64,000 nucleotides of DNA from Rhodomicrobium vannielii ATCC 17100. GTDB taxonomy: Bacteria; Pseudomonadota; Alphaproteobacteria; Rhizobiales; Rhodomicrobiaceae. Positions 1-64,000 of this stretch are shown piece after piece (positions within the stretch are counted from its first letter, which is position 1; every line of letters starts with the position of its first letter). Where the stretch lies: assembly GCF_000166055.1 (NCBI RefSeq), contig NC_014664.1, forward strand, positions 496,001-560,000, in the 5' to 3' direction. Made by a program: the position numbers and the translations under genes. The notes beneath the pieces were generated by a model. It saw nothing but the letters and a program-made list of their open reading frames with translations. It was not told the origin of the DNA and did not search any database.

Positions 1-138
1 GTAACGATCGGCCTCGAAGGCCTCGACCTCGGGGCCCAGGATGTACCAGCCCGAGTCGAGCACGCGATGGATCGCGGCGTCTATTTCTGCCTTGAGTTCG
101 CGATAGACGGCGCCGAGGTCGAGGAAGGGGATCGTCAT
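1..138 (-). CDS. DegT/DnrJ/EryC1/StrS-type sugar aminotransferase, N-terminal fragment
   Basis: Only the first 46 codons are in the window; the gene runs off the left edge. The visible protein begins [15 protein letters not shown] and continues with a helix ending in [15 protein letters not shown], the usual start of PLP-dependent nucleotide-sugar aminotransferases (DegT/DnrJ/EryC1/StrS family), which make amino sugars for surface polysaccharides. The ATG shares its A with the TAA stop of the upstream WxcM-like gene (TAATG), so the two are probably translationally coupled. In known clusters a WxcM/FdtA ketoisomerase makes the 3-keto sugar that such an aminotransferase uses; that link is inferred here. 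Confidence 0.85.
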
Positions 139-893
139 TACCCGCGCTTTTCCAATTCTGCGAGGAAGTCGTCATAGGTTCGCAGATAATCATCGGCTTC
201 GTAGGTCCGCGATGCGAATACCAGAAGAGCCGCATCAGGGCTGTAACGATACTGGGTTCCCCAGATCATATCCGGCATGAATACCCCCATGTCTGGCCGG
301 TCGAGGGTCACTTCGCATCGGCTCTGCCCGTCATCAAGCAACACGCGACATGTGCCGTGGAGGCAGATGAGGAACTGCTGACATCGCCTGTGTGCATGTT
401 CGCCCCGCAATTCCAGAGTAGGGACATCGAAAACGACAAAATAACGGGCGGGCGAGAAGGGCACCTCGGTCGGCACTTCGCCAACGGTCAGCGCCCCGCG
501 AGCGTCGGTGATCCGGCGCATGAGAAACAGCGCGCTTTCGCCCACACCGAGATCAACCTTTGACGGGCGAGGGAGGTGGCTGAAGGCGCGAATGTCGATG
601 TGTTTCGGATCGGGGCGCCTCTGGGAGCCGCCGTCAAGATAGCCGACCACTTGCGCGGGGTTGCCTTCGACGATTGCATTCGGGGGCACCGAGCGCAGAA
701 CGACGGCGCCAGCCTTGACCCATGCGCCCTGCCCAATGGTCACGTCCGCGCCGATAACGCAGGCGGCATCAAGCCGTACATTCTGCCGAAGCACGATCCC
801 GTCTCCCGCGAGGACGACCCTTGGACCAAATGTGACGCCTTCAGCGATCTGTGCGTTTTCGGAAATTATGCAGTCAACGGGCCTTTCAGTCAT
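138..893 (-). CDS. WxcM-like bifunctional protein: acyltransferase plus FdtA-type sugar 3,4-ketoisomerase
   Basis: 251 aa with two domains. Residues about 5-90 form a left-handed beta-helix with hexapeptide repeats (ending [10 protein letters not shown]), typical of sugar N-acyltransferases. Residues about 110-245 form a cupin of the WxcM/FdtA type, with a [11 protein letters not shown] motif matching the conserved HAH region of dTDP-6-deoxyhexose 3,4-ketoisomerases. The likely role is to isomerise a dTDP-4-keto-6-deoxy sugar and N-acylate the resulting amino sugar for a polysaccharide. The start overlaps the stop of the GNAT gene by 4 bases (ATGA) and the stop overlaps the aminotransferase start, so this is one operon. 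The family call is secure; the exact sugar is unknown. Confidence 0.85.
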
Positions 894-1444
894 TCCTCAC
901 GCTCCCCTTCGAGGATTGCCATGTATCTGGGGCGGTCGGTCAGAAACCGGTCGCGGGCATAGGCGAAATAGATGTCGCGCGCGTCACGGCGGATTTCCGT
1001 CATACCCAGACGCCGATAGAAAGCCTGTGCATGATCGTTCTCGACACGCACGTCGACGTTTGCTGTTGGTAAATCGAGACCTTCGAACCCGACACCGAAG
1101 GACAGCACCGCGCTCTCCAGCGCCGCCTTCCGCGTCTTGTTGCGGTCAAGGATCCAACTGCCCCAGGTAAAGCTGTCTTTCCCGATGTCATAGAGTCGGA
1201 CCAGCCCGCAGCGGACGCCATCGCGGCGTTCGATGACATAATAGAGTTCTCGCAAGTCCCCCTCGCGCGCCTTGTAGTCTTCGATCCAGCGACGCTGGTC
1301 CTCGGCTGTGCCGCGTACCTCCGAGAGGTGCTGGCTGTAGGCTTGATCGGTGCGCAGGGCGTGGACGTAGTCTGCATCCTCGGGCCAGATGAGGCGCAGG
1401 ACGATGTTTGGGCCCTCGATACGGGTGAGGTCAGTGTGAACCAT
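890..1444 (-). CDS. GNAT-family N-acetyltransferase
   Basis: 184 aa with the RimJ/RimL-like GNAT layout: an N-terminal strand (GPNIVLRLIWPEDADYV), a central region including WGSWILDRNKTRKAALES where acetyl-CoA should bind, and a C-terminal NDHAQAFYRRLGM segment typical of GNAT folds. It overlaps the WxcM-like gene by 4 bases and heads the small amino-sugar operon. It probably acetylates an amino sugar or an amino-sugar precursor; the substrate cannot be read from sequence. The 167 bases upstream, as far as the glycosyltransferase stop, hold no gene and may carry a promoter. Confidence 0.8.
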   Translation of the reverse strand: MVHTDLTRIEGPNIVLRLIWPEDADYVHALRTDQAYSQHLSEVRGTAEDQRRWIEDYKAREGDLRELYYVIERRDGVRCGLVRLYDIGKDSFTWGSWILDRNKTRKAALESAVLSFGVGFEGLDLPTANVDVRVENDHAQAFYRRLGMTEIRRDARDIYFAYARDRFLTDRPRYMAILEGEREE

Positions 1445-1611
1445 CGGATCCTCAATTCATGCAAGCCGAACATGCTAAGGTCGAAGAAAACGCCGTCGTT
1501 TCGACAATAAACGTGTAGGTCAGCGAGCTAGGCCGGCGGATTCGTGTCCAGTCAACGGCCGACGTCGTAGCGCATGGAAAACAACTCGTTGGGCGTCGCC
1601 AAATACAAGGC

Positions 1612-2694
1612 TTAGCAAGCTCGGCTTTTTTCTGCCACGTCCAGCAGCAGTGCAGCGACACGGGGTCCCCAGACCTGGAGCGAATAGTGCTCTTCGACCT
1701 TGCGCCGACCAGCGGCTCCCATCCGCTGGCGCAACGCGGGATCGCGTAGCAGCGTTGCCAATGCGTCGCTCCACTCGGCTTCCGTGGTCACCAGAAAGCC
1801 ATTCACCCCATGTTCGACGATCTCGGCGTTAACGCCAACTGGCGAGGCCACGACGGGTAGCCCGCAGGCCATGTACTGGATCAGCTTGTAGCCACATTTC
1901 CCCCGCGCCCATGGCGTATCGGTTAGCGGCATGATGCCGATGTCCACAGCTTGCAGAAACGGCACTTCGGCGGCTTCGCTCCACTCAAACAGATCGAGGA
2001 GGGGCTGCGCCTCCGTCTTGGGATCGGCGCCCATCGCCGCAAGCTTTCCGCCCGCCAAAGCCGCTGCCTGTGTCAGCGTCGGCAAGAGACCAAGCATATA
2101 TTCGTTCCATGTGCTGGGCGTCCCGATCCAGCCGATCCGCACCGGACCATCTGCCGATTGTCCATCCTCACGCGGAAGATAGACAGTGGTGTCAACAACG
2201 GTTGGCACAATCTCGGTTCGCGGGCAAAGCGGGCGGGCATAAGCGGCCAGATAGGCATTGCCGCAAAGGGCCAGTTCCACCGTACCGATCGTGCGGTGCA
2301 ACTTGCGCCCCGACAAGGCCCGGATCAGTTTGCTCGAATGCAGGTCATAATTATGAAAGATCGCATCGTCGTAATCGAACACGATCGGCTTGTTCGGCCA
2401 GCGCACCAAACCTTCGAGCAGCCCCGGCAGAAACGGAAACAATTCGCAATGCAGCCAGATCACATCGACGTCAGGCTTGAAAAGCAGCCAGCGCAAGCGG
2501 TCCAGATAGCGCACCGCGACATGGCCACGGTCCCGTCGCCCGCCCGCATAAAGCTTGCGCAGATAGGCGTCGTCCAGCAAGGGGCGGGGCGCCAGTTCGA
2601 AACCCGACTCTTGCAGGAACGGGCGATATTGCTGGAAGCGCTGCCGGGTGCTTGCAGCCATGTCGCCGTATTTGGTCAGCAGGCCGATCTTCAT
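1612..2694 (-). CDS. Glycosyltransferase (GT4-like, GT-B fold)
   Basis: 360 aa when started at MKIGLLTKYG; a longer open frame extends upstream but runs inside the methyltransferase gene. The N-terminal half has DVIWLHCELFPFLPG and PIVFDYDDAIF. The C-terminal half has the GT-B signature region (RIGWIGTPST, CGYKLIQYMACGLPVVASPVG, EHGVNGFLV) seen in GT4 enzymes. It should transfer a sugar from a nucleotide donor to a lipid-linked or growing glycan on the cytoplasmic side. The ATG overlaps the TGA of the upstream methyltransferase (ATGA), indicating coupled translation. Donor and acceptor are unknown. Confidence 0.85.
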   Translation of the reverse strand: MKIGLLTKYGDMAASTRQRFQQYRPFLQESGFELAPRPLLDDAYLRKLYAGGRRDRGHVAVRYLDRLRWLLFKPDVDVIWLHCELFPFLPGLLEGLVRWPNKPIVFDYDDAIFHNYDLHSSKLIRALSGRKLHRTIGTVELALCGNAYLAAYARPLCPRTEIVPTVVDTTVYLPREDGQSADGPVRIGWIGTPSTWNEYMLGLLPTLTQAAALAGGKLAAMGADPKTEAQPLLDLFEWSEAAEVPFLQAVDIGIMPLTDTPWARGKCGYKLIQYMACGLPVVASPVGVNAEIVEHGVNGFLVTTEAEWSDALATLLRDPALRQRMGAAGRRKVEEHYSLQVWGPRVAALLLDVAEKSRAC

Positions 2695-3530
2695 GCCGCG
2701 ACCCGCCCCTTGTGTCCCACCGCGCACCAGAACGGAAAGCTTTCGGAAAATCGGATCTCCTCCAACCCGGCTGCCTGCATCATCGCCGTGATCTCGCCAC
2801 GGGTGAAACGCTGCTCCAGGGGGGTGCCGAACCGGTCGCGGGAGTCGGTGCGCATGGTGTAAAAACTGGTGTTTCGATAGCTGGACAACAGCCAGCGATC
2901 CACCTTCAGACCAAGCCTTTCGCCGAGCCACGACAGCCGCGCCAGCGGCAGATAGACCATCGCTGCAATCACATCGGTCACAGCCGATTTCGCCTGGGCA
3001 GGCAGGATGCAGATGGCGCGGCGCAGAAGGTCCGATGCCCGCCATACAAGGACATACCAAAGGGGGCGGTTGTCGAAGCGATAATAGAGATAGACGAGGA
3101 AAGGCGCACCGGGCTTCAGCATCCGCACGCAGTCTCGCAGCGCTTCGGCCGTGTTGGGGATATGGTGCAGAACGCCCAGCGAATAGCCGAAATCCTGACT
3201 GTCGGGCGGCAGCGGGCGATCAGCCACCCCGGCATTCACAAAGACCGCATTGCGCCGATGCGCAAGCTTGCGGCGCGCTACGTCCAGCGCCGCGGGTGAT
3301 GGATCGATACAGGTCAGCGTGCCCACTTTCGGCGCGACCAGCATCGCCCAGCGCCCGGACCCGCACCCCATGTCAAAACCCCGGGCTCCATCGGGTAGGC
3401 TTTCCCAAGGGAAGATGCGAAAGTATGTGTCGAACAAAGAGGCATGTTCAGCATCACCCAGCGCTTCCTGGTCAAACCGCGACCATTCATCGCCGAAGGA
3501 TGAGACGGTCTTCATGTCGATATTGCTCAT
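2691..3530 (-). CDS. Class I SAM-dependent methyltransferase
   Basis: 279 aa from MSNIDMKTVSSFGDEW; this ATG was chosen because the family commonly begins with an SFGDEWSRF-type segment. Motif I is FDMGCGSGRWAM, followed by an acidic residue in CIDPSPAALD and a motif IV/post-I region SLGVLHHIPNT. The fold is that of small-molecule or sugar methyltransferases. It is coupled by a 4-base overlap to the downstream glycosyltransferase, so it probably methylates a sugar or lipid-linked intermediate of the same polysaccharide. The exact substrate is not determinable. Confidence 0.85.
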   Translation of the reverse strand: MSNIDMKTVSSFGDEWSRFDQEALGDAEHASLFDTYFRIFPWESLPDGARGFDMGCGSGRWAMLVAPKVGTLTCIDPSPAALDVARRKLAHRRNAVFVNAGVADRPLPPDSQDFGYSLGVLHHIPNTAEALRDCVRMLKPGAPFLVYLYYRFDNRPLWYVLVWRASDLLRRAICILPAQAKSAVTDVIAAMVYLPLARLSWLGERLGLKVDRWLLSSYRNTSFYTMRTDSRDRFGTPLEQRFTRGEITAMMQAAGLEEIRFSESFPFWCAVGHKGRVAA

Positions 3531-3755
3531 TTTTGTACAGTTCTCCACGCCATGAACATCAGCACGATCCACAACCAGTGACGTCCAGTCGCGGTGGCCG
3601 GACAGGCGTTCGGCCTTGGCTTGGCGAACCGGTGCTGGGGCCGGGATGCGGGGCGCCGCGATCAAGCGTCTACACGGCCAACGCCAGCGGACAGTCACCA
3701 AGTGGCTAAAACAACAGACAGGCGCAGCCAGCATAAGCGCATATCGTGCATCAAG

Positions 3756-3923
3756 TTAGGAAAGTCGCTCGCACTCCCGCACCTCATCGTCGTCATATCT
3801 TGCCGATATTAGCGCAACAATGATAATAATACTTAGTACAATTGGCAATAACACCACACCCGATATCAAACCCAACAATCTTCCAAATAACAGTTTCAGA
3901 ATAAGCGCTCGTTTTGGAAACAT
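3756..3923 (-). CDS. Small single-pass membrane protein or truncated sugar-transferase anchor
   Basis: 55 aa beginning MFPKRALILKLL, preceded by a strong ribosome binding site (GGAGG, 8 bases before the ATG). Residues about 14-42 form one long hydrophobic helix followed by an acidic tail (ARYDDDEVRECE). The arrangement of basic residues, RLLGLISG and a long hydrophobic stretch resembles the N-terminal anchor of bacterial sugar transferases, whose catalytic part is absent here. It could be a remnant of such a gene or a real small membrane protein. No function is assigned. Confidence 0.4.
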   Translation of the reverse strand: MFPKRALILKLLFGRLLGLISGVVLLPIVLSIIIIVALISARYDDDEVRECERLS

Positions 3924-3953
3924 CGTATTTCCTCCCTGCTCGCCCTCCACCAT

Positions 3954-4622
3954 GTCTTGAGTTGCTCGCCGCCCTTTTGATCTTCTTCGATCATAGCCAG
4001 CGTTCGATCTGGCTGGAGCGGAGCGACCTCCATCGCCGATTGCGGGACGCGCCGACCCTTTCGCCCAAATCGGAGCGTCAAATCAGCGAGTTGCTGACGA
4101 ACTTCGGGCGATTGCATGCGCGAGGCACTGGATGGCGAAGCCAAACAGCGCGCGACCGGCCTGCGGAACGGGGCGAGTTCGAGGAAGCCGTATATGTAGA
4201 TATTCCGCAAGATCCCAGGATCGCGTCGCGCTCTGCCTGTCTCCAGAGGCTTGCCCCAACAGAAGGTGGCTTTGGCAAGATCAAACTGATCGACGAAACT
4301 CGTTAACCCCGGTTATCCTTGGCGATTAGCCTTCAAGGCGATCGGGAAATATCGTTCCCTGATCGCGATCCGTCCAGTCACAAAACCCGTTCGAATCCTC
4401 CCCCCGCCGTTTCACGAGGACAAAGCGTGGTAGCAGGAATGGGGGCGGTTCCAGTACTACACGGCGTGGGTCAATACTTTGCGCTACAACTCAAAAATCG
4501 GATCACGTACAGCGATGAATGCTTATCATTCGTGATCGAGATAGCGGACACGTGCTGACAGCAGCGACCTTTTCTTGCTCGCGGCATGTCTACTGGCTTG
4601 ACTGGGCCAAATTTGGTTTTTT
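3954..4622. other. Intergenic region without a recognisable gene
   Basis: About 670 bases with only overlapping short frames on both strands, none resembling a known protein. At 4389-4409 there is a GTTCGAATCCTCCCCCCGCC-like string resembling the T-loop and 3' end of a tRNA, but no complementary T-stem or tRNA body precedes it. This may be a leftover attachment site at an island boundary. Confidence 0.4.
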
Positions 4623-5132
4623 CTACTTCGCAATCAACATCTTGGCCTCGACCTGGACCCTGGTTTGTTGATTGAGTAAATCAAGGAGCAAAAGGACGCG
4701 ATCACGTTCCCGAAATTCGAGGATTTGTCCCACCAAGCCGTCGAAAGGGCCGCCGCTTATCGTTACAGTCTGACCCGCCTTTAAAGGTGCTTCTGGCTTT
4801 GAAATAACACCGTCCATTTCGCGAGCCTTGAGACTCTCGATGAAACCGACTGGAAGCACGGCAGGGCTATCGCCGATTCGCAATATCGAGCGCACGCCGT
4901 AGGTTCCCAGGATAGGCCGCAAGTATTGGAACGCGCTCTGATGCTCGACAAAAACATACCCCGGAAAAAGCGGCCGCGGCGCATCATAAGCCCGGCGAGC
5001 ATGGCGGACATGCTTTACCGTCATTGGGCAGTAAGCGGTGAAGTCTTGCCTCGCCAGATTTTCGACTGCAAAATTTTCCCGGTGCGGATGCGTTGTCAGC
5101 ACAACCCACTTTGAATTAACAGGTAACAACAT
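4623..5132 (-). CDS. NusG/RfaH-family transcription antiterminator
   Basis: 169 aa from the ATG of MLLPVNSKWVVLTTH; an upstream TTG would add three residues. The N-terminal NGN domain shows KWVVLTTHPHRENFAVENL and RPLFPGYVFVEH. A KOW-type segment (KAGQTVTISGGPFDGLVGQI) lies near residues 120-140. Specialised NusG paralogues such as RfaH bind RNA polymerase and prevent early termination in long polysaccharide operons. Its place inside a glycosyltransferase cluster supports that role, although the operon it serves is not proven. It is distinct from housekeeping nusG, which normally sits beside secE and rplK. Confidence 0.85.
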   Translation of the reverse strand: MLLPVNSKWVVLTTHPHRENFAVENLARQDFTAYCPMTVKHVRHARRAYDAPRPLFPGYVFVEHQSAFQYLRPILGTYGVRSILRIGDSPAVLPVGFIESLKAREMDGVISKPEAPLKAGQTVTISGGPFDGLVGQILEFRERDRVLLLLDLLNQQTRVQVEAKMLIAK

Positions 5133-5210
5133 AACACCCAATTTCTTAACGCGCGTAGGTATTTCTAATCAAATAGTACTTTTTGTCAGGATCAAGGCGA
5201 GCATCGAGCG

Positions 5211-6425
5211 CTATTTGTTCGAACTTGAAGCCGCCGACCGCCAGCTATCGGTGCCCGAAATCAAGCGCACCCGGCTAACGGATATCCTCGGCGTACGCCC
5301 CACGCATTCGCGCAGGGCGGCGAGGTAGGCGTCTGTGACCAGGCGCTCGTCGAACTGGCGTTCCATCTTGACGCGTCCGGCATGCCCCATTGCCAGCCGT
5401 CGCGCGTACCCCATGTCGATGATTTCGATCATCTTTGCTGCCAAGTCGTTGGCATCGCGCACGCGGCAGAGGAGCCCGTTTTCGCCGTCGTCCACGACTT
5501 CCCGGCAGCCCGGTACATCGGTTGCGACGATCGGCTTTCCAAGCGCCGCCGCCTCGAGCAGCGTGCGTGGAGTGCCCTCGCGATAGGACGGCAGGACGAC
5601 GCAATCGGCGGCCGCGATGTGCGGGCGCACGTCGTCGGCCTGTCCCAGAAAATCAATGACGCCTTCAGCCACCCATCGGTCGACATCGGTGCGTGAGACC
5701 GCGGTGCGGTTCTCCACGTCAAGGAAGCCCATCATCTGAAACGAAGCATCAGGTCGTGCTGCTTGCACTATTCGCGCAGCATCGACGTATTCGCGCACGC
5801 CCTTGTCAAAGACGAGACGCGCGATCAGCAGGAACCGGCAGCTGTTACTATTCATGCCGGGTTCACCCTCAACTGGGGCGAACCGGGTAAGGTCGATACC
5901 GGAGCCCGGTACCAGTCGGGTCTGCTCGGCCGCCACCAAGCCCGCGGAGACAAATAGTCCGCGGTCGTCGTCGTTCTGGAAGAACACGCAGTGCGAGTTG
6001 GCGAGGGCGGTCCCGTAAAGCCGCTTGACGATCTTCGTGAGCCATGTGTTGCGGATGAAGGCGGTGCCGAGCCCCGAGACATTATTGATCACTGGAATGG
6101 CGAGCCGCTGCGCCGCTAGCGACCCGTAAACATTGGGCTTTACCGTATATCCGAGATAGGCGACTGGCCGCTCCCGTCTGAGGATCGACAGGTAGCGCAG
6201 GAACAGTGAAGCATCTTTCGCTGGGTTCGTGCCCTTGCTGTCTATAGGCAGTGGGATGAACTGGCAGCCCATCGCTTCGAGCCGGGGGACATGCCCATCA
6301 GGCGGCGCAATCGCAACGACGTCGTAGCCCTCCGCGACCAGCGCAGCGATAAGCCCGGCCCGGAAGTTGGCGATGTTCCAGGCCGTATTGATGGAGATGA
6401 TGATGCGCGGGCGGGACGTAGTCAT
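5211..6425 (-). CDS. Glycosyltransferase family 4 protein
   Basis: 404 aa from the ATG of MTTSRPRIIISINTAW; a TTG 27 bases upstream is a less likely start. It has a GT-B fold: an N-terminal domain with FRAGLIAALVAEGYDVVAIAPP and GYTVKPNVYGSLAA, then a linker RLVPGSGIDLTRFAP and the donor domain with LLIARLVFDKGVREYVDAA, YREGTPRTLLEAAALGKPIVATDVPG and DGENGLL. This resembles WbpH/CapM-type GT4 enzymes that extend lipid-linked O-antigen or capsule units. The C-terminal 20 residues are unlike the family and may be an altered end. The substrate is unknown. Confidence 0.9.
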   Translation of the reverse strand: MTTSRPRIIISINTAWNIANFRAGLIAALVAEGYDVVAIAPPDGHVPRLEAMGCQFIPLPIDSKGTNPAKDASLFLRYLSILRRERPVAYLGYTVKPNVYGSLAAQRLAIPVINNVSGLGTAFIRNTWLTKIVKRLYGTALANSHCVFFQNDDDRGLFVSAGLVAAEQTRLVPGSGIDLTRFAPVEGEPGMNSNSCRFLLIARLVFDKGVREYVDAARIVQAARPDASFQMMGFLDVENRTAVSRTDVDRWVAEGVIDFLGQADDVRPHIAAADCVVLPSYREGTPRTLLEAAALGKPIVATDVPGCREVVDDGENGLLCRVRDANDLAAKMIEIIDMGYARRLAMGHAGRVKMERQFDERLVTDAYLAALRECVGRTPRISVSRVRLISGTDSWRSAASSSNK

Positions 6426-6660
6426 GGCGTGCTCATCGGAGCTATCAGGCAAGTTTGACGACGGGGTGAGGAAGGCTGCGTATCAGTGCATTGCTAGCGA
6501 GGCACATATCCGCGAGGGAGAATTGGCACGGTTCGCGAGATGACACTGCCTACGCTGTCGGTGATCCGCACGTTGCGCGATCCCTTCCGCGCCGCGAGCT
6601 TGCCTGAGAGGTTTATGTTCCGGGCTTTTAGCTTGGCTGGGTCAGGCGTTTGAGCATGAC

Positions 6661-6807
6661 GACCCAAGGTGAGCCGGTGCGGAACCGCCAGAGGATGCCG
6701 TTCAGCACGCGCCGGTCGTCACACGCGGCACGCCGCGCGGCTTGTTCGGCAGAAACGGCAGCAGGATCTCCATTCAAGGTCCGTCAGTTCGTAACATCGG
6801 GGCGTCA
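6661..6807 (-). pseudogene. IS5-family transposase remnant (N-terminal fragment, frameshifted)
   Basis: On the minus strand the conceptual protein reads MTPRCYELTDLEW, then after a frame change LLPFLPNKPRGVPRV, then after another DDRRVLNGILWRFRTGSPW. This is the N-terminal pattern of IS5-type (IS427-like) transposases. At least two frameshifts and the abrupt loss of homology after GSPW show it is dead. The bases just upstream (about 6825-6842) contain a TTTCAGAAAACGGGAGG string like the ends of such elements. The rest of the element is missing. The flanking stretch 6426-6660 holds no other recognisable gene. Confidence 0.6.
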
Positions 6808-6917
6808 TCAATGCCTCCCGTTTTCTGAAAGGCGTTATCAAATGACACCCGTTTTGGTACGCCAGCCGGATACTTCCCGGATATTAACGGCCGTCCGGCT
6901 GGTTGTAGTATTATCAA

Positions 6918-8204
6918 TCATAGGCGACGCGACTTGAAAATATTAGTCAAACGAGTGACAGACGGAAATGTACGCTTTTGGTGCCTCAAGTGATTGGCTT
7001 GCAGATAACATTTTCCAACCCATAGGACGACATTTTCGAATATTGACAACGTCGTCATCTTTTCAGCCCTCAGTATTGCATCAGCAAACTCGTCAAGGGT
7101 CGATTCCCTCAGTCGCGCTGCCAAGTTATCCTTTTGGCCAATTCTCGCTCGTTCTTGAGAAGTCAGTGCGGCAACCGACCGCAGGACGTCGTGAAGTTTC
7201 CGCTCAGGAAATCCATCAACGCGATCTCCAACACTATCCGTGGGCGCCTCGTGCAGATGGCCGTAACATGCATCCCCCTGATTTTCGACTGCAACACAAA
7301 CAGGCATGCCGGTTTTCGCAGCCTCTAGAACGGCAGTGCCCATTCCAACGAAAACGTCATATGAAGACACGGTTTGGTCAAACATGGCGTGTGGTAAGGG
7401 GCCGCAAAGCCTGACGTAGTCCATTACGCCATATCTTTGCGTTGTCGAAACGATGGCGGATTCCTCGGGGCCATAACCCCAGATGTCCCATGTAGCATCG
7501 ATGCCATCGTCTCGTAGTTGCCTAATGACCATTGCAGCGTTCATGTTATAACTTTTGAATGCAACAAAGCGTCCAACCGACACGATGCGGAGCGCAGCGC
7601 GCTTATTACAAGTGCGCGTCGCTTCGGCATTATTCTCTGAAGAGTAGGTTGTAGTCGGCTCCCGCCCTACAATCCGCAGTACAGGATACCCCCTTAAACA
7701 GATGCGCCAGAATGCTTGATGAGCGTTGAGGGCGGCATCATTCATGAAGTGGGTAGAGCGCTTTGGTAAAATAAAGAAAAGTTCCCGCATTAACTTTCGA
7801 ATAATCCCGCTTCGACTGAAGAAAAATGCACGAGAATGGCTTACCCAGTGAAAATGATGGACGACCAGCGTTTCCCTCCGGCGCCGCAGAACCATTCGTG
7901 CCAAGAGCTCAGCCGCGACCGCAGCGGAGGGATGCAAGCTGACAAATATAACTCTCTTTGCATTGGAAGCAATTAACTGATTGGCCCTTGAGATCAAATC
8001 TGGGTATCCATTGTGAGAAAAAATCCGAAGTCCATCAGTATTTTTTAAAATATCGTTCTCTCGACACGCCACTGTAACCGCAATGCCGAATCGCAAGAAT
8101 TGCTCTATAAGCTTCATCTCTAGTACTTCTATTCCACCGAGATGAAAGTGGCTTTGTATGAAAATTACATCGATTTCTTTCAGACAAGCACGATCTCTGT
8201 TCAT
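6918..8204 (-). CDS. Glycosyltransferase (GT4-like), AT-rich
   Basis: 428 aa from MNRDRACLKEIDVIFIQ; the frame continues upstream into the insertion sequence, so this ATG is the last native start. The N-terminal half has FIQSHFHLGGIEVLEMKLI, the usual glycine-rich loop of GT4 enzymes. The donor half has IVSVGRFVAFKSYN, IWGYGPEE, VRLCGPLPHAMFDQ and MGTAVLEAAKTGMPVCVAVE. The gene is clearly more AT-rich than neighbouring core genes, suggesting separate acquisition. An IS481-type element ends 13 bases upstream of the start and may have replaced the native promoter. The sugar is unknown. Confidence 0.8.
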   Translation of the reverse strand: MNRDRACLKEIDVIFIQSHFHLGGIEVLEMKLIEQFLRFGIAVTVACRENDILKNTDGLRIFSHNGYPDLISRANQLIASNAKRVIFVSLHPSAAVAAELLARMVLRRRRETLVVHHFHWVSHSRAFFFSRSGIIRKLMRELFFILPKRSTHFMNDAALNAHQAFWRICLRGYPVLRIVGREPTTTYSSENNAEATRTCNKRAALRIVSVGRFVAFKSYNMNAAMVIRQLRDDGIDATWDIWGYGPEESAIVSTTQRYGVMDYVRLCGPLPHAMFDQTVSSYDVFVGMGTAVLEAAKTGMPVCVAVENQGDACYGHLHEAPTDSVGDRVDGFPERKLHDVLRSVAALTSQERARIGQKDNLAARLRESTLDEFADAILRAEKMTTLSIFENVVLWVGKCYLQANHLRHQKRTFPSVTRLTNIFKSRRL

Positions 8205-8217
8205 AGCAATAATCTTT

Positions 8218-8243
8218 AGATGTTTGATCCCGGCATTTGATGG
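8218..8243. repeat. Left terminal inverted repeat of the IS481-type element
   Basis: The 26-bp arm pairs with 9215-9240 with three mismatches at positions 8-10. The conserved inner part is TCCCGGCATTTGATGG. Confidence 0.8.
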
Positions 8244-8276
8244 TGCATTATTCTCCCTCGGCTGGAAGGATGCGCT

Positions 8277-9251
8277 ATGGGACAAATTCTTCATGGGAGC
8301 GCCACAACGACTGAGGCGGTCCGTCGAGCGATACAGCATAGTCAAGAGAGCTTGAGGGCCCTGGCCAAGCGCTACGGCATCAACACGAAGACGGTCTCGA
8401 AATGGAAGAAGCGCTCATCCGTCGCCGATGTGCCGACTGGACCGAAAGAGCCGAAATCCACGGTTCTGTCGGTCGAGGAAGAGGCGATAATCGTCGCCTT
8501 CCGCAAGCATACGCTCTTGCCGCTCGACGATTGCCTCTATGCGCTACAGGCGACGATACCGCATCTGACTCGCTCGTCGCTGCATCGCTGTCTTCAACGC
8601 CACGGTATTTCTCGGCTGCCGGACGTCGAAGGCGACAAGCCCGCCAGGAAGAAGTTCAAGTCCTATCCGATCGGCTATTTTCATGTCGACATAGCCGAAG
8701 TGCAGACGGCCGAAGGCAAGCTCTATCTCTACGTCGCCATTGACCGCACGAGCAAATTCGCCTTCGTGCAACTCGTCAAAAAGACCGGCAGGACGTCCGC
8801 TTCAGCCTTCCTCGTCGCCCTGATAGAGGCAGTTCCCTACAAGATTCACACGGTGCTCACCGACAACGGCATCCAGTTCACGTTTCCGCCGCGTTATGCC
8901 GATGGACCAACGGCCAGATACATGACGCACATGTTCGACATGCGATGCAGCGAGAACGGCATTGAGCACCGCCTCACCAAGGTCAAGCATCCCTGGACAA
9001 ACGGCCAGGTCGAGCGAATGAACCGGACGATCAAGGAGGCGACGGTCAAACGCTATCACTACGACCGTCACGAGCAGCTCGAAACCCACCTATCGGACTT
9101 CATCAACGCCTATAACTTTGCTCGCCGACTAAAGACCCTCAAAGGCCTCACGCCTTATGAGTTCATCTGTAAATGCTGGACGAATGAGCCGGAAAGATTC
9201 AAGATCGATCCAATCCATCAAATGCCGGGACTGAACATCTTAGGTCGATAA
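8277..9251 (+). CDS. IS481-family DDE transposase
   Basis: 324 aa. An N-terminal helix-turn-helix (about residues 25-46, LAKRYGINTKTVSKWKKR) is followed by an rve/DDE integrase core with likely catalytic residues D138 (YFHVDIAEV), D196 (VLTDNGIQF) and E246 (TNGQVERMNR). The start has a GGAAGGA ribosome binding site. The coding frame passes through the right inverted repeat and stops 11 bp outside the element, so the last residues (LGR) and the stop codon come from flanking DNA. No internal damage is visible, so the element may still be active. Confidence 0.9.
   Translation: MGQILHGSATTTEAVRRAIQHSQESLRALAKRYGINTKTVSKWKKRSSVADVPTGPKEPKSTVLSVEEEAIIVAFRKHTLLPLDDCLYALQATIPHLTRSSLHRCLQRHGISRLPDVEGDKPARKKFKSYPIGYFHVDIAEVQTAEGKLYLYVAIDRTSKFAFVQLVKKTGRTSASAFLVALIEAVPYKIHTVLTDNGIQFTFPPRYADGPTARYMTHMFDMRCSENGIEHRLTKVKHPWTNGQVERMNRTIKEATVKRYHYDRHEQLETHLSDFINAYNFARRLKTLKGLTPYEFICKCWTNEPERFKIDPIHQMPGLNILGR
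9215..9240. repeat. Right terminal inverted repeat of the IS481-type element
   Basis: This arm is complementary to 8218-8243 and lies inside the 3' end of the transposase frame, encoding HQMPGLNI. Confidence 0.8.
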
Positions 9252-9259
9252 GCCGTTAT

Positions 9260-10096
9260 TTATATATCCAAAATCCTCTTACCAAACTCCGAGGTAAACG
9301 CTTCGGCGAGCCGTTTTACCACGCCATCACGCTCAGATCTCGTGAATGCAATTGGGGGGCCACCGGGTGTGCGGTTCATATCGATAACATATGCTAGACC
9401 ATTGTTTCTATCGCGCATTACATCGATTTCTCCATATTCCATGCCAATCATCGCGCACATTCTGCATATAGCGTCAACTTCTTCCTGCGATAGTAGGGAT
9501 CGGGTTGGCAGTATCTGGACAGAGTTTGATGGGATAGCGAAGCGCTCTGAAAGCGGGTGGCGCTTCAGATAGCAGATATCGAGAACAGTCCCGATGACCA
9601 GGACCCTGATTTCCTCGACCTCATCGCCAACCTCGGTACAAATTAGTTTTTGATAAAAAAAGCCGTGCTTGGGAATTTCAGGTTCATACAAAATACATCC
9701 ATCGTGCGCTGCATTTCTTATCGATTTTCGAACATAATGGCCTGTTACATTTAGCGGATCAACCGTGTAGCCATAACCGAATGCTTGCAGCTGATAATCT
9801 GCGACGACATCTTTATCAATATTTGTGCAGCGGCCATTGATGAAATGGTCGGGCTGGCGTGGATAGATATCATCAGTAAGAGGAAAAAAGATTGTAGCGC
9901 TACCAGGTGACAATAACGTATTGGAAATCCTTATATTTAAAGCATCGCATATCTTCACCATTACATGACCAGAGCTGGGAAAGCCATGCGAAAACGAAAG
10001 CACGTTGCGTCGGGTTGAAATTTGAGAAAGGTATCGCGCTCGGTCGAATAAGAATCGAGCATATTTTCGGTGTCGTTTATATTGTGATACGGTCAT
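9260..10096 (-). CDS. ATP-grasp-like protein in polysaccharide cluster
   Basis: 278 aa and AT-rich. The C-terminal part, MEYGEIDVMRDRNNGLAYVIDMNRTPGGPP, has the acidic and asparagine residues (E/D...DMN) that bind Mg-ATP in ATP-grasp folds such as RimK or TupA-like proteins. The N-terminal part has SFSHGFPSSGHVMVKICDALNI, and the middle has GYTVDPLNVTGHYVRKS. ATP-grasp enzymes ligate a carboxylate to an amine, or phosphorylate; in polysaccharide loci some add amino acids to uronic acids. That role is only a guess here. The gene lies between the truncated dehydrogenase and the IS element and may have lost neighbours. The fold call is moderate and the function unknown. Confidence 0.5.
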   Translation of the reverse strand: MTVSQYKRHRKYARFLFDRARYLSQISTRRNVLSFSHGFPSSGHVMVKICDALNIRISNTLLSPGSATIFFPLTDDIYPRQPDHFINGRCTNIDKDVVADYQLQAFGYGYTVDPLNVTGHYVRKSIRNAAHDGCILYEPEIPKHGFFYQKLICTEVGDEVEEIRVLVIGTVLDICYLKRHPLSERFAIPSNSVQILPTRSLLSQEEVDAICRMCAMIGMEYGEIDVMRDRNNGLAYVIDMNRTPGGPPIAFTRSERDGVVKRLAEAFTSEFGKRILDI

Positions 10097-10119
10097 TGCA
10101 GATCTCTGCGGTCATAATA

Positions 10120-10377
10120 TCAGCGGGATTCGGCGACGATGAAGACCCCGCAGGATCGAAGCTCTTCCAGAGAAGTCGTGTAGGTCAGATAGCGGGCGGC
10201 GGCCAGCTCATGCGGTTCGACTTCCCGCGTGCGGTCGATCCCTTCGCGAAGGTCCGCAACACGGGCGGCGCTGACATCGAAACCGACGACGGACCGTATC
10301 TTGCCGAACTCGACGGCAAGCGGAAGCCCGACATACCCGAGGCCGATGACTCCAATAGTTTTGTCGCTCAGATCCAT
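10120..10377 (-). pseudogene. Truncated UDP-sugar 6-dehydrogenase (TviB/WbpA-like), N-terminal fragment
   Basis: 85 aa from MDLSDKTIGVIGLGYVG. The Rossmann motif GLGYVGLPLAVEFG and FDVSAARVADLREGIDRTREV are typical of UDP-N-acetylhexosamine dehydrogenases that make uronic acids for Vi-type or O-antigen polysaccharides. Full-length enzymes are about 420 aa and continue VFIVTVPTP; here the frame changes to VFIVAESR and stops, so the catalytic and C-terminal domains are missing. The break lies 24 bases from the ATP-grasp-like gene, which suggests a deletion fused unrelated DNA at this point. Confidence 0.75.
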
Positions 10378-10659
10378 TAGCTGAATACCTTGGGAGCTCG
10401 TTGAGCAAAATGTCTTGCGAAGGGGGAGAGACGATCCGGTCAAGGACGAACACCGCTGGTCTCGAAGCTTTGTGGTCGTCAGCAGGCGCTCTCACCCAAG
10501 CTACCGCACTTCGGGTGAAACGCATTCACCCGAAGCTGTCAGACAATTGATAGTCAAAATAGCGCCATATACGATGGAAACTGCTACCTTGATGGCATGC
10601 TTTATTGCGGCTAATGCGTATGACTTTGAGATTGCGAAGAGCTATGGTCGTTTATTGCG

Positions 10660-12162
10660 CTACAAGGCATTTTCTGTTTTGTAAGCAAGTGTTCCCTTCA
10701 GGACGCCGCCAGCGCTCAAGTCGCGCCAAGCCCGTTCGATTGCGGGGATGCAGATTCGTTCCCCGAACAGAACCATCGGTATGGTCCTTGCAGCGATCTC
10801 AAGATCCAGGCGCAAGCTCGCGTTGCGAACGTACCAGACGTCGAGAGCGGCCTTATCTTCGGGAGAAATCGTCCGCCCGCCAACAACTTGCGCCCATCCT
10901 GTGAGCCCAGGGCGCACAAGCAGGCGCGCCCTGTAAGCTTCTGACTGATCACAGGGCAACAGCGGTCGCGGACCGATAATGGACATGTCGCCCCGCATGA
11001 TATTGAAGAGCTGGGGCCACTCGTCCATGCGCACCCTGCGCATCAGGGTGCCGATGCTTGAGAGACGCTCGTCGTCGGAAAGCCGGCGGCCATCGAAGGT
11101 GTGAGCCGCTTTCATGGTGCGGAATTTGTAAAGCCTGAAGGGCGTGCCGCCGAGCCCCGGCCGCTGTTGCCAGAATATGACTGGAAAGCCAACAGTGGCC
11201 GCCACGACGAAGGCCACGATCACGATGAAGGGAGAGAATATTACGAGCGCTGCGAAAGCAACAATTGCATCGATTGCTCTCTTGACCTTCCAGTAACGCC
11301 GCTTGCCTATCTCTCGAAGCTCAAGGGGTGGAATTTCAAAGCTGAGCTCCGACCGGCAATTCGACCGATAGGGTGTTGCTTGCGGCTTCAAATCGAGGCC
11401 CAAGTGCTCCGCCAGGAATTGCACAGTGATGTTTCTGGAGCGCTCCAGAGTTAGCAGAGTAGCGCGGTCCACAGCCGTGAGCGCATCGAAAGAGGTCGCA
11501 ACGACGATTTTGTCGATAGCGATCCCATGCACTTCAAGGTCATTGAGGATATCGTCGATATCTCGAAGTTCGCCCAGGACAGGATGAGTGGCAACGAGCC
11601 GCCCAACATGGCGATCGGTCCGACCGACTACACCCGCTATCACGATGCGGCCAGGGGCCAGTTCAGTGATTGCCTGCAGGTAAGTTTCGGCAAGCTTGGA
11701 AATGCCTACGACCAAAAGTGTCGAGACCGGCTCGGCATCAGTATGTCGGAGGAAACCTGCCGAGGCTTTGCGGATCTGCCGGCCATCGTGGGCGATCTTG
11801 TGAAGAACACGCGCGCCGATCAACAATGCCACACATACCAGGCATTGAATGAGTGGCAAGGAACGAGCAACACCGTCAAGGCGATTGTAGGCGAACGTTA
11901 TCAAGACCGCGCCAATGATAACCAGTATCAATGTCGCAGTTATCTTCAAATATTCCGGCTGGCTACTGAATCTCCAGATGGCACGAGTAATCCCGCCAAT
12001 AGCAAAAACAAGAAAAGCCACCGCTACAGTGGCAGTAAAATAGGGGAGAAACTCTAACAAGCGATCACGCGTCAGGTCAAAATTCTCTCTGAGCGCTAGG
12101 GCCAACAGGCTTCCGACACCGGCGAGGCTAACATCCAAGATCAGAAGACCCAAGCGAGGCAT
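10660..12162 (-). CDS. Polyprenyl-phosphate glycosylphosphotransferase (bacterial sugar transferase)
   Basis: 500 aa from the ATG of MPRLGLLILDVSLAG; a TTG further upstream is less likely. Four to five N-terminal membrane helices and a central CoA-binding-like domain (TLLVVGISKLAETYL) precede the C-terminal sugar transferase domain. That domain has WKVKRAIDAIVAFAALVIFSP, FWQQRPGLGG, LYKFRTMK, RMDEWPQLFNIMRGDMSIIGPRP and LVRPGLTGWAQV. This WbaP/WcaJ-like layout transfers a sugar-1-phosphate to undecaprenyl phosphate, starting each repeat unit at the inner membrane. It heads the leftward cluster and is the likely initiating enzyme of the island. Confidence 0.92.
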   Translation of the reverse strand: MPRLGLLILDVSLAGVGSLLALALRENFDLTRDRLLEFLPYFTATVAVAFLVFAIGGITRAIWRFSSQPEYLKITATLILVIIGAVLITFAYNRLDGVARSLPLIQCLVCVALLIGARVLHKIAHDGRQIRKASAGFLRHTDAEPVSTLLVVGISKLAETYLQAITELAPGRIVIAGVVGRTDRHVGRLVATHPVLGELRDIDDILNDLEVHGIAIDKIVVATSFDALTAVDRATLLTLERSRNITVQFLAEHLGLDLKPQATPYRSNCRSELSFEIPPLELREIGKRRYWKVKRAIDAIVAFAALVIFSPFIVIVAFVVAATVGFPVIFWQQRPGLGGTPFRLYKFRTMKAAHTFDGRRLSDDERLSSIGTLMRRVRMDEWPQLFNIMRGDMSIIGPRPLLPCDQSEAYRARLLVRPGLTGWAQVVGGRTISPEDKAALDVWYVRNASLRLDLEIAARTIPMVLFGERICIPAIERAWRDLSAGGVLKGTLAYKTENAL

Positions 12163-12379
12163 CCGTGCGCACCATACCAGCTTTAACCAATAGCCATACA
12201 ACTTCTACGGGATAAAAACGCAAATGCAATCCTATTCGGGCGCAGCCAACTGTTTATCCACGATTGCAGCAATTAAGATTACAACCTGTATCGCACTTCA
12301 CTAGTATTCTGCTTCTAATCAAGAATCCATGGCATTGGATATCGGATTCGTTTGTTCAACACCGGTGCAATTACAACCA

Positions 12380-12853
12380 CTCCTGCGCCTTGCGAGTAGA
12401 TAAGCTCCAAGTTATCTTCGCGTCCCGAACACGCTCGGCCTTCACCGAAGGCGAGGTTCGTCGTGACGATGATCGAGGTTCTCTCGTAGATGCGGCTGGT
12501 GAGATGGAACGGAACTGGTCGCCTGGTTGCGCAAAGGGCAATAACCAAGCTCCGCATAAAGCGCTGGTTGAACTGACGCGATGCACTGATCGCGGCCAGA
12601 CAGGCGCCGCTGCTTGCCGAGAGAGATCGCGTACACCGCCGTCTTCGTTCGGCGGTAAAACGATTCACTGGATCGTTTTCTTCCCCGCCTCACTGTCGTA
12701 GATGTCGCGCGGTCATGCGGGTCGAACGCCATCTCCTGGCTCTCCCGCAGATAGGCCCGAACGAACGGCATGCGGCTGGCACAGCCAGAAGTGCGCCACT
12801 TTCAACGTCGAAGTCACGCCGACGACCAGCAAGATCTCGTGGCTCCAGTCGAA
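12380..12853 (-). pseudogene. IS21-family remnant (istA and istB fragments, multiply frameshifted)
   Basis: Reading leftwards on the minus strand in changing frames gives FDWSHEILLVVGVTSTLKVAH (12853 onwards), MPFVRAYLRESQEMAFDPHD (12771 onwards) and KTAVYAISLGKQRR. These correspond to the catalytic region of IstA transposases. They are followed by SRIYERTSIIVTTNLAFGE (about 12497-12441), the C-terminal hallmark of the IstB helper ATPase. Large internal deletions and frameshifts separate the blocks. The region upstream of the sugar transferase (12163-12379) shows no gene. Confidence 0.7.
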
Positions 12854-13104
12854 TAGGCTGATTGTCAGCGAATGCCTCGAAGAACTCGCGCGCGATAGCG
12901 GGTGCAAACAACAGCCGTTCAAGCGAACCGCTTTGACACTTGGACTGCTCGACATGCTCGCCGACCTAGAAAGGCCCGATTTGGCGCAGCGGTTCCTCGA
13001 AGCCTACGCTGATGGCCAAGACGCATGGAATTTTCGAACGGCGGTAACGCTGCTCAAGCTGGTAGGTGCCGATTATCCGAACACCTTTTGAGGGAGGATT
13101 TGCT

Positions 13105-13485
13105 ATGAAGGCGCGAGGGAAGAAGGTGCGAGTAAAGAAGGCCAATAACATCTTCACGTTTTCACAGCGTGAAGCGGCGATCATCACCGAATTGCGCGAG
13201 AACTCGATATGAGTATTTGCGCGCTCACAGCTAAAGCGCTTTTTGCGCGGGTTACCATAGTCACGCAGAACCGCGCCAAGCTCGCGGCCTATAAAGCGCG
13301 GCATCCCCACGGCCTTTGCCGATATGGAGGTGTGTGAGGTGGCTATCGGCAAAAGCTTGAACTTGGAAGACTTGAAATGTCATCCGAATGACGCTGTTGC
13401 GATGGTGCACAATTTCGGTTTCGCACACGGTTTACCAAACGAATGTCAGAACTACTTCGCAGCCTGCTGCTATGACCCCGTTTAA
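13105..13485 (+). other. Three tandem small open frames of unknown status
   Basis: Three adjacent plus-strand frames follow one another: 13105-13212 (35 aa, MKARGKKVRVKKANN, with a good AGGGAGGA ribosome binding site), 13209-13337 (42 aa, overlapping the first by ATGA) and 13339-13485 (48 aa, GTG start, ending NYFAACCYDPV). The overlaps and spacing look like a translated operon, but none resembles a known protein and the region lies beside decayed IS21 DNA. They may be fragments of one gene broken by frameshifts. Confidence 0.25.
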
Positions 13486-13619
13486 AATGGATGCGCTTTA
13501 GAGACTAGCGGTCAAACTGACTCGGCGGGTGGACACCATCCCCGCCGCATCGCTTCGCGTGGCTCGATCCCCGCCCGGTGGGGGAATGATTTGACCGGTC
13601 CCCGCAAAAGTCCGCCGCG

Positions 13620-15833
13620 CTAGCGCTTGCCGCCCATGAACGTCGGAAACCAGTCCTCATGTGCGCGGCGAAGCTCGCCGACCGGCACTGGCTTTTCGCC
13701 GTCGATTGCGATGACATCGCCGCCGACTTCCCCCACGATGCGTGCAGGGATGCCGCCTGCCTTCGCCTCGTCGAGCACGCGGGTTGCGGCATCGCGCGAC
13801 ACGCCGACGAGATAGCGGCCTTGCTCCTCGCCAAAGGCGGCCGCATGTGGAGCGAGACCATCAGCCGGGGCGTACGTCAACCCGCGTTTGCCGGCGATTG
13901 CCATCTCGGCCAGCGCGACGAGCGTGCCGCCGTCCGAAATATCGTGCACCGTTCCCGTAACGCCTGCCTCGATGAGGCGGCGCACGAAATCGCCCGCCTT
14001 CTTCTCGGCGGCAAGATCGACCGGCGGCGGCGCGCCTTCGACACGGCCTGTCGCGTAGTCCTGATAGAGCGACTGCCCGAGATGGCCGGTTTCCGCACCT
14101 ATCAGCACCACGACATCGTCGCCCGGCTTCAGCGCAACCGTCGCCACGCGCGACACATCGGCGATGAGGCCGACGCCACCAATCGCGGGCGTGGGCAGGA
14201 TGCCTTCGCCATTCGTTTCATTGTAGAGCGAGACATTGCCCGACACGACCGGGTATTCGAGCGCGCGGCAGGCTTCGCCCATGCCCTCGATAGCGCGGGC
14301 AAACTCCGCCATAATCTCCGGGCGCTCGGGATTGCCGAAATTCATGCAGTCAGTGATGGCAAGCGGCTTGCCGCCCGCTGCGGTGATATTCCGCCACGTC
14401 TCCGCGACGGCCTGCTTGCCGCCTTCGAACGGGTCCGCGTAACAGTAACGCGGCGTTACGTCGGTCGTGAGAGCGACGGCCTTGTTCGTGCCATGGATGC
14501 GCACCACGGCCGCGTCCGAGCCGGGACGCACGACGGTGTCGTCCATGACCATGTGGTCGTACTGCTCCCAGATCCAGCGACGCGATGCGAGATGCGGCGA
14601 ACCGATGAGCGCGGTGAGCGCGTCGCCGAGGCTGTTCGGCGCGGGCACGTCCTCGGCGGCCACAACGGCGGGCACAGGCTTCGGCGCGATGGGCCGATTA
14701 TACATCGGCGCTTCGTCCGCGAGGATGCCGGTTGGCAGGTCGGCGACCAGCGCGCCCTTGTGGCGCAGCACGAGGTGGCCGGTGTCTGTCGTCGTGCCGA
14801 TGACGGCGAAGTCGAGTTCCCACTTGCGGAAGATGCGCTCTGCCAGCGGCTCCGAGCCGGGGCGCAGCACCATGAGCATGCGCTCCTGGCTCTCCGACAG
14901 CATCATCTCGTAGGCCGTCATGCCTTCCTCGCGCTGTGGCACGAGGTCGAGATTCAGCTCGATGCCAGAGCCGCCCTTCGCCGCCATCTCGACGGACGAT
15001 GAGGTGAGGCCAGCCGCGCCCATATCCTGAATGGCGAGGATCGCGTCTTCGGCCATGAGTTCGAGGCAGGCTTCGAGCAGCAATTTCTCGGCGAATGGAT
15101 CGCCCACCTGCACGGTGGGGCGCTGCTCCTGCGAGTTGTCGTCGAACTCGGCGGAGGCCATTGTCGCGCCATGGATGCCATCGCGGCCTGTCTTCGAGCC
15201 GACATACACGACGGGATTGCCCGCGCCCGCCGCCGCCGAATAGAAGATGCGGTTCGCGTCCGCGAGCCCGACACACATCGCGTTGACGAGGATATTGCCG
15301 TTGTAGCGCGCGTCGAAATTCGTCTCGCCGCCGACGGTCGGCACGCCCATGCAGTTGCCGTAGTCGCCGATACCGGCCACGACGCCCGCCACGAGATGGC
15401 GCGTTTTCGAGTGGTCCGGCTCGCCGAAGCGCAGCGCGTTCAGCAGTGCGATGGGCCGCGCGCCCATGGTGAACACGTCGCGCATGATGCCGCCGACGCC
15501 CGTCGCCGCGCCCTGATAAGGCTCGATGAAGGACGGGTGGTTGTGGCTTTCCATCTTGAAGATGATCGCCTGCCCGTCGCCGATGTCGATCACGCCCGCG
15601 TTTTCGCCCGGTCCGCAGATGACATGCGGTCCGGTTGTCGGCAGTTTCTTCAGCCACACGCGCGACGATTTGTACGAGCAATGCTCCGACCACATCACCG
15701 AGATGATGCCGAGCTCCGTGAGGTTCGGCGCGCGGCCGAGTTTCTCGCAGGCGAGGCGGAACTCCTCGGCGCCCATACGGTGGGCGGCGGCCAGTTCTTC
15801 GGTGGCGATGACGGAGGTATCGGTGGCGGGCAT
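13620..15833 (-). CDS. purL: Phosphoribosylformylglycinamidine synthase subunit PurL
   Basis: 737 aa, the length of the small-type PurL. It converts FGAR, ATP and ammonia to FGAM in purine synthesis, acting with PurQ (glutaminase) and PurS. Family landmarks include [12 protein letters not shown] near the N-terminus, [38 protein letters not shown] (glycine-rich ATP region), [28 protein letters not shown], and a second half with [13 protein letters not shown] and [13 protein letters not shown]. It is the last gene of the leftward purC-purS-purQ-orf-purL block and is separated from the acidic hypothetical gene by about 250 bases without a gene. Confidence 0.97.
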
Positions 15834-16082
15834 TGAGATGATCCTGTACGCGGGCCGCTTTAACGGCGCGACCCATCTCCCCGCTGGGCGGGCATGCCCG
15901 GTTTGAGGCGAGGTCGTTTCTTCAAACAGAGATCAACGCGCACCTAACCCGATTTATCGAGTGCGAACACGCTGATCGGCAAAAAAACTAGATGCGCCCT
16001 GACGCGTTCGCCCGGACGATCAAGCTGGAACACATGACCGGGGCGAACCCCGGCCATGAATGAGGCGATTCGGCGCGAACGC

Positions 16083-16493
16083 TCAGACGGCGCGCTGCTC
16101 GCGGTCGAGTTCATATTCCGCGACGCCGACCTTCAGCATGTCGTACGCATCTTCGAGGAATTCCTCCTCGTCCATATATTCGACATAGCTCGGGAAGTAG
16201 CCCGAATCGTCGTCATCGTCGTCCGCGTCTTCGGAGGCGCCCGCAGCCTGGAAGGTGATGCTGCCGTCCTCGTGGATATAGACGTTGGCGAGCGTCTCGC
16301 TGTCCGGCTTGTACTTGATCTGCACGATGGGGTCGCCCTCGGCTTCGGCGAGGACGAAGTCCAGCCGCTTCGAGGCGATCTGCTCCTTCAGGCGCTCGAC
16401 GAGCTTCGCGGCGGTCTCGCGGCGAGCCTCGGGGTCGAGCTTTGCGGTCTGCATCTCGCGCTTCACTTCATCAACTTCGTCGTCGAAACTCAT
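16083..16493 (-). CDS. Acidic hypothetical protein between purQ and purL
   Basis: 136 aa from MSFDDEVDEVKREM. It is strongly acidic: an N-terminal helical half (KLDPEARRETAAKLVERLKEQ), a middle strand region (FVLAEAEGDPIVQIKYKPD, NVYIHEDGSITFQ) and an aspartate run (ADDDDDDSG) followed by a glutamate-rich tail. No motif is recognised. Its place on the same strand between purQ and purL suggests co-transcription, but two inverted repeats occupy the gap to purQ (16552-16711) and could separate the transcripts. A longer open frame upstream reads through one of these repeats and is not a likely start. Confidence 0.65.
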   Translation of the reverse strand: MSFDDEVDEVKREMQTAKLDPEARRETAAKLVERLKEQIASKRLDFVLAEAEGDPIVQIKYKPDSETLANVYIHEDGSITFQAAGASEDADDDDDDSGYFPSYVEYMDEEEFLEDAYDMLKVGVAEYELDREQRAV

Positions 16494-16551
16494 GATGGCG
16501 ATCCTTTCGCTGGAGCGGTTGCCTTGGAGACGCAAAAGTTCTGGCTCGCTA

Positions 16552-16622
16552 GTGGAGCAAATTTGACGTTTGAGTCCAGCCTGCCACACGCTCGCGCCCA
16601 AATGTCAAATTCAAAGCTCCAC
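16552..16622. repeat. Dispersed inverted repeat, copy 1
   Basis: The left arm GTGGAGCAAATTTGACGTTT (16552 onwards) pairs with a right arm ending GCTCCAC (16616-16622) through AATTTGACATTTG-type sequence. The loop of about 20 bases is not conserved. It is a member of the seven-copy family in this window. Confidence 0.7.
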
Positions 16623-16641
16623 GAGAAACAAATTCTTGCTG

Positions 16642-16711
16642 GCGGTTCTTTGATTTCGGCATTTGCTCTCGAACTCTGTGCTGCCGTTTGTAAATGTCGG
16701 ATTCAAACCGC
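16642..16711. repeat. Dispersed inverted repeat, copy 2
   Basis: The left arm is GCGGTTCTTTGATTTCGGCA, and the right arm is the inverse of GCGGTTTGAATCCGACATTT. It lies 19 bp from copy 1 and its right arm ends at the first base of the purQ stop codon. Confidence 0.6.
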
Positions 16712-17391
16712 TAGTTCAAAGTCCGTGTAAGCGATTCGAACAGGCGTCGCCCATCGATTCCGCCCAGCGCTGCATCGGCGGCGCGTTCCGGGTGCGGCAT
16801 GAGCCCCATGATACGCCCGCTGCGGTCGATAAGGCCAGCGATGTCGCGGCGGGAACCGTTCGGATTCCCGCTTCCGCCTCCAGCGGTCGCATAGCGGAAA
16901 ACGACCTGTCCTTCGCCCTCGATCCTGTCCAGCGTCTCGTCATCCGCGAAATAGGAGCCGTCCTTGTGTGCGATGGGGATCGTAACGCGTTCGCCTTGCG
17001 TGTAGGCGTTCGTGAATGCCGTATCCGCGCGTTCCACCGTCAGGTCCACGTCGCGGCAGATGAAGTTGAGGCCGCTGTTGCGCATCAGCGCGCCGGGCAG
17101 AAGCCCCGTCTCCGTGAGGATCTGGAACCCGTTGCAGATGCCGAGCACGGCGACGCCGCGCTCCGCTTCGGCCTTCACCGCGCGCACGATGGGCGACTGT
17201 GCGGCCATTGCACCCGAGCGGAGATAGTCGCCGTAGGAGAAGCCGCCCGGCAACACGATGAGGTCGACCTTCGGCAACGCCTCGTCGCCGTGCCAGACCA
17301 TCGCGGGCTTGACGCCCGTCACGGCTTCGAGCGTGACGGCGGCGTCGCGATCGCAGTTCGAACCGGGAAATACGATGACGGCGGCCTTCAT
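16711..17391 (-). CDS. purQ: Phosphoribosylformylglycinamidine synthase subunit PurQ
   Basis: 226 aa class I glutamine amidotransferase that hydrolyses glutamine and feeds ammonia to PurL. The nucleophile elbow is GICNGFQ with Cys86, and the C-terminal catalytic pair lies in LMPHPERA. The N-terminus [16 protein letters not shown] is typical of the family. The ATG was chosen for length and because it overlaps the purS stop by four bases (ATGA), giving translational coupling. A 20-codon upstream extension lies inside purS and is rejected. Confidence 0.96.
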
Positions 17392-17627
17392 AGAAGCTCG
17401 ACCCTGTAGTTTTCGATGACCGGGTTTGCGAGAAGCTGGCGGCACATGGCGTCAAGCTCGGTCTTCGCCGACGTCTCGTCCGTCGCCTTCAGTTCCACCT
17501 CGATGAGCTTGCCCTGGCGCACGTCCTCGACGCCGCCAAAGCCCAGCGAGTGAAGCGCGTTCGCGATAGCGCGCCCTTGCGGGTCGAGCACCCCGTTCTT
17601 GAGGGTTACGGTGATGCGCGCCTTCAT
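17388..17627 (-). CDS. purS: Phosphoribosylformylglycinamidine synthase subunit PurS
   Basis: 79 aa, the usual PurS length, starting [18 protein letters not shown]. Conserved features are [16 protein letters not shown] and the C-terminal [12 protein letters not shown]. PurS dimers bridge PurQ and PurL in the small-type FGAM synthase. It lies between purC and purQ on the same strand. The gap to purC contains copy 3 of the dispersed inverted repeat, so the two genes may not share an uninterrupted transcript. Confidence 0.96.
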
Positions 17628-17728
17628 TCTCGTCTCCGCCATGGTCTTCAAGTCTAGTCCGATTGCATCCGTTCGCGGCACCTTGTGAGCAGATTGGGAC
17701 TCACAAGCACCACGAGCGACTTTTCGAT

Positions 17729-17796
17729 GTGGAGGAATTTGACATCTGAGCGAGTGGCTCATCGCAACCCAAGCTCAAATGTCAAATTCGCTGCAC
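17729..17796. repeat. Dispersed inverted repeat, copy 3
   Basis: The left arm is GGAATTTGACATCTGAGC, and the right arm is GCTCAAATGTCAAATTCGCT (17773 onwards). The arms agree at most positions. It ends 4 bases before the purC stop codon. A much weaker inverted pair at about 17650-17702 may be a decayed partner. Confidence 0.75.
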
Positions 17797-17799
17797 CAG

Positions 17800-18576
17800 C
17801 TATTTAGATTGCACCAGCACCGGGCCTGACGGCTTCGGCGCGGGGTTGTCGACCAGGATGCCGAGCCGCCTTGCAACCTCGGAGTAGGCTTCGAGAAGCC
17901 CGCCCATGTCGCGGCGGAAGCGGTCCTTGTCGAGTCTGTCCTTCGTCTCAATGTCCCACAGGCGGCAGCAATCGGGGCTGATCTCGTCAGCGAGTACGAT
18001 GCGAACCTGCCCGTCGGGATCGTAAATGCGGCCGAACTCGACCTTGAAGTCGACCAGCCGAATGCCGATGCCGAGGAACAGACCGGAGAGGAAATCGTTG
18101 ATTCGAAGCGCGAGCGCCATCATCTCGTCGATTTCCTGCGGCGCGGCCCAGCCGAACGCGGTGATGTGCTCTTCCGTCACCATCGGGTCGTTCAGCTTGT
18201 CGGCCTTGTAATAGAACTCGATGATGGAGCGCGGAAGCTGCATGCCCTCTTCGAGGCCGAGGCGCGTGCCGAGCGACCCCGCGACGACGTTGCGCACCAC
18301 GACTTCGAGCGGGATGATCTCCACTTCGCGGATCAACTGCTCGCGCATGTTGAGGCGTCGGATGAAGTGCGTCGGCACGCCGATCTCGTTCAAGCGGCTG
18401 AAAATGTACTCGGAAATCCGATTGTTCAGCACGCCCTTGCCTTCGAAGCGCTCATGCTTCTGGGCGTTGAACGCGGTGGCGTCGTCTTTGAAGTGCTGGA
18501 TGAGGGTGCCGGGTTCCGGTCCTTCATAAAGAACCTTCGCCTTTCCCTCGTAGATGCGGCGGCGGCGGTTATTCAT
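17800..18576 (-). CDS. purC: Phosphoribosylaminoimidazole-succinocarboxamide synthase
   Basis: 258 aa SAICAR synthetase, which joins CAIR and aspartate using ATP. The start [19 protein letters not shown] carries the YEGKAK motif, followed by [23 protein letters not shown], the signature [10 protein letters not shown] and [14 protein letters not shown]. The length is standard. A longer upstream frame has no family similarity and is rejected. It begins the leftward purine block and is divergent from the zeta-subunit gene, with about 280 bases between them for promoters. The C-terminal 20 residues ([14 protein letters not shown]) are a non-conserved tail. Confidence 0.97.
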
Positions 18577-18859
18577 GGGAGACCCCCTTCTCGTGAAGGA
18601 AATTATCAGGGCGGATGTCATTTCGGTACTACAAGCGCATATTTGGTGCGTTGTCACGCGTCCACACGAAAACGGCTGGGAAAACGCGCCGCGCGTCCCA
18701 AATCCAGATCGATTCCAAATTCCGCGGGTGGCCATGTTGACTTCGAGCCAGCGAACGCTATCCATGCTACAGTATTCACGCAAGGCATTCATCAAAGATG
18801 GCTTCGCGGGCGCCTCTGTTAAAGGGCCTCGCAAAATGTGGCCGAGGGAGGCTCCGACC

Positions 18860-19183
18860 ATGACGACATTCGACGACCGCGAAAATGCTTTCGAGGCAAA
18901 ATTCGCCCGCGACGAGAATCTGCGCTTCACGGCGACGGCCCGGCGGAATCGCTATCTCGGCGTCTGGGCGGCGGAAAAGCTGGGGCTTTCTGGCCCTGAC
19001 GCCGACGCATACGTCAAGGATGTGATCCGCTCCGACTTTCTGGAGCCGGGCGATGAGGATGTGATCGCAAAAGTTCTGACGGACTTCAAGGCGAAGGGCG
19101 TCCCCGTCGAGGACAAGGAGCTTCGTCGCAAGCTCCTCGAACTGACGGGGCAGGCGCTCGCCGAAATCGAGGCAGGCAAATAG
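18860..19183 (+). CDS. ATPase inhibitor subunit zeta (DUF1476)
   Basis: 107 aa, the standard length of alphaproteobacterial DUF1476 proteins. It begins [16 protein letters not shown], with [23 protein letters not shown] in the middle and four predicted helices. In Paracoccus the zeta subunit binds the F1 part of ATP synthase and blocks ATP hydrolysis. The start was chosen from family length; the upstream extension in the same frame is not conserved. A perfect 11-bp hairpin with a T run follows the gene. It is common in Hyphomicrobiales and supports the taxonomic guess. Confidence 0.93.
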
Positions 19184-19220
19184 GCTTCGGCGTTCGGAGC
19201 CGAATGCGATCAGGCAGAAC

Positions 19221-19247
19221 AATCCCGCGAGGCGACTCGCGGGATTT

Positions 19248-19248
<1 letters not shown>
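19221..19248. terminator. Rho-independent terminator, probably bidirectional
   Basis: A perfect 11-bp stem (AATCCCGCGAG paired with CTCGCGGGATT) with loop GCGA and a TTTT tail on the plus strand. It lies between two convergent genes, the zeta subunit and the ferredoxin reductase. Confidence 0.85.
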
Positions 19249-20655
<1,407 letters not shown>

Positions 20656-21102
20656 GCCCGCAATCCCTTGGCGTGTTCTTGTGTGTAGGAAAGATGGGTA
20701 AAGATTCACGGGAGCCAATCGGGCGGTTGCGCGATTGAGGCTGGATAGCCCGCTCAAGTGCTGAGGTTGTCCTCCACCGAAAAAAAAACCTGTGGTTTTC
20801 TAGCACGAGCCGCTTCGGCCTTCATCATCGCGGATCGAATCGCACTATGACACTGGATAAATACGCGTTGTTTCAGTGGAAAAGTTGCGGTGTTTCATTA
20901 AAAATGTGTGTCTTCAGGTAATCTTTTTTTAGCCTCAAAAGTCCGCTAGCCATGCTATCGGATGGGAATTTCGTGACGTTTATCGAAGCGGTTTTTGAGG
21001 GGCTATGACGATCTGCCTGGAGTCGATGCGTAGCGTCGTAAGATGTGTTTTTTACGACGCAGGCGGAATCTCGGTCACACCACATGCTGTCAGGACGGCC
21101 TG

Positions 21103-24100
21103 ATGAGTCAAAAACAAGCGATCTCTCAGACGCCGATCGACCTCAAGCCTGAGGACGAGGCGAAAGAAAAGGTCTCCGGCGGCAACGCTCCCGAAAAGAA
21201 TTCGGCTGTCCAAGGGTCGGACGCTCGTCCGCCCGCGAACCGCGACGGTCAGCAGCCTGGCCCGCGCGGTGGCCAGCCGCGCCGCATGCAGGCGGATTCA
21301 GAGGACAATACCGTCCACATCTCGTCCAACGCTCCCGCCCGCTCGGGCGGCGCGAAGCGGGTCGCTGCTCGCCCGGCGAACGATGACATGCCGTCCATTG
21401 GCGGCCTCATCTACGCCCTGCAACAGAGGCCATCGCGTTCTCCATTCCTGATCGCGCTCGTCGCGTCGGGCGTTTGGTTCGCGCTTGGCATGCTCGTGTC
21501 GTGGGCCGTTTTCCAGAAGAGCTTCGACGGCGCGGAAACCACGGCGGACATGATCGCGAACCCGGCCGTCTTCGGCGTGGTCGCCACGGTCGTGATCCCG
21601 ATCGCGTTATTCTGGTTTCTCGCCATCCTCGTCTGGCGTGCGCAGGAACTGCGCCTCATGTCGTCGGCGATGACCGAGGTCGCGGTGCGCCTCGCCGAGC
21701 CTGACCGCATGGCGGAGCAGTCGGTTGCGTCGCTGGGCCAGACGGTCCGTCGTCAGGTCGCGGCGATGAACGACGCTATTTCCCGCGCGCTCGGCCGTGC
21801 CGGCGAACTGGAAGCCCTCGTTCATAATGAAGTCGCGGCGCTCGAACGCTCTTACACCGAGAACGAAAACCGCATCCGCAATCTCATCAATGAGCTTGCG
21901 AGCGAACGCGAGGCGCTGGCGAACAACAGCGAGCGCGTCAGCGAGGCGTTGCGCGGCATCGGCACGCAGGTGACTCGCGAGATAACCGCCGCCAGCGAAA
22001 AGGCGACGCAGTCACTCGGCCACGCCAGCAACACCATGTCGGAGGCGTTCGCGACCCGAGGCCAGAAGATCACCGCCGCTGTGACGGCAGCGGGCGTAGC
22101 CATCGACGAAAAGCTCGCGGAACGCGGCGCACGGATCACGGACCAGCTTACGAAGCATGGCGCGCAGGCTGCGGAAGCGCTGCGCATTTCGAGCCTCGAA
22201 GTCACGCGCGCCATTCAGGAGACATCGGACCGCACGGCGGCCGCGATTTCCGCCAAGGGCAACAGCCTCGTGACCTCGGTCATCGGCATGAGCGAGCGCG
22301 TGGGCCGCGAAATTCCTGTGCTCCTCGAAAAGCTCGGCACGGAGCAGACGCGCCTTAGCGGCATCATCGACGGCGCGACGCGGAACCTTGCCGCGCTCGA
22401 AACAGCGCTTGCCGAGAAGACGCAGTCTCTCGACGCTACGCTTACCGACAAGACCTCCGTGCTTCAGACCGTGCTGAGCGAGCATTCGCGCTCGATCGAC
22501 ACGACGCTGGCCGAGCGCATTCAGGGTCTTGAGACGATCCTATCTCGCCGCACGCACAATTTCGAAGTCAACCTGTCGGAGCGCGCCAAGCAGCTCGACC
22601 AGGCACTCGCGGCACGTACGCAGGCGCTCGAAACGTCGGTCGGGAAGCATTCGACGAATATCCGCGAGACCCTGGACAAGCACTCCGGGTCGATGGAGCA
22701 CATGCTCGCGCGGCAGGCGTCGTCCATCGAGCGCGCGGTCACGTCGAGCTCCGTCAATATCCAGCGCGCGGTCGAGGAACTGGCTGTCCGCTCGAACAGC
22801 GGCTCCGAAGCTCTGACAAATCAGGCGCGCGTGCTCAAGGAAGTGTCCGCGAACCTCGTGTCGCAGCTCGGCGGCCTCACGAAGCGCTTCGAGGATCAGG
22901 GCAACGCACTTGCCACAGCGTCACGCACCTTCGAAATGTCGAACGCAAAAGTCGACACGATGATGGAGCACCGGCAGGTCGCCTTCACAAAGTTGATGGA
23001 GACCCTGTCCACCCGTGCGACCGAACTCGACCGCATGATGAACAGCTACTCCAACATGCTGGAGCAGTCCCTCAGTCAGGCAGAGCTACGCGCGCGCAAG
23101 GTGACTGAGCTTCTGGCCAAGGATTCGGCCGAAAAGTCTCAGGTGGCCATCCGCGAAATTGAGCGGCTCCGCGTCGATGCTCAGGAGCACACGCAGAAGG
23201 CCGTGTCCGAGTTGCAGGCCAACTTCACGTCGCTCTCGGATCAGGTTTCGAGCCAGCTTACCGCGCTGTCTTCTAAGTTCTCCGATACGACGCGCGTGGT
23301 TCGCGACAATACGCGACGTGCAACCGTCGATCTCGAAACGGCACAGAACGAGCTGCAGCGCCACGCGAAGGGCTTGCCGGAAACGGCAAAGCAAAGCGCT
23401 GGCGCGATGCGGCGGGCTCTTCAGGATCAGCTTTCGGCGCTCGACGCGCTTTCCGATCTCGCCAACCGTCATGCCTATTCAAGCGCGGTCTCCACGCCCG
23501 ACAGGCGCGAGCCGGTTCAGCAGCAACAACTGCCGCCACAGCAGCAACAAGACCCTTCGTTCGGAGCGCAGCGTCAGGGCTACGACTTCGGTCAGCCGCC
23601 GTCTGAAAAGGCCCTTTGGCCAGAGCAGCCGCCAGCGCGCCAGGCTCTGCCCGATCCCGTTCCCGTCCCTCCCCAGCCGCAACCGCAGCCCGTGCAGACT
23701 GTCTATCAGGAGCCTCCCGCAGCTGAGCGGCGCGGTAGCTGGAGCCTCGGCGATTTGCTCGCCCGTGCCTCCGAAGACGACGGCAGCTTCTTCGACAAGG
23801 ACGAACAGGCAGGGCTTCCCGGTTCCTTCGCACCGCGTCCCGCCGCCGCTCCTCAAGCGGCAGATTTTAGCTCCGACTTCACGATGGGCGACATCGCGGC
23901 GTGCATCGACGAGCGGCGTGTGATGGAAGTTTGGCAGCGCCTGAAGCGTGGCGAAACGGAAATCCTCAAGCAGCGAGGCTTTTACAACCGTCAGGCGCAG
24001 GGCGTCGTCGACCGCGTTCTGCGTCGCTACGAGACAGACAAGACGTTCCGCTCCATCGTCGAGCGCTACCTCGGCGACTTCGAGAAGATGCTTCAGGATC

Positions 24101-24207
24101 TGAGCCGCAGCGACCCGCGCGGTGGCAGCGTGCAGTCGAGGCTTGCTTCGGAAGAAGGACGCATCTATTTCGTGCTGTCGCACATCAGCGGACGACTCGG
24201 CGGCTAG
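21103..24207 (+). CDS. Large coiled-coil membrane protein (alphaproteobacterial kinesin-like annotation)
   Basis: 1,034 aa from MSQKQAISQTPIDL. The first 110 residues are polar and disordered. Two membrane helices follow (about 115-138, LIALVASGVWFALGMLVSWA, and about 155-178, VATVVIPIALFWFLAILVW). Residues about 185-800 are a very long helical region with recurring ten- to eleven-residue units such as LxTVLSEHSRSIDTTLAER, like apolipoprotein or chemoreceptor coiled coils. A proline/glutamine-rich linker leads to a conserved C-terminal globular domain (MGDIAACIDERRVMEVWQRL to the end). Such proteins are often labelled kinesin in Hyphomicrobiales but have no motor domain. A role in the cell envelope or cell pole is plausible only. 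Confidence 0.8.
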   Translation: MSQKQAISQTPIDLKPEDEAKEKVSGGNAPEKNSAVQGSDARPPANRDGQQPGPRGGQPRRMQADSEDNTVHISSNAPARSGGAKRVAARPANDDMPSIGGLIYALQQRPSRSPFLIALVASGVWFALGMLVSWAVFQKSFDGAETTADMIANPAVFGVVATVVIPIALFWFLAILVWRAQELRLMSSAMTEVAVRLAEPDRMAEQSVASLGQTVRRQVAAMNDAISRALGRAGELEALVHNEVAALERSYTENENRIRNLINELASEREALANNSERVSEALRGIGTQVTREITAASEKATQSLGHASNTMSEAFATRGQKITAAVTAAGVAIDEKLAERGARITDQLTKHGAQAAEALRISSLEVTRAIQETSDRTAAAISAKGNSLVTSVIGMSERVGREIPVLLEKLGTEQTRLSGIIDGATRNLAALETALAEKTQSLDATLTDKTSVLQTVLSEHSRSIDTTLAERIQGLETILSRRTHNFEVNLSERAKQLDQALAARTQALETSVGKHSTNIRETLDKHSGSMEHMLARQASSIERAVTSSSVNIQRAVEELAVRSNSGSEALTNQARVLKEVSANLVSQLGGLTKRFEDQGNALATASRTFEMSNAKVDTMMEHRQVAFTKLMETLSTRATELDRMMNSYSNMLEQSLSQAELRARKVTELLAKDSAEKSQVAIREIERLRVDAQEHTQKAVSELQANFTSLSDQVSSQLTALSSKFSDTTRVVRDNTRRATVDLETAQNELQRHAKGLPETAKQSAGAMRRALQDQLSALDALSDLANRHAYSSAVSTPDRREPVQQQQLPPQQQQDPSFGAQRQGYDFGQPPSEKALWPEQPPARQALPDPVPVPPQPQPQPVQTVYQEPPAAERRGSWSLGDLLARASEDDGSFFDKDEQAGLPGSFAPRPAAAPQAADFSSDFTMGDIAACIDERRVMEVWQRLKRGETEILKQRGFYNRQAQGVVDRVLRRYETDKTFRSIVERYLGDFEKMLQDLSRSDPRGGSVQSRLASEEGRIYFVLSHISGRLGG

Positions 24208-24264
24208 AACGACGCGGAGCCAGAAGCGGCACAACGCTCATCCGACTGGTGAGCGGATATTTCG

Positions 24265-24298
24265 GGCGCGGGGTCGGAACGATCTCCGCGCCTTTTTT
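24265..24298 (+). terminator. Rho-independent terminator
   Basis: The stem GGCGCGG (24265-24271) pairs with CCGCGCC (24286-24292) and is followed by six T residues. It terminates the large coiled-coil gene. Confidence 0.8.
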
Positions 24299-24505
24299 GC
24301 GACCTGTTTCGTCCCCTGCTGTTGAGGAAGGGGCGCATCTCATCGCGCGGCAACCCGACGCTGCAACGGCGCACCCGAGTCATCATGCCCACCCCGCCGA
24401 GCGCCACCAAAAGACCCCTACCTTCCGCTGTTTCGCCCCAGTCGCACCCTTTTCGCGGAGCACTTTGCCGGCGTGTTCATCACTGCAATTGCCTGGATCG
24501 AAACC

Positions 24506-26503
24506 ATGAAACCGATAATCGTAGCCGCAATATTCGCAGGACTTTCCACCATGGCGGAAGCGTCGGAACTGCCCCTGAAACGAGTCGTGTTGTCTTCGAG
24601 CGGGCTCGCTCAATTCACCCATGCGGGCGAGGTGGCTCCGGGCGCGGCCTTGTCGCTCCCCGTTCGTGTCGATCAGGTCGACGACGTGCTGAAGAGCCTC
24701 ACCCTGTTCGCGGCACCGGGGACGCTCGGGGCCGTAAGCCTGCCCGGCAAGACGCCGCTCGCCGAACTCTTCCGCGATCTCCCGTTCGATCAGTCCGCGC
24801 TCGCGTCGCAAGCCGCGCTCCTCAACGCGCTGGTCGGCGCGGAGGTCGAAATTGAAGGCAGTGTGAATGCCGCAGGCCGCATCTTCCGCGTCGAAGACGA
24901 AGCGGCACAGCTTCCCAATAATGGCGGCGTCGTCAACCGCCATCGCCTCACGCTGCTGACGCCCAAAGGCATGGTTCAGGCGATCCTCGAAGACCTCACC
25001 GCGCTGCGCTTCGCCGATCCCGCGACACGCGCACAGGTGGACAAGGCGCTGACCGGCCTCGCGGGCAACCGCGCCAAGGATCTGCGCACGCTTTCGATCT
25101 CGCTGACAGGCGACGCGAAGGCGGCGGCGTTCAGCTATGTGGTCGCCGCGCCGGTGTGGAAGACGGCCTATCGACTCGTGCTGCCGAAGGATGGCGGCAA
25201 GGCGCGCCTGCAAGGTTGGGGCGTGCTCGAAAACCTCACCGGCGGCGACTGGAAGGACGTGGAACTGACGCTCGTGTCAGGCAATCCGGTCGCGCTGAAG
25301 CAGCAGCTCTACACCGCTGTTTTCGTTGACCGGCCGGAAATTCCGGTCTCGGCTGGGGTGCGCATCGTGCCGAAGAAGGATGAAGCCGAGGCGCGCAAGT
25401 CTTTGCGTTCGGGCGCTCCGGCTTATCGCGCTGCGCCCGCGCCGATGGCCGCCATGGAAAAAGCCGATGGCGAGGCGGACCTTTATGTCCCGCAGACCAT
25501 GGGCTCGGCCGCGCAGGCCCCCGAAGCCGAGGAAGCCGCCACGCAGGTGCTTTATCGTTTCCCCGGCAAGGTGACGCTTGCCTCCGGCTCGACGCTGATG
25601 GTGCCCTTCGTCGATGCGGATGTCAGCGCGTCCCGCACCTTCATCTATCAGCGTGACACGAACGAACGTCATCCGCTGGCGGCAGTGCGCCTCACGAATG
25701 ATGGCGCTTCGGCGCTGCCTGGCGGCATCATCACCGCGTTCGAGTCGGGCAGCGACGGCGCGGCGAACTTCGCAGGCGACGCGCAGCTTCCGCTTCTGCC
25801 GAAGGGAGCGACGCGCTTCGTGACCTTCGCGCTCGACGGCCGCACCGACATTCGCCGCATCGACCATGGCGTGACGCGTGCCCGTCTCGGCAAGGCGGTC
25901 GGCGGCACGCTGACGCTGACCACCAAATCGCGCTGGGCCATCGACTACGAAATCACGCCGCCCGCCACCGAAGACCGCGAGGTGATCATCGACGAGCCGC
26001 GCGCCGATGGGTGGAAGCCGCTGGCCGATACGAAGGATATCGAGGAGACCGCGACGCGGCTTCGCCAAAAGGTGAGCGCGCCCGCGGGCAAAACGACGCG
26101 GACGACGCTATCGCGCGAGCGCGTCGATTTCCAAACCGTGGTGCTCACGTCGCTTTCGCCCGACGAGATCGTGGCGACGCTTTCGGGGCTGGAAAATGCG
26201 TCGCCCGCGCTGAAAGACACGGTTGCGAAGCTCGGCGTCGTCGTCGACACCCTCGCGAAGCTGAACAGCCGCAAAGACGAAATCGACGGCGAGCGCAAGA
26301 AGATCGCCGACGATCAGGACCGCATCCGCAAGAACCTCGCGAGCGTAGGGCAGGGGACAGATCTCGGGCGCCGCTATCTCGATCTCCTGAAAACCCAGGA
26401 AGACAGGCTTGCGGCGTTTTCGACCGAAGAACGGAAGATCGAAGGCGACATTGCCGCCGCCAATCGCAAGGCCGAGGACATCGCGCAAGCGCTCGTGCTG
26501 TAA
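24506..26503 (+). CDS. DUF4139 domain-containing secreted protein
   Basis: 665 aa from MKPIIVAAIFAGLSTMAEASE, a Sec signal peptide probably cleaved after AEA. The N-terminal third begins LPLKRVVLSSSGLAQFTHAG, and the middle region with YVVAAPVWKTAYRLVLPKDG, WGVLENLTGGDWKDVELTLVSGNP and QVLYRFPGKVTLASGSTLMVP matches DUF4139 (MuiA-like) proteins. The C-terminal 110 residues form a coiled coil (KDEIDGERKKIADDQDRIRK). The family is found in bacteria and eukaryotes without an established biochemical role. The protein is probably periplasmic. It stands alone between two plus-strand genes, with its own upstream gap after a terminator. Confidence 0.85.
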   Translation: MKPIIVAAIFAGLSTMAEASELPLKRVVLSSSGLAQFTHAGEVAPGAALSLPVRVDQVDDVLKSLTLFAAPGTLGAVSLPGKTPLAELFRDLPFDQSALASQAALLNALVGAEVEIEGSVNAAGRIFRVEDEAAQLPNNGGVVNRHRLTLLTPKGMVQAILEDLTALRFADPATRAQVDKALTGLAGNRAKDLRTLSISLTGDAKAAAFSYVVAAPVWKTAYRLVLPKDGGKARLQGWGVLENLTGGDWKDVELTLVSGNPVALKQQLYTAVFVDRPEIPVSAGVRIVPKKDEAEARKSLRSGAPAYRAAPAPMAAMEKADGEADLYVPQTMGSAAQAPEAEEAATQVLYRFPGKVTLASGSTLMVPFVDADVSASRTFIYQRDTNERHPLAAVRLTNDGASALPGGIITAFESGSDGAANFAGDAQLPLLPKGATRFVTFALDGRTDIRRIDHGVTRARLGKAVGGTLTLTTKSRWAIDYEITPPATEDREVIIDEPRADGWKPLADTKDIEETATRLRQKVSAPAGKTTRTTLSRERVDFQTVVLTSLSPDEIVATLSGLENASPALKDTVAKLGVVVDTLAKLNSRKDEIDGERKKIADDQDRIRKNLASVGQGTDLGRRYLDLLKTQEDRLAAFSTEERKIEGDIAAANRKAEDIAQALVL

Positions 26504-26730
26504 CGCGAGGCCTGCGTGCTTCACGAGGCGCGGGGCCTAAATCAAAAATTCTGGCGGAACGGGATCGCTTCGGCTCAATGTCGGAGCGATTCCCCGCCAA
26601 ATGCCGCGCGGTTACGGTCTGGGAGGGTTTAGGCGGCTTCTGCCACGCGCCGATCTCATCCGATCGCGGGATGTGTGACGGGCCCGGTTTGGATAGGCTG
26701 ATTGGAAGCCGCACGTTGGGGGACACTTCC

Positions 26731-27177
26731 ATGAAATGCATTTTGCCGCGGACGATGCCTTATCCGAAGATAGCCGCGACGGTGTTGGGCGCGCTTGCCG
26801 TTGCCGTCGTTTTTTGTGCGGGGTGTTCGAAAGCGACAGCCGAGACGATCGACGTTTACGACGATCACGGTGGATCGGTGGTGGCATACGATCAACGCTG
26901 GGCCGGGCTCGCGCGGCGGGGCGTGAATGTCCGCATCATTGGTCCGTGTCAATCGGCCTGTACCGTGCTTCTGCGCCATATACCGCGCAGTCGTATCTGT
27001 GTCACGCCTGCCGCGTCTTTCGGCTTTCATCTCGCCAAAAGGCAGCGAGGCACTGACATTCTGCGAGCAGGCTATGCGCCCGATATCATGGGCTGGATCA
27101 ACCGTCATGGCGGCCTCACGCCCGATTTCATCTGGATGAGCGCGCCGGATACGTACCGCTTTTTCCGCAAGTGCTAG
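26731..27177 (+). CDS. Secreted ClpP-like/periplasmic protein (COG3904-like)
   Basis: 148 aa from MKCILPRTMPYPKIA. It has a hydrophobic signal segment (TVLGALAVAVVFCAGCSKATA) that could be a lipoprotein signal, although the lipobox is poor, or an ordinary one cleaved before ETIDVYDD. The body has GGSVVAYDQRWAGLARRGVNV and GPCQSACTVLL, matching the ClpP-like fold of predicted periplasmic proteins, where the CxSAC serine is the expected nucleophile position. A later PAASFGFHLA segment also fits. No partner genes are evident. An upstream hairpin at 26553-26598 (arms GGATCGCT and AGCGATTCC) lies in the 227-base gap. Confidence 0.65.
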   Translation: MKCILPRTMPYPKIAATVLGALAVAVVFCAGCSKATAETIDVYDDHGGSVVAYDQRWAGLARRGVNVRIIGPCQSACTVLLRHIPRSRICVTPAASFGFHLAKRQRGTDILRAGYAPDIMGWINRHGGLTPDFIWMSAPDTYRFFRKC

Positions 27178-27410
27178 AGCAGTGAATGTTACGATTCGCG
27201 CCCGCTGGCGGCACAGTCATCTTGGTTGCTCGTGCTTGACGCGCGCATAATTCTGCTTGAGCGCGTATGGCAACGTGGACCAACCGTATGCGCCAGAGCA
27301 CTGGGGTATGATCCGCAAAAGCGGACAATCTCGCGCAAACAAAGACCTGGCGTGCGATAACGAGCGTTGCCGGAGCATACCGGCGTCAGTTTGCGCGGCT
27401 GAGACCTGCG

Positions 27411-28127
27411 TCAAGCCTCGACTTGCGACGCGGCACCGTCATTCGGCAACAGGCCGGGCAGGCGCGGCACCTGCACGCCGATCATGCTTTCGCGCGTGAC
27501 GAGGGCGGCAAGGTCTTCTTCCAGAAAGGCTTCGCTTCCGGCGGGCCGCATCGGCAGGACGAGATAGACGTGGTCCGCCGCCGCATCGTGGACGCGCACC
27601 TCGACATAGCTCGGGATGTCCGCGCCGAATTCCGCGAGCACCTGGCGCGGCTCACGCACGGCGCGGCTTCTGTACGCGGCGCTCTCGTACCACGCAGGCG
27701 CACGGCCAAGCAGCGCGCGTGGAAAGGATACGCCGAGCGAGGACACGACGAGATTATGCAGATGCGGCGTGTTTTCCACGACGATGAGCCGCCCCGGCCC
27801 CGCGTCACAATCGAACTCGCGCGCGGCGAGGTTGGCGTTCTCGAAAAGCCGCGCCTTGAAGCCAGGATCGACCCAGGCGCGGGCGATGAGCCGCGCGCCA
27901 TAGGCGGGTGAACCTGCGTCGAGCGCTTCGACGGCACGCTGAATGTCGACGGCCTTGATCAGGCCCTTCGCGATGAGCAACTCGCTCAACGCCGCTTCGA
28001 GCGCTTCGTAATAGCCAAGCGGAGCAACTGTCGATGTTGTCGCGATCGCCCGCGACGTTGAACCGTGCTCAGGCCCGGCGCTTCCGCCGACCCGGCGCAA
28101 CCCTACGATACCAAGGAAGTTGATCAT
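27411..28127 (-). CDS. Nitrile hydratase alpha/thiocyanate hydrolase gamma-like protein lacking metal cysteines
   Basis: 238 aa. Most of the chain follows the nitrile hydratase alpha fold: RLIARAWVDPGFKARLFENA, VVENTPHLHNLVV, YRSRAVREPRQVLAEFG, then VYLVLPMRPAGSE and LAALVTRESMIGV. In active enzymes the next residues after HN-VV are VCTLCSC, whose three cysteines (two oxidised) bind Fe or Co. Here residues 129-134 are SSLGVS, so all three ligands are gone. The codons were checked directly (27726-27743). The start overlaps the beta-C-like gene by 59 bases. The protein cannot bind metal in the known way; it may be a structural paralogue or have another activity. Confidence 0.8.
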   Translation of the reverse strand: MINFLGIVGLRRVGGSAGPEHGSTSRAIATTSTVAPLGYYEALEAALSELLIAKGLIKAVDIQRAVEALDAGSPAYGARLIARAWVDPGFKARLFENANLAAREFDCDAGPGRLIVVENTPHLHNLVVSSLGVSFPRALLGRAPAWYESAAYRSRAVREPRQVLAEFGADIPSYVEVRVHDAAADHVYLVLPMRPAGSEAFLEEDLAALVTRESMIGVQVPRLPGLLPNDGAASQVEA

Positions 28128-28566
28128 CGGTCTTGTCTTTCGGATTGAGCGTCAGCCAGTGCTCGAACAGCTCGATTTCGAGAGTATCGTTCGGCGGGCC
28201 CTTATAGTCGGGCCACAGGTCGACCTGCCGGAACCGCACCCGATAGAGCATCTTCTTCGGCGTGAAGCGGCCATAGGCGATGTCGTCGGGGTTGAGGAAT
28301 TCGCCGAGCGCGCGCGAGATGGTACCTTTGGCGCCCATGACGTAACGCGGCGTGCGGGTATAGGCCGGGCCGATCACGCGGCGCACATGGACGGTGTCGC
28401 CGGTGCCGAAGCGCGGCTCGTTGCCCTTGATGACCGGCAGCATCGAAGGCGCGACGGGCACCAGCACCGCCGGTGTCTCCGCTTCTGCCGAGGCGTCGGA
28501 AGGGACTTCGTTATCGGTGATGATCGTCTGGCTCATGATCGTCTGGCTCATGGTCGTCTGGCTCAT
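28069..28566 (-). CDS. Nitrile hydratase beta C-terminal/thiocyanate hydrolase alpha-like subunit
   Basis: 165 aa. After a variable N-terminus the SH3-like barrel of nitrile hydratase beta appears: FGTGDTVHVRRVIGPAYTRT, PRYVMGAKGTISRALGEFLNPD, LYRVRFRQVDLWPD and NDTLEIELFEHWL. In thiocyanate hydrolase this domain is the separate ScnA subunit. The start region is a triplicated 15-bp repeat giving MSQTTMSQTIMSQTI, so three in-frame ATG codons are possible starts. The gene overlaps the upstream beta-N-like gene by ATGA and the downstream alpha-like gene by 59 bases, so expression is tightly coupled. Confidence 0.8.
   Translation of the reverse strand: MSQTTMSQTIMSQTIITDNEVPSDASAEAETPAVLVPVAPSMLPVIKGNEPRFGTGDTVHVRRVIGPAYTRTPRYVMGAKGTISRALGEFLNPDDIAYGRFTPKKMLYRVRFRQVDLWPDYKGPPNDTLEIELFEHWLTLNPKDKTDDQLPWYRRVAPGRRKRRA
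28521..28565. repeat. Triplicated 15-bp tandem repeat at a start codon
   Basis: Three units of TGATCGTCTGGCTCA (the third with one change) encode repeated MSQTI at the N-terminus of the ScnA-like protein. Copy-number change would keep the frame and add or remove alternative start codons. Confidence 0.85.
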
Positions 28567-28874
28567 GGCCGCCCCTGTTTCGAGACTGCTTCCAGCGCAT
28601 CCGCCAGTTGGTCGCCCGAGATGACGCCGCGTTCGAGCAACGCATTCGCCAGCGCCACGACCGCGCGTTCATGATAGGTCGCGCCCTCGGCGGCGGCGTT
28701 GTCTATGCGCCGACGCATGTCGTCCGGCGTGAACAGTCCGCGCGCGGGATGCTGCACGAGCGTGAGCAGCGCCTCGACGCGATCTTGCCAGGGCAGCGAC
28801 TCACGGCCGGTAAACTCGATCGCGCCAGCGGGCGAACCGCCGATATCGTTCTGTTTTCTCGGAGCTTCTTGCAT
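28563..28874 (-). CDS. Nitrile hydratase beta N-terminal/thiocyanate hydrolase beta-like subunit
   Basis: 103 aa from MQEAPRKQNDIGGSPAG. The helical segment LPWQDRVEALLTLVQHPARG, FTPDDMRRRIDNAAAEG, YHERAVVALANALLERGVIS corresponds to the N-terminal helical region of nitrile hydratase beta, or the separate ScnB subunit. It is the first gene of the three-gene operon, followed by the ScnA-like and ScnC-like genes in the same order as the thiocyanate hydrolase genes. The frame extends 30 codons upstream without similarity; the chosen ATG gives a protein matching the conserved start of the domain. queD lies 134 bases upstream on the same strand. Confidence 0.75.
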   Translation of the reverse strand: MQEAPRKQNDIGGSPAGAIEFTGRESLPWQDRVEALLTLVQHPARGLFTPDDMRRRIDNAAAEGATYHERAVVALANALLERGVISGDQLADALEAVSKQGRP

Positions 28875-29008
28875 GGGAATCGGCCGCGATGACGGTTTGG
28901 TGACAGATGCATCACGGTATAGCAAGACGGTGCTCGAAATGCAAAAATCAACGTCGGCGCGCAACGTGAGGCCGGTTATCGCACCGCCGGCGGGCGACGA
29001 CGCGCGCG

Positions 29009-29365
29009 CTATGCGCCGTTATATTCCGCCCAGCATTCCGGCGTTTCGTAAACGCGCACGGCGGTGAGTTGCGGCAGCGCGTCCTTCACGCGGTCCCAGA
29101 TCCACGCGGCGATGTTCTCGGCGGTGGGGTTCTCCAGCCCTTCGACTTCATTCAGATAATAATGGTCGAGCCGCTTGAGCAGCGGGCCGAACGCCGCCTC
29201 GATGTCGAAGAAGTCGACGACGAACCCGGTTTCCGGATCGACCGGCCCTTCGAGCTGAAGCTCGACCCGATAGGAGTGTCCATGCACTCGGCGGCAGGGA
29301 TGAGTGTCCTTTACGAAGGGCAGGCGGTGTGCCGCCTCGAACCGGAACGACTGCGTAACTTTCAT
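29009..29365 (-). CDS. queD: 6-carboxy-5,6,7,8-tetrahydropterin synthase (QueD/PTPS family)
   Basis: 118 aa from MKVTQSFRFEAAHRLPFV. The zinc ligands are His13, His28 and His30 (HRVHGHSYR region), with catalytic Cys24 five residues before HGH (HPCRRVHGH), as in QueD-type enzymes that convert dihydroneopterin triphosphate for queuosine synthesis. VDFFDIEAAFGPLLKRLDH and the C-terminal ETPECWAEY fit the family. A longer frame upstream is unrelated. No other queuosine genes are in the window. Confidence 0.92.
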   Translation of the reverse strand: MKVTQSFRFEAAHRLPFVKDTHPCRRVHGHSYRVELQLEGPVDPETGFVVDFFDIEAAFGPLLKRLDHYYLNEVEGLENPTAENIAAWIWDRVKDALPQLTAVRVYETPECWAEYNGA

Positions 29366-29593
29366 CGAAAAAATGCTCTCAACTGCGGATGGCGCGACGA
29401 CGCGCCGCCTCCTTATAACCCATGCTCGCGGCTTGTTTCCAACATTTGCGTTCCGTTTTCGCAGGCTCGCAAGCAAGCTGGCTCGGCATAACCTCGAAAT
29501 TGCCGGCCATGTTGTCGAATCGTTCTCTAGAACGAATCGGGGACGGTCACGCGCCAAGCTTGCGTCAAGCTTTATGTTTGGAGTGACGACCGC

Positions 29594-30208
29594 CTATGGA
29601 AAAAGCTGCGTCTTCGTCCAGGCTGCGCCGCGACCCTCCCGCCGGAACACGATGCGGTCGTGGAGGCGATATTGGCGGTCCTGCCAGAATTCGATCTCCA
29701 GCGGCACCACGCGGAAGCCGGACCAGTAGGGCGGACGCTTCGGCTCGATCCCGGCGAACAGCTTGCCGAAATGCTTGACGGCCTCGCCGAGCGCCGCGCG
29801 GCTTTCGAGCGGTCGCGACTGCTTGCTCGCCCATGCGCCGATGCGGCTGCCAAGCGGACGCGAGGCATAGTAGGCGTCGGCCTCTTCCGCGCTCACCTGT
29901 TCGACCGTGCCGCGCACACGCACCTGACGGCGCAGCGATTTCCAGTGGAAAAGTAGCGCCGCTTGCGGATTCAAGAGAAGCTCGCGCCCCTTGGTGCTCT
30001 CGAAGTTCGTGTAGAACACGAAGCCGCGCTCATCCACACTCTTCAGTAGCACCATCCGCGCGTTCGGCATGCCGCTCGGGTCGGCGGTGGCGACGGTCAT
30101 CGCGTTGGGATCGTTCGGTTCGCTCCGCTCGGCTTCCTTGAACCATGCATCGAAGAGGGGCAGGGGATCGCTCGCCTGCGTGAAATCGCCGTCAGTCGTC
30201 GAGGTCAT
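29594..30208 (-). CDS. pdxH: Pyridoxamine 5'-phosphate oxidase
   Basis: 204 aa from [22 protein letters not shown]-binding and substrate motifs include [55 protein letters not shown] and the C-terminal [24 protein letters not shown]. It oxidises PNP or PMP to pyridoxal phosphate in the cytoplasm. It is divergent from fabI with a 184-base gap that should hold both promoters. Confidence 0.96.
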
Positions 30209-30392
30209 TTTTCGGGTCCGGGGTTGGTCGCAGACGCGCTCCGCTTGGAGCCCGGCGTGTAAACACGCAAACGAACTCGCCCGCGCCGCGTCAACGACGG
30301 CCGAACTTATCGCGTCCGCACCCGCCAAGCTATCACTTTACGCGAGCGGCTTAATGTGTAGGATGCGTCACCGTTAATATCGGGGAACGAAC

Positions 30393-31217
30393 GTGGTCCA
30401 GACAGCACCTTTGATGAGCGGAAAACGCGGCCTGATCATGGGCATCGCAAACAATCGGTCCATTGCCTGGGGGATCGCCAAGGCTGCGGCGGACCAGGGC
30501 GCGGAACTGGCGTTTACCTATCAGGGCGATGCGTTGAAGAAGCGCGTTGAGCCGCTGGCGGCCGAAGTCGGCGTGAAGCACGTCCTGCCGTGCGACGTGA
30601 CGGACGACGCCTCTGTCGATGCGGTTTTCGAAACGCTGAAGGCAGATTGGGGCAGCCTCGATTTCGTCGTGCACGCAGTCGCCTATTCCAACAAGGAAGA
30701 ACTCGACGGCCGCTATGTCGATACGACGGCTGATAATTTTTCGAAGACGCTGCTCATCTCGTGTTACTCATTCACGGCGATTGCGAAGCGCGCCGAGAAG
30801 CTGATGACGAACGGCGGCTCACTCCTCACGCTCACCTATTACGGCGCCGAAAAGGTCATGCCGCATTACAATGTGATGGGCGTGGCGAAGGCCGCGCTTG
30901 AAGCGAGCGTGCGCTACCTTGCCGAGGATCTCGGCCGTCAGAAGATCCGCGTGAACGCGATATCGGCCGGGCCGATCAAGACGCTCGCGGCTTCGGGCAT
31001 CGCCGACTTCCGCTATATCCTGAAGTGGAACGAATACAATTCGCCGCTCCGCCGGACGGTATCCATCGAGGATGTCGGCGGCGCAGGGCTCTATTTGCTG
31101 TCCGATCTCAGCAAAGGGGTAACGGGAGAGGTGCATCATGTCGACGCGGGCTATCACGTCGTTGGCATGAAAGCGGAGGATGCTCCCGATATCGCCGTGA
31201 TTCAGTCCAATAGCTAG
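30393..31217 (+). CDS. fabI: Enoyl-[acyl-carrier-protein] reductase (NADH), FabI type
   Basis: 274 aa from a GTG with a GGGGAAC upstream; a later ATG (residue 8) is also possible. Family motifs are KRGLIMGIANNRSIAWGIAK (cofactor glycine-rich segment), FVVHAVAYS and the catalytic Y-x6-K at Tyr159 and Lys166 (YNVMGVAK). It reduces enoyl-ACP in the last step of each fatty acid elongation cycle. It links to the lipid genes further right only loosely. Confidence 0.96.
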   Translation: MVQTAPLMSGKRGLIMGIANNRSIAWGIAKAAADQGAELAFTYQGDALKKRVEPLAAEVGVKHVLPCDVTDDASVDAVFETLKADWGSLDFVVHAVAYSNKEELDGRYVDTTADNFSKTLLISCYSFTAIAKRAEKLMTNGGSLLTLTYYGAEKVMPHYNVMGVAKAALEASVRYLAEDLGRQKIRVNAISAGPIKTLAASGIADFRYILKWNEYNSPLRRTVSIEDVGGAGLYLLSDLSKGVTGEVHHVDAGYHVVGMKAEDAPDIAVIQSNS

Positions 31218-31274
31218 GCTTCAGTAAAACTGGCTTTGCGGCGGGCGCGACCGCCGATGTGGCGCGAGGTGAGT

Positions 31275-32501
31275 ATGGAACCGTTCAAGGCGCTGACCCT
31301 GGTGGCGGCATCCGCTGTCATTTCGCTTGTCACAGCGGGCGCGGCCGGCTTCTACGCGGGCTATTCCGCCGGTCGCAGTAACCTCGCCGAAATCAAGACC
31401 TATCTCGCTGATGCGCCGGTTTCGGTTGCGAGCGGTTCGGGCGGCGCGCCGGTTTCGTTGAAGCCCGTCACCGATGAGATCCGCGCCTTGTCCGCGAGGA
31501 TCGAAGCGCTCGCCGCCGAACAGCCCAAGCCGGTCGCAACCCCGGCGGCGGACGCTTCCGCGTCGTCCAAGCCTGTCATCGACGAAATCCGCGCCCTATC
31601 CCGTCAGCTCGACGGCGTGAAGGCCGACGTCTCGAAGGTTCATGCGGTTGCGGCGCCCGCATCTCCCGCGCTTGAGCGTGCCGTGGCGTCGGCGCCGGAC
31701 TATTCCGACGCGCTGACGGATATCCGCGAGCAGGTTCGCGGCCTTGCCCTCAAGATGGACAAGCAGGAGCCGAAAGCGCCGAAAGCTCTTGTGGACGAAA
31801 TCCGCTCGCTGAGCACGGCGGTTCAGGCGCAGGACAGCGGCACGAAAAGGGTGGTCGACGAAGTCCGCACGGGCTTCGCTTCGCTTCAGAACGCGGAGCC
31901 GAAAACGCCTAAGGCACTGGTGGAAGAGGTTCGCGCGATTTCGGCCACGATCAGCGCGCAGGCGGCCAAGCCGCAGGTTTCCGTGGTCGACCAAATCAAG
32001 ATTTTGCAGGCGTCGATCGAATCGCTGAAGGCTCGGCTCGCGAGCGGTCAGAGCGGCGGCGCGACTGCCGATGGCGCCGATCTCGCGCAGATCCGGCAGC
32101 TTCTCCTCGCCGCGACGGAGCAGTTCGGCAAATGCCAGACGCAACTTGCGTCTTACTCCGCGCCGGCTTCCGCGCCGGTGGCGCAGACGGTGAGCGCACC
32201 CGCGGCCGCCGCTATTTCGGTTTCGCCGAGCACGCGTCAGGAACCGGCCGCCGTTGTGTTCTACGACAACGTCATGCTGAAGAAGGATCAGGAAAAGCAG
32301 TATGACGAAATCGGCGTGCGCCTCGCGCTTCAGGCCATCGGGCCGAAGCAGGTGAAGGTGGCGGTGAACCGGCAGGGCTTCGGCCTGGCATTCGGCGAGC
32401 GGAAGGTCTTCCGCAGTCAGGACGTCGAGTGCGAGATCAACCTGATGGAAACGAACCTTAACGAAGCGCAGGCCCGCGTCAGCCTGTCCTGCAAGCGCTG
32501 A
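31275..32501 (+). CDS. Membrane-anchored repeat protein with VDEIRALS motifs
   Basis: 408 aa from MEPFKALTLVAASAVISLV. One N-terminal membrane helix (about residues 8-32) anchors a long periplasmic or cytoplasmic helical region. A motif of the form [KP]-x-V-x-[DE]-E-[IV]-R-[AS]-[LI]-S recurs at PVTDEIRALS, PVIDEIRALS, ALVDEIRSLS, RVVDEVRTGF and ALVEEVRAIS, spaced roughly 35 residues apart. A compact C-terminal domain (about 330-408, FYDNVMLKKDQEKQYDEIG to VSLSCKR) is not recognised. It lies just upstream of a histidine phosphatase with a 9-base gap, so they may be co-expressed. No function is assigned. Confidence 0.7.
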   Translation: MEPFKALTLVAASAVISLVTAGAAGFYAGYSAGRSNLAEIKTYLADAPVSVASGSGGAPVSLKPVTDEIRALSARIEALAAEQPKPVATPAADASASSKPVIDEIRALSRQLDGVKADVSKVHAVAAPASPALERAVASAPDYSDALTDIREQVRGLALKMDKQEPKAPKALVDEIRSLSTAVQAQDSGTKRVVDEVRTGFASLQNAEPKTPKALVEEVRAISATISAQAAKPQVSVVDQIKILQASIESLKARLASGQSGGATADGADLAQIRQLLLAATEQFGKCQTQLASYSAPASAPVAQTVSAPAAAAISVSPSTRQEPAAVVFYDNVMLKKDQEKQYDEIGVRLALQAIGPKQVKVAVNRQGFGLAFGERKVFRSQDVECEINLMETNLNEAQARVSLSCKR

Positions 32502-32510
32502 CAGCGAGAC

Positions 32511-33089
32511 ATGCCCCTCATATATTTCATTCGTCACGGTCAGACCGATTATAATGCCGCGCGCCGCGTGCAGGGCTGGCTAGACATCCCGATCAACGCG
32601 ACCGGTCGCGTGCAGGCGCTGCGCAACGGCGGCGTGCTCAACGAGCTGATCAGCGACAAGATGCGACTCGATTTCATCTCCAGTCCGCTGCTTCGAACGC
32701 GTCAGACGATGGAAATCATGCGCGCCGCGATGGGGCTTCCCACAGCCGGATATCAGACGGACGATCGCCTGAAGGAGATCAGCTTCGGCGAATGGGAAGG
32801 CATGAACCGCGAGGAGATCGACGCGATCGCGATGGATCTGCATGCGAGCGTCGAGGCGGATCGCTGGAACAAGGCCCCGCCCGGCGGGCAGTCGTTTCGC
32901 GACTACACGGCGCAGGTGCTGTCGTGGCTCGCGGAAATAAAGCGGGACACGGTAGTCGTCGCGCATGGCGGCACGAGCCGCGTCGTGCGGGCGCACTTCA
33001 TGAAGCTCGGCCCAGTCGACATGCATAAGCTCGATGTCCCGCAGGACAAGGTGTTGCTGATCGAGGGCGGCGCGCTGCATTGGCTGTGA
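32511..33089 (+). CDS. Histidine phosphatase family protein (phosphoglycerate mutase-like)
   Basis: 192 aa. The RHG catalytic motif is FIRHGQTDYN at the N-terminus, with SSPLLRTRQTMEIM, the glutamate region KEISFGEWEGM, and the second histidine in VVVAHGGTSRVVRAH. The family includes cofactor-dependent mutases and broad phosphatases such as CobC and GpmB; which substrate is used cannot be told. It may be co-transcribed with the repeat protein immediately upstream. The 150-base gap to aroC contains a short RIME-like repeat. Confidence 0.9.
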   Translation: MPLIYFIRHGQTDYNAARRVQGWLDIPINATGRVQALRNGGVLNELISDKMRLDFISSPLLRTRQTMEIMRAAMGLPTAGYQTDDRLKEISFGEWEGMNREEIDAIAMDLHASVEADRWNKAPPGGQSFRDYTAQVLSWLAEIKRDTVVVAHGGTSRVVRAHFMKLGPVDMHKLDVPQDKVLLIEGGALHWL

Positions 33090-33239
33090 GCGGCGTCGAT
33101 CCGGCGCAACGCCACTCGGCGTTGAAACGGTTTCCAGCCGACGCCAATTGAGCATGATTCGCAAACTGGCTCTCGGTTGCGAGAGGAAAGTGTCCGCTGG
33201 CGCGAGATATTGCCGCTCCTGACGGGGCGAGGAGCAGAG

Positions 33240-34328
33240 ATGTCCTATAACACCTTCGGCCATATGTTTCGCGTGACCACGTGGGGCGAGAGCCACGGCC
33301 CCGCCATCGGCTGCGTGATCGACGGCTGCCCACCCGGCATTCCGCTGACCGAGGCCGACATCCAGCCGTTCCTCGACAAGCGGCGCCCCGGCCAGTCGCG
33401 CTTCACCACGCAGCGGCAGGAAGAGGACCGCGTGCGCATCCTCTCGGGCGTTTTCCCGAACGAGGCGGGCGTGCAGGTGACGACGGGCACGCCCGTCGCG
33501 CTCGAAATCCAGAACACGGACCAGCGCTCGAAGGACTATTCCGATATCAAGGACAAGTTCCGTCCCGGCCACGCGGACTTCACCTATGTCGAGAAATACG
33601 GCATCCGCGACTATCGCGGTGGCGGCCGCTCGTCCGCGCGCGAGACGGCGATGCGGGTCGCGGCGGGCGCGGTTGCGCGGAAGGTTGTGCCGGGCATCGC
33701 CATTCGCGGCGCGCTCGTGCAGGTCGGTGCGGAGCAGATCGACCGCGCGCGCTGGGATTGGGCCGAGGTCGAGCGCAATCCGTTTTTTGCCCCCGACGCG
33801 GGCATCGTCGAGCGCTGGACGGCCTATCTCGACGGCGTGCGCAAGGCTGGCTCATCGTGCGGTGCGGTGGTTGAAGTGGTCGCGGAAGGAGCGCCCGCCG
33901 GCCTTGGTGCGCCGCTCTACGGCAAGCTCGACCAGGACATCGCCGCCGCATTCATGAGCATCAACGCCGTGAAGGGCGTGGAAATCGGCGAGGGGTTCGC
34001 ATCTGCCGCACTTTCGGGCGAAGATAATGCCGACGAAATGCGCATCGGTCCAGACGGCCAGCCGGTTTTCCTGTCGAATCACGCGGGCGGCATCCTCGGC
34101 GGCATCTCGACGGGGCAGCCCATCGTCGCGCGTTTCGCCGTGAAACCAACGTCTTCGATCCTCACGCCGCGCCGCACCATCGACACGCAGGGCCACGACG
34201 CCGAGATCCTCACCAAGGGGCGGCACGATCCTTGCGTTGGCATCCGCGCGGTGCCGGTCGGGGAGGCGATGATGGCCATCGTTCTGGCGGACCACTGGCT
34301 CAGGCATCGCGCGCAGACGGGCCGGTAA
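33240..34328 (+). CDS. aroC: Chorismate synthase
   Basis: 362 aa from [20 protein letters not shown]. Family landmarks are [67 protein letters not shown] and TLPRRT-type residues in [11 protein letters not shown], with conserved [18 protein letters not shown] near the end. It makes chorismate from EPSP in aromatic amino acid synthesis, using reduced FMN. The upstream extension of the frame is not similar to the family. A GGGGCGAGGAG ribosome binding site precedes the ATG. Confidence 0.97.
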
Positions 34329-34507
34329 CGCCTGCTGCGCGGATGGCGTGGCGTGGGGCGGCGTCCTCGGGATGTATCTATGTGCTTCCCGCAGTGCGTT
34401 CGGTGCGTTAAGATCGCGTTAATTGGGCGGCACGATCCGGTGGAATGCGTCACGGCCCCTTCGGCCGCCGCGACGGCATCGCGTCTCGCGCCGTGCCCTG
34501 ACGTTGT

Positions 34508-34575
34508 GTGGAGCGAATGACATTTGAGTCCCGATTGCTGCGAGATCTCGCTCGAATGTCAATTCAGAAGCTCCA
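34508..34575. repeat. Dispersed inverted repeat, copy 4
   Basis: The left arm is GTGGAGCGAATGACATTTGA, and the right arm is the inverse of TGGAGCTTCTGAATTGACAT. It matches copies 1 and 3 closely at the arm ends and at the GACATTTGA core. Confidence 0.75.
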
Positions 34576-34589
34576 GGAGACTCATAGTT

Positions 34590-34662
34590 GAGTGGCCCTT
34601 TTTGTTCCGAAATTGCTCGCGAGCGTGCTGCAAGCGGATGTAATGTCGGTATCGGACCACTC
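34590..34662. repeat. Dispersed inverted repeat, copy 5
   Basis: The left arm is GAGTGGCCCTTTTTGTTCCG, and the right arm is the inverse of GAGTGGTCCGATACCGACAT. It lies 14 bp from copy 4. The right end abuts a RIME-like AGAGCATGATCCGCAAAA string at 34663-34680. The gap between aroC and the next gene is otherwise empty. Confidence 0.6.
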
Positions 34663-34787
34663 AGAGCATGATCCGCAAAAGGGTAACGCCGGTTTTGGGA
34701 TAATTCATGCTCAAACAAGACATTGGAGCGCGCTTTTGAGTCCATCAAAGGCGAAAACACTTCAATCGTTGTCAAACGGGTGTGCTC

Positions 34788-35315
34788 ATGGCGCGGCGGC
34801 CAGATCTTCCAGACTACTTGCAGGACGGGTTCATTCTTCCCTACTCGCGCACCGAGGTGCCGCGCTTCCACGTGCTGGCGTTCATTTCGGCGGCCACGTT
34901 CGCCGCGTGGCTGACGTGGGGCTACGAACTGCTTTCGATCACGGCAATCCTCGCGGGGTGCTCGGCGTACTATTTCTTCCCTTTCACAGAGAGCCGTCCG
35001 CGTCTCGGCGCGAACCAGTACGGCCTGTTCATAGACGGGCTCGGCCTCATCGCCTGGCGCTCCATCGGCGAACTGACGTTCGTGTCATTTTCCGTGCGCA
35101 CGCTCGACATGGAGGAACTTCACATCAAGCTGCGGGAGCCGCTCGGCCGCGCGCTCATCGCGGACTGGCGGCGGCTGCCGATCTGGCGGCTTCTCATGCG
35201 CTTGCCGTGGAAGATGGGGCACGACGGCATCATCCGCATCAACCTCCAGCCGTTCGAGCCGCCCGGCGAGGAGATCGCGAAGACGATGGAGCGGATGTGG
35301 AAGTTTTATCGGTGA
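34788..35315 (+). CDS. Two-helix membrane protein of unknown function
   Basis: 175 aa from MARRPDLPDYLQDGF. Two hydrophobic segments lie near residues 28-48 (VLAFISAATFAAWLTW) and 48-66 (LLSITAILAGCSAYYFFP). They are followed by a cytoplasmic part with NQYGLFIDGLGLIAWRSIGEL and DMEELHIKLREPLGRAL and a basic stretch. The layout resembles small PH-like membrane proteins that place a beta domain after two helices, but the match is weak. It is convergent with the acyl-CoA reductase gene, 14 bases away. Confidence 0.65.
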   Translation: MARRPDLPDYLQDGFILPYSRTEVPRFHVLAFISAATFAAWLTWGYELLSITAILAGCSAYYFFPFTESRPRLGANQYGLFIDGLGLIAWRSIGELTFVSFSVRTLDMEELHIKLREPLGRALIADWRRLPIWRLLMRLPWKMGHDGIIRINLQPFEPPGEEIAKTMERMWKFYR

Positions 35316-35329
35316 GCTGCCGCCGCCCA

Positions 35330-37327
35330 TCACACATGAACGCCGGGGAATAGCGTCGAGAACGCGACCTGCTCGGCGGTGAGGTGCTGTTCGGGCGCAC
35401 GGTCGGCGGCGGCGCCGTTTCCTTTCGTCGCCGTGTCGGGGAAGAGCTGGAACAACACGCTGTTGACGAGCAGGCCGAGCCGGGGAGCGGTTGCGCCGAC
35501 AAGGCCGCCGAACACGCCGAGGCCGGTGGCAACGCGCGCCGGGCGGTGCAGGATCGCCTCGGCCAGCATTTCCGCCGCCTGATCCGGCGTCAGCACGGAG
35601 GCGTGGTCGTAGATCTTCGTCGGTGAGATCATCGGCGTGCGCACGAGCGGGAAGTTCACCACGGTGAAATGCACGCCCTTTTCGAAATACTCGGCCGCCG
35701 CCGCACGCGTCCACGCTTCGAGCGCGGCCTTGGACGCGATATAGGCCGAGAAACGCGGCGCACTCGTCAGCACACCGATGGACGAGATGTTGATGATGTG
35801 CGCGTCGCCCCTCTCGACCATCGACGGCAAGAGGCCGAGCGTTAGCCGCACCGCGCCGAAGTAATTCACCTGCATCGTGCGCTCGAAATCGTGCATGCGG
35901 TCGTAGGAATCGGCGACCGCCCGGCGGATCGAGCGGCCGGCGTTGTTGATGAGCACGTCAACGCCGCCATGCTCGCCGAGCACTTGCTTCACCAGCGCGT
36001 CGCATTGATCGGCGTGCGTCACATCGGCGGCGTAGGTGTGGAGCGTGAGCCCTTTCGCGGCGGCTTCCTCGCGCGCGGCTTCGAGCTTCAGAGGATCGCG
36101 CGCGACGATCAGCACGGTTGCGCCCGCGCCCGCTAGCTTCATCGCCGTGGCCTTGCCAATGCCCGAAGAGCCGCCGGTGATGAGCACGACCTTGCCCGCC
36201 AGCTTCTTGCGCAGCGTCTTCGCCGTCATGAGATCGGGATCGAGCTTGCGCTCCCAGTAATCCCAGATCGCGGCGGCGTAATCGTCGAGGCGCGGCACCA
36301 TGATGCCCGCCGGTTCGAGAATCGCCTGAGTCTCGCTCGAATCGAACCGCGTGGGGTAATTGAGGAAGGTGAAGACGTCCTTCGGCAGCGCGAGTTCCTT
36401 GCGCAGCGCGGCTTGCAGACGGCGCAGCACCGGCATCGACGACAGCCCCGCCTTGAGGCCCGGCGGCACGAGGCGCAGCAGCCCCACATTGATGCGCATG
36501 CTGATGTCGGGCGCGTGGCCCGCATGGGCGAAGATGTTCATCACGTCGCCGACGCGATGCGGATGCGGGTCGGTGAGGTGGAACGCGCGCCCGTCGAGGC
36601 CCGGCTGGTGCGCGATATGGTCGAGGGCCGCGACGACGAAATCCACCGGTACGATGTTGATGCGCCCGCCTTCGAGGCCAACGAGCGGCATCCACGGCGG
36701 CACCGCGCCCCGGATCTTCTTGATGAGGCCGAAGAAGTAGTAGGGCCCATCGATCTTGTCCATTTCGCCGGACTTCGAATCGCCGACCACGATGCCTGGC
36801 CGGTAAACGCGCCAGGGCACCGAGCATTCGCGGCGCACGACGCCTTCCGACTCGTGCTTGCTCGCGTAATAGGGGTGGTCGAGCCCGCGCGCCTCCTCGA
36901 ACATGTCCTCGCGGAACGTGCCCTCATAGAGACCTGCGGCGGCGATGGAACTCATGTGGTGGAAGTGCCGTGCGCCGATCGTCTCCGCGAAGCGGACAGC
37001 GTTGCGCGTGCCCTCGATGTTGGTGCGCGTCTCGATTTCGGCGTCGGCGTCGAGATCGTAGACGGCGGCGAGATGGAAGACGTGGTCTACCTTGCCCTTC
37101 AGCGCATGCGCGTTCTTCGCCGACACGCCGAGGTCGGGTTTCAGCAGATCGCCCTGCACCGCGATGGCGCGTTTCGCCGTCACCCCCCAATATTTGCGCA
37201 GGACATCGGCCCGCGCCGGGTCCGGGCTTCGCATCAGGAAATAGACGGTGGCGTCGGCCCGGGACAACAACGCCTTGACGAGCCGCTTGCCGATGAAGCC
37301 GCTCGCACCCGTAACGAAATAGATCAT
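35330..37327 (-). CDS. Two-domain fatty acyl-CoA/aldehyde reductase (Marinobacter FAR-like)
   Basis: 665 aa from MIYFVTGASGFIGKRL. Domain 1 is an extended short-chain dehydrogenase: cofactor motif TGASGFIG at residues 6-13 and catalytic Y153-x3-K157 in HPYYASKHE. Domain 2 is a classical SDR: TGGSSGIG at 384-391, NNAG at 461-464 and Y529-x3-K533. Length, domain order and segments such as FREDMFEEA, GPYYFF and PTRFDS match the alcohol-forming fatty acyl-CoA reductases of Marinobacter, which reduce acyl-CoA to fatty alcohol. The gene is divergent from a phasin. A wax synthase-like gene at the window's right edge supports a wax ester role. Substrate chain length is unknown. Confidence 0.85.
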   Translation of the reverse strand: MIYFVTGASGFIGKRLVKALLSRADATVYFLMRSPDPARADVLRKYWGVTAKRAIAVQGDLLKPDLGVSAKNAHALKGKVDHVFHLAAVYDLDADAEIETRTNIEGTRNAVRFAETIGARHFHHMSSIAAAGLYEGTFREDMFEEARGLDHPYYASKHESEGVVRRECSVPWRVYRPGIVVGDSKSGEMDKIDGPYYFFGLIKKIRGAVPPWMPLVGLEGGRINIVPVDFVVAALDHIAHQPGLDGRAFHLTDPHPHRVGDVMNIFAHAGHAPDISMRINVGLLRLVPPGLKAGLSSMPVLRRLQAALRKELALPKDVFTFLNYPTRFDSSETQAILEPAGIMVPRLDDYAAAIWDYWERKLDPDLMTAKTLRKKLAGKVVLITGGSSGIGKATAMKLAGAGATVLIVARDPLKLEAAREEAAAKGLTLHTYAADVTHADQCDALVKQVLGEHGGVDVLINNAGRSIRRAVADSYDRMHDFERTMQVNYFGAVRLTLGLLPSMVERGDAHIINISSIGVLTSAPRFSAYIASKAALEAWTRAAAAEYFEKGVHFTVVNFPLVRTPMISPTKIYDHASVLTPDQAAEMLAEAILHRPARVATGLGVFGGLVGATAPRLGLLVNSVLFQLFPDTATKGNGAAADRAPEQHLTAEQVAFSTLFPGVHV

Positions 37328-37383
37328 GGATCCCTCCCTCGGGCGCGGCATGTTTCCCGCCGTCGCCCGTCCCACTAAATGAT

Positions 37384-37399
37384 TAGGCAGAACAGCCTA
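37384..37399. promoter_or_regulatory. Possible operator palindrome between reductase and phasin genes
   Basis: TAGGC-AGAACA-GCCTA forms a 5-bp inverted repeat with a 6-base spacer in the divergent promoter region. It could serve the TetR-type regulator encoded further right; this is a guess from position. Confidence 0.3.
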
Positions 37400-37406
37400 G
37401 AATGGT

Positions 37407-37420
37407 TTGATTGAGGTCAA
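37407..37420. promoter_or_regulatory. CRP/FNR-family-like site
   Basis: TTGATTGAGGTCAA matches the TTGAT-N4-ATCAA consensus of FNR/FixK-type regulators at nine of ten fixed positions. It lies midway between the divergent reductase and phasin starts, where it could coordinate both with oxygen or redox state. Confidence 0.4.
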
Positions 37421-37495
37421 TCGACTTTCAGGCCGCGCAGATTATAAATACGAATACATACAACCATTCGCAAAGCGAAGGAATGGGAGGATAAA

Positions 37496-37972
37496 ATGGG
37501 AAAGAAACTCAACGAACTCGCCGGTGAAGGCAGCGATACCCACCTCGTTCAAACGATCCGTGATTCCGCGTCGAACATCTGGCTAGCGGGCCTCGGTGCC
37601 TTTGCCAAGGCGCAGGAAGAAGGCGGCAAACTTTTCGAAGCGCTCGTGAAGGAAGGCGAGGCGGTGCAGAACCGCACGTCGAAGCAGGCGCAGGAAGCCA
37701 TCTCCGACGTGAAGACGAAGGCGACCGGCACTTGGGACAAGCTCGAACAGGTGTTCGTCGACCGCGTCGCTCGCGCGCTTCACAGCCTCGACGTTCCGAC
37801 GAAGAACGACATCGACGCGCTCTCGAAGCGGGTGCACGAACTCACGAAGGTGGCTGAAAAGCTCTCGGCGAAACTCGACGAGGAGGCGGAAAGCAGCGGC
37901 AAGACGAAAACCGTCGCCGAGGATGCTGAGAAGTCGGCCACCAAAAAGGCATCGACGCGCGCGCATTCTTGA
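37496..37972 (+). CDS. Phasin-family granule-associated protein
   Basis: 158 aa from MGKKLNELAGEGSD with a GGGAGG ribosome binding site. The segment SASNIWLAGLGAFAKAQEEGGKLFEALVKEGEAVQ is the classic poly(3-hydroxyalkanoate) granule-associated (PhaF/PhaI) phasin domain. It is followed by long amphipathic helices and a lysine/alanine-rich C-terminal tail (SATKKASTRAHS) like those that bind DNA in PhaF. Phasins coat storage granules; here neutral lipid granules are as possible as PHA. It is the first gene of a rightward group with the patatin lipase 6 bases downstream. Confidence 0.88.
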   Translation: MGKKLNELAGEGSDTHLVQTIRDSASNIWLAGLGAFAKAQEEGGKLFEALVKEGEAVQNRTSKQAQEAISDVKTKATGTWDKLEQVFVDRVARALHSLDVPTKNDIDALSKRVHELTKVAEKLSAKLDEEAESSGKTKTVAEDAEKSATKKASTRAHS

Positions 37973-37978
37973 TGCGCC

Positions 37979-39199
37979 ATGGTCGGTAGAACTCGAAACG
38001 TCCGCGCCGAGCCGCTGCGGACGGGGGTGGCGCTTGCGGGCGGAGGCCCTCTCGGCGGCATTTATGAAGTCGGTGCGCTCATAGCGCTCGACGAGGCGCT
38101 CTGCGGCCTGCGCCTCACCGAGTGCGACGTGTATGTCGGGGTCAGCGCGGGCGCATTCTTCGCGGCCGGGCTGGCGAACGGCATGACGCCGCGCGAGATG
38201 CACGAGCTTTTCATCGAGACGGATCGGGCCGACGACCCTTTCGAGCCCGAAGTGCTCATGAAACCGGCGTTCGGCGAGTATGCAAAGCGCATCGCGATGC
38301 TCCCGCCGCTTTTCGCATCGGCGATCGCGAATTACGTGCGCGGCCCGAACCGGCGCAGCGTGCTCGAGTCGTTTCTTCGGCTTTCGCAGGCGTTGCCGGG
38401 CGGGCTTTTCGACAGCAAACCCATCCGCGATTACCTGCAAAGGCTCGCGGCCGCTCCAGGCCACACGGACGACTTCCGCGATCTGAAGCGCAAGCTTTAT
38501 ATCGTCGCCACCGATCTCGACCGCTCCGAACTCGTTACCTTCGGCGCGGAGGGGTTCGATCACGTGCGCATTTCGAGCGCCGTGGAGGCGAGCGCCGCGC
38601 TGCCGGGGTTCTTTCCGCCGGTCCTGATCGATGGCCGCTATTACGTCGATGGCGCGTTGCAAAAGACGCTGCACGCCTCAGCCGCGCTCAGGGATGGGGT
38701 GCGCCTCCTGTTCGCGATCAATCCGCTCGTGCCGTTCAAGGCCGACGATCCGCACCCGGACGTCGATATCAAGAGTCTCGCGGAGGGCGGCTTCGTCACC
38801 GTCATGTCGCAGACCATCCGCTCGCTGATCTATTCGCGCATGAAGGTCGGCATGGACCGCTACCGGCATGAGTATCCCGAAGCCGACATTGTGCTGTTCG
38901 AGCCGCGCCGCGACGATGCGATGATCTTCTTCACCAACGTCTTCAGCTATGCGGACCGGCGGCGACTGTGCGAGCACGCCTATCAGCAAACCCGCGCCGA
39001 TCTTCGCGCCCGCGCCTCCAGGTTGAAGCCGATCCTCGCAAGGCATGGTCTTTCGCTGAACGAGGCGGTGCTACGCGACACGAGCCTCACGCTTCTGCCG
39101 CCGGAGGACAGCAGCAGACGCCTCGGCACGGCCTTGCAGGAATTGTCCGACGCGCTGGCGAGGCTGGAACCCGCGCTGCGCGCCGCGGATGGGCCTTAG
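37979..39199 (+). CDS. Patatin-like phospholipase/lipase
   Basis: 406 aa. The oxyanion glycine-rich loop is GVALAGGGPLGGIYEVG, the nucleophile is Ser56 in GVSAG, and the catalytic Asp224 is in YVDGALQ, so the Ser-Asp dyad is intact. It is expected to hydrolyse acyl esters in neutral lipids or phospholipids. No signal peptide is present. Its position directly after a phasin and opposite an acyl-CoA reductase suggests turnover of granule lipid. A C-terminal extension (residues about 330-406) rich in arginine is not conserved. Confidence 0.9.
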   Translation: MVGRTRNVRAEPLRTGVALAGGGPLGGIYEVGALIALDEALCGLRLTECDVYVGVSAGAFFAAGLANGMTPREMHELFIETDRADDPFEPEVLMKPAFGEYAKRIAMLPPLFASAIANYVRGPNRRSVLESFLRLSQALPGGLFDSKPIRDYLQRLAAAPGHTDDFRDLKRKLYIVATDLDRSELVTFGAEGFDHVRISSAVEASAALPGFFPPVLIDGRYYVDGALQKTLHASAALRDGVRLLFAINPLVPFKADDPHPDVDIKSLAEGGFVTVMSQTIRSLIYSRMKVGMDRYRHEYPEADIVLFEPRRDDAMIFFTNVFSYADRRRLCEHAYQQTRADLRARASRLKPILARHGLSLNEAVLRDTSLTLLPPEDSSRRLGTALQELSDALARLEPALRAADGP

Positions 39200-39211
39200 G
39201 GGCGGCCCGCG

Positions 39212-39910
39212 ATGGAGCACAAGCCGAAACGCCAGACGCGCGCGCGCATCCGCAACGCCGCGCTTCTGCTTTTCAACCGCTTCGGCGAACCGAACGTGAC
39301 ACTATCCGCCATCGCCGCCGACGTCGGCATCAGTCATGGCAATCTGCACTATCACTATCCGTCGAAGGACAGGATCGTCGACGAGTTGGTGCAGGATTTT
39401 CTCGTCGAGATCGAAGCAACATTCGCGCTGCCGGGTGGCCGCACTGTAGAGGCGGACGACCTCTGGCTTTTCCTGCATCTCACCTTCGAGACGATTCTCC
39501 GGCACCGCTTCCTTTATCGCGACCTTATCGAGCTCCTGTCTCGTCACCGCCTCATCGAAAAGCAGATCCGTCGCGTGATCGAGGAGCAGACGCGCACGGC
39601 GGAAGCGCTGCTCAGCGGCCTGGCGGCGACTGGCGCGCTCGTCGTCGATGCCGCCGAGACGCGTGCGCTGGCTGAGCGTATGGCTTTCGTCGCGACGTGG
39701 TGGCTGTGTCACGCCTTCGTTCTCAACCCGCGCGCCGAGCCGGATGGCGACACTCTTGCGAGGGGTGTCGCGCGGTGTCTTTCGCTCGCCGCTCCATATT
39801 TGCGCGAAGAGGAGCGCGCTCATTTCGACAAGCTTTCAGGGCACTATATAAAAAAGGGAGGAAACAAAAATGATGGCGAAGAAAACAAAGTGGAAGCGGT
39901 ACGAAGGTGA
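39212..39910 (+). CDS. TetR/AcrR-family transcriptional regulator
   Basis: 232 aa. The N-terminal DNA-binding domain is RARIRNAALLLFNRFGEPNVTLSAIAADVGISHGNLHYHYPSKDRI, the canonical TetR helix-turn-helix. The ligand domain is helical, with a C-terminal basic tail that overlaps the next gene by 41 bases. It follows the patatin gene by 12 bases and probably regulates this lipid gene group, perhaps through a palindrome in the reductase-phasin gap. The ligand is unknown, although acyl-CoA is common for such regulators. Confidence 0.92.
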   Translation: MEHKPKRQTRARIRNAALLLFNRFGEPNVTLSAIAADVGISHGNLHYHYPSKDRIVDELVQDFLVEIEATFALPGGRTVEADDLWLFLHLTFETILRHRFLYRDLIELLSRHRLIEKQIRRVIEEQTRTAEALLSGLAATGALVVDAAETRALAERMAFVATWWLCHAFVLNPRAEPDGDTLARGVARCLSLAAPYLREEERAHFDKLSGHYIKKGGNKNDGEENKVEAVRR

Positions 39911-40709
39911 AACCTTCGAGTATTCCAGTCAGTTGCTGAAAAAGAACTGGGCGTGGCTGCATCGCGGCGACCGCGAGCCGTTCCCGGATGCGGCTTTCGT
40001 GAAGGCCCATGCCGCACTCGCGCCGGACGCAGACGCGGGCGACACGGCGGCGATCCTTCAGGATGCGTGGCGGGCGTATCATCGCGGCGATTTCGAGGAC
40101 GCGTTCCTGCTCGGCGGGTCGCTCGGTCTCATCGGCGCGAACGTCGCGAACAAGGCGGTGAACATTCAGGCCACCTATCTCGAACACGACCACGATGCGA
40201 AGCTCGCGCTGTTTCTCGATGTCGTCCACCGTGCCGAGAATCTTCAGAAGGCCGCGCCGGACCTCGCCAACGGCTGGTATCTCTACGCGCAGGCGCTCGG
40301 CCGCTACAGTCAGGGCATCTCGGTGGCGAAGGCGCTGGCGGAAGGCCATGGCGGCAAGATCAAGGCAGCGCTCGAACGCGCCCTTGAGATCGAGCCGAAG
40401 CACGCGGATGCGCATATCGCGCTGGGCGCCTTTCATGCGAACGTCGTGAACAAGGTCGGCGGCATGGCGGCGCGCCTCACCTTCGGCGCGACCAAGGACG
40501 CCGCGCTTGAGCATTACGAGGCCGCGCTGAAGCTCGCGCCCGACTACGCCGTCGCGCATATCGAGTGTGCGAACGGGCTCGCGATGCTGTTCGGCAAGGC
40601 GAAGCTCGGCGAGGCGACGCAGCATTACGAGCAGGCGGCGGGCTTTGCGCCGGTGGATGCGATGGAGTGGCTCGACGTGGAACTCGCGAAAGCGGAGGTC
40701 GCGGACTGA
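39870..40709 (+). CDS. TPR-repeat protein
   Basis: 279 aa, with a GGGAGG ribosome binding site inside the end of the regulator gene. At least two tetratricopeptide-like units are visible: AHIALGAFHANVVNKVGG around residue 185, and AALEHYEAALKLAPDYAVAHIECANGLAMLFGKAKLGEATQHYEQAAGFAP. The N-terminal part (YEGETFEYSSQLLKKNWAWLHRGD) is not recognised. It is the last gene of the phasin-lipase-TetR group, so a lipid-related role is possible. It is followed by a GC-rich tandem repeat. Confidence 0.7.
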   Translation: MMAKKTKWKRYEGETFEYSSQLLKKNWAWLHRGDREPFPDAAFVKAHAALAPDADAGDTAAILQDAWRAYHRGDFEDAFLLGGSLGLIGANVANKAVNIQATYLEHDHDAKLALFLDVVHRAENLQKAAPDLANGWYLYAQALGRYSQGISVAKALAEGHGGKIKAALERALEIEPKHADAHIALGAFHANVVNKVGGMAARLTFGATKDAALEHYEAALKLAPDYAVAHIECANGLAMLFGKAKLGEATQHYEQAAGFAPVDAMEWLDVELAKAEVAD

Positions 40710-40732
40710 GTCGCGAGGGCGGCGCGGCTCTC

Positions 40733-40843
40733 TTGTCGGCTGCGCCGCCTCCCTTCGCGTGGGAGCCGTTCCCCTGTGGGCGACGCCGCTTCCTTGTGGG
40801 CTGCGCCGCTTCCCCCTGTGGGCTGCGCCGCTTGCCACATGAC
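40733..40843. repeat. GC-rich imperfect tandem repeat
   Basis: Four to five units of about 20-33 bp share TGTGGGCTGCGCCGCTT (variants TGTCGGCTGCGCCGCCT, TGTGGGCGACGCCGCTT). They fill the gap between the TPR gene and lpxB and may be a terminator-like or degenerate minisatellite sequence. Confidence 0.7.
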
Positions 40844-40891
40844 AGCCCGAAATCACCGCCATAGGGTGACGCCAAGCTGACCGGAGGACTC

Positions 40892-42085
40892 ATGGCTGAG
40901 GCAAGGCGCATCTTTATCGTCGCGGGCGAGCACTCGGGCGACGTGCTGGGCGCGAAGCTCATGGAAGCGCTGAAGGCGCAGGCGGGCGAAGGCGCGTTCG
41001 AGTTCGCAGGCGTCGGCGGCGACAAGATGCACGAAGCGGGGCTCGCCTCGATCTTTCCGATGTCGGATGTCGCCGTGATGGGACCGGCCGCGATCCTCGC
41101 GCGATTGCCGAAGCTCGTGCGGCGCGTCTGGCGCGCGGTGGACGCGGCGCTCGCCTATAATCCGCATGCCGTCATCATCGTCGACAGCCCGGAATTCACC
41201 CATCCTATCGCGAAGCGCATTCGCCGTCAGCGGCCGGACATTCCGATCGTGGATTATGTCAGTCCGAGCGTGTGGGCGTGGCGGCCGGGGCGCGCGAAGA
41301 AGATGCGGCCCTATGTGGATCGTCTGCTGGCGCTGCTGCCGTTCGAGCCTGCCGCGCATGAGAGGCTCGGCGGCCCGCCATGCAGCTATGTCGGCCATCC
41401 GCTGATCGAGCGCGCCCCGTGGATCGACAGCCTCGATACGTCGAGGTTTCGCGCGCGGCTCGGCATCGCGCCGGGTCGCCCCGTGCTGCTCGTCCTGCCC
41501 GGCAGTCGCACATCCGAGGTGTCGCGCCTGATGCAGCCGTTCGGCGAGACGGTGCTGGCGCTCGGCCAGAAGATCGGGCCGTTCTCGATGCTGCTGCCTG
41601 CGGTGCCGCATGTCCGCGGCATGATCGAGAAAGCCATCGCGGACTGGCCGAACAAGCCGCACCTGCTCGAAGGCGACGAGGACAAGTTCACCGCGTTCCG
41701 GCTTGCGGATGCGGCTCTCGCGGCGTCCGGCACGGTGACGCTCGAACTCGGCGTTGCGGGCACGCCGATGGTGGTCGCCTATCGCGTCGATCCTTTCGCC
41801 GCGCGGCTCCGCTTCCTGCTCAAGGTTCATTCGGTGGTGCTGGCGAACCTCGTACTCGGCGAAAATGCGTTTCCCGAGCTTCTTCAGGAGGATTGCACGG
41901 CGCTGAAACTTGCCGACGCGCTCGCGCCGCTGCTCAGCGGCGACACGCCGGAGCGGCAGGCGCAGCTTGCTGCGCTGGCTAAGATCCGCGAGCGGATGTT
42001 CCTGGCGCAAGGCACGCCGAGCGCGAAAGCGGCCGAGGTAGTGCTTTCCGTGCTCGACGGCGCACCCGCCCGCGCTGCCGCGTGA
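40892..42085 (+). CDS. lpxB: Lipid-A-disaccharide synthase
   Basis: 397 aa from MAEARRIFIVAGEHSGDVLG, with a CCGGAGG ribosome binding site. Motifs include AGEHSGDVLGAKLM, FAGVGGDKMHEAG, IVDSPEFTHPIAKRIR, DYVSPSVWAWRPGRAKKM, YVGHPLIE and VLPGSRTSEVSRLM. LpxB joins UDP-2,3-diacylglucosamine and lipid X to make the lipid A disaccharide at the inner membrane. The first three genes of the usual lpx operon are absent here, so lpxB stands apart with a glycosyltransferase downstream. Confidence 0.97.
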   Translation: MAEARRIFIVAGEHSGDVLGAKLMEALKAQAGEGAFEFAGVGGDKMHEAGLASIFPMSDVAVMGPAAILARLPKLVRRVWRAVDAALAYNPHAVIIVDSPEFTHPIAKRIRRQRPDIPIVDYVSPSVWAWRPGRAKKMRPYVDRLLALLPFEPAAHERLGGPPCSYVGHPLIERAPWIDSLDTSRFRARLGIAPGRPVLLVLPGSRTSEVSRLMQPFGETVLALGQKIGPFSMLLPAVPHVRGMIEKAIADWPNKPHLLEGDEDKFTAFRLADAALAASGTVTLELGVAGTPMVVAYRVDPFAARLRFLLKVHSVVLANLVLGENAFPELLQEDCTALKLADALAPLLSGDTPERQAQLAALAKIRERMFLAQGTPSAKAAEVVLSVLDGAPARAAA

Positions 42086-42105
42086 CGCAGAAAGAGGCCG
42101 AACCG

Positions 42106-43167
42106 ATGCGCATTCTCCAGATCATGACGAGCAAGGCCAACGGCGGCGCGGAGACTTACGCCTGCGACGTCATCATGAAACTGCATGAAGCGGGCGTCGA
42201 TCAATGCGTGGTGATGCGCGAGGATCAGAGCCGCTTCGGCGAGTTGAAAGCGGCAGGCGTCCGGCTTGCGCCAGAGGTGCTGCGATTTCCTTTCGCGCCC
42301 GCGCAGCGCTTCCTGATCCGCCGCCTCATCGGGCGCGAGAAGCCCGACGTGGTGCAGACATGGATGCGGCGCGCGGCGAGCCTCGCGTCGAAGGGCGCGC
42401 AGCCGGTGATCGGCTGGTTCGGCGGCTATTACGATCCTGCGCATTTCACGGCCTGCGAGCGCATCGTGGGCGTCACGCGCGATATCCGCGACCACATGGT
42501 GAAGAGCGGCGTCGCGCCGGAACGCGCGCATTACATCCCAACCTTTCCTACGATCACGCCGCTGCCCGCCGCCGATAGAGCCGCGCTCGACACACCCGCC
42601 GATGCGAAGGTGCTGCTCACGCTGTCGCGGTTGCATCAGAAGAAGGGCCTTGACACGTTCCTGCACGCGGTGGCGGGGCTCCCGGGCGTCTATGCGTGGC
42701 TCGCGGGCGACGGGCCACTCGAAGCGGAGTTGAAGGCGCTCGCCGCCGATCTCGGGCTGACGGATCGCGTGCGCTTCCTCGGCTGGCGAACGGACCGCTC
42801 GGCGCTGCTCCGCGCGGCGGATGTCTGCGTGCTGCCTTCGCGCTACGAGCCGTTCGGCAATGTCATCCTTGAAGCCTGGGCCGCGAAGACTCCCTTCGTC
42901 GCGGCGAAAAGCGCCGGTCCCGCCGCGCATGTGGCGGACGGCATCAACGGTTTGCTCGTGCCCATCGACGATGCGGAGGCGCTGCGCGCGGCGCTCGCCC
43001 GCGTGCTGGGGGACGACGCGCTTTCGGCGGCGCTCGTCGCTAACGGCTATGAGACCTACGAGCGCGATTTCACGCCCGACGCCGTGACGGCGCAATGGCT
43101 CGCGTTTTACGATGCGGTGCTCGCGAGGGATACGGCGGCGCTGACGCGATTGAGCGCCGCTGCCTGA
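42106..43167 (+). CDS. Glycosyltransferase family 4 protein downstream of lpxB
   Basis: 353 aa from MRILQIMTSKANGGAE; a GTG at 42082 overlapping the lpxB stop is the alternative start. The GT-B fold shows KANGGAETYACDVIMKL at the N-terminus, and the donor domain LLTLSRLHQKKGLDTFLHAV, LAGDGPLEAELKALA, PSRYEPFGNVILEAWAAKTPFVAA and DGINGLLVP. The position 20 bases after lpxB suggests it adds a sugar to lipid A or the core oligosaccharide; that is inferred from context. The hairpin 43176-43192 follows. Confidence 0.88.
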   Translation: MRILQIMTSKANGGAETYACDVIMKLHEAGVDQCVVMREDQSRFGELKAAGVRLAPEVLRFPFAPAQRFLIRRLIGREKPDVVQTWMRRAASLASKGAQPVIGWFGGYYDPAHFTACERIVGVTRDIRDHMVKSGVAPERAHYIPTFPTITPLPAADRAALDTPADAKVLLTLSRLHQKKGLDTFLHAVAGLPGVYAWLAGDGPLEAELKALAADLGLTDRVRFLGWRTDRSALLRAADVCVLPSRYEPFGNVILEAWAAKTPFVAAKSAGPAAHVADGINGLLVPIDDAEALRAALARVLGDDALSAALVANGYETYERDFTPDAVTAQWLAFYDAVLARDTAALTRLSAAA

Positions 43168-43175
43168 AGATGACC

Positions 43176-43192
43176 GGCGGTGCCCCACCGCC
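43176..43192. terminator. Hairpin after the lpxB-linked glycosyltransferase
   Basis: The stem GGCGGTG pairs with CACCGCC with a three-base loop. There is no U-tract on the plus strand, so termination is uncertain. Confidence 0.35.
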
Positions 43193-43241
43193 TGTCCCGC
43201 CGTCCAAAAAAACCTGATAAATCAATGCCAAGAAAGCGCTT

Positions 43242-43316
43242 TGGTGCGCGCGGAGAGGATCGAACTCCCGACCGTCCCGGTGTAAACGGGATGCTCTACC
43301 GCTGAGCTACACGCGC
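43242..43316 (-). tRNA. tRNA-Val(TAC)
   Basis: 75 nucleotides with the 3' CCA encoded. The acceptor stem GCGCGTG pairs with CGCGCGC. The D-arm contains TAGCTCAGCGGTAGAGC, the anticodon loop TTTACAC gives anticodon TAC for valine, and the T-arm holds GGAGTTCGATCCTCT. It lies between the glycosyltransferase and mntH, on the strand opposite the lpxB genes. Confidence 0.95.
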
Positions 43317-43420
43317 GGAAAGCGCAAGCGCGCCCCGGCGGGGACGCGCCGCACGCCTATAGACAACGGAGGGGCCGGGATTCGTCAAGCCTTTCTTCCG
43401 TAGGGGGCACGAAACCGCAT

Positions 43421-44725
43421 TCAACCTCCGAAAGCGGTGTGGTAAAGCAGCACCGCGTTCAGCACGAGGATCACGGCAGCGCCAACAAGCGCCGCGATCT
43501 TCGTCAGGCGGCCATTGGCGAAACGGCCCATCAGCGCGCGGTCGCTCGACAGCACAATGAGCGCGATCATGGGGAAGGGGAGCGCGAGGCTCAGCACCAC
43601 CTGGCTCATAACGAGCGCTTGGGTCGCGCCGACGCCCATGGCGACGATGGCGAACGCGGGGACCATGGTCACGAGGCGGCGCAGCCAGATCGGGATGCGG
43701 CGGCGGAAAAAGCCCTGCATGATGACCTGTCCGGCCATCGTGCCGACGACCGAGCTTGAGACGCCGGAAGCGAGCAGCGAGATGAGGAACGCGGTTGCCG
43801 CCGCGCCGCCGAGGAGCGGCGTCAGCATGTGATAGGCGGTCTCGATCTCGGCGACTTCAGGGTTGCCCGCGTTGAAGGCCGCCGCCGCCATGATCACCAT
43901 CGCCATGTTCACGACGCCGGCGAGAGCGAGGGCGATGATGACTTCACGGTTGGAGAAGCGCAGCACGCGTTCGCGCTCGGCGTCGGAGTTGAGCACGCCT
44001 CGCGACTGCGTCAGGGCGGAGTGCAGGTAGATCGCATGTGGCATGACGGTCGCGCCGACGATACCGACCGCAATCAAGAGCGCGTCCGCGTCCGCGATCT
44101 GCGGCGTGACGAGCCCTGCCATCGCGCCGCCCCAGTTCACCGGCGCGATGAACAATTCGACCACGTAGCAGACGCCGATCACGGCGACGAAGAGGCCGAC
44201 GACAAGTTCGATGCGCCGGAATCGTTCCCCGTTGAACATCAGGATGCCGTAGGTGATCACGGCGGTAGCGGCCATGCCGGTGAGGAGCGACATGCCGAAC
44301 AGCAGCGAGAAGCCGATCGCGCCGCCAAGGAACTCGGCGAGGTCGGTCGCAATGGCGGCGATTTCGCTCACGATCCACATGACAAGGGCGAGCGGCCACG
44401 GAAAGCGTTCGCGCGCTAGTTCGGCGAGATTGCGGCCGGTGACGATGCCGAGCTTTGCGGACAGCGCCTGAAACAGCATCGCGATGAGGTTGGCCGAGAG
44501 CACCACCCACAGGAGCGTGTAGCCGTATTTCGCGCCCGCCTGGATGTTGGTCGCGAAGTTGCCGGGATCGATATAGGCGATGGAGGCCACGACAGCGGGG
44601 CCAGTGAACATCCATCCGGTGACGATCCTGCCGCGCCTTCCCGCGATGGCGTCCCGCAACGCCGCATGCGACATGCCGCCAGCGGCGGGGACGTTATCAA
44701 CGGGAAAAGACGCGTCGGAAGCCAT
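43421..44725 (-). CDS. mntH: Manganese/divalent cation transporter of the NRAMP family
   Basis: 434 aa with about 11 membrane helices. The metal-binding DPGN motif is in IAYIDPGNFATNIQAGA (TM1) and the second signature in GIVGATVMPHAIYLHSALTQ (TM6). NRAMP proteins import Mn(II) or Fe(II) with protons across the inner membrane. The gene is divergent from the MntR-like regulator. A palindrome at 44746-44761 lies about 20 bases before the start and is probably the operator. A GGGAGGTA ribosome binding site precedes the ATG. Confidence 0.95.
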   Translation of the reverse strand: MASDASFPVDNVPAAGGMSHAALRDAIAGRRGRIVTGWMFTGPAVVASIAYIDPGNFATNIQAGAKYGYTLLWVVLSANLIAMLFQALSAKLGIVTGRNLAELARERFPWPLALVMWIVSEIAAIATDLAEFLGGAIGFSLLFGMSLLTGMAATAVITYGILMFNGERFRRIELVVGLFVAVIGVCYVVELFIAPVNWGGAMAGLVTPQIADADALLIAVGIVGATVMPHAIYLHSALTQSRGVLNSDAERERVLRFSNREVIIALALAGVVNMAMVIMAAAAFNAGNPEVAEIETAYHMLTPLLGGAAATAFLISLLASGVSSSVVGTMAGQVIMQGFFRRRIPIWLRRLVTMVPAFAIVAMGVGATQALVMSQVVLSLALPFPMIALIVLSSDRALMGRFANGRLTKIAALVGAAVILVLNAVLLYHTAFGG

Positions 44726-44745
44726 TCATTTACCTCCCTATGAAG

Positions 44746-44761
44746 TATAGCTTATGCTATA
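44746..44761. promoter_or_regulatory. MntR-box-like operator
   Basis: TATAGC-TTAT-GCTATA is a perfect 6-bp inverted repeat with a 4-base spacer, just upstream of mntH. It resembles known Mn-responsive operators of the ATAGC-N4-GCTAT type. Its closeness to the mntH start fits repression by Mn-loaded MntR. Confidence 0.75.
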
Positions 44762-44964
44762 ATAGCCGCGCATCGGGACGCAAGGCTCTTGATCGCTCGC
44801 CGAGAACAATTTCCGGTGAGGCAAAGGGTTCCGCTCTGGCCGCGGCGCACGAACGCGGTAACGGTGCGGTAGAGCCGCGCGTTCGGCTGGGATCGCGTCA
44901 AAGGGATTCCGATTTCGTGCGCACCGTTCTAGGATGACCAGATCCGCATTTTTTGCTCAGCGCC

Positions 44965-45414
44965 ATGACCTCACAGAACACAGACAGCAATTCCCTTATC
45001 GACGCAGATCTCCAGTCCGCGAGCTTTCGTGAGACGCGGCGCGCGCATAGACTTGAGATCGTGGAAGATTACGTCGAGCTGATCGACGATCTGATCGCCG
45101 CGCGGGGCGAAGCGCGACAGGTGGATATTGCCGAGCGCCTCGGTGTTGCGCAACCCACGGTCGCAAAGATGCTGAAGCGGCTTATCGAGGAAGGGTTCGT
45201 GGTTCAGCAGCCTTACCGGGGCGTGTTCCTGACGGCGCTGGGCAAGAACCTCGCCTCGGAAGCGCGCGAGCGGCATCGTGTGGTTGAGGCGTTTCTCCTA
45301 GCGCTCGGCATTTCGCCGGAAACGGCACGCCGCGACGCGGAAGGCATCGAGCATCATGTGAGCGATGAGACGCTTGAGGTGTTTCGTGAGTTCACGGCGC
45401 GGCGGACGCCTTAA
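44965..45414 (+). CDS. mntR: Mn-dependent transcriptional regulator (DtxR/MntR family)
   Basis: 149 aa from the ATG of [16 protein letters not shown]; a TTG upstream is less likely. The winged helix-turn-helix is [40 protein letters not shown]. The metal-binding dimerisation domain has [41 protein letters not shown], which contains the His and Glu residues expected to bind Mn. There is no C-terminal SH3-like domain, as usual for MntR. Divergence from mntH and the palindrome between them support autonomous control of manganese uptake. Confidence 0.93.
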
Positions 45415-45821
45415 ACGCTTGTTTTACATCTGCGAAGACTGAGACGGAGGTGGCTCGCACCTCCCTCATCCGGCATCCAACCGGGTCGCGAGTGACACAC
45501 GCTCGCCCTCGTGCGCGCCAAGGGCGCGCAGCGATACCCGGAATACCTGCGTCTTGAGTTTTTAGAGCCGGTCTAATCTTGCATTTGATGGCGCAACCTC
45601 CAGCATAAATTAAATCAATGTCAAGCTGCGACTTATTTAGAACTAAGGCATAACTGAGACAGAGATGGCTCACGCAGAGGTTGTGCGGGCTATTTCCTTG
45701 GGGATTTTTATCTCCATTATAGCGCAGGTGTTTCATCTCGCTTGAATGAAAACCTGAAACCATTAAAGTGCCTTTTGAAGTTTTTTACAAAGTTTCTGCA
45801 AATCGTAACGAGCGCTTACGC
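45415..45821. other. Intergenic region with a direct repeat
   Basis: About 400 bases without a gene. A 23-bp motif beginning ACTGAGACGGAGGTGGCT at 45438 recurs at 45653 as ACTGAGACAGAGATGGCT, with four differences in all. The second half is AT-rich and probably carries the promoter of the PHP gene. Confidence 0.5.
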
Positions 45822-46661
45822 ATGTTCGATCTCCATAGTCATCTGCTGCCCGGAATCGACGATGGATCGCCCAATATGAGGGTCTCTTTCGAGATGGCGC
45901 GCGCCTATGTCGATCAGGGTGTCCTCTGTGTGGCCTGCACCCCGCACATTCTGCCCGGCCTCTATCACAACACCGGTCCTCAAATCCGCGAAGCGGCAGC
46001 TGCGCTGCAAACCAGTCTCGACGAGGCCGGAATACCGCTCCATATCGCCACCGGCGCAGACAACCATATCATTCCCGATTTCGTCGAAGGGCTGCGTCGC
46101 GGCCATCTGCTGGCGCTCGACGATACGGCCTACGTCCTCGTCGAGCCGCCGCACCACGTCGCCCTCGCGCGCTTGGAAGACCTGTTTTTCAGCATTCTCG
46201 TCGCCGGTTACGTGCCGATCCTGACTCATCCCGAGCGATTAACCTGGATCGAAGGGAAATACGACGTCATCGAGCGGCTTTCGGCGCGAGGGGTCTGGAT
46301 GCAGATCACCGCCGGATCGCTTCTAGGGCGCTTCGGCCGCCGCCCGCGCTACTGGGCTCAGCGCATGCTTGAAGAAGGACGCGTGCATATCCTTGCAACG
46401 GACGCCCACAACAACGACTCCCGTCCCCCCGATCTCCTTAAGGGACGGGAAGCCGCCGCGAAAATCGTTGGCGAAAAAGAAGCCCATCACCTGGTCGTCA
46501 CGCGTCCCTTGGGTGTGCTGAAAAACCTGCACGCTGGCAGTTTGCCGGAGCCGGAAGGAATTACGAGTGAGGAAGTTCATGAGGTTGAGCGCTCTGTTCA
46601 GGCTTCTGGCACCGGTGATGGCCGCAGCCTTCGTGAGCGCGTGCGGCGGCTCCTCGCTTAG
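45822..46661 (+). CDS. PHP-type protein-tyrosine phosphatase (CpsB/CapC-like)
   Basis: 279 aa from MFDLHSHLLPGIDDGS; a GTG 54 bases upstream is the alternative start. The metal-binding PHP motifs are DLHSHLLPGIDDG at the N-terminus, the histidine in ACTPHILPGLYH, LTHPERL and ILATDAHN. CpsB-type phosphatases remove phosphate from capsule tyrosine kinases and so control chain length or export. No tyrosine kinase gene is in the window. Its end overlaps the Wza-like gene by 95 bases, a long overlap that ties their expression. Confidence 0.88.
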   Translation: MFDLHSHLLPGIDDGSPNMRVSFEMARAYVDQGVLCVACTPHILPGLYHNTGPQIREAAAALQTSLDEAGIPLHIATGADNHIIPDFVEGLRRGHLLALDDTAYVLVEPPHHVALARLEDLFFSILVAGYVPILTHPERLTWIEGKYDVIERLSARGVWMQITAGSLLGRFGRRPRYWAQRMLEEGRVHILATDAHNNDSRPPDLLKGREAAAKIVGEKEAHHLVVTRPLGVLKNLHAGSLPEPEGITSEEVHEVERSVQASGTGDGRSLRERVRRLLA

Positions 46662-47379
46662 CAACGGATCGCCGGAAAAGATGTCGATTGCAGGCACGCC
46701 GCCGGCCGAGGAAACTGCTGCGCCGAAGGCCAACGCAGCGAGCGGGGGAGCTACGGTGAAGGAGCCGGAGGCTGCCGCAGCAATCAAGCAGGCCGCCCTC
46801 ACCTATAGTGCGATGAGCGATCCGAAGAGCAAATCCTACAAGGTCGGGCCGCTCGACGTCCTTGAAATTACCGTCTTCAAGGTTGCGGACTTGTCGAAGA
46901 CGGTGCAGGTTTCCGAAGCTGGGACGATCAACTATCCGCTCGTGGGCGAGATGCAGGCGGGTGGCCGCTCCGCGCGCGAGATCGAGCAAGACCTGACGAC
47001 ACTTCTCGGTGCGAAATATCTTCAGAAGCCGCAGATCACCGTTTTCGTGAAAGAGTACAATAGTCAGCGCGTCACCGTGGAGGGCGCGGTGAAAAAGCCG
47101 GGCGTCGTGCCGATGGTCGGCGGTCTGTCTCTGGTGCAGGCCGTGGCTCAGGCCGGCGGCTCGGATGAAGCGGCCGACTCGACGGCCGTCGTGTTCCGCA
47201 CGACCAACGACAAGCGATCCGCCATCCGCTACGATATGGCGAAAATCCGCGACGGGGGCGCTGAAGACCCACTCTTGCAGTCGGGCGATGTCGTCATCGT
47301 GCCGACTTCGAGCATGAAGCAGGGCTTTAACATCTTCGTCAAGATGCTCCCGCTCGCTACTGTGGTCTCATTCCTCTAA
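46567..47379 (+). CDS. Wza-like polysaccharide export lipoprotein
   Basis: 270 aa. A GTG with GGAAGGA seven bases upstream gives MRKFMRLSALFRLLAPVM; an ATG four codons later is an alternative. A lipobox VSAC puts the lipidated cysteine at about residue 26. The Poly_export domain begins YKVGPLDVLEITVFKVADLSKTVQV and the SLBB part has RVTVEGAVKKPGVVPMVGGLSLVQAVAQAGG. Wza-family proteins form outer-membrane or periplasmic export channels for capsule or exopolysaccharide. The protein is shorter than Wza and carries an alanine-rich spacer of about 50 residues after the cysteine. Its inner-membrane partner Wzc is not nearby. Confidence 0.9.
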   Translation: MRKFMRLSALFRLLAPVMAAAFVSACGGSSLSNGSPEKMSIAGTPPAEETAAPKANAASGGATVKEPEAAAAIKQAALTYSAMSDPKSKSYKVGPLDVLEITVFKVADLSKTVQVSEAGTINYPLVGEMQAGGRSAREIEQDLTTLLGAKYLQKPQITVFVKEYNSQRVTVEGAVKKPGVVPMVGGLSLVQAVAQAGGSDEAADSTAVVFRTTNDKRSAIRYDMAKIRDGGAEDPLLQSGDVVIVPTSSMKQGFNIFVKMLPLATVVSFL

Positions 47380-47396
47380 TGCCGTTTCTTCAAGTT

Positions 47397-47440
47397 AGAG
47401 ACGAACCCATCGGTGTGATTTGACCGGTCGGTTCGTCTCT
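47397..47440 (+). terminator. Hairpin after the Wza-like gene
   Basis: Perfect 11-bp arms AGAGACGAACC and GGTTCGTCTCT enclose a 22-base loop, 18 bases after the stop codon. There is no T-run, so it may act as a weak or RNA-stabilising terminator. Confidence 0.5.
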
Positions 47441-47929
47441 CGATAAACCTCGCGTGGCGATGGGGCGCTTTTTTTGTTCGGGCATGGAGGTTCGCAAAGC
47501 GCTGTCATGGGGAAGGGCTCGGGTTCCTGGCGGTTGGCCGGAAGAAGCCGGTTCCGAGGGCATCCAGAGCATGAATGCGAATAGGGGGGGACAAGCTTGG
47601 TGTGAAGTGGAAAACCTTCGCGCATTGGTTGCGGTTCGAGATCAAGCCAATTAAGCAGATCGTGTTAGCAGTCGCGCTTCCTTCTAACGAGTTGGTCGGG
47701 TACCAATGTTCTGTCAGTCGTTGCAATATCGGCCCAGCGGAGCCCGGCCCGATGCTTGCCAACCTCGCGTCGACAACCAACTAATGCTTGCCTCGCTCGC
47801 GCCATCGAAAGCACGGTCGCTGAATCATCATTTGAAATCGCGCGGTCACCGACACCCTTTGGCGGGGGCGTCCGCTATGCCCCCTGCTCAACCGAAATCG
47901 TATGCAAATCAACGATCCGTGGAGAGAAC
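47441..47929. other. Intergenic region without a clear gene
   Basis: About 490 bases. Several short frames cross it, but none has a family match or convincing start. No mobile element is visible. The last 50 bases supply a GGAGAGAAC ribosome binding site for the next gene. Confidence 0.4.
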
Positions 47930-48631
47930 ATGACCTCTTGGATGCATAAAGTCGCGCTTTTCGCAGGGGCTGCGGCGCTGACGCTGACCGTTTCTGTCCC
48001 GGCGTCTGCGGAAGACGCCGCTCCCGCCCCGGCGCCTGCGGAAGCCGCTGCTCCCGTTCCGGCCATCGCGCCGGAACTTGCGGAGCGTATGGCCAAGGAG
48101 AAGGAAGACCGCAAGACATGCAAGCTCGAAATCTGCAAAGCGTTCGCGGAAGCGAAGAGCGGCGCGCCGATTTCTTGCAACGTCACCAAGACATGGCTCG
48201 GCTCCGACATTCAGGCGGGCTATCTGGGAGACAAGCTGACATGGCCTTGGGGACATGCGCTGTGTTCGGCGCACATCGATCTCGACCGCGACGCCATTGC
48301 CGAGGTTGCCTCTAAGCCTTCGGGTACGCTGAAGCTGAAGAAGCACGACATCACCTGTAAGCTCGACAACAAGAACCCCGCTGAAGGCAGCGCCTACGAC
48401 GTCAAACTGTCGATCGAGCCTGTAGTTACCTTCGAGAACGGCCGGGCGACCAAGGCCGAGTTGAACTGGGGCACCATAGAGGCGCCTCTTCTTGCCAAGA
48501 CGGCGATATGGTCCGCAACCGCAGTCGATGCGAACTTCAGCGTCATCGCGAACGGCGTCGTCAAGGAAATCAACGCCTTCCTTGGCGTCAAGTGCAAGGA
48601 AGAAGGCTTCAACATCGCCGCCGCTCGATAA
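47930..48631 (+). CDS. Secreted protein of unknown family
   Basis: 233 aa from MTSWMHKVALFAGAAALTLTVSVPASAED, a clear Sec signal peptide cleaved near ASA-E. A proline/alanine spacer follows. The mature part has four to six cysteines (DRKTCKLEICKAF, PISCNVTKTWLG, HALCSAHIDLD, DITCKLDNK, GVKCKEEGF) that could form disulfides. Segments such as DIQAGYLGDKLTWPWGHALC are distinctive, but the family is not recognised. A longer upstream frame lacks a signal and is not used. Periplasmic location is inferred. Confidence 0.75.
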   Translation: MTSWMHKVALFAGAAALTLTVSVPASAEDAAPAPAPAEAAAPVPAIAPELAERMAKEKEDRKTCKLEICKAFAEAKSGAPISCNVTKTWLGSDIQAGYLGDKLTWPWGHALCSAHIDLDRDAIAEVASKPSGTLKLKKHDITCKLDNKNPAEGSAYDVKLSIEPVVTFENGRATKAELNWGTIEAPLLAKTAIWSATAVDANFSVIANGVVKEINAFLGVKCKEEGFNIAAAR

Positions 48632-48810
48632 GCGCGTTGGCTGTCAGCATGGGCTTTCTGCGTCCGTCGCTGGAAGACCCATGCATCTTTTGCGTTTCCG
48701 GCGGAGCAACATGTTCGAGCTGCGGCGGATTTCATGAGCAAGCCAATGCGTGCCAGGTTGACACGCTACGGCGCCTGCTGCCCTCTCTCACGCCGACTGC
48801 TCCGCATCAT

Positions 48811-49821
48811 TCACGCAGGATGCAGCGCCACCTTTTCCCGGCGCACCGGTTCAGCCGCCGGGGCCTTTGCGGCGCTTGCGAACAAAAAATCGCGCACCGC
48901 CGCGATCTGATCCTCCGCCATCAGCCACGGCGCGTGGCCAATTCCCTCGAACTCCACGATTTTCGCGCGAGGTCCGCGCCGCATCATGTCATCGGCGATC
49001 TTCCCGAGCAAAAGGTCGCTTTCCGCGCCGCGAAGCACCAGCGTCGGGCAACGGATCGCTTCATAGGTCGGCCAGAGATCGACACCGGCGAGAAACTCGC
49101 TACCGAAGGCGACGCCCGTAACGCCGCCCGAGCGCATATGCGTGATAATCGCGGGATCGAAAGCGAGAACGTAGGAGCCGTCCCGCTGTTCGATGGCGCT
49201 GTTGGTCGTCACCTTCCGCCATTGTGTTTCGGTTAGCGGGCCGAATGAAGCGCACGTCTCGCGCAGATGGAACTCGACATCTTCGAGACACGAAAAGGAG
49301 CGGCCGAGCCCGGTCTGCGCCTTCTTCATGCGCATGAGGGCGGGCCAGGGCACGAGCGGGCCGACATCGTTCAGGATCAGGCGGCGGATCGGCGAATTCC
49401 GCCGAGCGGCGAGCATCATGCCGATGAGGCCGCCCATCGATGTGCCGATCCAGTCGATATGGCGCTTCGGCTTGGGCTGGGTGCGCCTGAAAATGCGCTT
49501 GAGGCCGGTTGGCGGTGGAGGCGGCGCGGTCACGCGGGAGAGAAGCGCCGCCGCGTCGGTGAGGTAGAGCGAAAAGGAATAGTCGTTTTTCTTCGCTAGC
49601 CACTCGCTTCGCCCGCGCCCGGCGACGTCCATGCACACGACGTGGCACTCCTCGGCGAGGCTTTCCGCGAGAACGTCGAAGTCGCGGCTGTTGCGCGTGT
49701 AGCCATGCACGCAGAAAACGAGACGAGGGCTTTGCGGGTCGCCCCATTCGGTATAGGCGACCTCGTGGAAGCCGTTCGGACCGAGGCTTTGAAAGCTGCA
49801 GAGACGCGGTTTCTCTGACAT
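48811..49821 (-). CDS. Alpha/beta-fold hydrolase
   Basis: 336 aa from MSEKPRLCSFQSLGPNG; in-frame starts further upstream are less likely. The oxyanion strand is LVFCVHGYTRNSRDFD, the nucleophile elbow GTSMGG (IDWIGTSMGGLIGMML), the acid probably in LVLRGAESDLL and the histidine in GIGHAPWLM. A 40-residue lid insertion (PPPPPTGLKRIFRRTQPKPKR) is unusual. The substrate is unknown; esterase or lipase activity is likely. It is isolated from same-strand genes. Confidence 0.88.
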   Translation of the reverse strand: MSEKPRLCSFQSLGPNGFHEVAYTEWGDPQSPRLVFCVHGYTRNSRDFDVLAESLAEECHVVCMDVAGRGRSEWLAKKNDYSFSLYLTDAAALLSRVTAPPPPPTGLKRIFRRTQPKPKRHIDWIGTSMGGLIGMMLAARRNSPIRRLILNDVGPLVPWPALMRMKKAQTGLGRSFSCLEDVEFHLRETCASFGPLTETQWRKVTTNSAIEQRDGSYVLAFDPAIITHMRSGGVTGVAFGSEFLAGVDLWPTYEAIRCPTLVLRGAESDLLLGKIADDMMRRGPRAKIVEFEGIGHAPWLMAEDQIAAVRDFLFASAAKAPAAEPVRREKVALHPA

Positions 49822-50086
49822 CAATTTCCACTTCCGGCGCGCGGGCGCCATGCTTGAGCAGGATAACGGCTCATTGTGCGGTGCACAATCGCTGCGGGAT
49901 GAGACGCAACGAAGGCAGAGTGCTTGCCGAGAATCACTTCGGCATAAATTAACCCCGCCTGTGGGCCTTCGCGAGACTTGCGTGGCCTTTTCAACACCGC
50001 GAAAGAGAATTGGGGACGAAGCGCATGGCTGCTGCCCGGACACTTTTCGACCGCACGGTCAGGGCGACGATGGAGCAGAAGAGGCT

Positions 50087-50154
50087 AGTGGTCCGATCCG
50101 ACGTTTACGTTTGCAGCACCCTCCCGAGCAGATGTCGGAAGCGCAACGGCCACT
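50087..50154. repeat. Dispersed inverted repeat, copy 6 (diverged)
   Basis: The left arm is AGTGGTCCGATCCGACGTTT, and the right arm is the inverse of AGTGGCCGTTGCGCTTCCGA. Similarity is clearest in AGTGG and CCGACrT. It lies 148 bases from copy 7. Confidence 0.45.
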
Positions 50155-50302
50155 GGCAGCCCGCAGAAAAAAAGCTTTCCGGTCACAACCTGTAAAACGG
50201 GATCTGTGGTCGAGTTGAAGTGAGACGGATATGTCAATCGGCATTCACTCGCTCCTAGAGTGCGTTGGTGCAACCCGAAAAACCTTTTGCAGCAGCCTGC
50301 TT

Positions 50303-50373
50303 GTGGAGCTTTTGAATTTGTATTTGAGCGAGAATTCGTGACAGCCGGGACTCAAATGTCGAATTCATTCCAC
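50303..50373. repeat. Dispersed inverted repeat, copy 7
   Basis: The left arm is GTGGAGCTTTTGAATTTGTA, and the right arm is the inverse of GTGGAATGAATTCGACATTT. It shares the arm ends and core with copies 1, 3 and 4. Confidence 0.7.
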
Positions 50374-50497
50374 TGATTGGGCTAGCCCCAGGCGGGCAGG
50401 CGGCACGACCGCCTTCGCGCAGCGCCGGTTGCGTTTGCATCGCGTGCGCGGTAATGCGGGGGTTGGGCAACGCCGATGTTGCCCCGGAGTTTTGCAT

Positions 50498-51583
50498 TTG
50501 ATCCCGTTCCCCCGTCGCTTCGAGACGCTGCCTCACGCCCGGCAGTGGCTGATGCTCGCGCTTTTTTCGGCGGCGTTCGCGGCGCTTCTCGACCTCGCGA
50601 GTATTCCGGCGGCGGTGTTCCTCGGGCCGATGGCGGCTGGCGTGGTGCTCGGCGTCAAGGGCGCGACGATCCGCGTGGCGCGTGTGCCCTATATCGGCGC
50701 GCAGGCGTTGATGGGGCTTTTCATTGCGAGCGCGATCACGCCGTCGATCCTTCAATCCTTCGCGAAGGAATGGCCGATCATCCTCGGTGTCGTATTTTCG
50801 ATTATCGTCGCGTCGAGCCTTCTCGGCTGGGCGATGAGCCGCTGGCGCGCCATGCCGGGGACGACGAGCATTTGGGGGTCGTGGCCGGGCGCGGCGGGCG
50901 CGATGGTTATCATGGCGGGCGAGTTCGGGGCGGACGCGCGGCTCGTGGCCTTCATGCAATATTTCCGCGTGGCCTGCGTGGCGAGTCTCGCGTCTGTGGT
51001 GGCGACGTTCTGGGCGCATTCGACCGGCGTCCCGCACCCGGACATCGCATGGTTCCCCGCCATGGACGAACGCCCCTTCGCCGTGACGCTGATGCTTGCG
51101 GGCATTTGCGCCATTGTGGGCCGCGCCACTCATTTTCCCTCGGGCGCGATGCTGCTGGCGCTTGTCGCCGGCTCCGCGCTCAACCTCGCCGGGCTCGTTC
51201 ATATCGAACTGCCGAAATGGCTGATGGCGGTGACCTATGCGCTGCTTGGGTGGAATGTCGGCCTGTGCTTCACGCCGGACATCCTCGCGCATGCCTTCCG
51301 GGCGCTGCCGAAGATCGTGCTTTCGGTCGCGTTGCTGATCGCGTTTTCCGCCGTGCTCGCCTGGCTTCTCACCGAGACGCTCGGCATCGACGCGCTGACC
51401 GCCTATCTCGCGACAAGCCCAGGCGGCATGGACTCGGTCGCGATCATCGCCGCATCGACGAATGTCGACGTGCCCTTTGTCATGGCGCTGCAAACGATTC
51501 GTTTCCTCATCATCATCATGATCGGGCCGCCGCTCGCGCGCCTTGTCGCGCGACATATGGAGGTCAGCGGGCGCTATGGCTGA
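50498..51583 (+). CDS. AbrB-family membrane transporter
   Basis: About 361 aa if started at the TTG 9 bases after a CGGAG ribosome binding site; the start is uncertain because no ATG lies near the conserved N-terminus. About ten membrane helices occur in two halves (AALLDLASIPAAVFLGPMAAGVVLGVKG and MLLALVAGSALNLAGLVHIELP), matching the duplicated AbrB domain of proteins once labelled ammonia monooxygenase. SIWGSWPGAAGAMVIMAGEFGAD and LATSPGGMDSVAIIAAST are the paired signature segments. Transport substrate is unknown. It overlaps the next gene by eight bases. Confidence 0.85.
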   Translation: MIPFPRRFETLPHARQWLMLALFSAAFAALLDLASIPAAVFLGPMAAGVVLGVKGATIRVARVPYIGAQALMGLFIASAITPSILQSFAKEWPIILGVVFSIIVASSLLGWAMSRWRAMPGTTSIWGSWPGAAGAMVIMAGEFGADARLVAFMQYFRVACVASLASVVATFWAHSTGVPHPDIAWFPAMDERPFAVTLMLAGICAIVGRATHFPSGAMLLALVAGSALNLAGLVHIELPKWLMAVTYALLGWNVGLCFTPDILAHAFRALPKIVLSVALLIAFSAVLAWLLTETLGIDALTAYLATSPGGMDSVAIIAASTNVDVPFVMALQTIRFLIIIMIGPPLARLVARHMEVSGRYG

Positions 51584-52805
51584 GACTGGAAAACAGGCTG
51601 CTATTATCGGCGGCGGGCCGGCAGGGCTGATGGCGGCCGAGGTGCTGGCGGGCGCGGGCGTCGCCGTGACGGTCTACGATGCGATGCCGAGCGTCGGCCG
51701 CAAGTTCCTGCTCGCCGGGCGCGGCGGGCTGAACCTCACGCATAGCGAAGAGCTTTCGCAGTTTCTTGCCCGCTACAGCGCGGCGGAGCCGCATTTGCGC
51801 GGTGCGATCGAGGCGTTTCCGCCGTCCGCGCTGGTCGCATGGTGCGAGGCGCTGGGGCAGGAAACATTCGTCGGCACAAGCGGGCGCGTATTTCCGAAAG
51901 CGATGAAGGCATCGCCGCTGCTGCGCGCTTGGCTCGGGCGGCTGCGGGGTCTCGGCGTCGCGTTCCGACAGCGCCATCGCTGGCGGGGCTGGGACGATGC
52001 GGGCGCGCTCCTGTTCGACACGCCGGACGGTCCCGTGACCGTTCGCGCCGACGCGGCGATCTTCGCGCTCGGTGGTGCAAGCTGGCCGCGCCTCGGCTCC
52101 GATGGCGGCTGGGTGCCGATTTTCGAACGTGAGGGCATCGACGTCGCGCCGCTGAAACCGTCGAACTGCGGCTTCGCGGTCGGTTTCTCGGACATCTTTC
52201 TCGCGCGCTTCGAGGGCGATCCGCTAAAGGGCGTCACGTTTTCGTTCGAAGGGCGAAGCGTGCGCGGCGACGCCACCATCACGAAGGCGGGCATCGAGGG
52301 CGGCGCGATCTATGCGCTGTCGGCGGCCCTGCGCGAAGCCTTGGAGCACGAGGGGGCTGCGGATCTGATTATCGACCTGCGCCCGGGGATCGAAGCCGAG
52401 GCCCTAGAAGCGGCGCTATCGAGGCCGCGCGGCAAGCAGACGCTGTCGGCCCATTTGCGCAAGGCGGCGAAGCTCGCGCCCGTCGCTATCGGCCTTCTCT
52501 ATGAAGAAGCCGTGCGCGGTGGCTCGCCGCTCGCCGATCTCGACGTGGCCGAGCTTGTGCGCCTCATCAAGGGCGTTCGCGTGCCGCTCACAGCGCCCGC
52601 ACCCATCGAGCGCGCGATCTCGTCGGCGGGCGGCGTGCCATTCACCGAGCTCGATGGCTTCATGCTTCGGAAGAAGTCGGGCGTCTTCGTCGCGGGCGAA
52701 ATGCTCGACTACGAAGCGCCGACCGGCGGCTATCTGCTGCAAGCGGCGTTCTCGACCGGAACGGCGGCGGCACGTGGCGCGCTCGCCTTCCTCTCCCGCG
52801 CCTGA
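51576..52805 (+). CDS. FAD-dependent oxidoreductase, HI0933/BaiN-like (TIGR03862-type)
   Basis: 409 aa from MAETGKQAAIIGGGPAGLMA, starting inside the AbrB gene's last eight bases. The FAD motif is AAIIGGGPAGLMAAEVLAG. Then come the KFLLAGRGGLNLTHSE region typical of HI0933-family flavoproteins, AIFALGGASWPRLGSDG and the C-terminal VFVAGEMLDYEAPTGGYLLQAAFSTG. These proteins resemble the BaiN flavoprotein, but most have no proven substrate. The overlap suggests co-expression with the transporter. Confidence 0.88.
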   Translation: MAETGKQAAIIGGGPAGLMAAEVLAGAGVAVTVYDAMPSVGRKFLLAGRGGLNLTHSEELSQFLARYSAAEPHLRGAIEAFPPSALVAWCEALGQETFVGTSGRVFPKAMKASPLLRAWLGRLRGLGVAFRQRHRWRGWDDAGALLFDTPDGPVTVRADAAIFALGGASWPRLGSDGGWVPIFEREGIDVAPLKPSNCGFAVGFSDIFLARFEGDPLKGVTFSFEGRSVRGDATITKAGIEGGAIYALSAALREALEHEGAADLIIDLRPGIEAEALEAALSRPRGKQTLSAHLRKAAKLAPVAIGLLYEEAVRGGSPLADLDVAELVRLIKGVRVPLTAPAPIERAISSAGGVPFTELDGFMLRKKSGVFVAGEMLDYEAPTGGYLLQAAFSTGTAAARGALAFLSRA

Positions 52806-52861
52806 CGGAACATCGCGGCTTCCGCGCTCTTTGTTCTCGCAAGAGATAATGGAGTTATGCC

Positions 52862-54193
52862 GTGAAGCCGATCAGGACGATTTTCGCTATGGGTCTTGCC
52901 GCCATCGCGCTCTCCGCCTGCGAGAGCCAGACCGCCACGCCCGTCTCGGAAGGGATGGGGCCTAATCCGAAGCTCCCGCCGCCGAAGGAAACGGCGCTTC
53001 CGACAATCAATATCGCCGTCGCGCGGGGCTGGGGCGAGGGGCAGAAACCGAAGCCCGCCGAGGGACTTCAGGTGGCGGCGCTTGCTCGCCATCTCGATCA
53101 TCCGCGCTGGATTTATGTACTGCCGAACGGTGACGTGCTCGTGGCCGAAAGCGACGCGCCGCCGAAGGAGGCCACCGGCTTCCGCAATTGGGTGCAGGGC
53201 AAGGTCATGAAGATGGCGGGCTCCAACAGGGGTAGCGCCGACCGCATCACGCTCCTGCGCGGCGTCGGCCCGAACGGCGAGGCGCAGACGCGCGAGGTCT
53301 TCCTCGAAAACCTGTTCTCGCCCTTCGGCATGGCGCTGATTGGCGACACGTTTTACGTGGCCAACGCCAATTCGATCATGAAATACCCTTACCAGGAAGG
53401 ACAGACAAAGATTACGGCCGCGGGCGAAAAGCTGACGGACCTTCCGGGCGAGCTTAACCACCACTGGACGAAGAATATCGTCGCGAGCAAGGACGGCACG
53501 AAGCTTTTTGTCGCCATCGGCTCGAACAGCAATATCGGTGAAAACGGCATGGAGCTTGAGAAGGATCGCGCGATGATCTGGGAGGTCGATGTTGCGACCG
53601 GCCAGCATCGCGTGTTCGCAAGCGGACTGCGCAATCCGGTCGGCATGGCCTTCGAGCCGCAGACGGGCGTTCTGTGGGTGGCGGTGAACGAACGCGACGA
53701 ACTCGGCAGCGAGCTTCCGCCCGATTATCTGACGAGCGTCAAGGAAGGCGGCTTCTACGGCTGGCCTTATTCCTACTGGGGTCAGCATGTCGATACGCGC
53801 GTGCAGCCGCAGCGGCCCGACCTTGTGGAGAAGGCCATCGTGCCGGATTACGCGCTCGGCAGTCACACCGCATCGCTCGGACTGACGTTTGCGGAAGGCA
53901 GCAAACTGCCGAAGCCATTCGCGAACGGCGCGTTTATCGGCCAGCACGGCTCGTGGAACCGGAAGCCGAAGAGCGGCTACAAGGTGATCTTCGTGCCGTT
54001 TGAGAACGGCAAGCCGAACGGCATGCCCATCGATGTGTTGACGGGCTTCCTCAGCCAGAACGACGAGGCGCTCGGGCGACCCGTTGGCGTGACGTTCGAT
54101 AAGGACGGCGCGCTGCTCGTGGCGGATGATGTGGGCAACGTCGTCTGGCGGGTTACGGGCGCGGGCTCGGCGCAAAGCGCGAAGGCTGAATAG
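52862..54193 (+). CDS. Sorbosone dehydrogenase-like lipoprotein (beta-propeller)
   Basis: 443 aa from a GTG preceded by AGAGATAATGGAG. The signal [20 protein letters not shown] has a lipobox LSAC. The body is a six-bladed propeller of the soluble glucose/sorbosone dehydrogenase type: [77 protein letters not shown] and [19 protein letters not shown]. These enzymes use PQQ to oxidise sugars in the periplasm; PQQ-binding residues are not confirmed. No PQQ biosynthesis genes are in the window. Confidence 0.85.
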
Positions 54194-54341
54194 CCGCAAC
54201 CGTTACTGCGTCGATGCGCCTTTTCAACGGCCGGGTTCTCCTTTGCGTGAGGCCCGGCCGTCCGATAATCTCACAGAGCATGATTGACGGCGGCCTCCGA
54301 AACGCCCTATCTATGGCGTTTGAGAGAGAAAGCGCCTTGTC

Positions 54342-54479
54342 ATGACCAAAAGAACCTATCAACCGAGCAATTTGCGCCGGAAACGCAAACACGGCTTCCG
54401 CGCACGCATGTCCACCAAGCAGGGCCGGACCGTATTGTCCCGCCGCCGCGCGCGCGGCCGCACGAAGCTCTCGGCTTAA
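54342..54479 (+). CDS. rpmH: Large ribosomal subunit protein bL34
   Basis: 45 aa: [20 protein letters not shown] at the start and [12 protein letters not shown] at the end, the standard bL34 sequence. It is strongly basic. It lies 25 bases upstream of rnpA, the usual order rpmH-rnpA-yidC. The gene is short and easily missed. Confidence 0.97.
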
Positions 54480-54504
54480 ACAGTCGAAAAAAAGCGCTGC
54501 GGCC

Positions 54505-54903
54505 ATGGAGACGCTCAAGACGCGCGCGGAATTCAAGCGCGTGCAGAAGGGCCGCAAATGGGTGACGCCTGCCTTTATCATGCAGGGCCTCGCCCGCGCG
54601 GACATCGAAAGTCAGGGTCCGCGCTTCGGGTTCACCGTATCGGGCAAGTCGGTCGCCGTTGAAGGCGAGGGCGGCAGGAAAAGAGGCAAGGCGGTCGACC
54701 GCAATCGCGCGAGACGTCGCCTCAAGGAAGCCGTTCGCCTGACTTTTGCGGAAGCCGCACGGCCGAATCTGGATTACGTGATAATTGGCCGCGCCGTTGC
54801 GCTGACCAGAAAATTCGAAGATCTACTTGCGGATATGCGGCGTGCATTCCATAAAGTGGGCCAGCCGGCGCGCTCCGACAAGGAAAATAACCCTGCCCCG
54901 TGA
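54505..54903 (+). CDS. rnpA: Ribonuclease P protein component
   Basis: 132 aa from METLKTRAEFKRVQKGRKW. The RNase P signature is FGFTVSGKS followed by AVDRNRARRRLKEAVR, the RNR motif that contacts RNase P RNA. It helps the RNA remove tRNA 5' leaders. It lies between rpmH and yidC. The C-terminal tail (ARSDKENNPAP) is non-conserved. Confidence 0.96.
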   Translation: METLKTRAEFKRVQKGRKWVTPAFIMQGLARADIESQGPRFGFTVSGKSVAVEGEGGRKRGKAVDRNRARRRLKEAVRLTFAEAARPNLDYVIIGRAVALTRKFEDLLADMRRAFHKVGQPARSDKENNPAP

Positions 54904-55033
54904 ACGCTGCGCTGGAAAAGCCGGATTGTCTTCCCACGAAGTCAGGAACCGGCTAAAGCGATTTGGCTGAACGGATTGGGCAGTCTTTCTTCGATGGCGT
55001 GGCGCGCATCGAACGGTTTTTCTGAGCGGGTTC

Positions 55034-57169
55034 ATGGACAACAACAGAAACTTCATCATCGCGATTGCGCTTTCGCTTTCCGTGCTGCTTGGCTGGCAGT
55101 TCCTCTACATGAAGCCCGCCTCCGACAAGGCGCGCCAGCAGGCCATCGAGGCGCAGCAACAGACGGCAGGCGAACAGGGCACGGATCCGACAGTGGGCGG
55201 AGCGGCGATTCCGCCGCGCGCATCCTCGGTGATCCCGGTGCCGACGACGCCGAAATTCGCGTCCCGCGAGGCAGCCCTCGCCGCGACACAGCGCATCGCG
55301 TTCGACACATCGTCCCTCACCGGCTCGATCAACCTCAAGGGCGGCAGCGTCGACGACGTCACCTTGAAGGAGTACCGGCAGACGGTCGACCCGAACAGTC
55401 CGCCGGTCACGCTTCTTTCGCCAGCGGGCAGCCCCGAACCTTATTATGCCTATACCGGCTGGTATTCCGACCAGGCGGATATCTCCGTTCCCGGTCCCGA
55501 TACGGTTTGGAAGCAGCAGGGCACTGGCGCGCTCGCCCCCGGCAAGCCCGTCACGCTTACGTGGGACAACGGCAAGGGCCTCGTCTTCAAGCGCGCGATC
55601 ACGCTCGACGAGCACTACATGTTCACCATCACCGACACGGTGGAGAACAAGACCGGCAAGCCGGTCACGCTGCGGCCACGCGCCGAGGTGGCGCGCCTCT
55701 ACGAGCCGACGAACCTTTTCGGCTATTCCGTGCTGCATGAGGGGCTGATCGGGCTCTTCAAGGACGCGGGGCTGAAGGAACTTACCTACTCCAGCGCCAT
55801 CAAGAATTTCGACCCCGCTGCCGATAATGGCAAGGGCGTGTCGAAAGAGATTATCAGCGACAAGGGCGGCTGGCTCGGCTTCACCGACCAATACTGGGCG
55901 GCGGTGCTCGTTCCCGATCAGTCCAAGCCTCTGACGGCCCGACTTTTCGGCACGCCGCAGAAAGATTTCTTCGTCGAGTTCAGCGAGAACCCGGTGACGG
56001 TCGCGACGGGCGCATCCGAGACTTTCACGAACAAGTTGTTCGCGGGCGCGAAGAAGGTCGTGCTTATCGAACAATACATGGCGGACGACAAGATCGATCG
56101 CTTCGACAAGCTCGTCGACTGGGGTTGGTTCCCATTCCTCACGCAGCCGCTCTATTTCCTTTTGAACTGGCTATATCTGCATGTCGGCAATTTCGGCATC
56201 GCGATCCTTCTGACGACGGTTCTTGTCAAGGTTCTGTTTTTCCCGCTCGCCAACAAGTCCTATTCGGCGATGAACAAGCTGAAGATGCTTCAGCCGGAAA
56301 TGAAGAAGATTCAGGAGCGCTTCAAGGACGACAAGCAGCGTCAGCAACATGCCATGATGACCCTCTACAAGAAGGAGAAGGTCAATCCGGCTGCGGGCTG
56401 CCTGCCCATCCTCGTGCAGATCCCGGTGTTCTTCGCGCTTTACAAGGTTCTTCTCGTTTCGATCGAGATGCGGCACGCGCCGTTCTACGGCTGGATCCAC
56501 GATCTTTCCGCTCCCGACCCGACGAACATCTTCACGCTGTTCGGCCTCATCCCGTGGACGCCGCCGCATTTCATGATGCTTGGCGCGCTGCCTCTGATCA
56601 TGGGCTGCTCGATGTGGCTCCAGATGCGGCTCAATCCGACGCCGCCGGACCCGATCCAGCAGAAGATCTTCGCGTGGATGCCGGTGCTGTTCACCTTCAT
56701 GCTTGCACCGTTCCAGGCCGGCCTGATCCTCTACTGGACGTGGAACAACATCCTGACCTTCGCCCAGCAGGCGCTCATCATGAAGCGTCAGGACAAAAAC
56801 ATGAACCTTCTTGAGCAGATCGGGCTCAAGAAGTCGAACGGCGCTGCGAAGCATCGGTCGCATGCGCATGACGTCGCGCACAAGCCAACGGCGGAGCCTG
56901 TCCGTCCGGGCAAGGCGGCCGATGTCAAGACTGCATCCGTGCCGGCAACGGCCGACTCGGCAGCACCCGTTGCTAATGCCGGCGAAGCAAACGAGGCGGT
57001 ATCAACGGCGGAGGGTGCGCAGGCCGTGATCGACAAGCCGCAGCCGACCGAGCCGACAACGGCGCGTCCGGTCGCACCGGTTGCGGCCGCGCCGAGGGGC
57101 AACCTCGCGAGCAAGAAGTCGGTCAAGCAGCGCGGCAAGAGCGGTCGCAATCGCCGCCCCGGCCGGTAG
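55034..57169 (+). CDS. yidC: Membrane protein insertase YidC
   Basis: 711 aa from MDNNRNFIIAIALSLSVLLGWQ. The N-terminal helix and a large periplasmic beta domain are followed by five conserved membrane helices: PLYFLLNWLYLHVGNFGIAI, KLKMLQPEMKKIQERFKDDKQRQ, CLPILVQIPVFFALYKVL and WTWNNILTFAQQALIMKRQ. It inserts proteins into the inner membrane alone or with Sec. Usual alphaproteobacterial length is near 600; here about 120 extra C-terminal residues rich in Ala, Pro, Lys and Thr end in a basic KKSVKQRGKSGRNRRPGR tail that may bind ribosomes. Confidence 0.96.
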   Translation: MDNNRNFIIAIALSLSVLLGWQFLYMKPASDKARQQAIEAQQQTAGEQGTDPTVGGAAIPPRASSVIPVPTTPKFASREAALAATQRIAFDTSSLTGSINLKGGSVDDVTLKEYRQTVDPNSPPVTLLSPAGSPEPYYAYTGWYSDQADISVPGPDTVWKQQGTGALAPGKPVTLTWDNGKGLVFKRAITLDEHYMFTITDTVENKTGKPVTLRPRAEVARLYEPTNLFGYSVLHEGLIGLFKDAGLKELTYSSAIKNFDPAADNGKGVSKEIISDKGGWLGFTDQYWAAVLVPDQSKPLTARLFGTPQKDFFVEFSENPVTVATGASETFTNKLFAGAKKVVLIEQYMADDKIDRFDKLVDWGWFPFLTQPLYFLLNWLYLHVGNFGIAILLTTVLVKVLFFPLANKSYSAMNKLKMLQPEMKKIQERFKDDKQRQQHAMMTLYKKEKVNPAAGCLPILVQIPVFFALYKVLLVSIEMRHAPFYGWIHDLSAPDPTNIFTLFGLIPWTPPHFMMLGALPLIMGCSMWLQMRLNPTPPDPIQQKIFAWMPVLFTFMLAPFQAGLILYWTWNNILTFAQQALIMKRQDKNMNLLEQIGLKKSNGAAKHRSHAHDVAHKPTAEPVRPGKAADVKTASVPATADSAAPVANAGEANEAVSTAEGAQAVIDKPQPTEPTTARPVAPVAAAPRGNLASKKSVKQRGKSGRNRRPGR

Positions 57170-57175
57170 CGGCCG

Positions 57176-57820
57176 ATGACGGCGACCGACGAGGAAAACC
57201 ACGCGCGGGAGTTGGCAGCCCGCGCGGAAGCGCTGTTCAAGGCTCCCGCCGAGTTCGTGCTCGGCGTGACCGATGTTGCGGCGCTCCCGGAAGGCAATAG
57301 GCCCGAGGTGGCATTCGCCGGACGCTCGAATGTCGGCAAGTCGAGCCTCCTCAACGCGCTCCTGTCGCGGCGCAACCTCGCGCGCGTTTCCAACACACCA
57401 GGGCGCACGCGTGAGGTGAATTACTTCTCCGTGGGCGATGCGCTTTATGTTGTGGACATGCCCGGCTATGGCTACGCCAAGGCCCCGAAAGCGCTGGTGA
57501 AAGGGTGGACGCAACTCATCCACGATTACCTGCGCGGAAGGCCCCAGCTCAAGCGCGTGATGCTCCTCATCGACAGCCGCCACGGTCTGAAACCGTCCGA
57601 CAAGGAAATCATGACGCTGCTCGACAAGGCGGCCGTGTCCTATCAGGGCGTTTTGACCAAGGCCGACAAGCCAAAGGCCGGCGATCTCGGACAGGTCGTG
57701 CGCGAGACGGAAGCCGTGATGCGGACACATCCTGCCGCGCATCCCGTGGTTCTGACCACCTCCTCGGTCGATGGCGCGGGGATCGAAGAACTTCGGACGG
57801 CAATTGCAGAACTTTGTTAA
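57176..57820 (+). CDS. engB: Ribosome biogenesis GTP-binding protein EngB (YihA/YsxC)
   Basis: 214 aa. GTPase motifs are G1 GRSNVGKSS, the TPGRTREVN switch I threonine, G3 DMPGYGYA and G4 TKAD. It acts late in 50S ribosome assembly. It starts 6 bases after yidC, the common alphaproteobacterial order. An AT-rich tail with a 9-bp hairpin (57864-57885) follows. Confidence 0.95.
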
Positions 57821-57863
57821 TCTTTAATTAATACTTACGAGTCTTCGCCTCCCTCAATATAGC

Positions 57864-57885
57864 GCGATCACGCAAACGTGATCGC
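57864..57885 (+). terminator. Strong hairpin after engB
   Basis: A perfect 9-bp stem GCGATCACG/CGTGATCGC with a CAAA loop. No T-run follows directly, so termination is probable but not certain. Confidence 0.5.
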
Positions 57886-58220
57886 ATGGCTATTTACAAC
57901 CGGGAATTTCTCCGGGTTGGCGGATAGGTGCCCACCCTCGGCATCTAACGCTCATACGCCTCATCAGAAAAAATCCACGTAGAACAAGGAGATAGCATCT
58001 CCTTATGCTCTCGCTCGCGGTTCGCCGGCGCTGCGCGCCTCCAGCGGGGCGCAGCCTTAAGGGTGATCGGCAGGTGCACGCTCTGCGCGAGATAGCTATG
58101 TCCTTTTCTTGGTATTTACCCTACTGTTTCTATCAGAAGTTGCATCGAACTTCTTCGAGTTGGTCTCTGTAATGCGTGGTGTGGTCTGTAAAAGTAAATG
58201 TAAAATTGAGTGAGAAAGTA
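57886..58220. other. Upstream region of the adhesin gene with hairpins
   Basis: This 335-base stretch has a second hairpin, AAGGAGAT-AGC-ATCTCCTT (57986-58004), and AT-rich sequence near 58110-58210. The hairpin's right arm and a nearby pyrimidine tract could affect translation. No gene is seen. Confidence 0.5.
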
Positions 58221-59909
58221 ATGGCACGTCAAAAAGAAAACAAGACGGCGGAGCCCACTGCGTTAACGGTTGCCTTCACCCTTTCCCTTCTCGTCAGCGT
58301 CAGCACCATCGCCATAGTAGCGTGCCTGTCGCAGGCTCACGCGCAAAGCACCTTCAGCGATCCTAGCCAGGGCTGGGCCTCCTCCAATGGGTCGAGCACG
58401 ACCTACACCAAGAAGTCGCAGATCTATAACGGGCAGGTGATCGGCACCGATACTTTGGGACACACCACGGTTCTGCAAGGTTCGGGCGTGACGTCGTCAA
58501 ACGGTTCCGCGAGCGCTTCCTTCACCGCAAACGGTCTGTCGGTCTCCAACGGCTCAAACGTCACCACTGTCGGCCCGAGTTCGGTGACGACAGGGACCGT
58601 CTACGCGGATACGTTCAGCGGAGGCTCTCTCTCCACGACCAGCGTGAGCACGTCGTCGCTTTCGGTTTCGAACGGCTCGAACGCAACCACCATCACGCCG
58701 ACATCGGTGACGACTGGCACCCTGAAGGCGACCACACTCGACGTGGACAACTTCAACGCCACGAACCTCACCAGTACGAACCTGACCAGTACAAACATCA
58801 ATGCGACGGGCGCGATTACAGCCACATCGCTGACCACGACCGGAGCCGTCAATTCGGGTTCGATGAACACCGGCACGATGAACGCAACCACCGTGAATGC
58901 CTCGACATTCAACGGCGGGGCCTTCAACGGGCAGTCGCTCACCGTGACGGATGGAACGCACACAAGCACCGTTATGCCGGGCTCGATCTCGACCACAGGA
59001 ACGCTCAGTTCGGGCGCGTTTACGTCGAGCGGCATTACCTCCACAGGCGACATCTCGGCGACCGGGGTTTTGTCGTCAGGCTCGATCTCGACCGGCGCGA
59101 TCCATGCGACCGACATCACGACGAACACGATCACCGCCAACACGTTCAACGCCACCAATCTCGGCACGTCGAACCTCACGGTGTCCAACGGCACGAACAC
59201 CACAACGATCACGCCGACATCGGTTACCACTGCGTCCGTCAACACCGGGACGCTGACGACAGACCATATCTACATCCAGCACTCTGGCGGAACGAATTAC
59301 ATCGACCTGAATGCCAGCGGCGACTCGGCGACCTTCCAGGGCATGAAGCTCACGGTCAAGACAGCTGACGGATCGAGCTACACGAAGGTTGTCGATGGCC
59401 ATGTCGAGGTTTCGGACAGCCTCATCACCAAGGATCTGAAGGCGACCGGAACCACGACGCTTTCCAACCTCAAGGTGGGGCAAGGAGGCACCGCTGATAT
59501 GGGCGGCGCGGTCGTGCATAACGTGGCGGGGCCGGTGGTCGGCAGCGACGCAGCGAACAAGGCCTATGTCGACTCCGTCTGGTCGGATAACACCGCACGC
59601 GTTCAGGAACTGGACGGGAGAATAGATGCGGGCCTGCGCTCCGCGAACCGTCGTATCGACGAAACGCAGGAGGGCGTCGCCATCGCGCTCGCGCTTCAGC
59701 AGCCGATCTTCGCGCCGGGGCAGAATTTCGCTGTGCGTGCCGGTTGGGGCAATTTCGAGGGCGAGAGCGCGTTCGGACTGTCGGGGGCGGGTATCATCGG
59801 CCGCGACTGGTTCGGCCAAGGCACGGTCGTCGCTCTCGACGGCGGCTTCGGCTTTGGCGCGAGCACCGGCGCCATGGCGGGCAAGGCGGGCTTCACGTTC
59901 GGTTGGTGA
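58221..59909 (+). CDS. Trimeric autotransporter adhesin (YadA-like)
   Basis: 562 aa from MARQKENKTAEPTALTVAF; an ATG-like start 15 codons upstream is less likely. A long signal segment (VAFTLSLLVSVSTIAIVACLSQAHAQ) exports the protein. The passenger is Ser/Thr/Asn/Gly-rich with repeated SNGSNxTTxxPxSVTTGT units, like beta-roll stalk sequences. A KAYVDS segment precedes a short coiled coil (RVQELDGRIDAGLRSANRRIDET) and a four-strand membrane anchor (VAIALALQQP to GKAGFTFGW) of the YadA type. It should trimerise and display a fibre at the surface. Confidence 0.85.
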   Translation: MARQKENKTAEPTALTVAFTLSLLVSVSTIAIVACLSQAHAQSTFSDPSQGWASSNGSSTTYTKKSQIYNGQVIGTDTLGHTTVLQGSGVTSSNGSASASFTANGLSVSNGSNVTTVGPSSVTTGTVYADTFSGGSLSTTSVSTSSLSVSNGSNATTITPTSVTTGTLKATTLDVDNFNATNLTSTNLTSTNINATGAITATSLTTTGAVNSGSMNTGTMNATTVNASTFNGGAFNGQSLTVTDGTHTSTVMPGSISTTGTLSSGAFTSSGITSTGDISATGVLSSGSISTGAIHATDITTNTITANTFNATNLGTSNLTVSNGTNTTTITPTSVTTASVNTGTLTTDHIYIQHSGGTNYIDLNASGDSATFQGMKLTVKTADGSSYTKVVDGHVEVSDSLITKDLKATGTTTLSNLKVGQGGTADMGGAVVHNVAGPVVGSDAANKAYVDSVWSDNTARVQELDGRIDAGLRSANRRIDETQEGVAIALALQQPIFAPGQNFAVRAGWGNFEGESAFGLSGAGIIGRDWFGQGTVVALDGGFGFGASTGAMAGKAGFTFGW

Positions 59910-60048
59910 TCTGTTTCATCTGAACGATCCCACTAACGAAAATGAAGGCTCCCGGCCATAAGCTTGGGCCGCGCCGTCTGGGCAACGGCGCGTCAACCCT
60001 CTCTGCAATCATCAAATGCGGGAACGTCGTTTCGACCGACGGCATGTC

Positions 60049-60681
60049 ATGAAATCCACCGTGTTCCGAGTTGCCCTTTTACGTGCTGCCCTATGCTCTG
60101 TTGCGATCTTCTCCGCGAGCGAAGTGCTTGCGGAGGGCAAGGGGGCACCCCTCGCCAAGCGGGCTCCCGAGGCCGCCGCGAAATCCCAGCCGAGCGCTAC
60201 GATGGACGGCGTTCAAATCGCGATGCTGATCAAGTCTACCGTCATCGCGCTCCAGCACGCGAACCAGACCGGCAATTATTCGGTCTTGCGGGATCTGGGG
60301 ACGCCACTGTTCCGCGAGCGCTTCGATCAGGTCAAGCTCTCGGCGATCTTCTCGGGCTTGAGGGGCCGTGGCGTCAATCTCAGCCCGATTCTCGTGCTTT
60401 CGCCGACACTGACGAAGCAGCCGGAACTGACCGATCAGAGGCAACTTCGGCTTGTCGGCAATTTCCCCACGCAACCGCTTCAAATCAAATACGAACTCGT
60501 CTATCAGCAGATCGACGGCGTCTGGCGCGTCGATGGCGTGTCGGTTGAGGCCGTTGCCGTCCAGACGACGGAGGCCGGACGGGCTGGCGGGACGCCTTCG
60601 CTCGCTGCGCAAACGCCGGCGCCAGTCAAGCCCGTCGCGAGCGTGAAGTCGGGAAAGAAGCCGGTGCAGCGCCAATACTGA
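60049..60681 (+). CDS. Secreted protein, paralogue of the 61655-62461 gene
   Basis: 210 aa from MKSTVFRVALLRAALCSVAI, signal peptide cleaved near VLA-E. The conserved core is IKSTVIALQHANQTGNYSVLRDLGTPLFRERF followed by LSPTLTKQPEL and LQIKYELVYQQIDGVWRVDGVSVEAV. This matches the protein at 61655-62461 in the same order (NAIVALNQANITGNYSVLRELGTPTF), so the two are diverged duplicates. The fold looks NTF2/SnoaL-like, a small alpha-beta barrel, but no activity is known. The tail is Pro/Ala/Lys-rich. mepA lies between the two paralogues. Confidence 0.75.
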   Translation: MKSTVFRVALLRAALCSVAIFSASEVLAEGKGAPLAKRAPEAAAKSQPSATMDGVQIAMLIKSTVIALQHANQTGNYSVLRDLGTPLFRERFDQVKLSAIFSGLRGRGVNLSPILVLSPTLTKQPELTDQRQLRLVGNFPTQPLQIKYELVYQQIDGVWRVDGVSVEAVAVQTTEAGRAGGTPSLAAQTPAPVKPVASVKSGKKPVQRQY

Positions 60682-60711
60682 TGCCGAACTGGCTCGGCGC
60701 TTCCTCTATCG

Positions 60712-61653
60712 TCAACGCGCTCCCGATGCCGTCGGTTTCTCGGCCTCGGCCAAATCGAGCAAAGCCTGACACTCGCCCGGCAGGTCGGTGACGAGCATGG
60801 GCTTCGGCTTGGGCTGAGGTTTCGGTGGCTTGGGAGGCTTCGGGCGAGGCGCACGCAGCTTCCTGAACCATGCATCGAGTTCCTCTCCGCACCCGTCGTC
60901 AGCCTTGATCGCGGGTTGTGAGACGCAGCCATTGCTACCCGCCGGGCAACTCAGGCGGACATGCAGATGGTCATCGTGTTTGTACCAGGGGCGGATTTTT
61001 TGCAGCCAGACGCGGTCGCTTCCCGCGCTGTCGCACAGAGCTTTCTTGATGGCGGGGTGCACGAAGATCCGCGAAACCTCGGGGTAAGAAGCGGCGCGCT
61101 TGACGAGCTTCGTCTGCGCGTCCGTCCAGCGCGCGGGATCGACCGTCAGCGTGGTCTGATCGACGTAGTTGGTGGCGGCGAATTTCTCGCGATCTTCCGC
61201 CGACAGCGTTCGCGCGGGCATGAGATTATACCAGAGATCGACGTCGATGCCGCTCTGATGGCTCGCATGCCCGCCGAGAAGCGGACCGCCAATCGGCTGT
61301 GCCATGTCGCCGACGAGGATGCCGGGAAGGCCGTCGAGGCGCTTCACGTCACGCGCGAGCGTCTCAATATAGGAGATGAGCGCGGGATGCCCCCAGTAGC
61401 GATTGCGCGAAAGGCGCATCGCCTGCCAGCCATCGCCATTCATCGCGATCTTCTGCGCGCCCGCGACGCAGCCGAGATCGTACCGGCCGATGGCCTGCGG
61501 GGGCAGCGCGGGCGGAACCTTGATCGCTCCGAACGCTTTCTTCGCCTCTCTGGGCTCTGCGATTGGTGCGGAAGCATTTTCGGCATGAGCGGCGAAACAG
61601 AGAGCCGCGATTGTCAGCGTGCAAAGCGCCGCGCTTGAGAGTTTGTGCTTCAC
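60712..61653 (-). CDS. mepA: Penicillin-insensitive murein endopeptidase
   Basis: 313 aa from a GTG of VKHKLSSAALCTLTIAALCFAAHAE, a signal peptide. The LAS-type zinc site is GGHASHQSGIDVDLWY plus the second histidine block HDDHLHVRLSC, which together match MepA. It cleaves D,D- and L,D-crosslinks in peptidoglycan in the periplasm. The C-terminal region carries a KPPKPPKPQPKPK stretch. The start follows the TGA of the upstream paralogous secreted protein gene by one base, so they are likely co-expressed. Confidence 0.93.
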   Translation of the reverse strand: MKHKLSSAALCTLTIAALCFAAHAENASAPIAEPREAKKAFGAIKVPPALPPQAIGRYDLGCVAGAQKIAMNGDGWQAMRLSRNRYWGHPALISYIETLARDVKRLDGLPGILVGDMAQPIGGPLLGGHASHQSGIDVDLWYNLMPARTLSAEDREKFAATNYVDQTTLTVDPARWTDAQTKLVKRAASYPEVSRIFVHPAIKKALCDSAGSDRVWLQKIRPWYKHDDHLHVRLSCPAGSNGCVSQPAIKADDGCGEELDAWFRKLRAPRPKPPKPPKPQPKPKPMLVTDLPGECQALLDLAEAEKPTASGAR

Positions 61654-61654
61654 G

Positions 61655-62461
61655 TCAACGGCCAAACGGGTTCCAGGCCGTGTTGGGTGCTGGCGCTGGC
61701 GCAGGAACCGGAGCCACCTCTACCTGCGTTTGCTCCGCAGGAGCAGGAGCCGGTGCGGATGGCGCGGGTACGGACGAAGAGAGTGATGGCCCAGCCTGCT
61801 GCTGGGGCGTCGGTCGCGCGGGTTGCTGAGGCGCTGCGGCCTGGTCCGGCTTCGGCTTTTTCGGAGACGGCGAAGCTTTCTTTTGCGGCTGTTGTGGCGC
61901 GGCGCCGCCAGCGGGTTGGGTCAGGTCGATCCGGATCGGTTTCGACTCGGCTGCGCGCTGCGGCGGTGCCTCGTTCATGGTAGACGCCTGCTGACCCTCC
62001 CCCGGAGGCGCGACGTTGACCGCGATGGCCGCCAGCATCCATTGATCGCCCGTAATCTGGAAAGCGATGTCGAAATTAACGTGCTCCGGCGCTGTCGCGA
62101 AGAAGCCGGTCAAACGGAGCACTTGCCCTTCAAGCATGTTCGGCTGAGCGGTGAGCCTTGGCGGGAAAAACATGACGGGGGATATGTCGATCTTGCGGTT
62201 GCGCAAGGTCGCAAACGCCTCGGCAAGTTTTGCGGGGTTGTTCGTCTGCTGGAACGTGGGCGTGCCGAGTTCGCGCAGCACCGAATAATTGCCGGTGATG
62301 TTGGCCTGATTGAGGGCAACGATCGCATTGCGGATCATGAGGATCAGGCGAAGCTCGTCGGGCGACTGCGCCTGCTGCTGTCCCGCCGGCTGCGCCGAAG
62401 CCGTGACAGGCGCCATCGCTAGGGCTACCGCACAAAAAAGGCTCAGGCTGTATTTTCTCAC
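61655..62461 (-). CDS. Secreted protein with long Pro/Ala tail, paralogue of the 60049-60681 gene
   Basis: 268 aa from a GTG with a GAGGGG ribosome binding site; a longer frame upstream is not used. The signal VRKYSLSLFCAVALAMAPVTASA is followed by a core with MIRNAIVALNQANITGNYSVLRELG and NFDIAFQITGDQWMLAAIAVNV. Residues about 160-268 are proline, alanine, lysine and glutamine-rich (PAPSAPAPAPAEQTQ), like wall-spanning or disordered linkers. The stop codon is one base before the mepA start, and the association with a peptidoglycan hydrolase suggests an envelope role. The family is not named. Confidence 0.75.
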   Translation of the reverse strand: MRKYSLSLFCAVALAMAPVTASAQPAGQQQAQSPDELRLILMIRNAIVALNQANITGNYSVLRELGTPTFQQTNNPAKLAEAFATLRNRKIDISPVMFFPPRLTAQPNMLEGQVLRLTGFFATAPEHVNFDIAFQITGDQWMLAAIAVNVAPPGEGQQASTMNEAPPQRAAESKPIRIDLTQPAGGAAPQQPQKKASPSPKKPKPDQAAAPQQPARPTPQQQAGPSLSSSVPAPSAPAPAPAEQTQVEVAPVPAPAPAPNTAWNPFGR

Positions 62462-62708
62462 GGGTACCCCTCGACCATCGCCAGTCTGCCAGCCATTCTT
62501 AATAGCCGGACCGGGTGACTTCAAGATGAAAGGGCCACGTGCAGGGGTTATGCACGCCTTGGTTGCGCGCAGGCATGGTGGGCGCGTGATGCTTCGGCGC
62601 GGTGGTTTGGTCGGCGTCTGGCGGCACGACGCGGAGCGCGCACCGTTTCAGGCCGCTCCGCACGGCGTGACCCTGCCGCGCAAACATCCATGACCGCGAC
62701 GCTCGTCG

Positions 62709-64000
62709 TCAGCTCCTCGGCAGTTTGCGGCGCGCCGTGGCTTTCGGTGCCGGTGATGCCACCGTTTCGCCGCCGCTGCGAATGCGCGCGGGTTGCCGGG
62801 GCTTCCTTGGCGTCGGCGGCGGCACAAGCGGCGGGGTCGCAGCGGCCGCCGCCGCTTTTGGGCCAGCCGCTTTTCCCCGTTCATTGGCGGGCAAATTTGC
62901 TACGCTGCCTTCCCTCGAACGAACAGCCGCCTCTCTTGAAACCGCTTTGGCTCCTTTGCGCGCCGGTGCTCGTCCAGGTGCATCGCTCGCATCACCGAAT
63001 GCACTTCGAGAGCGAGCGTCCTCAATGTCAGGGCGTGGCTTCGCCCTTCCGCGCACTGCGGCCGCGATTGGCGTTGCCTCGGGCGCCGCTGAAAGGTCCG
63101 GCTTGAAGGCTCTCGGCGACCTGCGCGCGCGCGGTGCGGCACCGGTCGCTTCGGCCGCAAGCGCTATTTCGGCGGTAGCGGGTGTTTCGGGCCGCTTGCG
63201 ACGGCTGGCGGCTCCGCTGGGCACCTTTGCCGATGCGATGCCAGTTGGCAGGTTCGCTCCCTGATCGTCGTCGGCTTTGGGAACGGGTGTGACCGGCGGA
63301 GACGCGGCGGTTTTGGGAGCCTTGCGTGAGCGCGTCACCGGGGGCGACACTTCCCCCTCGGCCTTTGGCGGCGCGTCTGGTGCCTTCGCCGACGGACGCG
63401 GCTTCGCACGCCGCGCCTTCAACTTTGGGGTCTCGGCGACGGCGGGAGCGCCTCGCTCGTCCGCATCGCCCCACGCGCCCATCAGAACATAATAAAGCAG
63501 TTGCTCGAACTTCGGCCGGAACTCGGCGATGATCGCCTCCGGGTCCGGCACCATGGCCGCGTCCGTAATCAGCCCGAACTGCACCATATCGTTGAAGGAC
63601 AGGATCGAAACGCCCATGCCGATGTCGCCCGATTGCGGCACCCAGAACATGATCTGCGAGACCCTCGCGCCGCCGAGATAGAGCGGCTCCTTCGGCCCCG
63701 GCACGTTCGTCATGACGGCGGTGGCGCGCTTCATGAGCATGTTGAAAAGCCGGTCCTGCACCATCTGCGGCGCGTGGCCGATCACCTCCAGCAGGCCGAG
63801 TGTCACCGGCGGCTCCAGCGACTGCTTGAGCGCCTGCATGCGGCGCTGAACCTCAGCGAGACGCGCCAGCGGGTTTTCGATCCCGGCCGGAAGCTCGACG
63901 CCCACCAGCCCGAAGCGGTTGCCGAGCTGGCCCGCCTCGTGGCTTTGGCGCATGTCCACCGGAATGAACGCGCGTATTTCCACGCCGTCGGTTTCGTCGC
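62709..64000 (-). CDS. Wax ester synthase/diacylglycerol acyltransferase-type protein, C-terminal part
   Basis: At least 430 codons are visible and the frame is open to the right edge, so the N-terminal catalytic half, which should contain HHxxxDG, is outside the window. The visible segment matches the WS/DGAT C-terminal domain: IRAFIPVDMRQSHEAGQLGNRF, TAVMTNVPGPKEPLYLGGARV and FWVPQSGDIGMGVSILSFNDMVQFGLITD. Such enzymes join fatty alcohol or diacylglycerol to acyl-CoA. After about residue 180 of the visible part, roughly 245 residues of Ala/Pro/Arg/Lys-rich low-complexity sequence follow, unusual for the family. It would use the alcohol made by the reductase at 35330-37327. Confidence 0.85.
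   Translation of the reverse strand, partial: DETDGVEIRAFIPVDMRQSHEAGQLGNRFGLVGVELPAGIENPLARLAEVQRRMQALKQSLEPPVTLGLLEVIGHAPQMVQDRLFNMLMKRATAVMTNVPGPKEPLYLGGARVSQIMFWVPQSGDIGMGVSILSFNDMVQFGLITDAAMVPDPEAIIAEFRPKFEQLLYYVLMGAWGDADERGAPAVAETPKLKARRAKPRPSAKAPDAPPKAEGEVSPPVTRSRKAPKTAASPPVTPVPKADDDQGANLPTGIASAKVPSGAASRRKRPETPATAEIALAAEATGAAPRARRSPRAFKPDLSAAPEATPIAAAVRGRAKPRPDIEDARSRSAFGDASDAPGRAPARKGAKAVSREAAVRSREGSVANLPANERGKAAGPKAAAAAATPPLVPPPTPRKPRQPARIRSGGETVASPAPKATARRKLPRS

Follow-up and report, generated by a model that had tools for sequence, protein, structure and literature searches.

An operon of nitrile hydratase type without metal-site cysteines in Rhodomicrobium

Background

What becomes of a nitrile hydratase-type operon when its alpha-type subunit has none of the cysteines of the metal site? 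The question is raised by three overlapping genes in a 64,000-nucleotide stretch of the genome of Rhodomicrobium vannielii ATCC 17100, an environmental phototroph (contig NC_014664.1, positions 496,001 to 560,000; hereafter the window, whose numbering is used unless another locus is named). An initial annotation of these genes had proposed that the retained fold and operon point to selection for a different role rather than to decay. An excerpt of the literature on nitrile hydratases (NHases) states that the oxidised cysteines are essential for activity (PMC4709657).

The operon and its relatives

The genes lie on the minus strand in the order pdxH, queD, betaN, betaC, alpha, with overlaps within betaN-betaC-alpha. 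The alpha-type subunit (27411..28127; 238 aa), a homologue of NHase alpha and of the gamma subunit of thiocyanate hydrolase (SCNase), matches Pfam NHase_alpha at E 9.5e-71 and has no metal-site cysteine. BetaC (28069..28566; 165 aa) corresponds to the C-terminal domain of the NHase beta subunit (NHase_beta_C, E 7.1e-22). BetaN (28563..28874; 103 aa) corresponds to the N-terminal domain. An ATG at 28874 is taken as its start, which fits the end given in the initial annotation; its NHase_beta_N match (E 7.6e-5) was obtained on a longer ORF, 28563-28964, which opens with TTG. As the initial annotation had claimed, each gene matches an NHase subunit or domain, and all three chains exceed the curated Pfam cut-offs (237.4 vs 27.2 bits for alpha, 78.1 vs 27.7 for betaC and 23.2 vs 21.5 for betaN). 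The predicted alpha fold is NHase-like (AlphaFold; mean pLDDT 80.3, 135 residues at 90 or more), in line with the fold retention proposed earlier. By fold and profile, the betaN-betaC-alpha set belongs to the NHase/SCNase superfamily.

Upstream lie queD, of the PTPS family (29009..29365, minus strand; Pfam PTPS, E 1.3e-39; likely start at 29365 in an ORF that reaches 29557), and a pdxH-like pyridoxamine phosphate oxidase gene (29594..30328, minus strand; PNPOx_N, E 1.1e-29). A scan for promoters and terminators gave no promoter-like and three terminator-like sites, not above shuffled sequence. We also observed that betaC begins with three in-frame 15-nt units (28522-28566; MSQTT-MSQTI-MSQTI), of which the sister species have fewer, diverged copies, and that a small ORF on the other strand just downstream of alpha (26758-27177) is matched over only 35 aa in R. 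udaipurense and not at all in the stretches from Rhodomicrobium sp. Az07 and a further Rhodomicrobium genome, G004.

In SCNase of the Thiobacillus thioparus type (PDB 2dd4), too, the chains of betaN and betaC type come from genes of their own next to the alpha-type gene, but the enzyme has a cysteine-ligated cobalt site of which the Rhodomicrobium proteins (four of four) have no cysteine. The initial annotation had assigned the SCNase order scnB-scnA-scnC to these genes, which read B-A-C in SCNase letters; a review excerpt gives alpha-beta-gamma-activator for SCNase (PMC7193024), so what is confirmed of the assignment is the three separate genes. Compared with the Co- and Fe-type NHases (PDB 3qxe, 2zph), the window operon has a split beta chain and has lost metal ligands and other active-site residues. 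The nearest relatives in sequence are split NHase/SCNase-like operons of alphaproteobacteria (for example L079, L082, L076 and L090, these four at 53-58% alpha identity), which share the betaN-betaC-alpha layout in the six loci read out and which, unlike those of Rhodomicrobium, keep CTLCSC, the betaC histidine and mostly a His-rich alpha tail. Two canonical relatives are ordered betaC, alpha, betaN (L010, 4633-5896; L012, 4660-5908). Close to the operon of L012 lies a NicO-type gene for nickel transport, and at 10096-10353 this locus has another betaN-like stretch.

With TIGR01323, the NHase alpha equivalog model (cut-off 249.85), the window alpha scores 198 bits, a weak test given that five cysteine-bearing relatives, represented by partial sequences, score 242.7-277.6 and two of these fall below the cut-off. 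The SCNase gamma model gives 176.1 bits against a cut-off of 291.45, and the same five partial sequences also fall below. Judged by its metal-site residues, alpha is neither a nitrile hydratase nor a thiocyanate hydrolase. No second NHase alpha was found in its own genome (4,014,469 bases in a single contig) at E 1 or better.

The motif within and outside Rhodomicrobium

At 27743-27726 on the minus strand, the codons TCC TCG CTC GGC GTA TCC of the 238-aa ORF spell SSLGVS (27726..27743; residues 129-134), so that alpha reads VSSLGVS where the family counterpart is VCTLCSC; the flanking NTPHLHNLVV and REPRQVLAEFG are both kept. Replacement and flanks are thus as first annotated. In a family search of eight genomes, the operon was intact in four of the five from Rhodomicrobium, that of the window included. 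Alpha is full-length and free of stops in all four, the other three copies being 91-95% identical to that of the window (95% in R. udaipurense JA643, 91% in Rhodomicrobium sp. Az07). All three cysteines are absent from each copy, with SSLGVS in three species and SSLGAS in one. Because the altered motif recurs in all four operon-bearing genomes, it is real, and a sequencing error is ruled out as its cause. The initial annotation had allowed for a decaying enzyme should close relatives have the cysteines or broken frames; within the genus, all four copies are open and free of the three cysteines.

The order gpm, hyp421, fabI, pdxH, queD, betaN, betaC, alpha is common to the window and three related stretches. 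Next come a DUF4139 gene and a 1054-aa gene, both in the window and in R. udaipurense and G004; the approximately 8 kb examined past alpha in Az07 contain neither. Both alpha and betaC are missing from the remaining Rhodomicrobium genome (G005; 88% complete). Its queD is 70% identical to that of the window, and in the 12 kb around this gene no other neighbour from the window was found. The absence of the operon, in a genome 88% complete, suggests that its role is non-essential to the genus as a whole. Among the five genomes, this operon-free one (L150, L151) alone has YcaO matches, and no QueF match was found in it.

The constant pdxH-queD-betaN-betaC-alpha order, in the window and the three related stretches, raises the possibility that the set is a regulatory or accessory partner of its neighbours, for example by binding preQ0 or a pterin. 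PreQ0 is itself a nitrile, which counts for such a reading. However, QueF scores above cut-off at other places in all four operon-bearing genomes, so the standard route exists and has no evident gap; in G005, queD is present and the operon absent, and four species this close share most of the neighbourhood anyway. We regard this partnership as quite improbable.

Homologues were drawn from a genome scan, from order, class and phylum samples (matches in 183 of 397, 141 of 385 and 58 of 398 genomes, respectively) and from chosen fetches. The motif was read in the best-scoring loci and in chosen lower scorers, with many lower matches and 177 plasmid records with a match lying outside the count. 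Every other homologue read over the motif keeps the three cysteines: 122 distinct proteins, 59 further places and four low scorers. The 122 come from 129 distinct proteins, in which the seven without CxLCxC are the four Rhodomicrobium proteins and three cut copies of these; the 59 are what is left of 60 further places, all with the cysteines, once L189, a repeat of L020, is set aside. Among five low-scoring genomes, four have the three cysteines (CTQCSC in two, CTLCSC in two) and the fifth is cut before the motif. Divergent alpha homologues (L226 and L227 from genomes G405 and G538, L130 and L131) differ around the motif, reading CTQCSCTAW in two cases and CSLCSCTNW in two, with the three cysteines kept. 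In Lentzea indica (L023, 5001-5552), the NHase alpha match contains an in-frame stop, possibly a pseudogene or a sequence error. No relative was found in viral contigs.

A tree of 126 proteins places the four cysteine-free ones in a single clade (support 100/100), whose stem measures 0.94 changes per column against a median end branch of 0.17. The clade is nested among mainly alphaproteobacterial relatives, within a 48-row group (98/96) and a 37-row group (83/95) that is itself poorly resolved. Since the parent group keeps the cysteines, the tree implies a single loss on one long branch and no large separate family; we read in it one loss, followed by rapid change and later by a return of constraint. 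This lineage lost its metal-site cysteines cleanly and kept the whole operon; the residues stand in every other homologue read over the motif.

Literature searches gave, among the matches listed, no cysteine-free NHase other than the nitrile hydratase leader peptides (NHLPs), which are likewise relatives of NHase alpha without metal residues. According to an excerpt of their description (PMC2887384), NHLPs are leaders of ribosomally synthesised and modified peptides (RiPPs) that delete a 63-residue segment including the active site and have a Gly-Gly and, at the C-terminus, many heterocyclisable residues. As this closest precedent lost the whole active-site segment, the loss in Rhodomicrobium is different in kind. 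The window alpha does match the NHLP model TIGR03793, but below threshold (48.8 bits vs a cut-off of 50.9), and it retains the active-site segment and its beta partners, has neither Gly-Gly nor cysteine in the tail past residue 220 and is accompanied by YcaO in none of the four operon-bearing genomes. Retained segment and tail rule out a RiPP leader in form, and a precursor of the NHLP kind is extremely unlikely.

Residues lost and retained

Of the 61 alpha columns conserved in the relatives, 47 are unchanged in all four Rhodomicrobium proteins. Altered in all four are C129, T130, C132, S133, C134, P143, K148, S182, T183, R187 and D213, and in some of the four V81, Y135 and P136. The changes fall on seven of the eight conserved columns of loop 129-136, as against seven of 53 elsewhere (Fisher P 5.6e-5, with loop bounds chosen post hoc). 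Asp181 is retained. Of the columns conserved among 41 canonical relatives, 6/18 are changed in betaN and 4/18 in betaC. BetaN R84 and betaC R71, which by hand count on the alignments correspond to Arg52 and Arg149 of the P. putida beta subunit, are retained; the two oxidised cysteines of NHase are held in salt bridges by two arginines of this kind (PMC7193024, excerpt). Where beta His147 aligns, betaC has Tyr69 in all four and His in 41 of 41 relatives.

At least five histidines occur within the first 45 residues of alpha in 28 of 34 near relatives, and none or one in the four Rhodomicrobium proteins, counts that use script-chosen starts (L082 scored 0 despite His-rich upstream codons). Such a His-rich tail may be a metal-loading aid. 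A PF21006 search of the four operon-bearing genomes found no second betaN-like, activator-like gene above cut-off. Little weight attaches to this absence, since the DNA examined around four near canonical loci (L008, L009, L011, L013) contains none either. On these alignments, the losses are concentrated at the active site: the three cysteines, the intervening serine, second-shell alpha residues, the beta histidine and the His-rich tail that most near relatives have. Most residues that carry the fold are unchanged.

With the thiolates gone, the known metal centre cannot form. Could the set bind a different metal through the oxygens of the serines, through backbone amides or by way of other side chains? 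The loop is unchanged in length and position, and a backbone amide also serves the NHase metal (PMC2887384, excerpt), but all three thiolates and the His-rich N-terminus have disappeared, and no activator-like gene was found in the four genomes; we give such a metalloprotein little credence.

Selective constraint and overlapping frames

Over matched core regions in six species pairs, alpha dN/dS is 0.056-0.106. Cysteine-bearing alpha relatives give 0.044-0.235 in 14 pairs, among them the canonical pair L105/L107, whose dS is saturated at 2.8. The alpha values lie inside this range, and alpha is therefore as constrained as its cysteine-bearing relatives. That baseline covers alpha only; the beta chains, with core values of 0.033-0.139 (betaC) and 0.087-0.303 (betaN), are compared with the neighbouring genes queD (0.000-0.092), pdxH (0.060-0.098) and fabI (0.000-0.043). 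The constraint on the betaC core is close to that on these housekeeping neighbours, and betaN and the betaC N-terminus are looser. Over the full length, the ratios are 0.094-0.164 for alpha, 0.191-0.371 for betaC, including its variable N-terminal stretch, and 0.165-0.376 for betaN. These ratios show the operon genes to be under purifying selection.

A further feature sets the four species apart. Their betaC ends in a basic tail (...DDQLPWYRRVAPGRRKRRA) that is clade-specific, being absent in 41 of 41 aligned relatives, and their alpha has a new N-terminus (MINFLGIVGLRRVGGSA...). Tail and extension are encoded by the same 59 nt in two frames (28069..28127, minus strand). Among the four species a single one of the 59 columns is variable; the median over 1,405 such segments in the operon is 13, and the 43 segments with equally little variation all start at 28169-28126, around the overlap. 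This near-invariance suggests that both frames are read. Directly upstream of the overlap, a further 40 nt are also nearly invariant (one variable column vs a median of nine), for no obvious reason. The stretch 28069-28169 has the lowest variation of the whole operon among the four species. An RNA element in the conserved overlap was considered and rejected, its fold being ordinary (z -0.28).

The ratios and the intact frames rule out plain decay. An enzyme at an early stage of decay could account for the long stem branch (0.94) and for a betaN dN/dS of up to 0.30, but frames intact in four species, the low ratio of the alpha core and a near-invariant two-frame overlap stand against it, and we consider it very unlikely. 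The initial proposal of selection rather than decay is supported by the intact frames and by an alpha dN/dS typical of a functional protein; a large separate family is not seen, the loss being single.

Constraint equal to that of cysteine-bearing relatives would also suit a metal-free catalyst, in which one of the loop serines, conserved in all four proteins, acts with the two retained beta arginines and the kept Asp181 in a new hydrolytic or addition reaction. Against this, a tyrosine occupies the position of the betaC histidine, and S182, T183 and R187 are lost. Such a catalyst is unlikely, if less so than the other alternatives; we judge a binding, sensing or scaffold role the most likely and metal-free catalysis second.

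Conclusions

The different role claimed by the initial annotation holds as a negative, there being neither NHase/SCNase metal chemistry nor decay; what the role may be, we infer as follows. On balance it is probable, if only just, that a three-chain set of NHase/SCNase type lost its metal centre a single time, in the common ancestor of the four Rhodomicrobium species, and has been selected for a metal-free binding, sensing or scaffold role. That ancestor would have lost all three cysteine ligands, and selection for the metal-free role would then have fixed the altered set. Since four related bacteria keep this altered form intact, the old enzyme scaffold probably now serves another function that needs no metal.

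We tentatively hypothesize, with somewhat less than even confidence, that the product is a three-chain complex without metal, in which an intersubunit pocket serves new binding or catalysis and tails from overlapping frames serve docking. In the favoured reading of the preceding paragraph, too, the betaN, betaC and alpha chains would still assemble. At their old interface, the Ser/Gly loop (SSLGVS) and the two freed arginines may line a pocket suited to a small anion or polar ligand; the arginines retained without their cysteine partners, together with the loop, are the two features that suggest this site. The complex would then act as a binding, sensing or scaffold protein and not as a nitrile or thiocyanate hydrolase, and its docking to a partner may be the task of the basic betaC tail and the N-terminal extension of alpha.

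That the cysteines were lost and the whole operon was kept under strong selection points to a metal-free use of the NHase scaffold. The Rhodomicrobium set is a natural metal-free counterpart with which effects of the scaffold and the arginines can be separated from those of the metal in NHase assembly, and it gives Rhodomicrobium a concrete candidate pseudoenzyme whose role is open to deletion and ligand screening.
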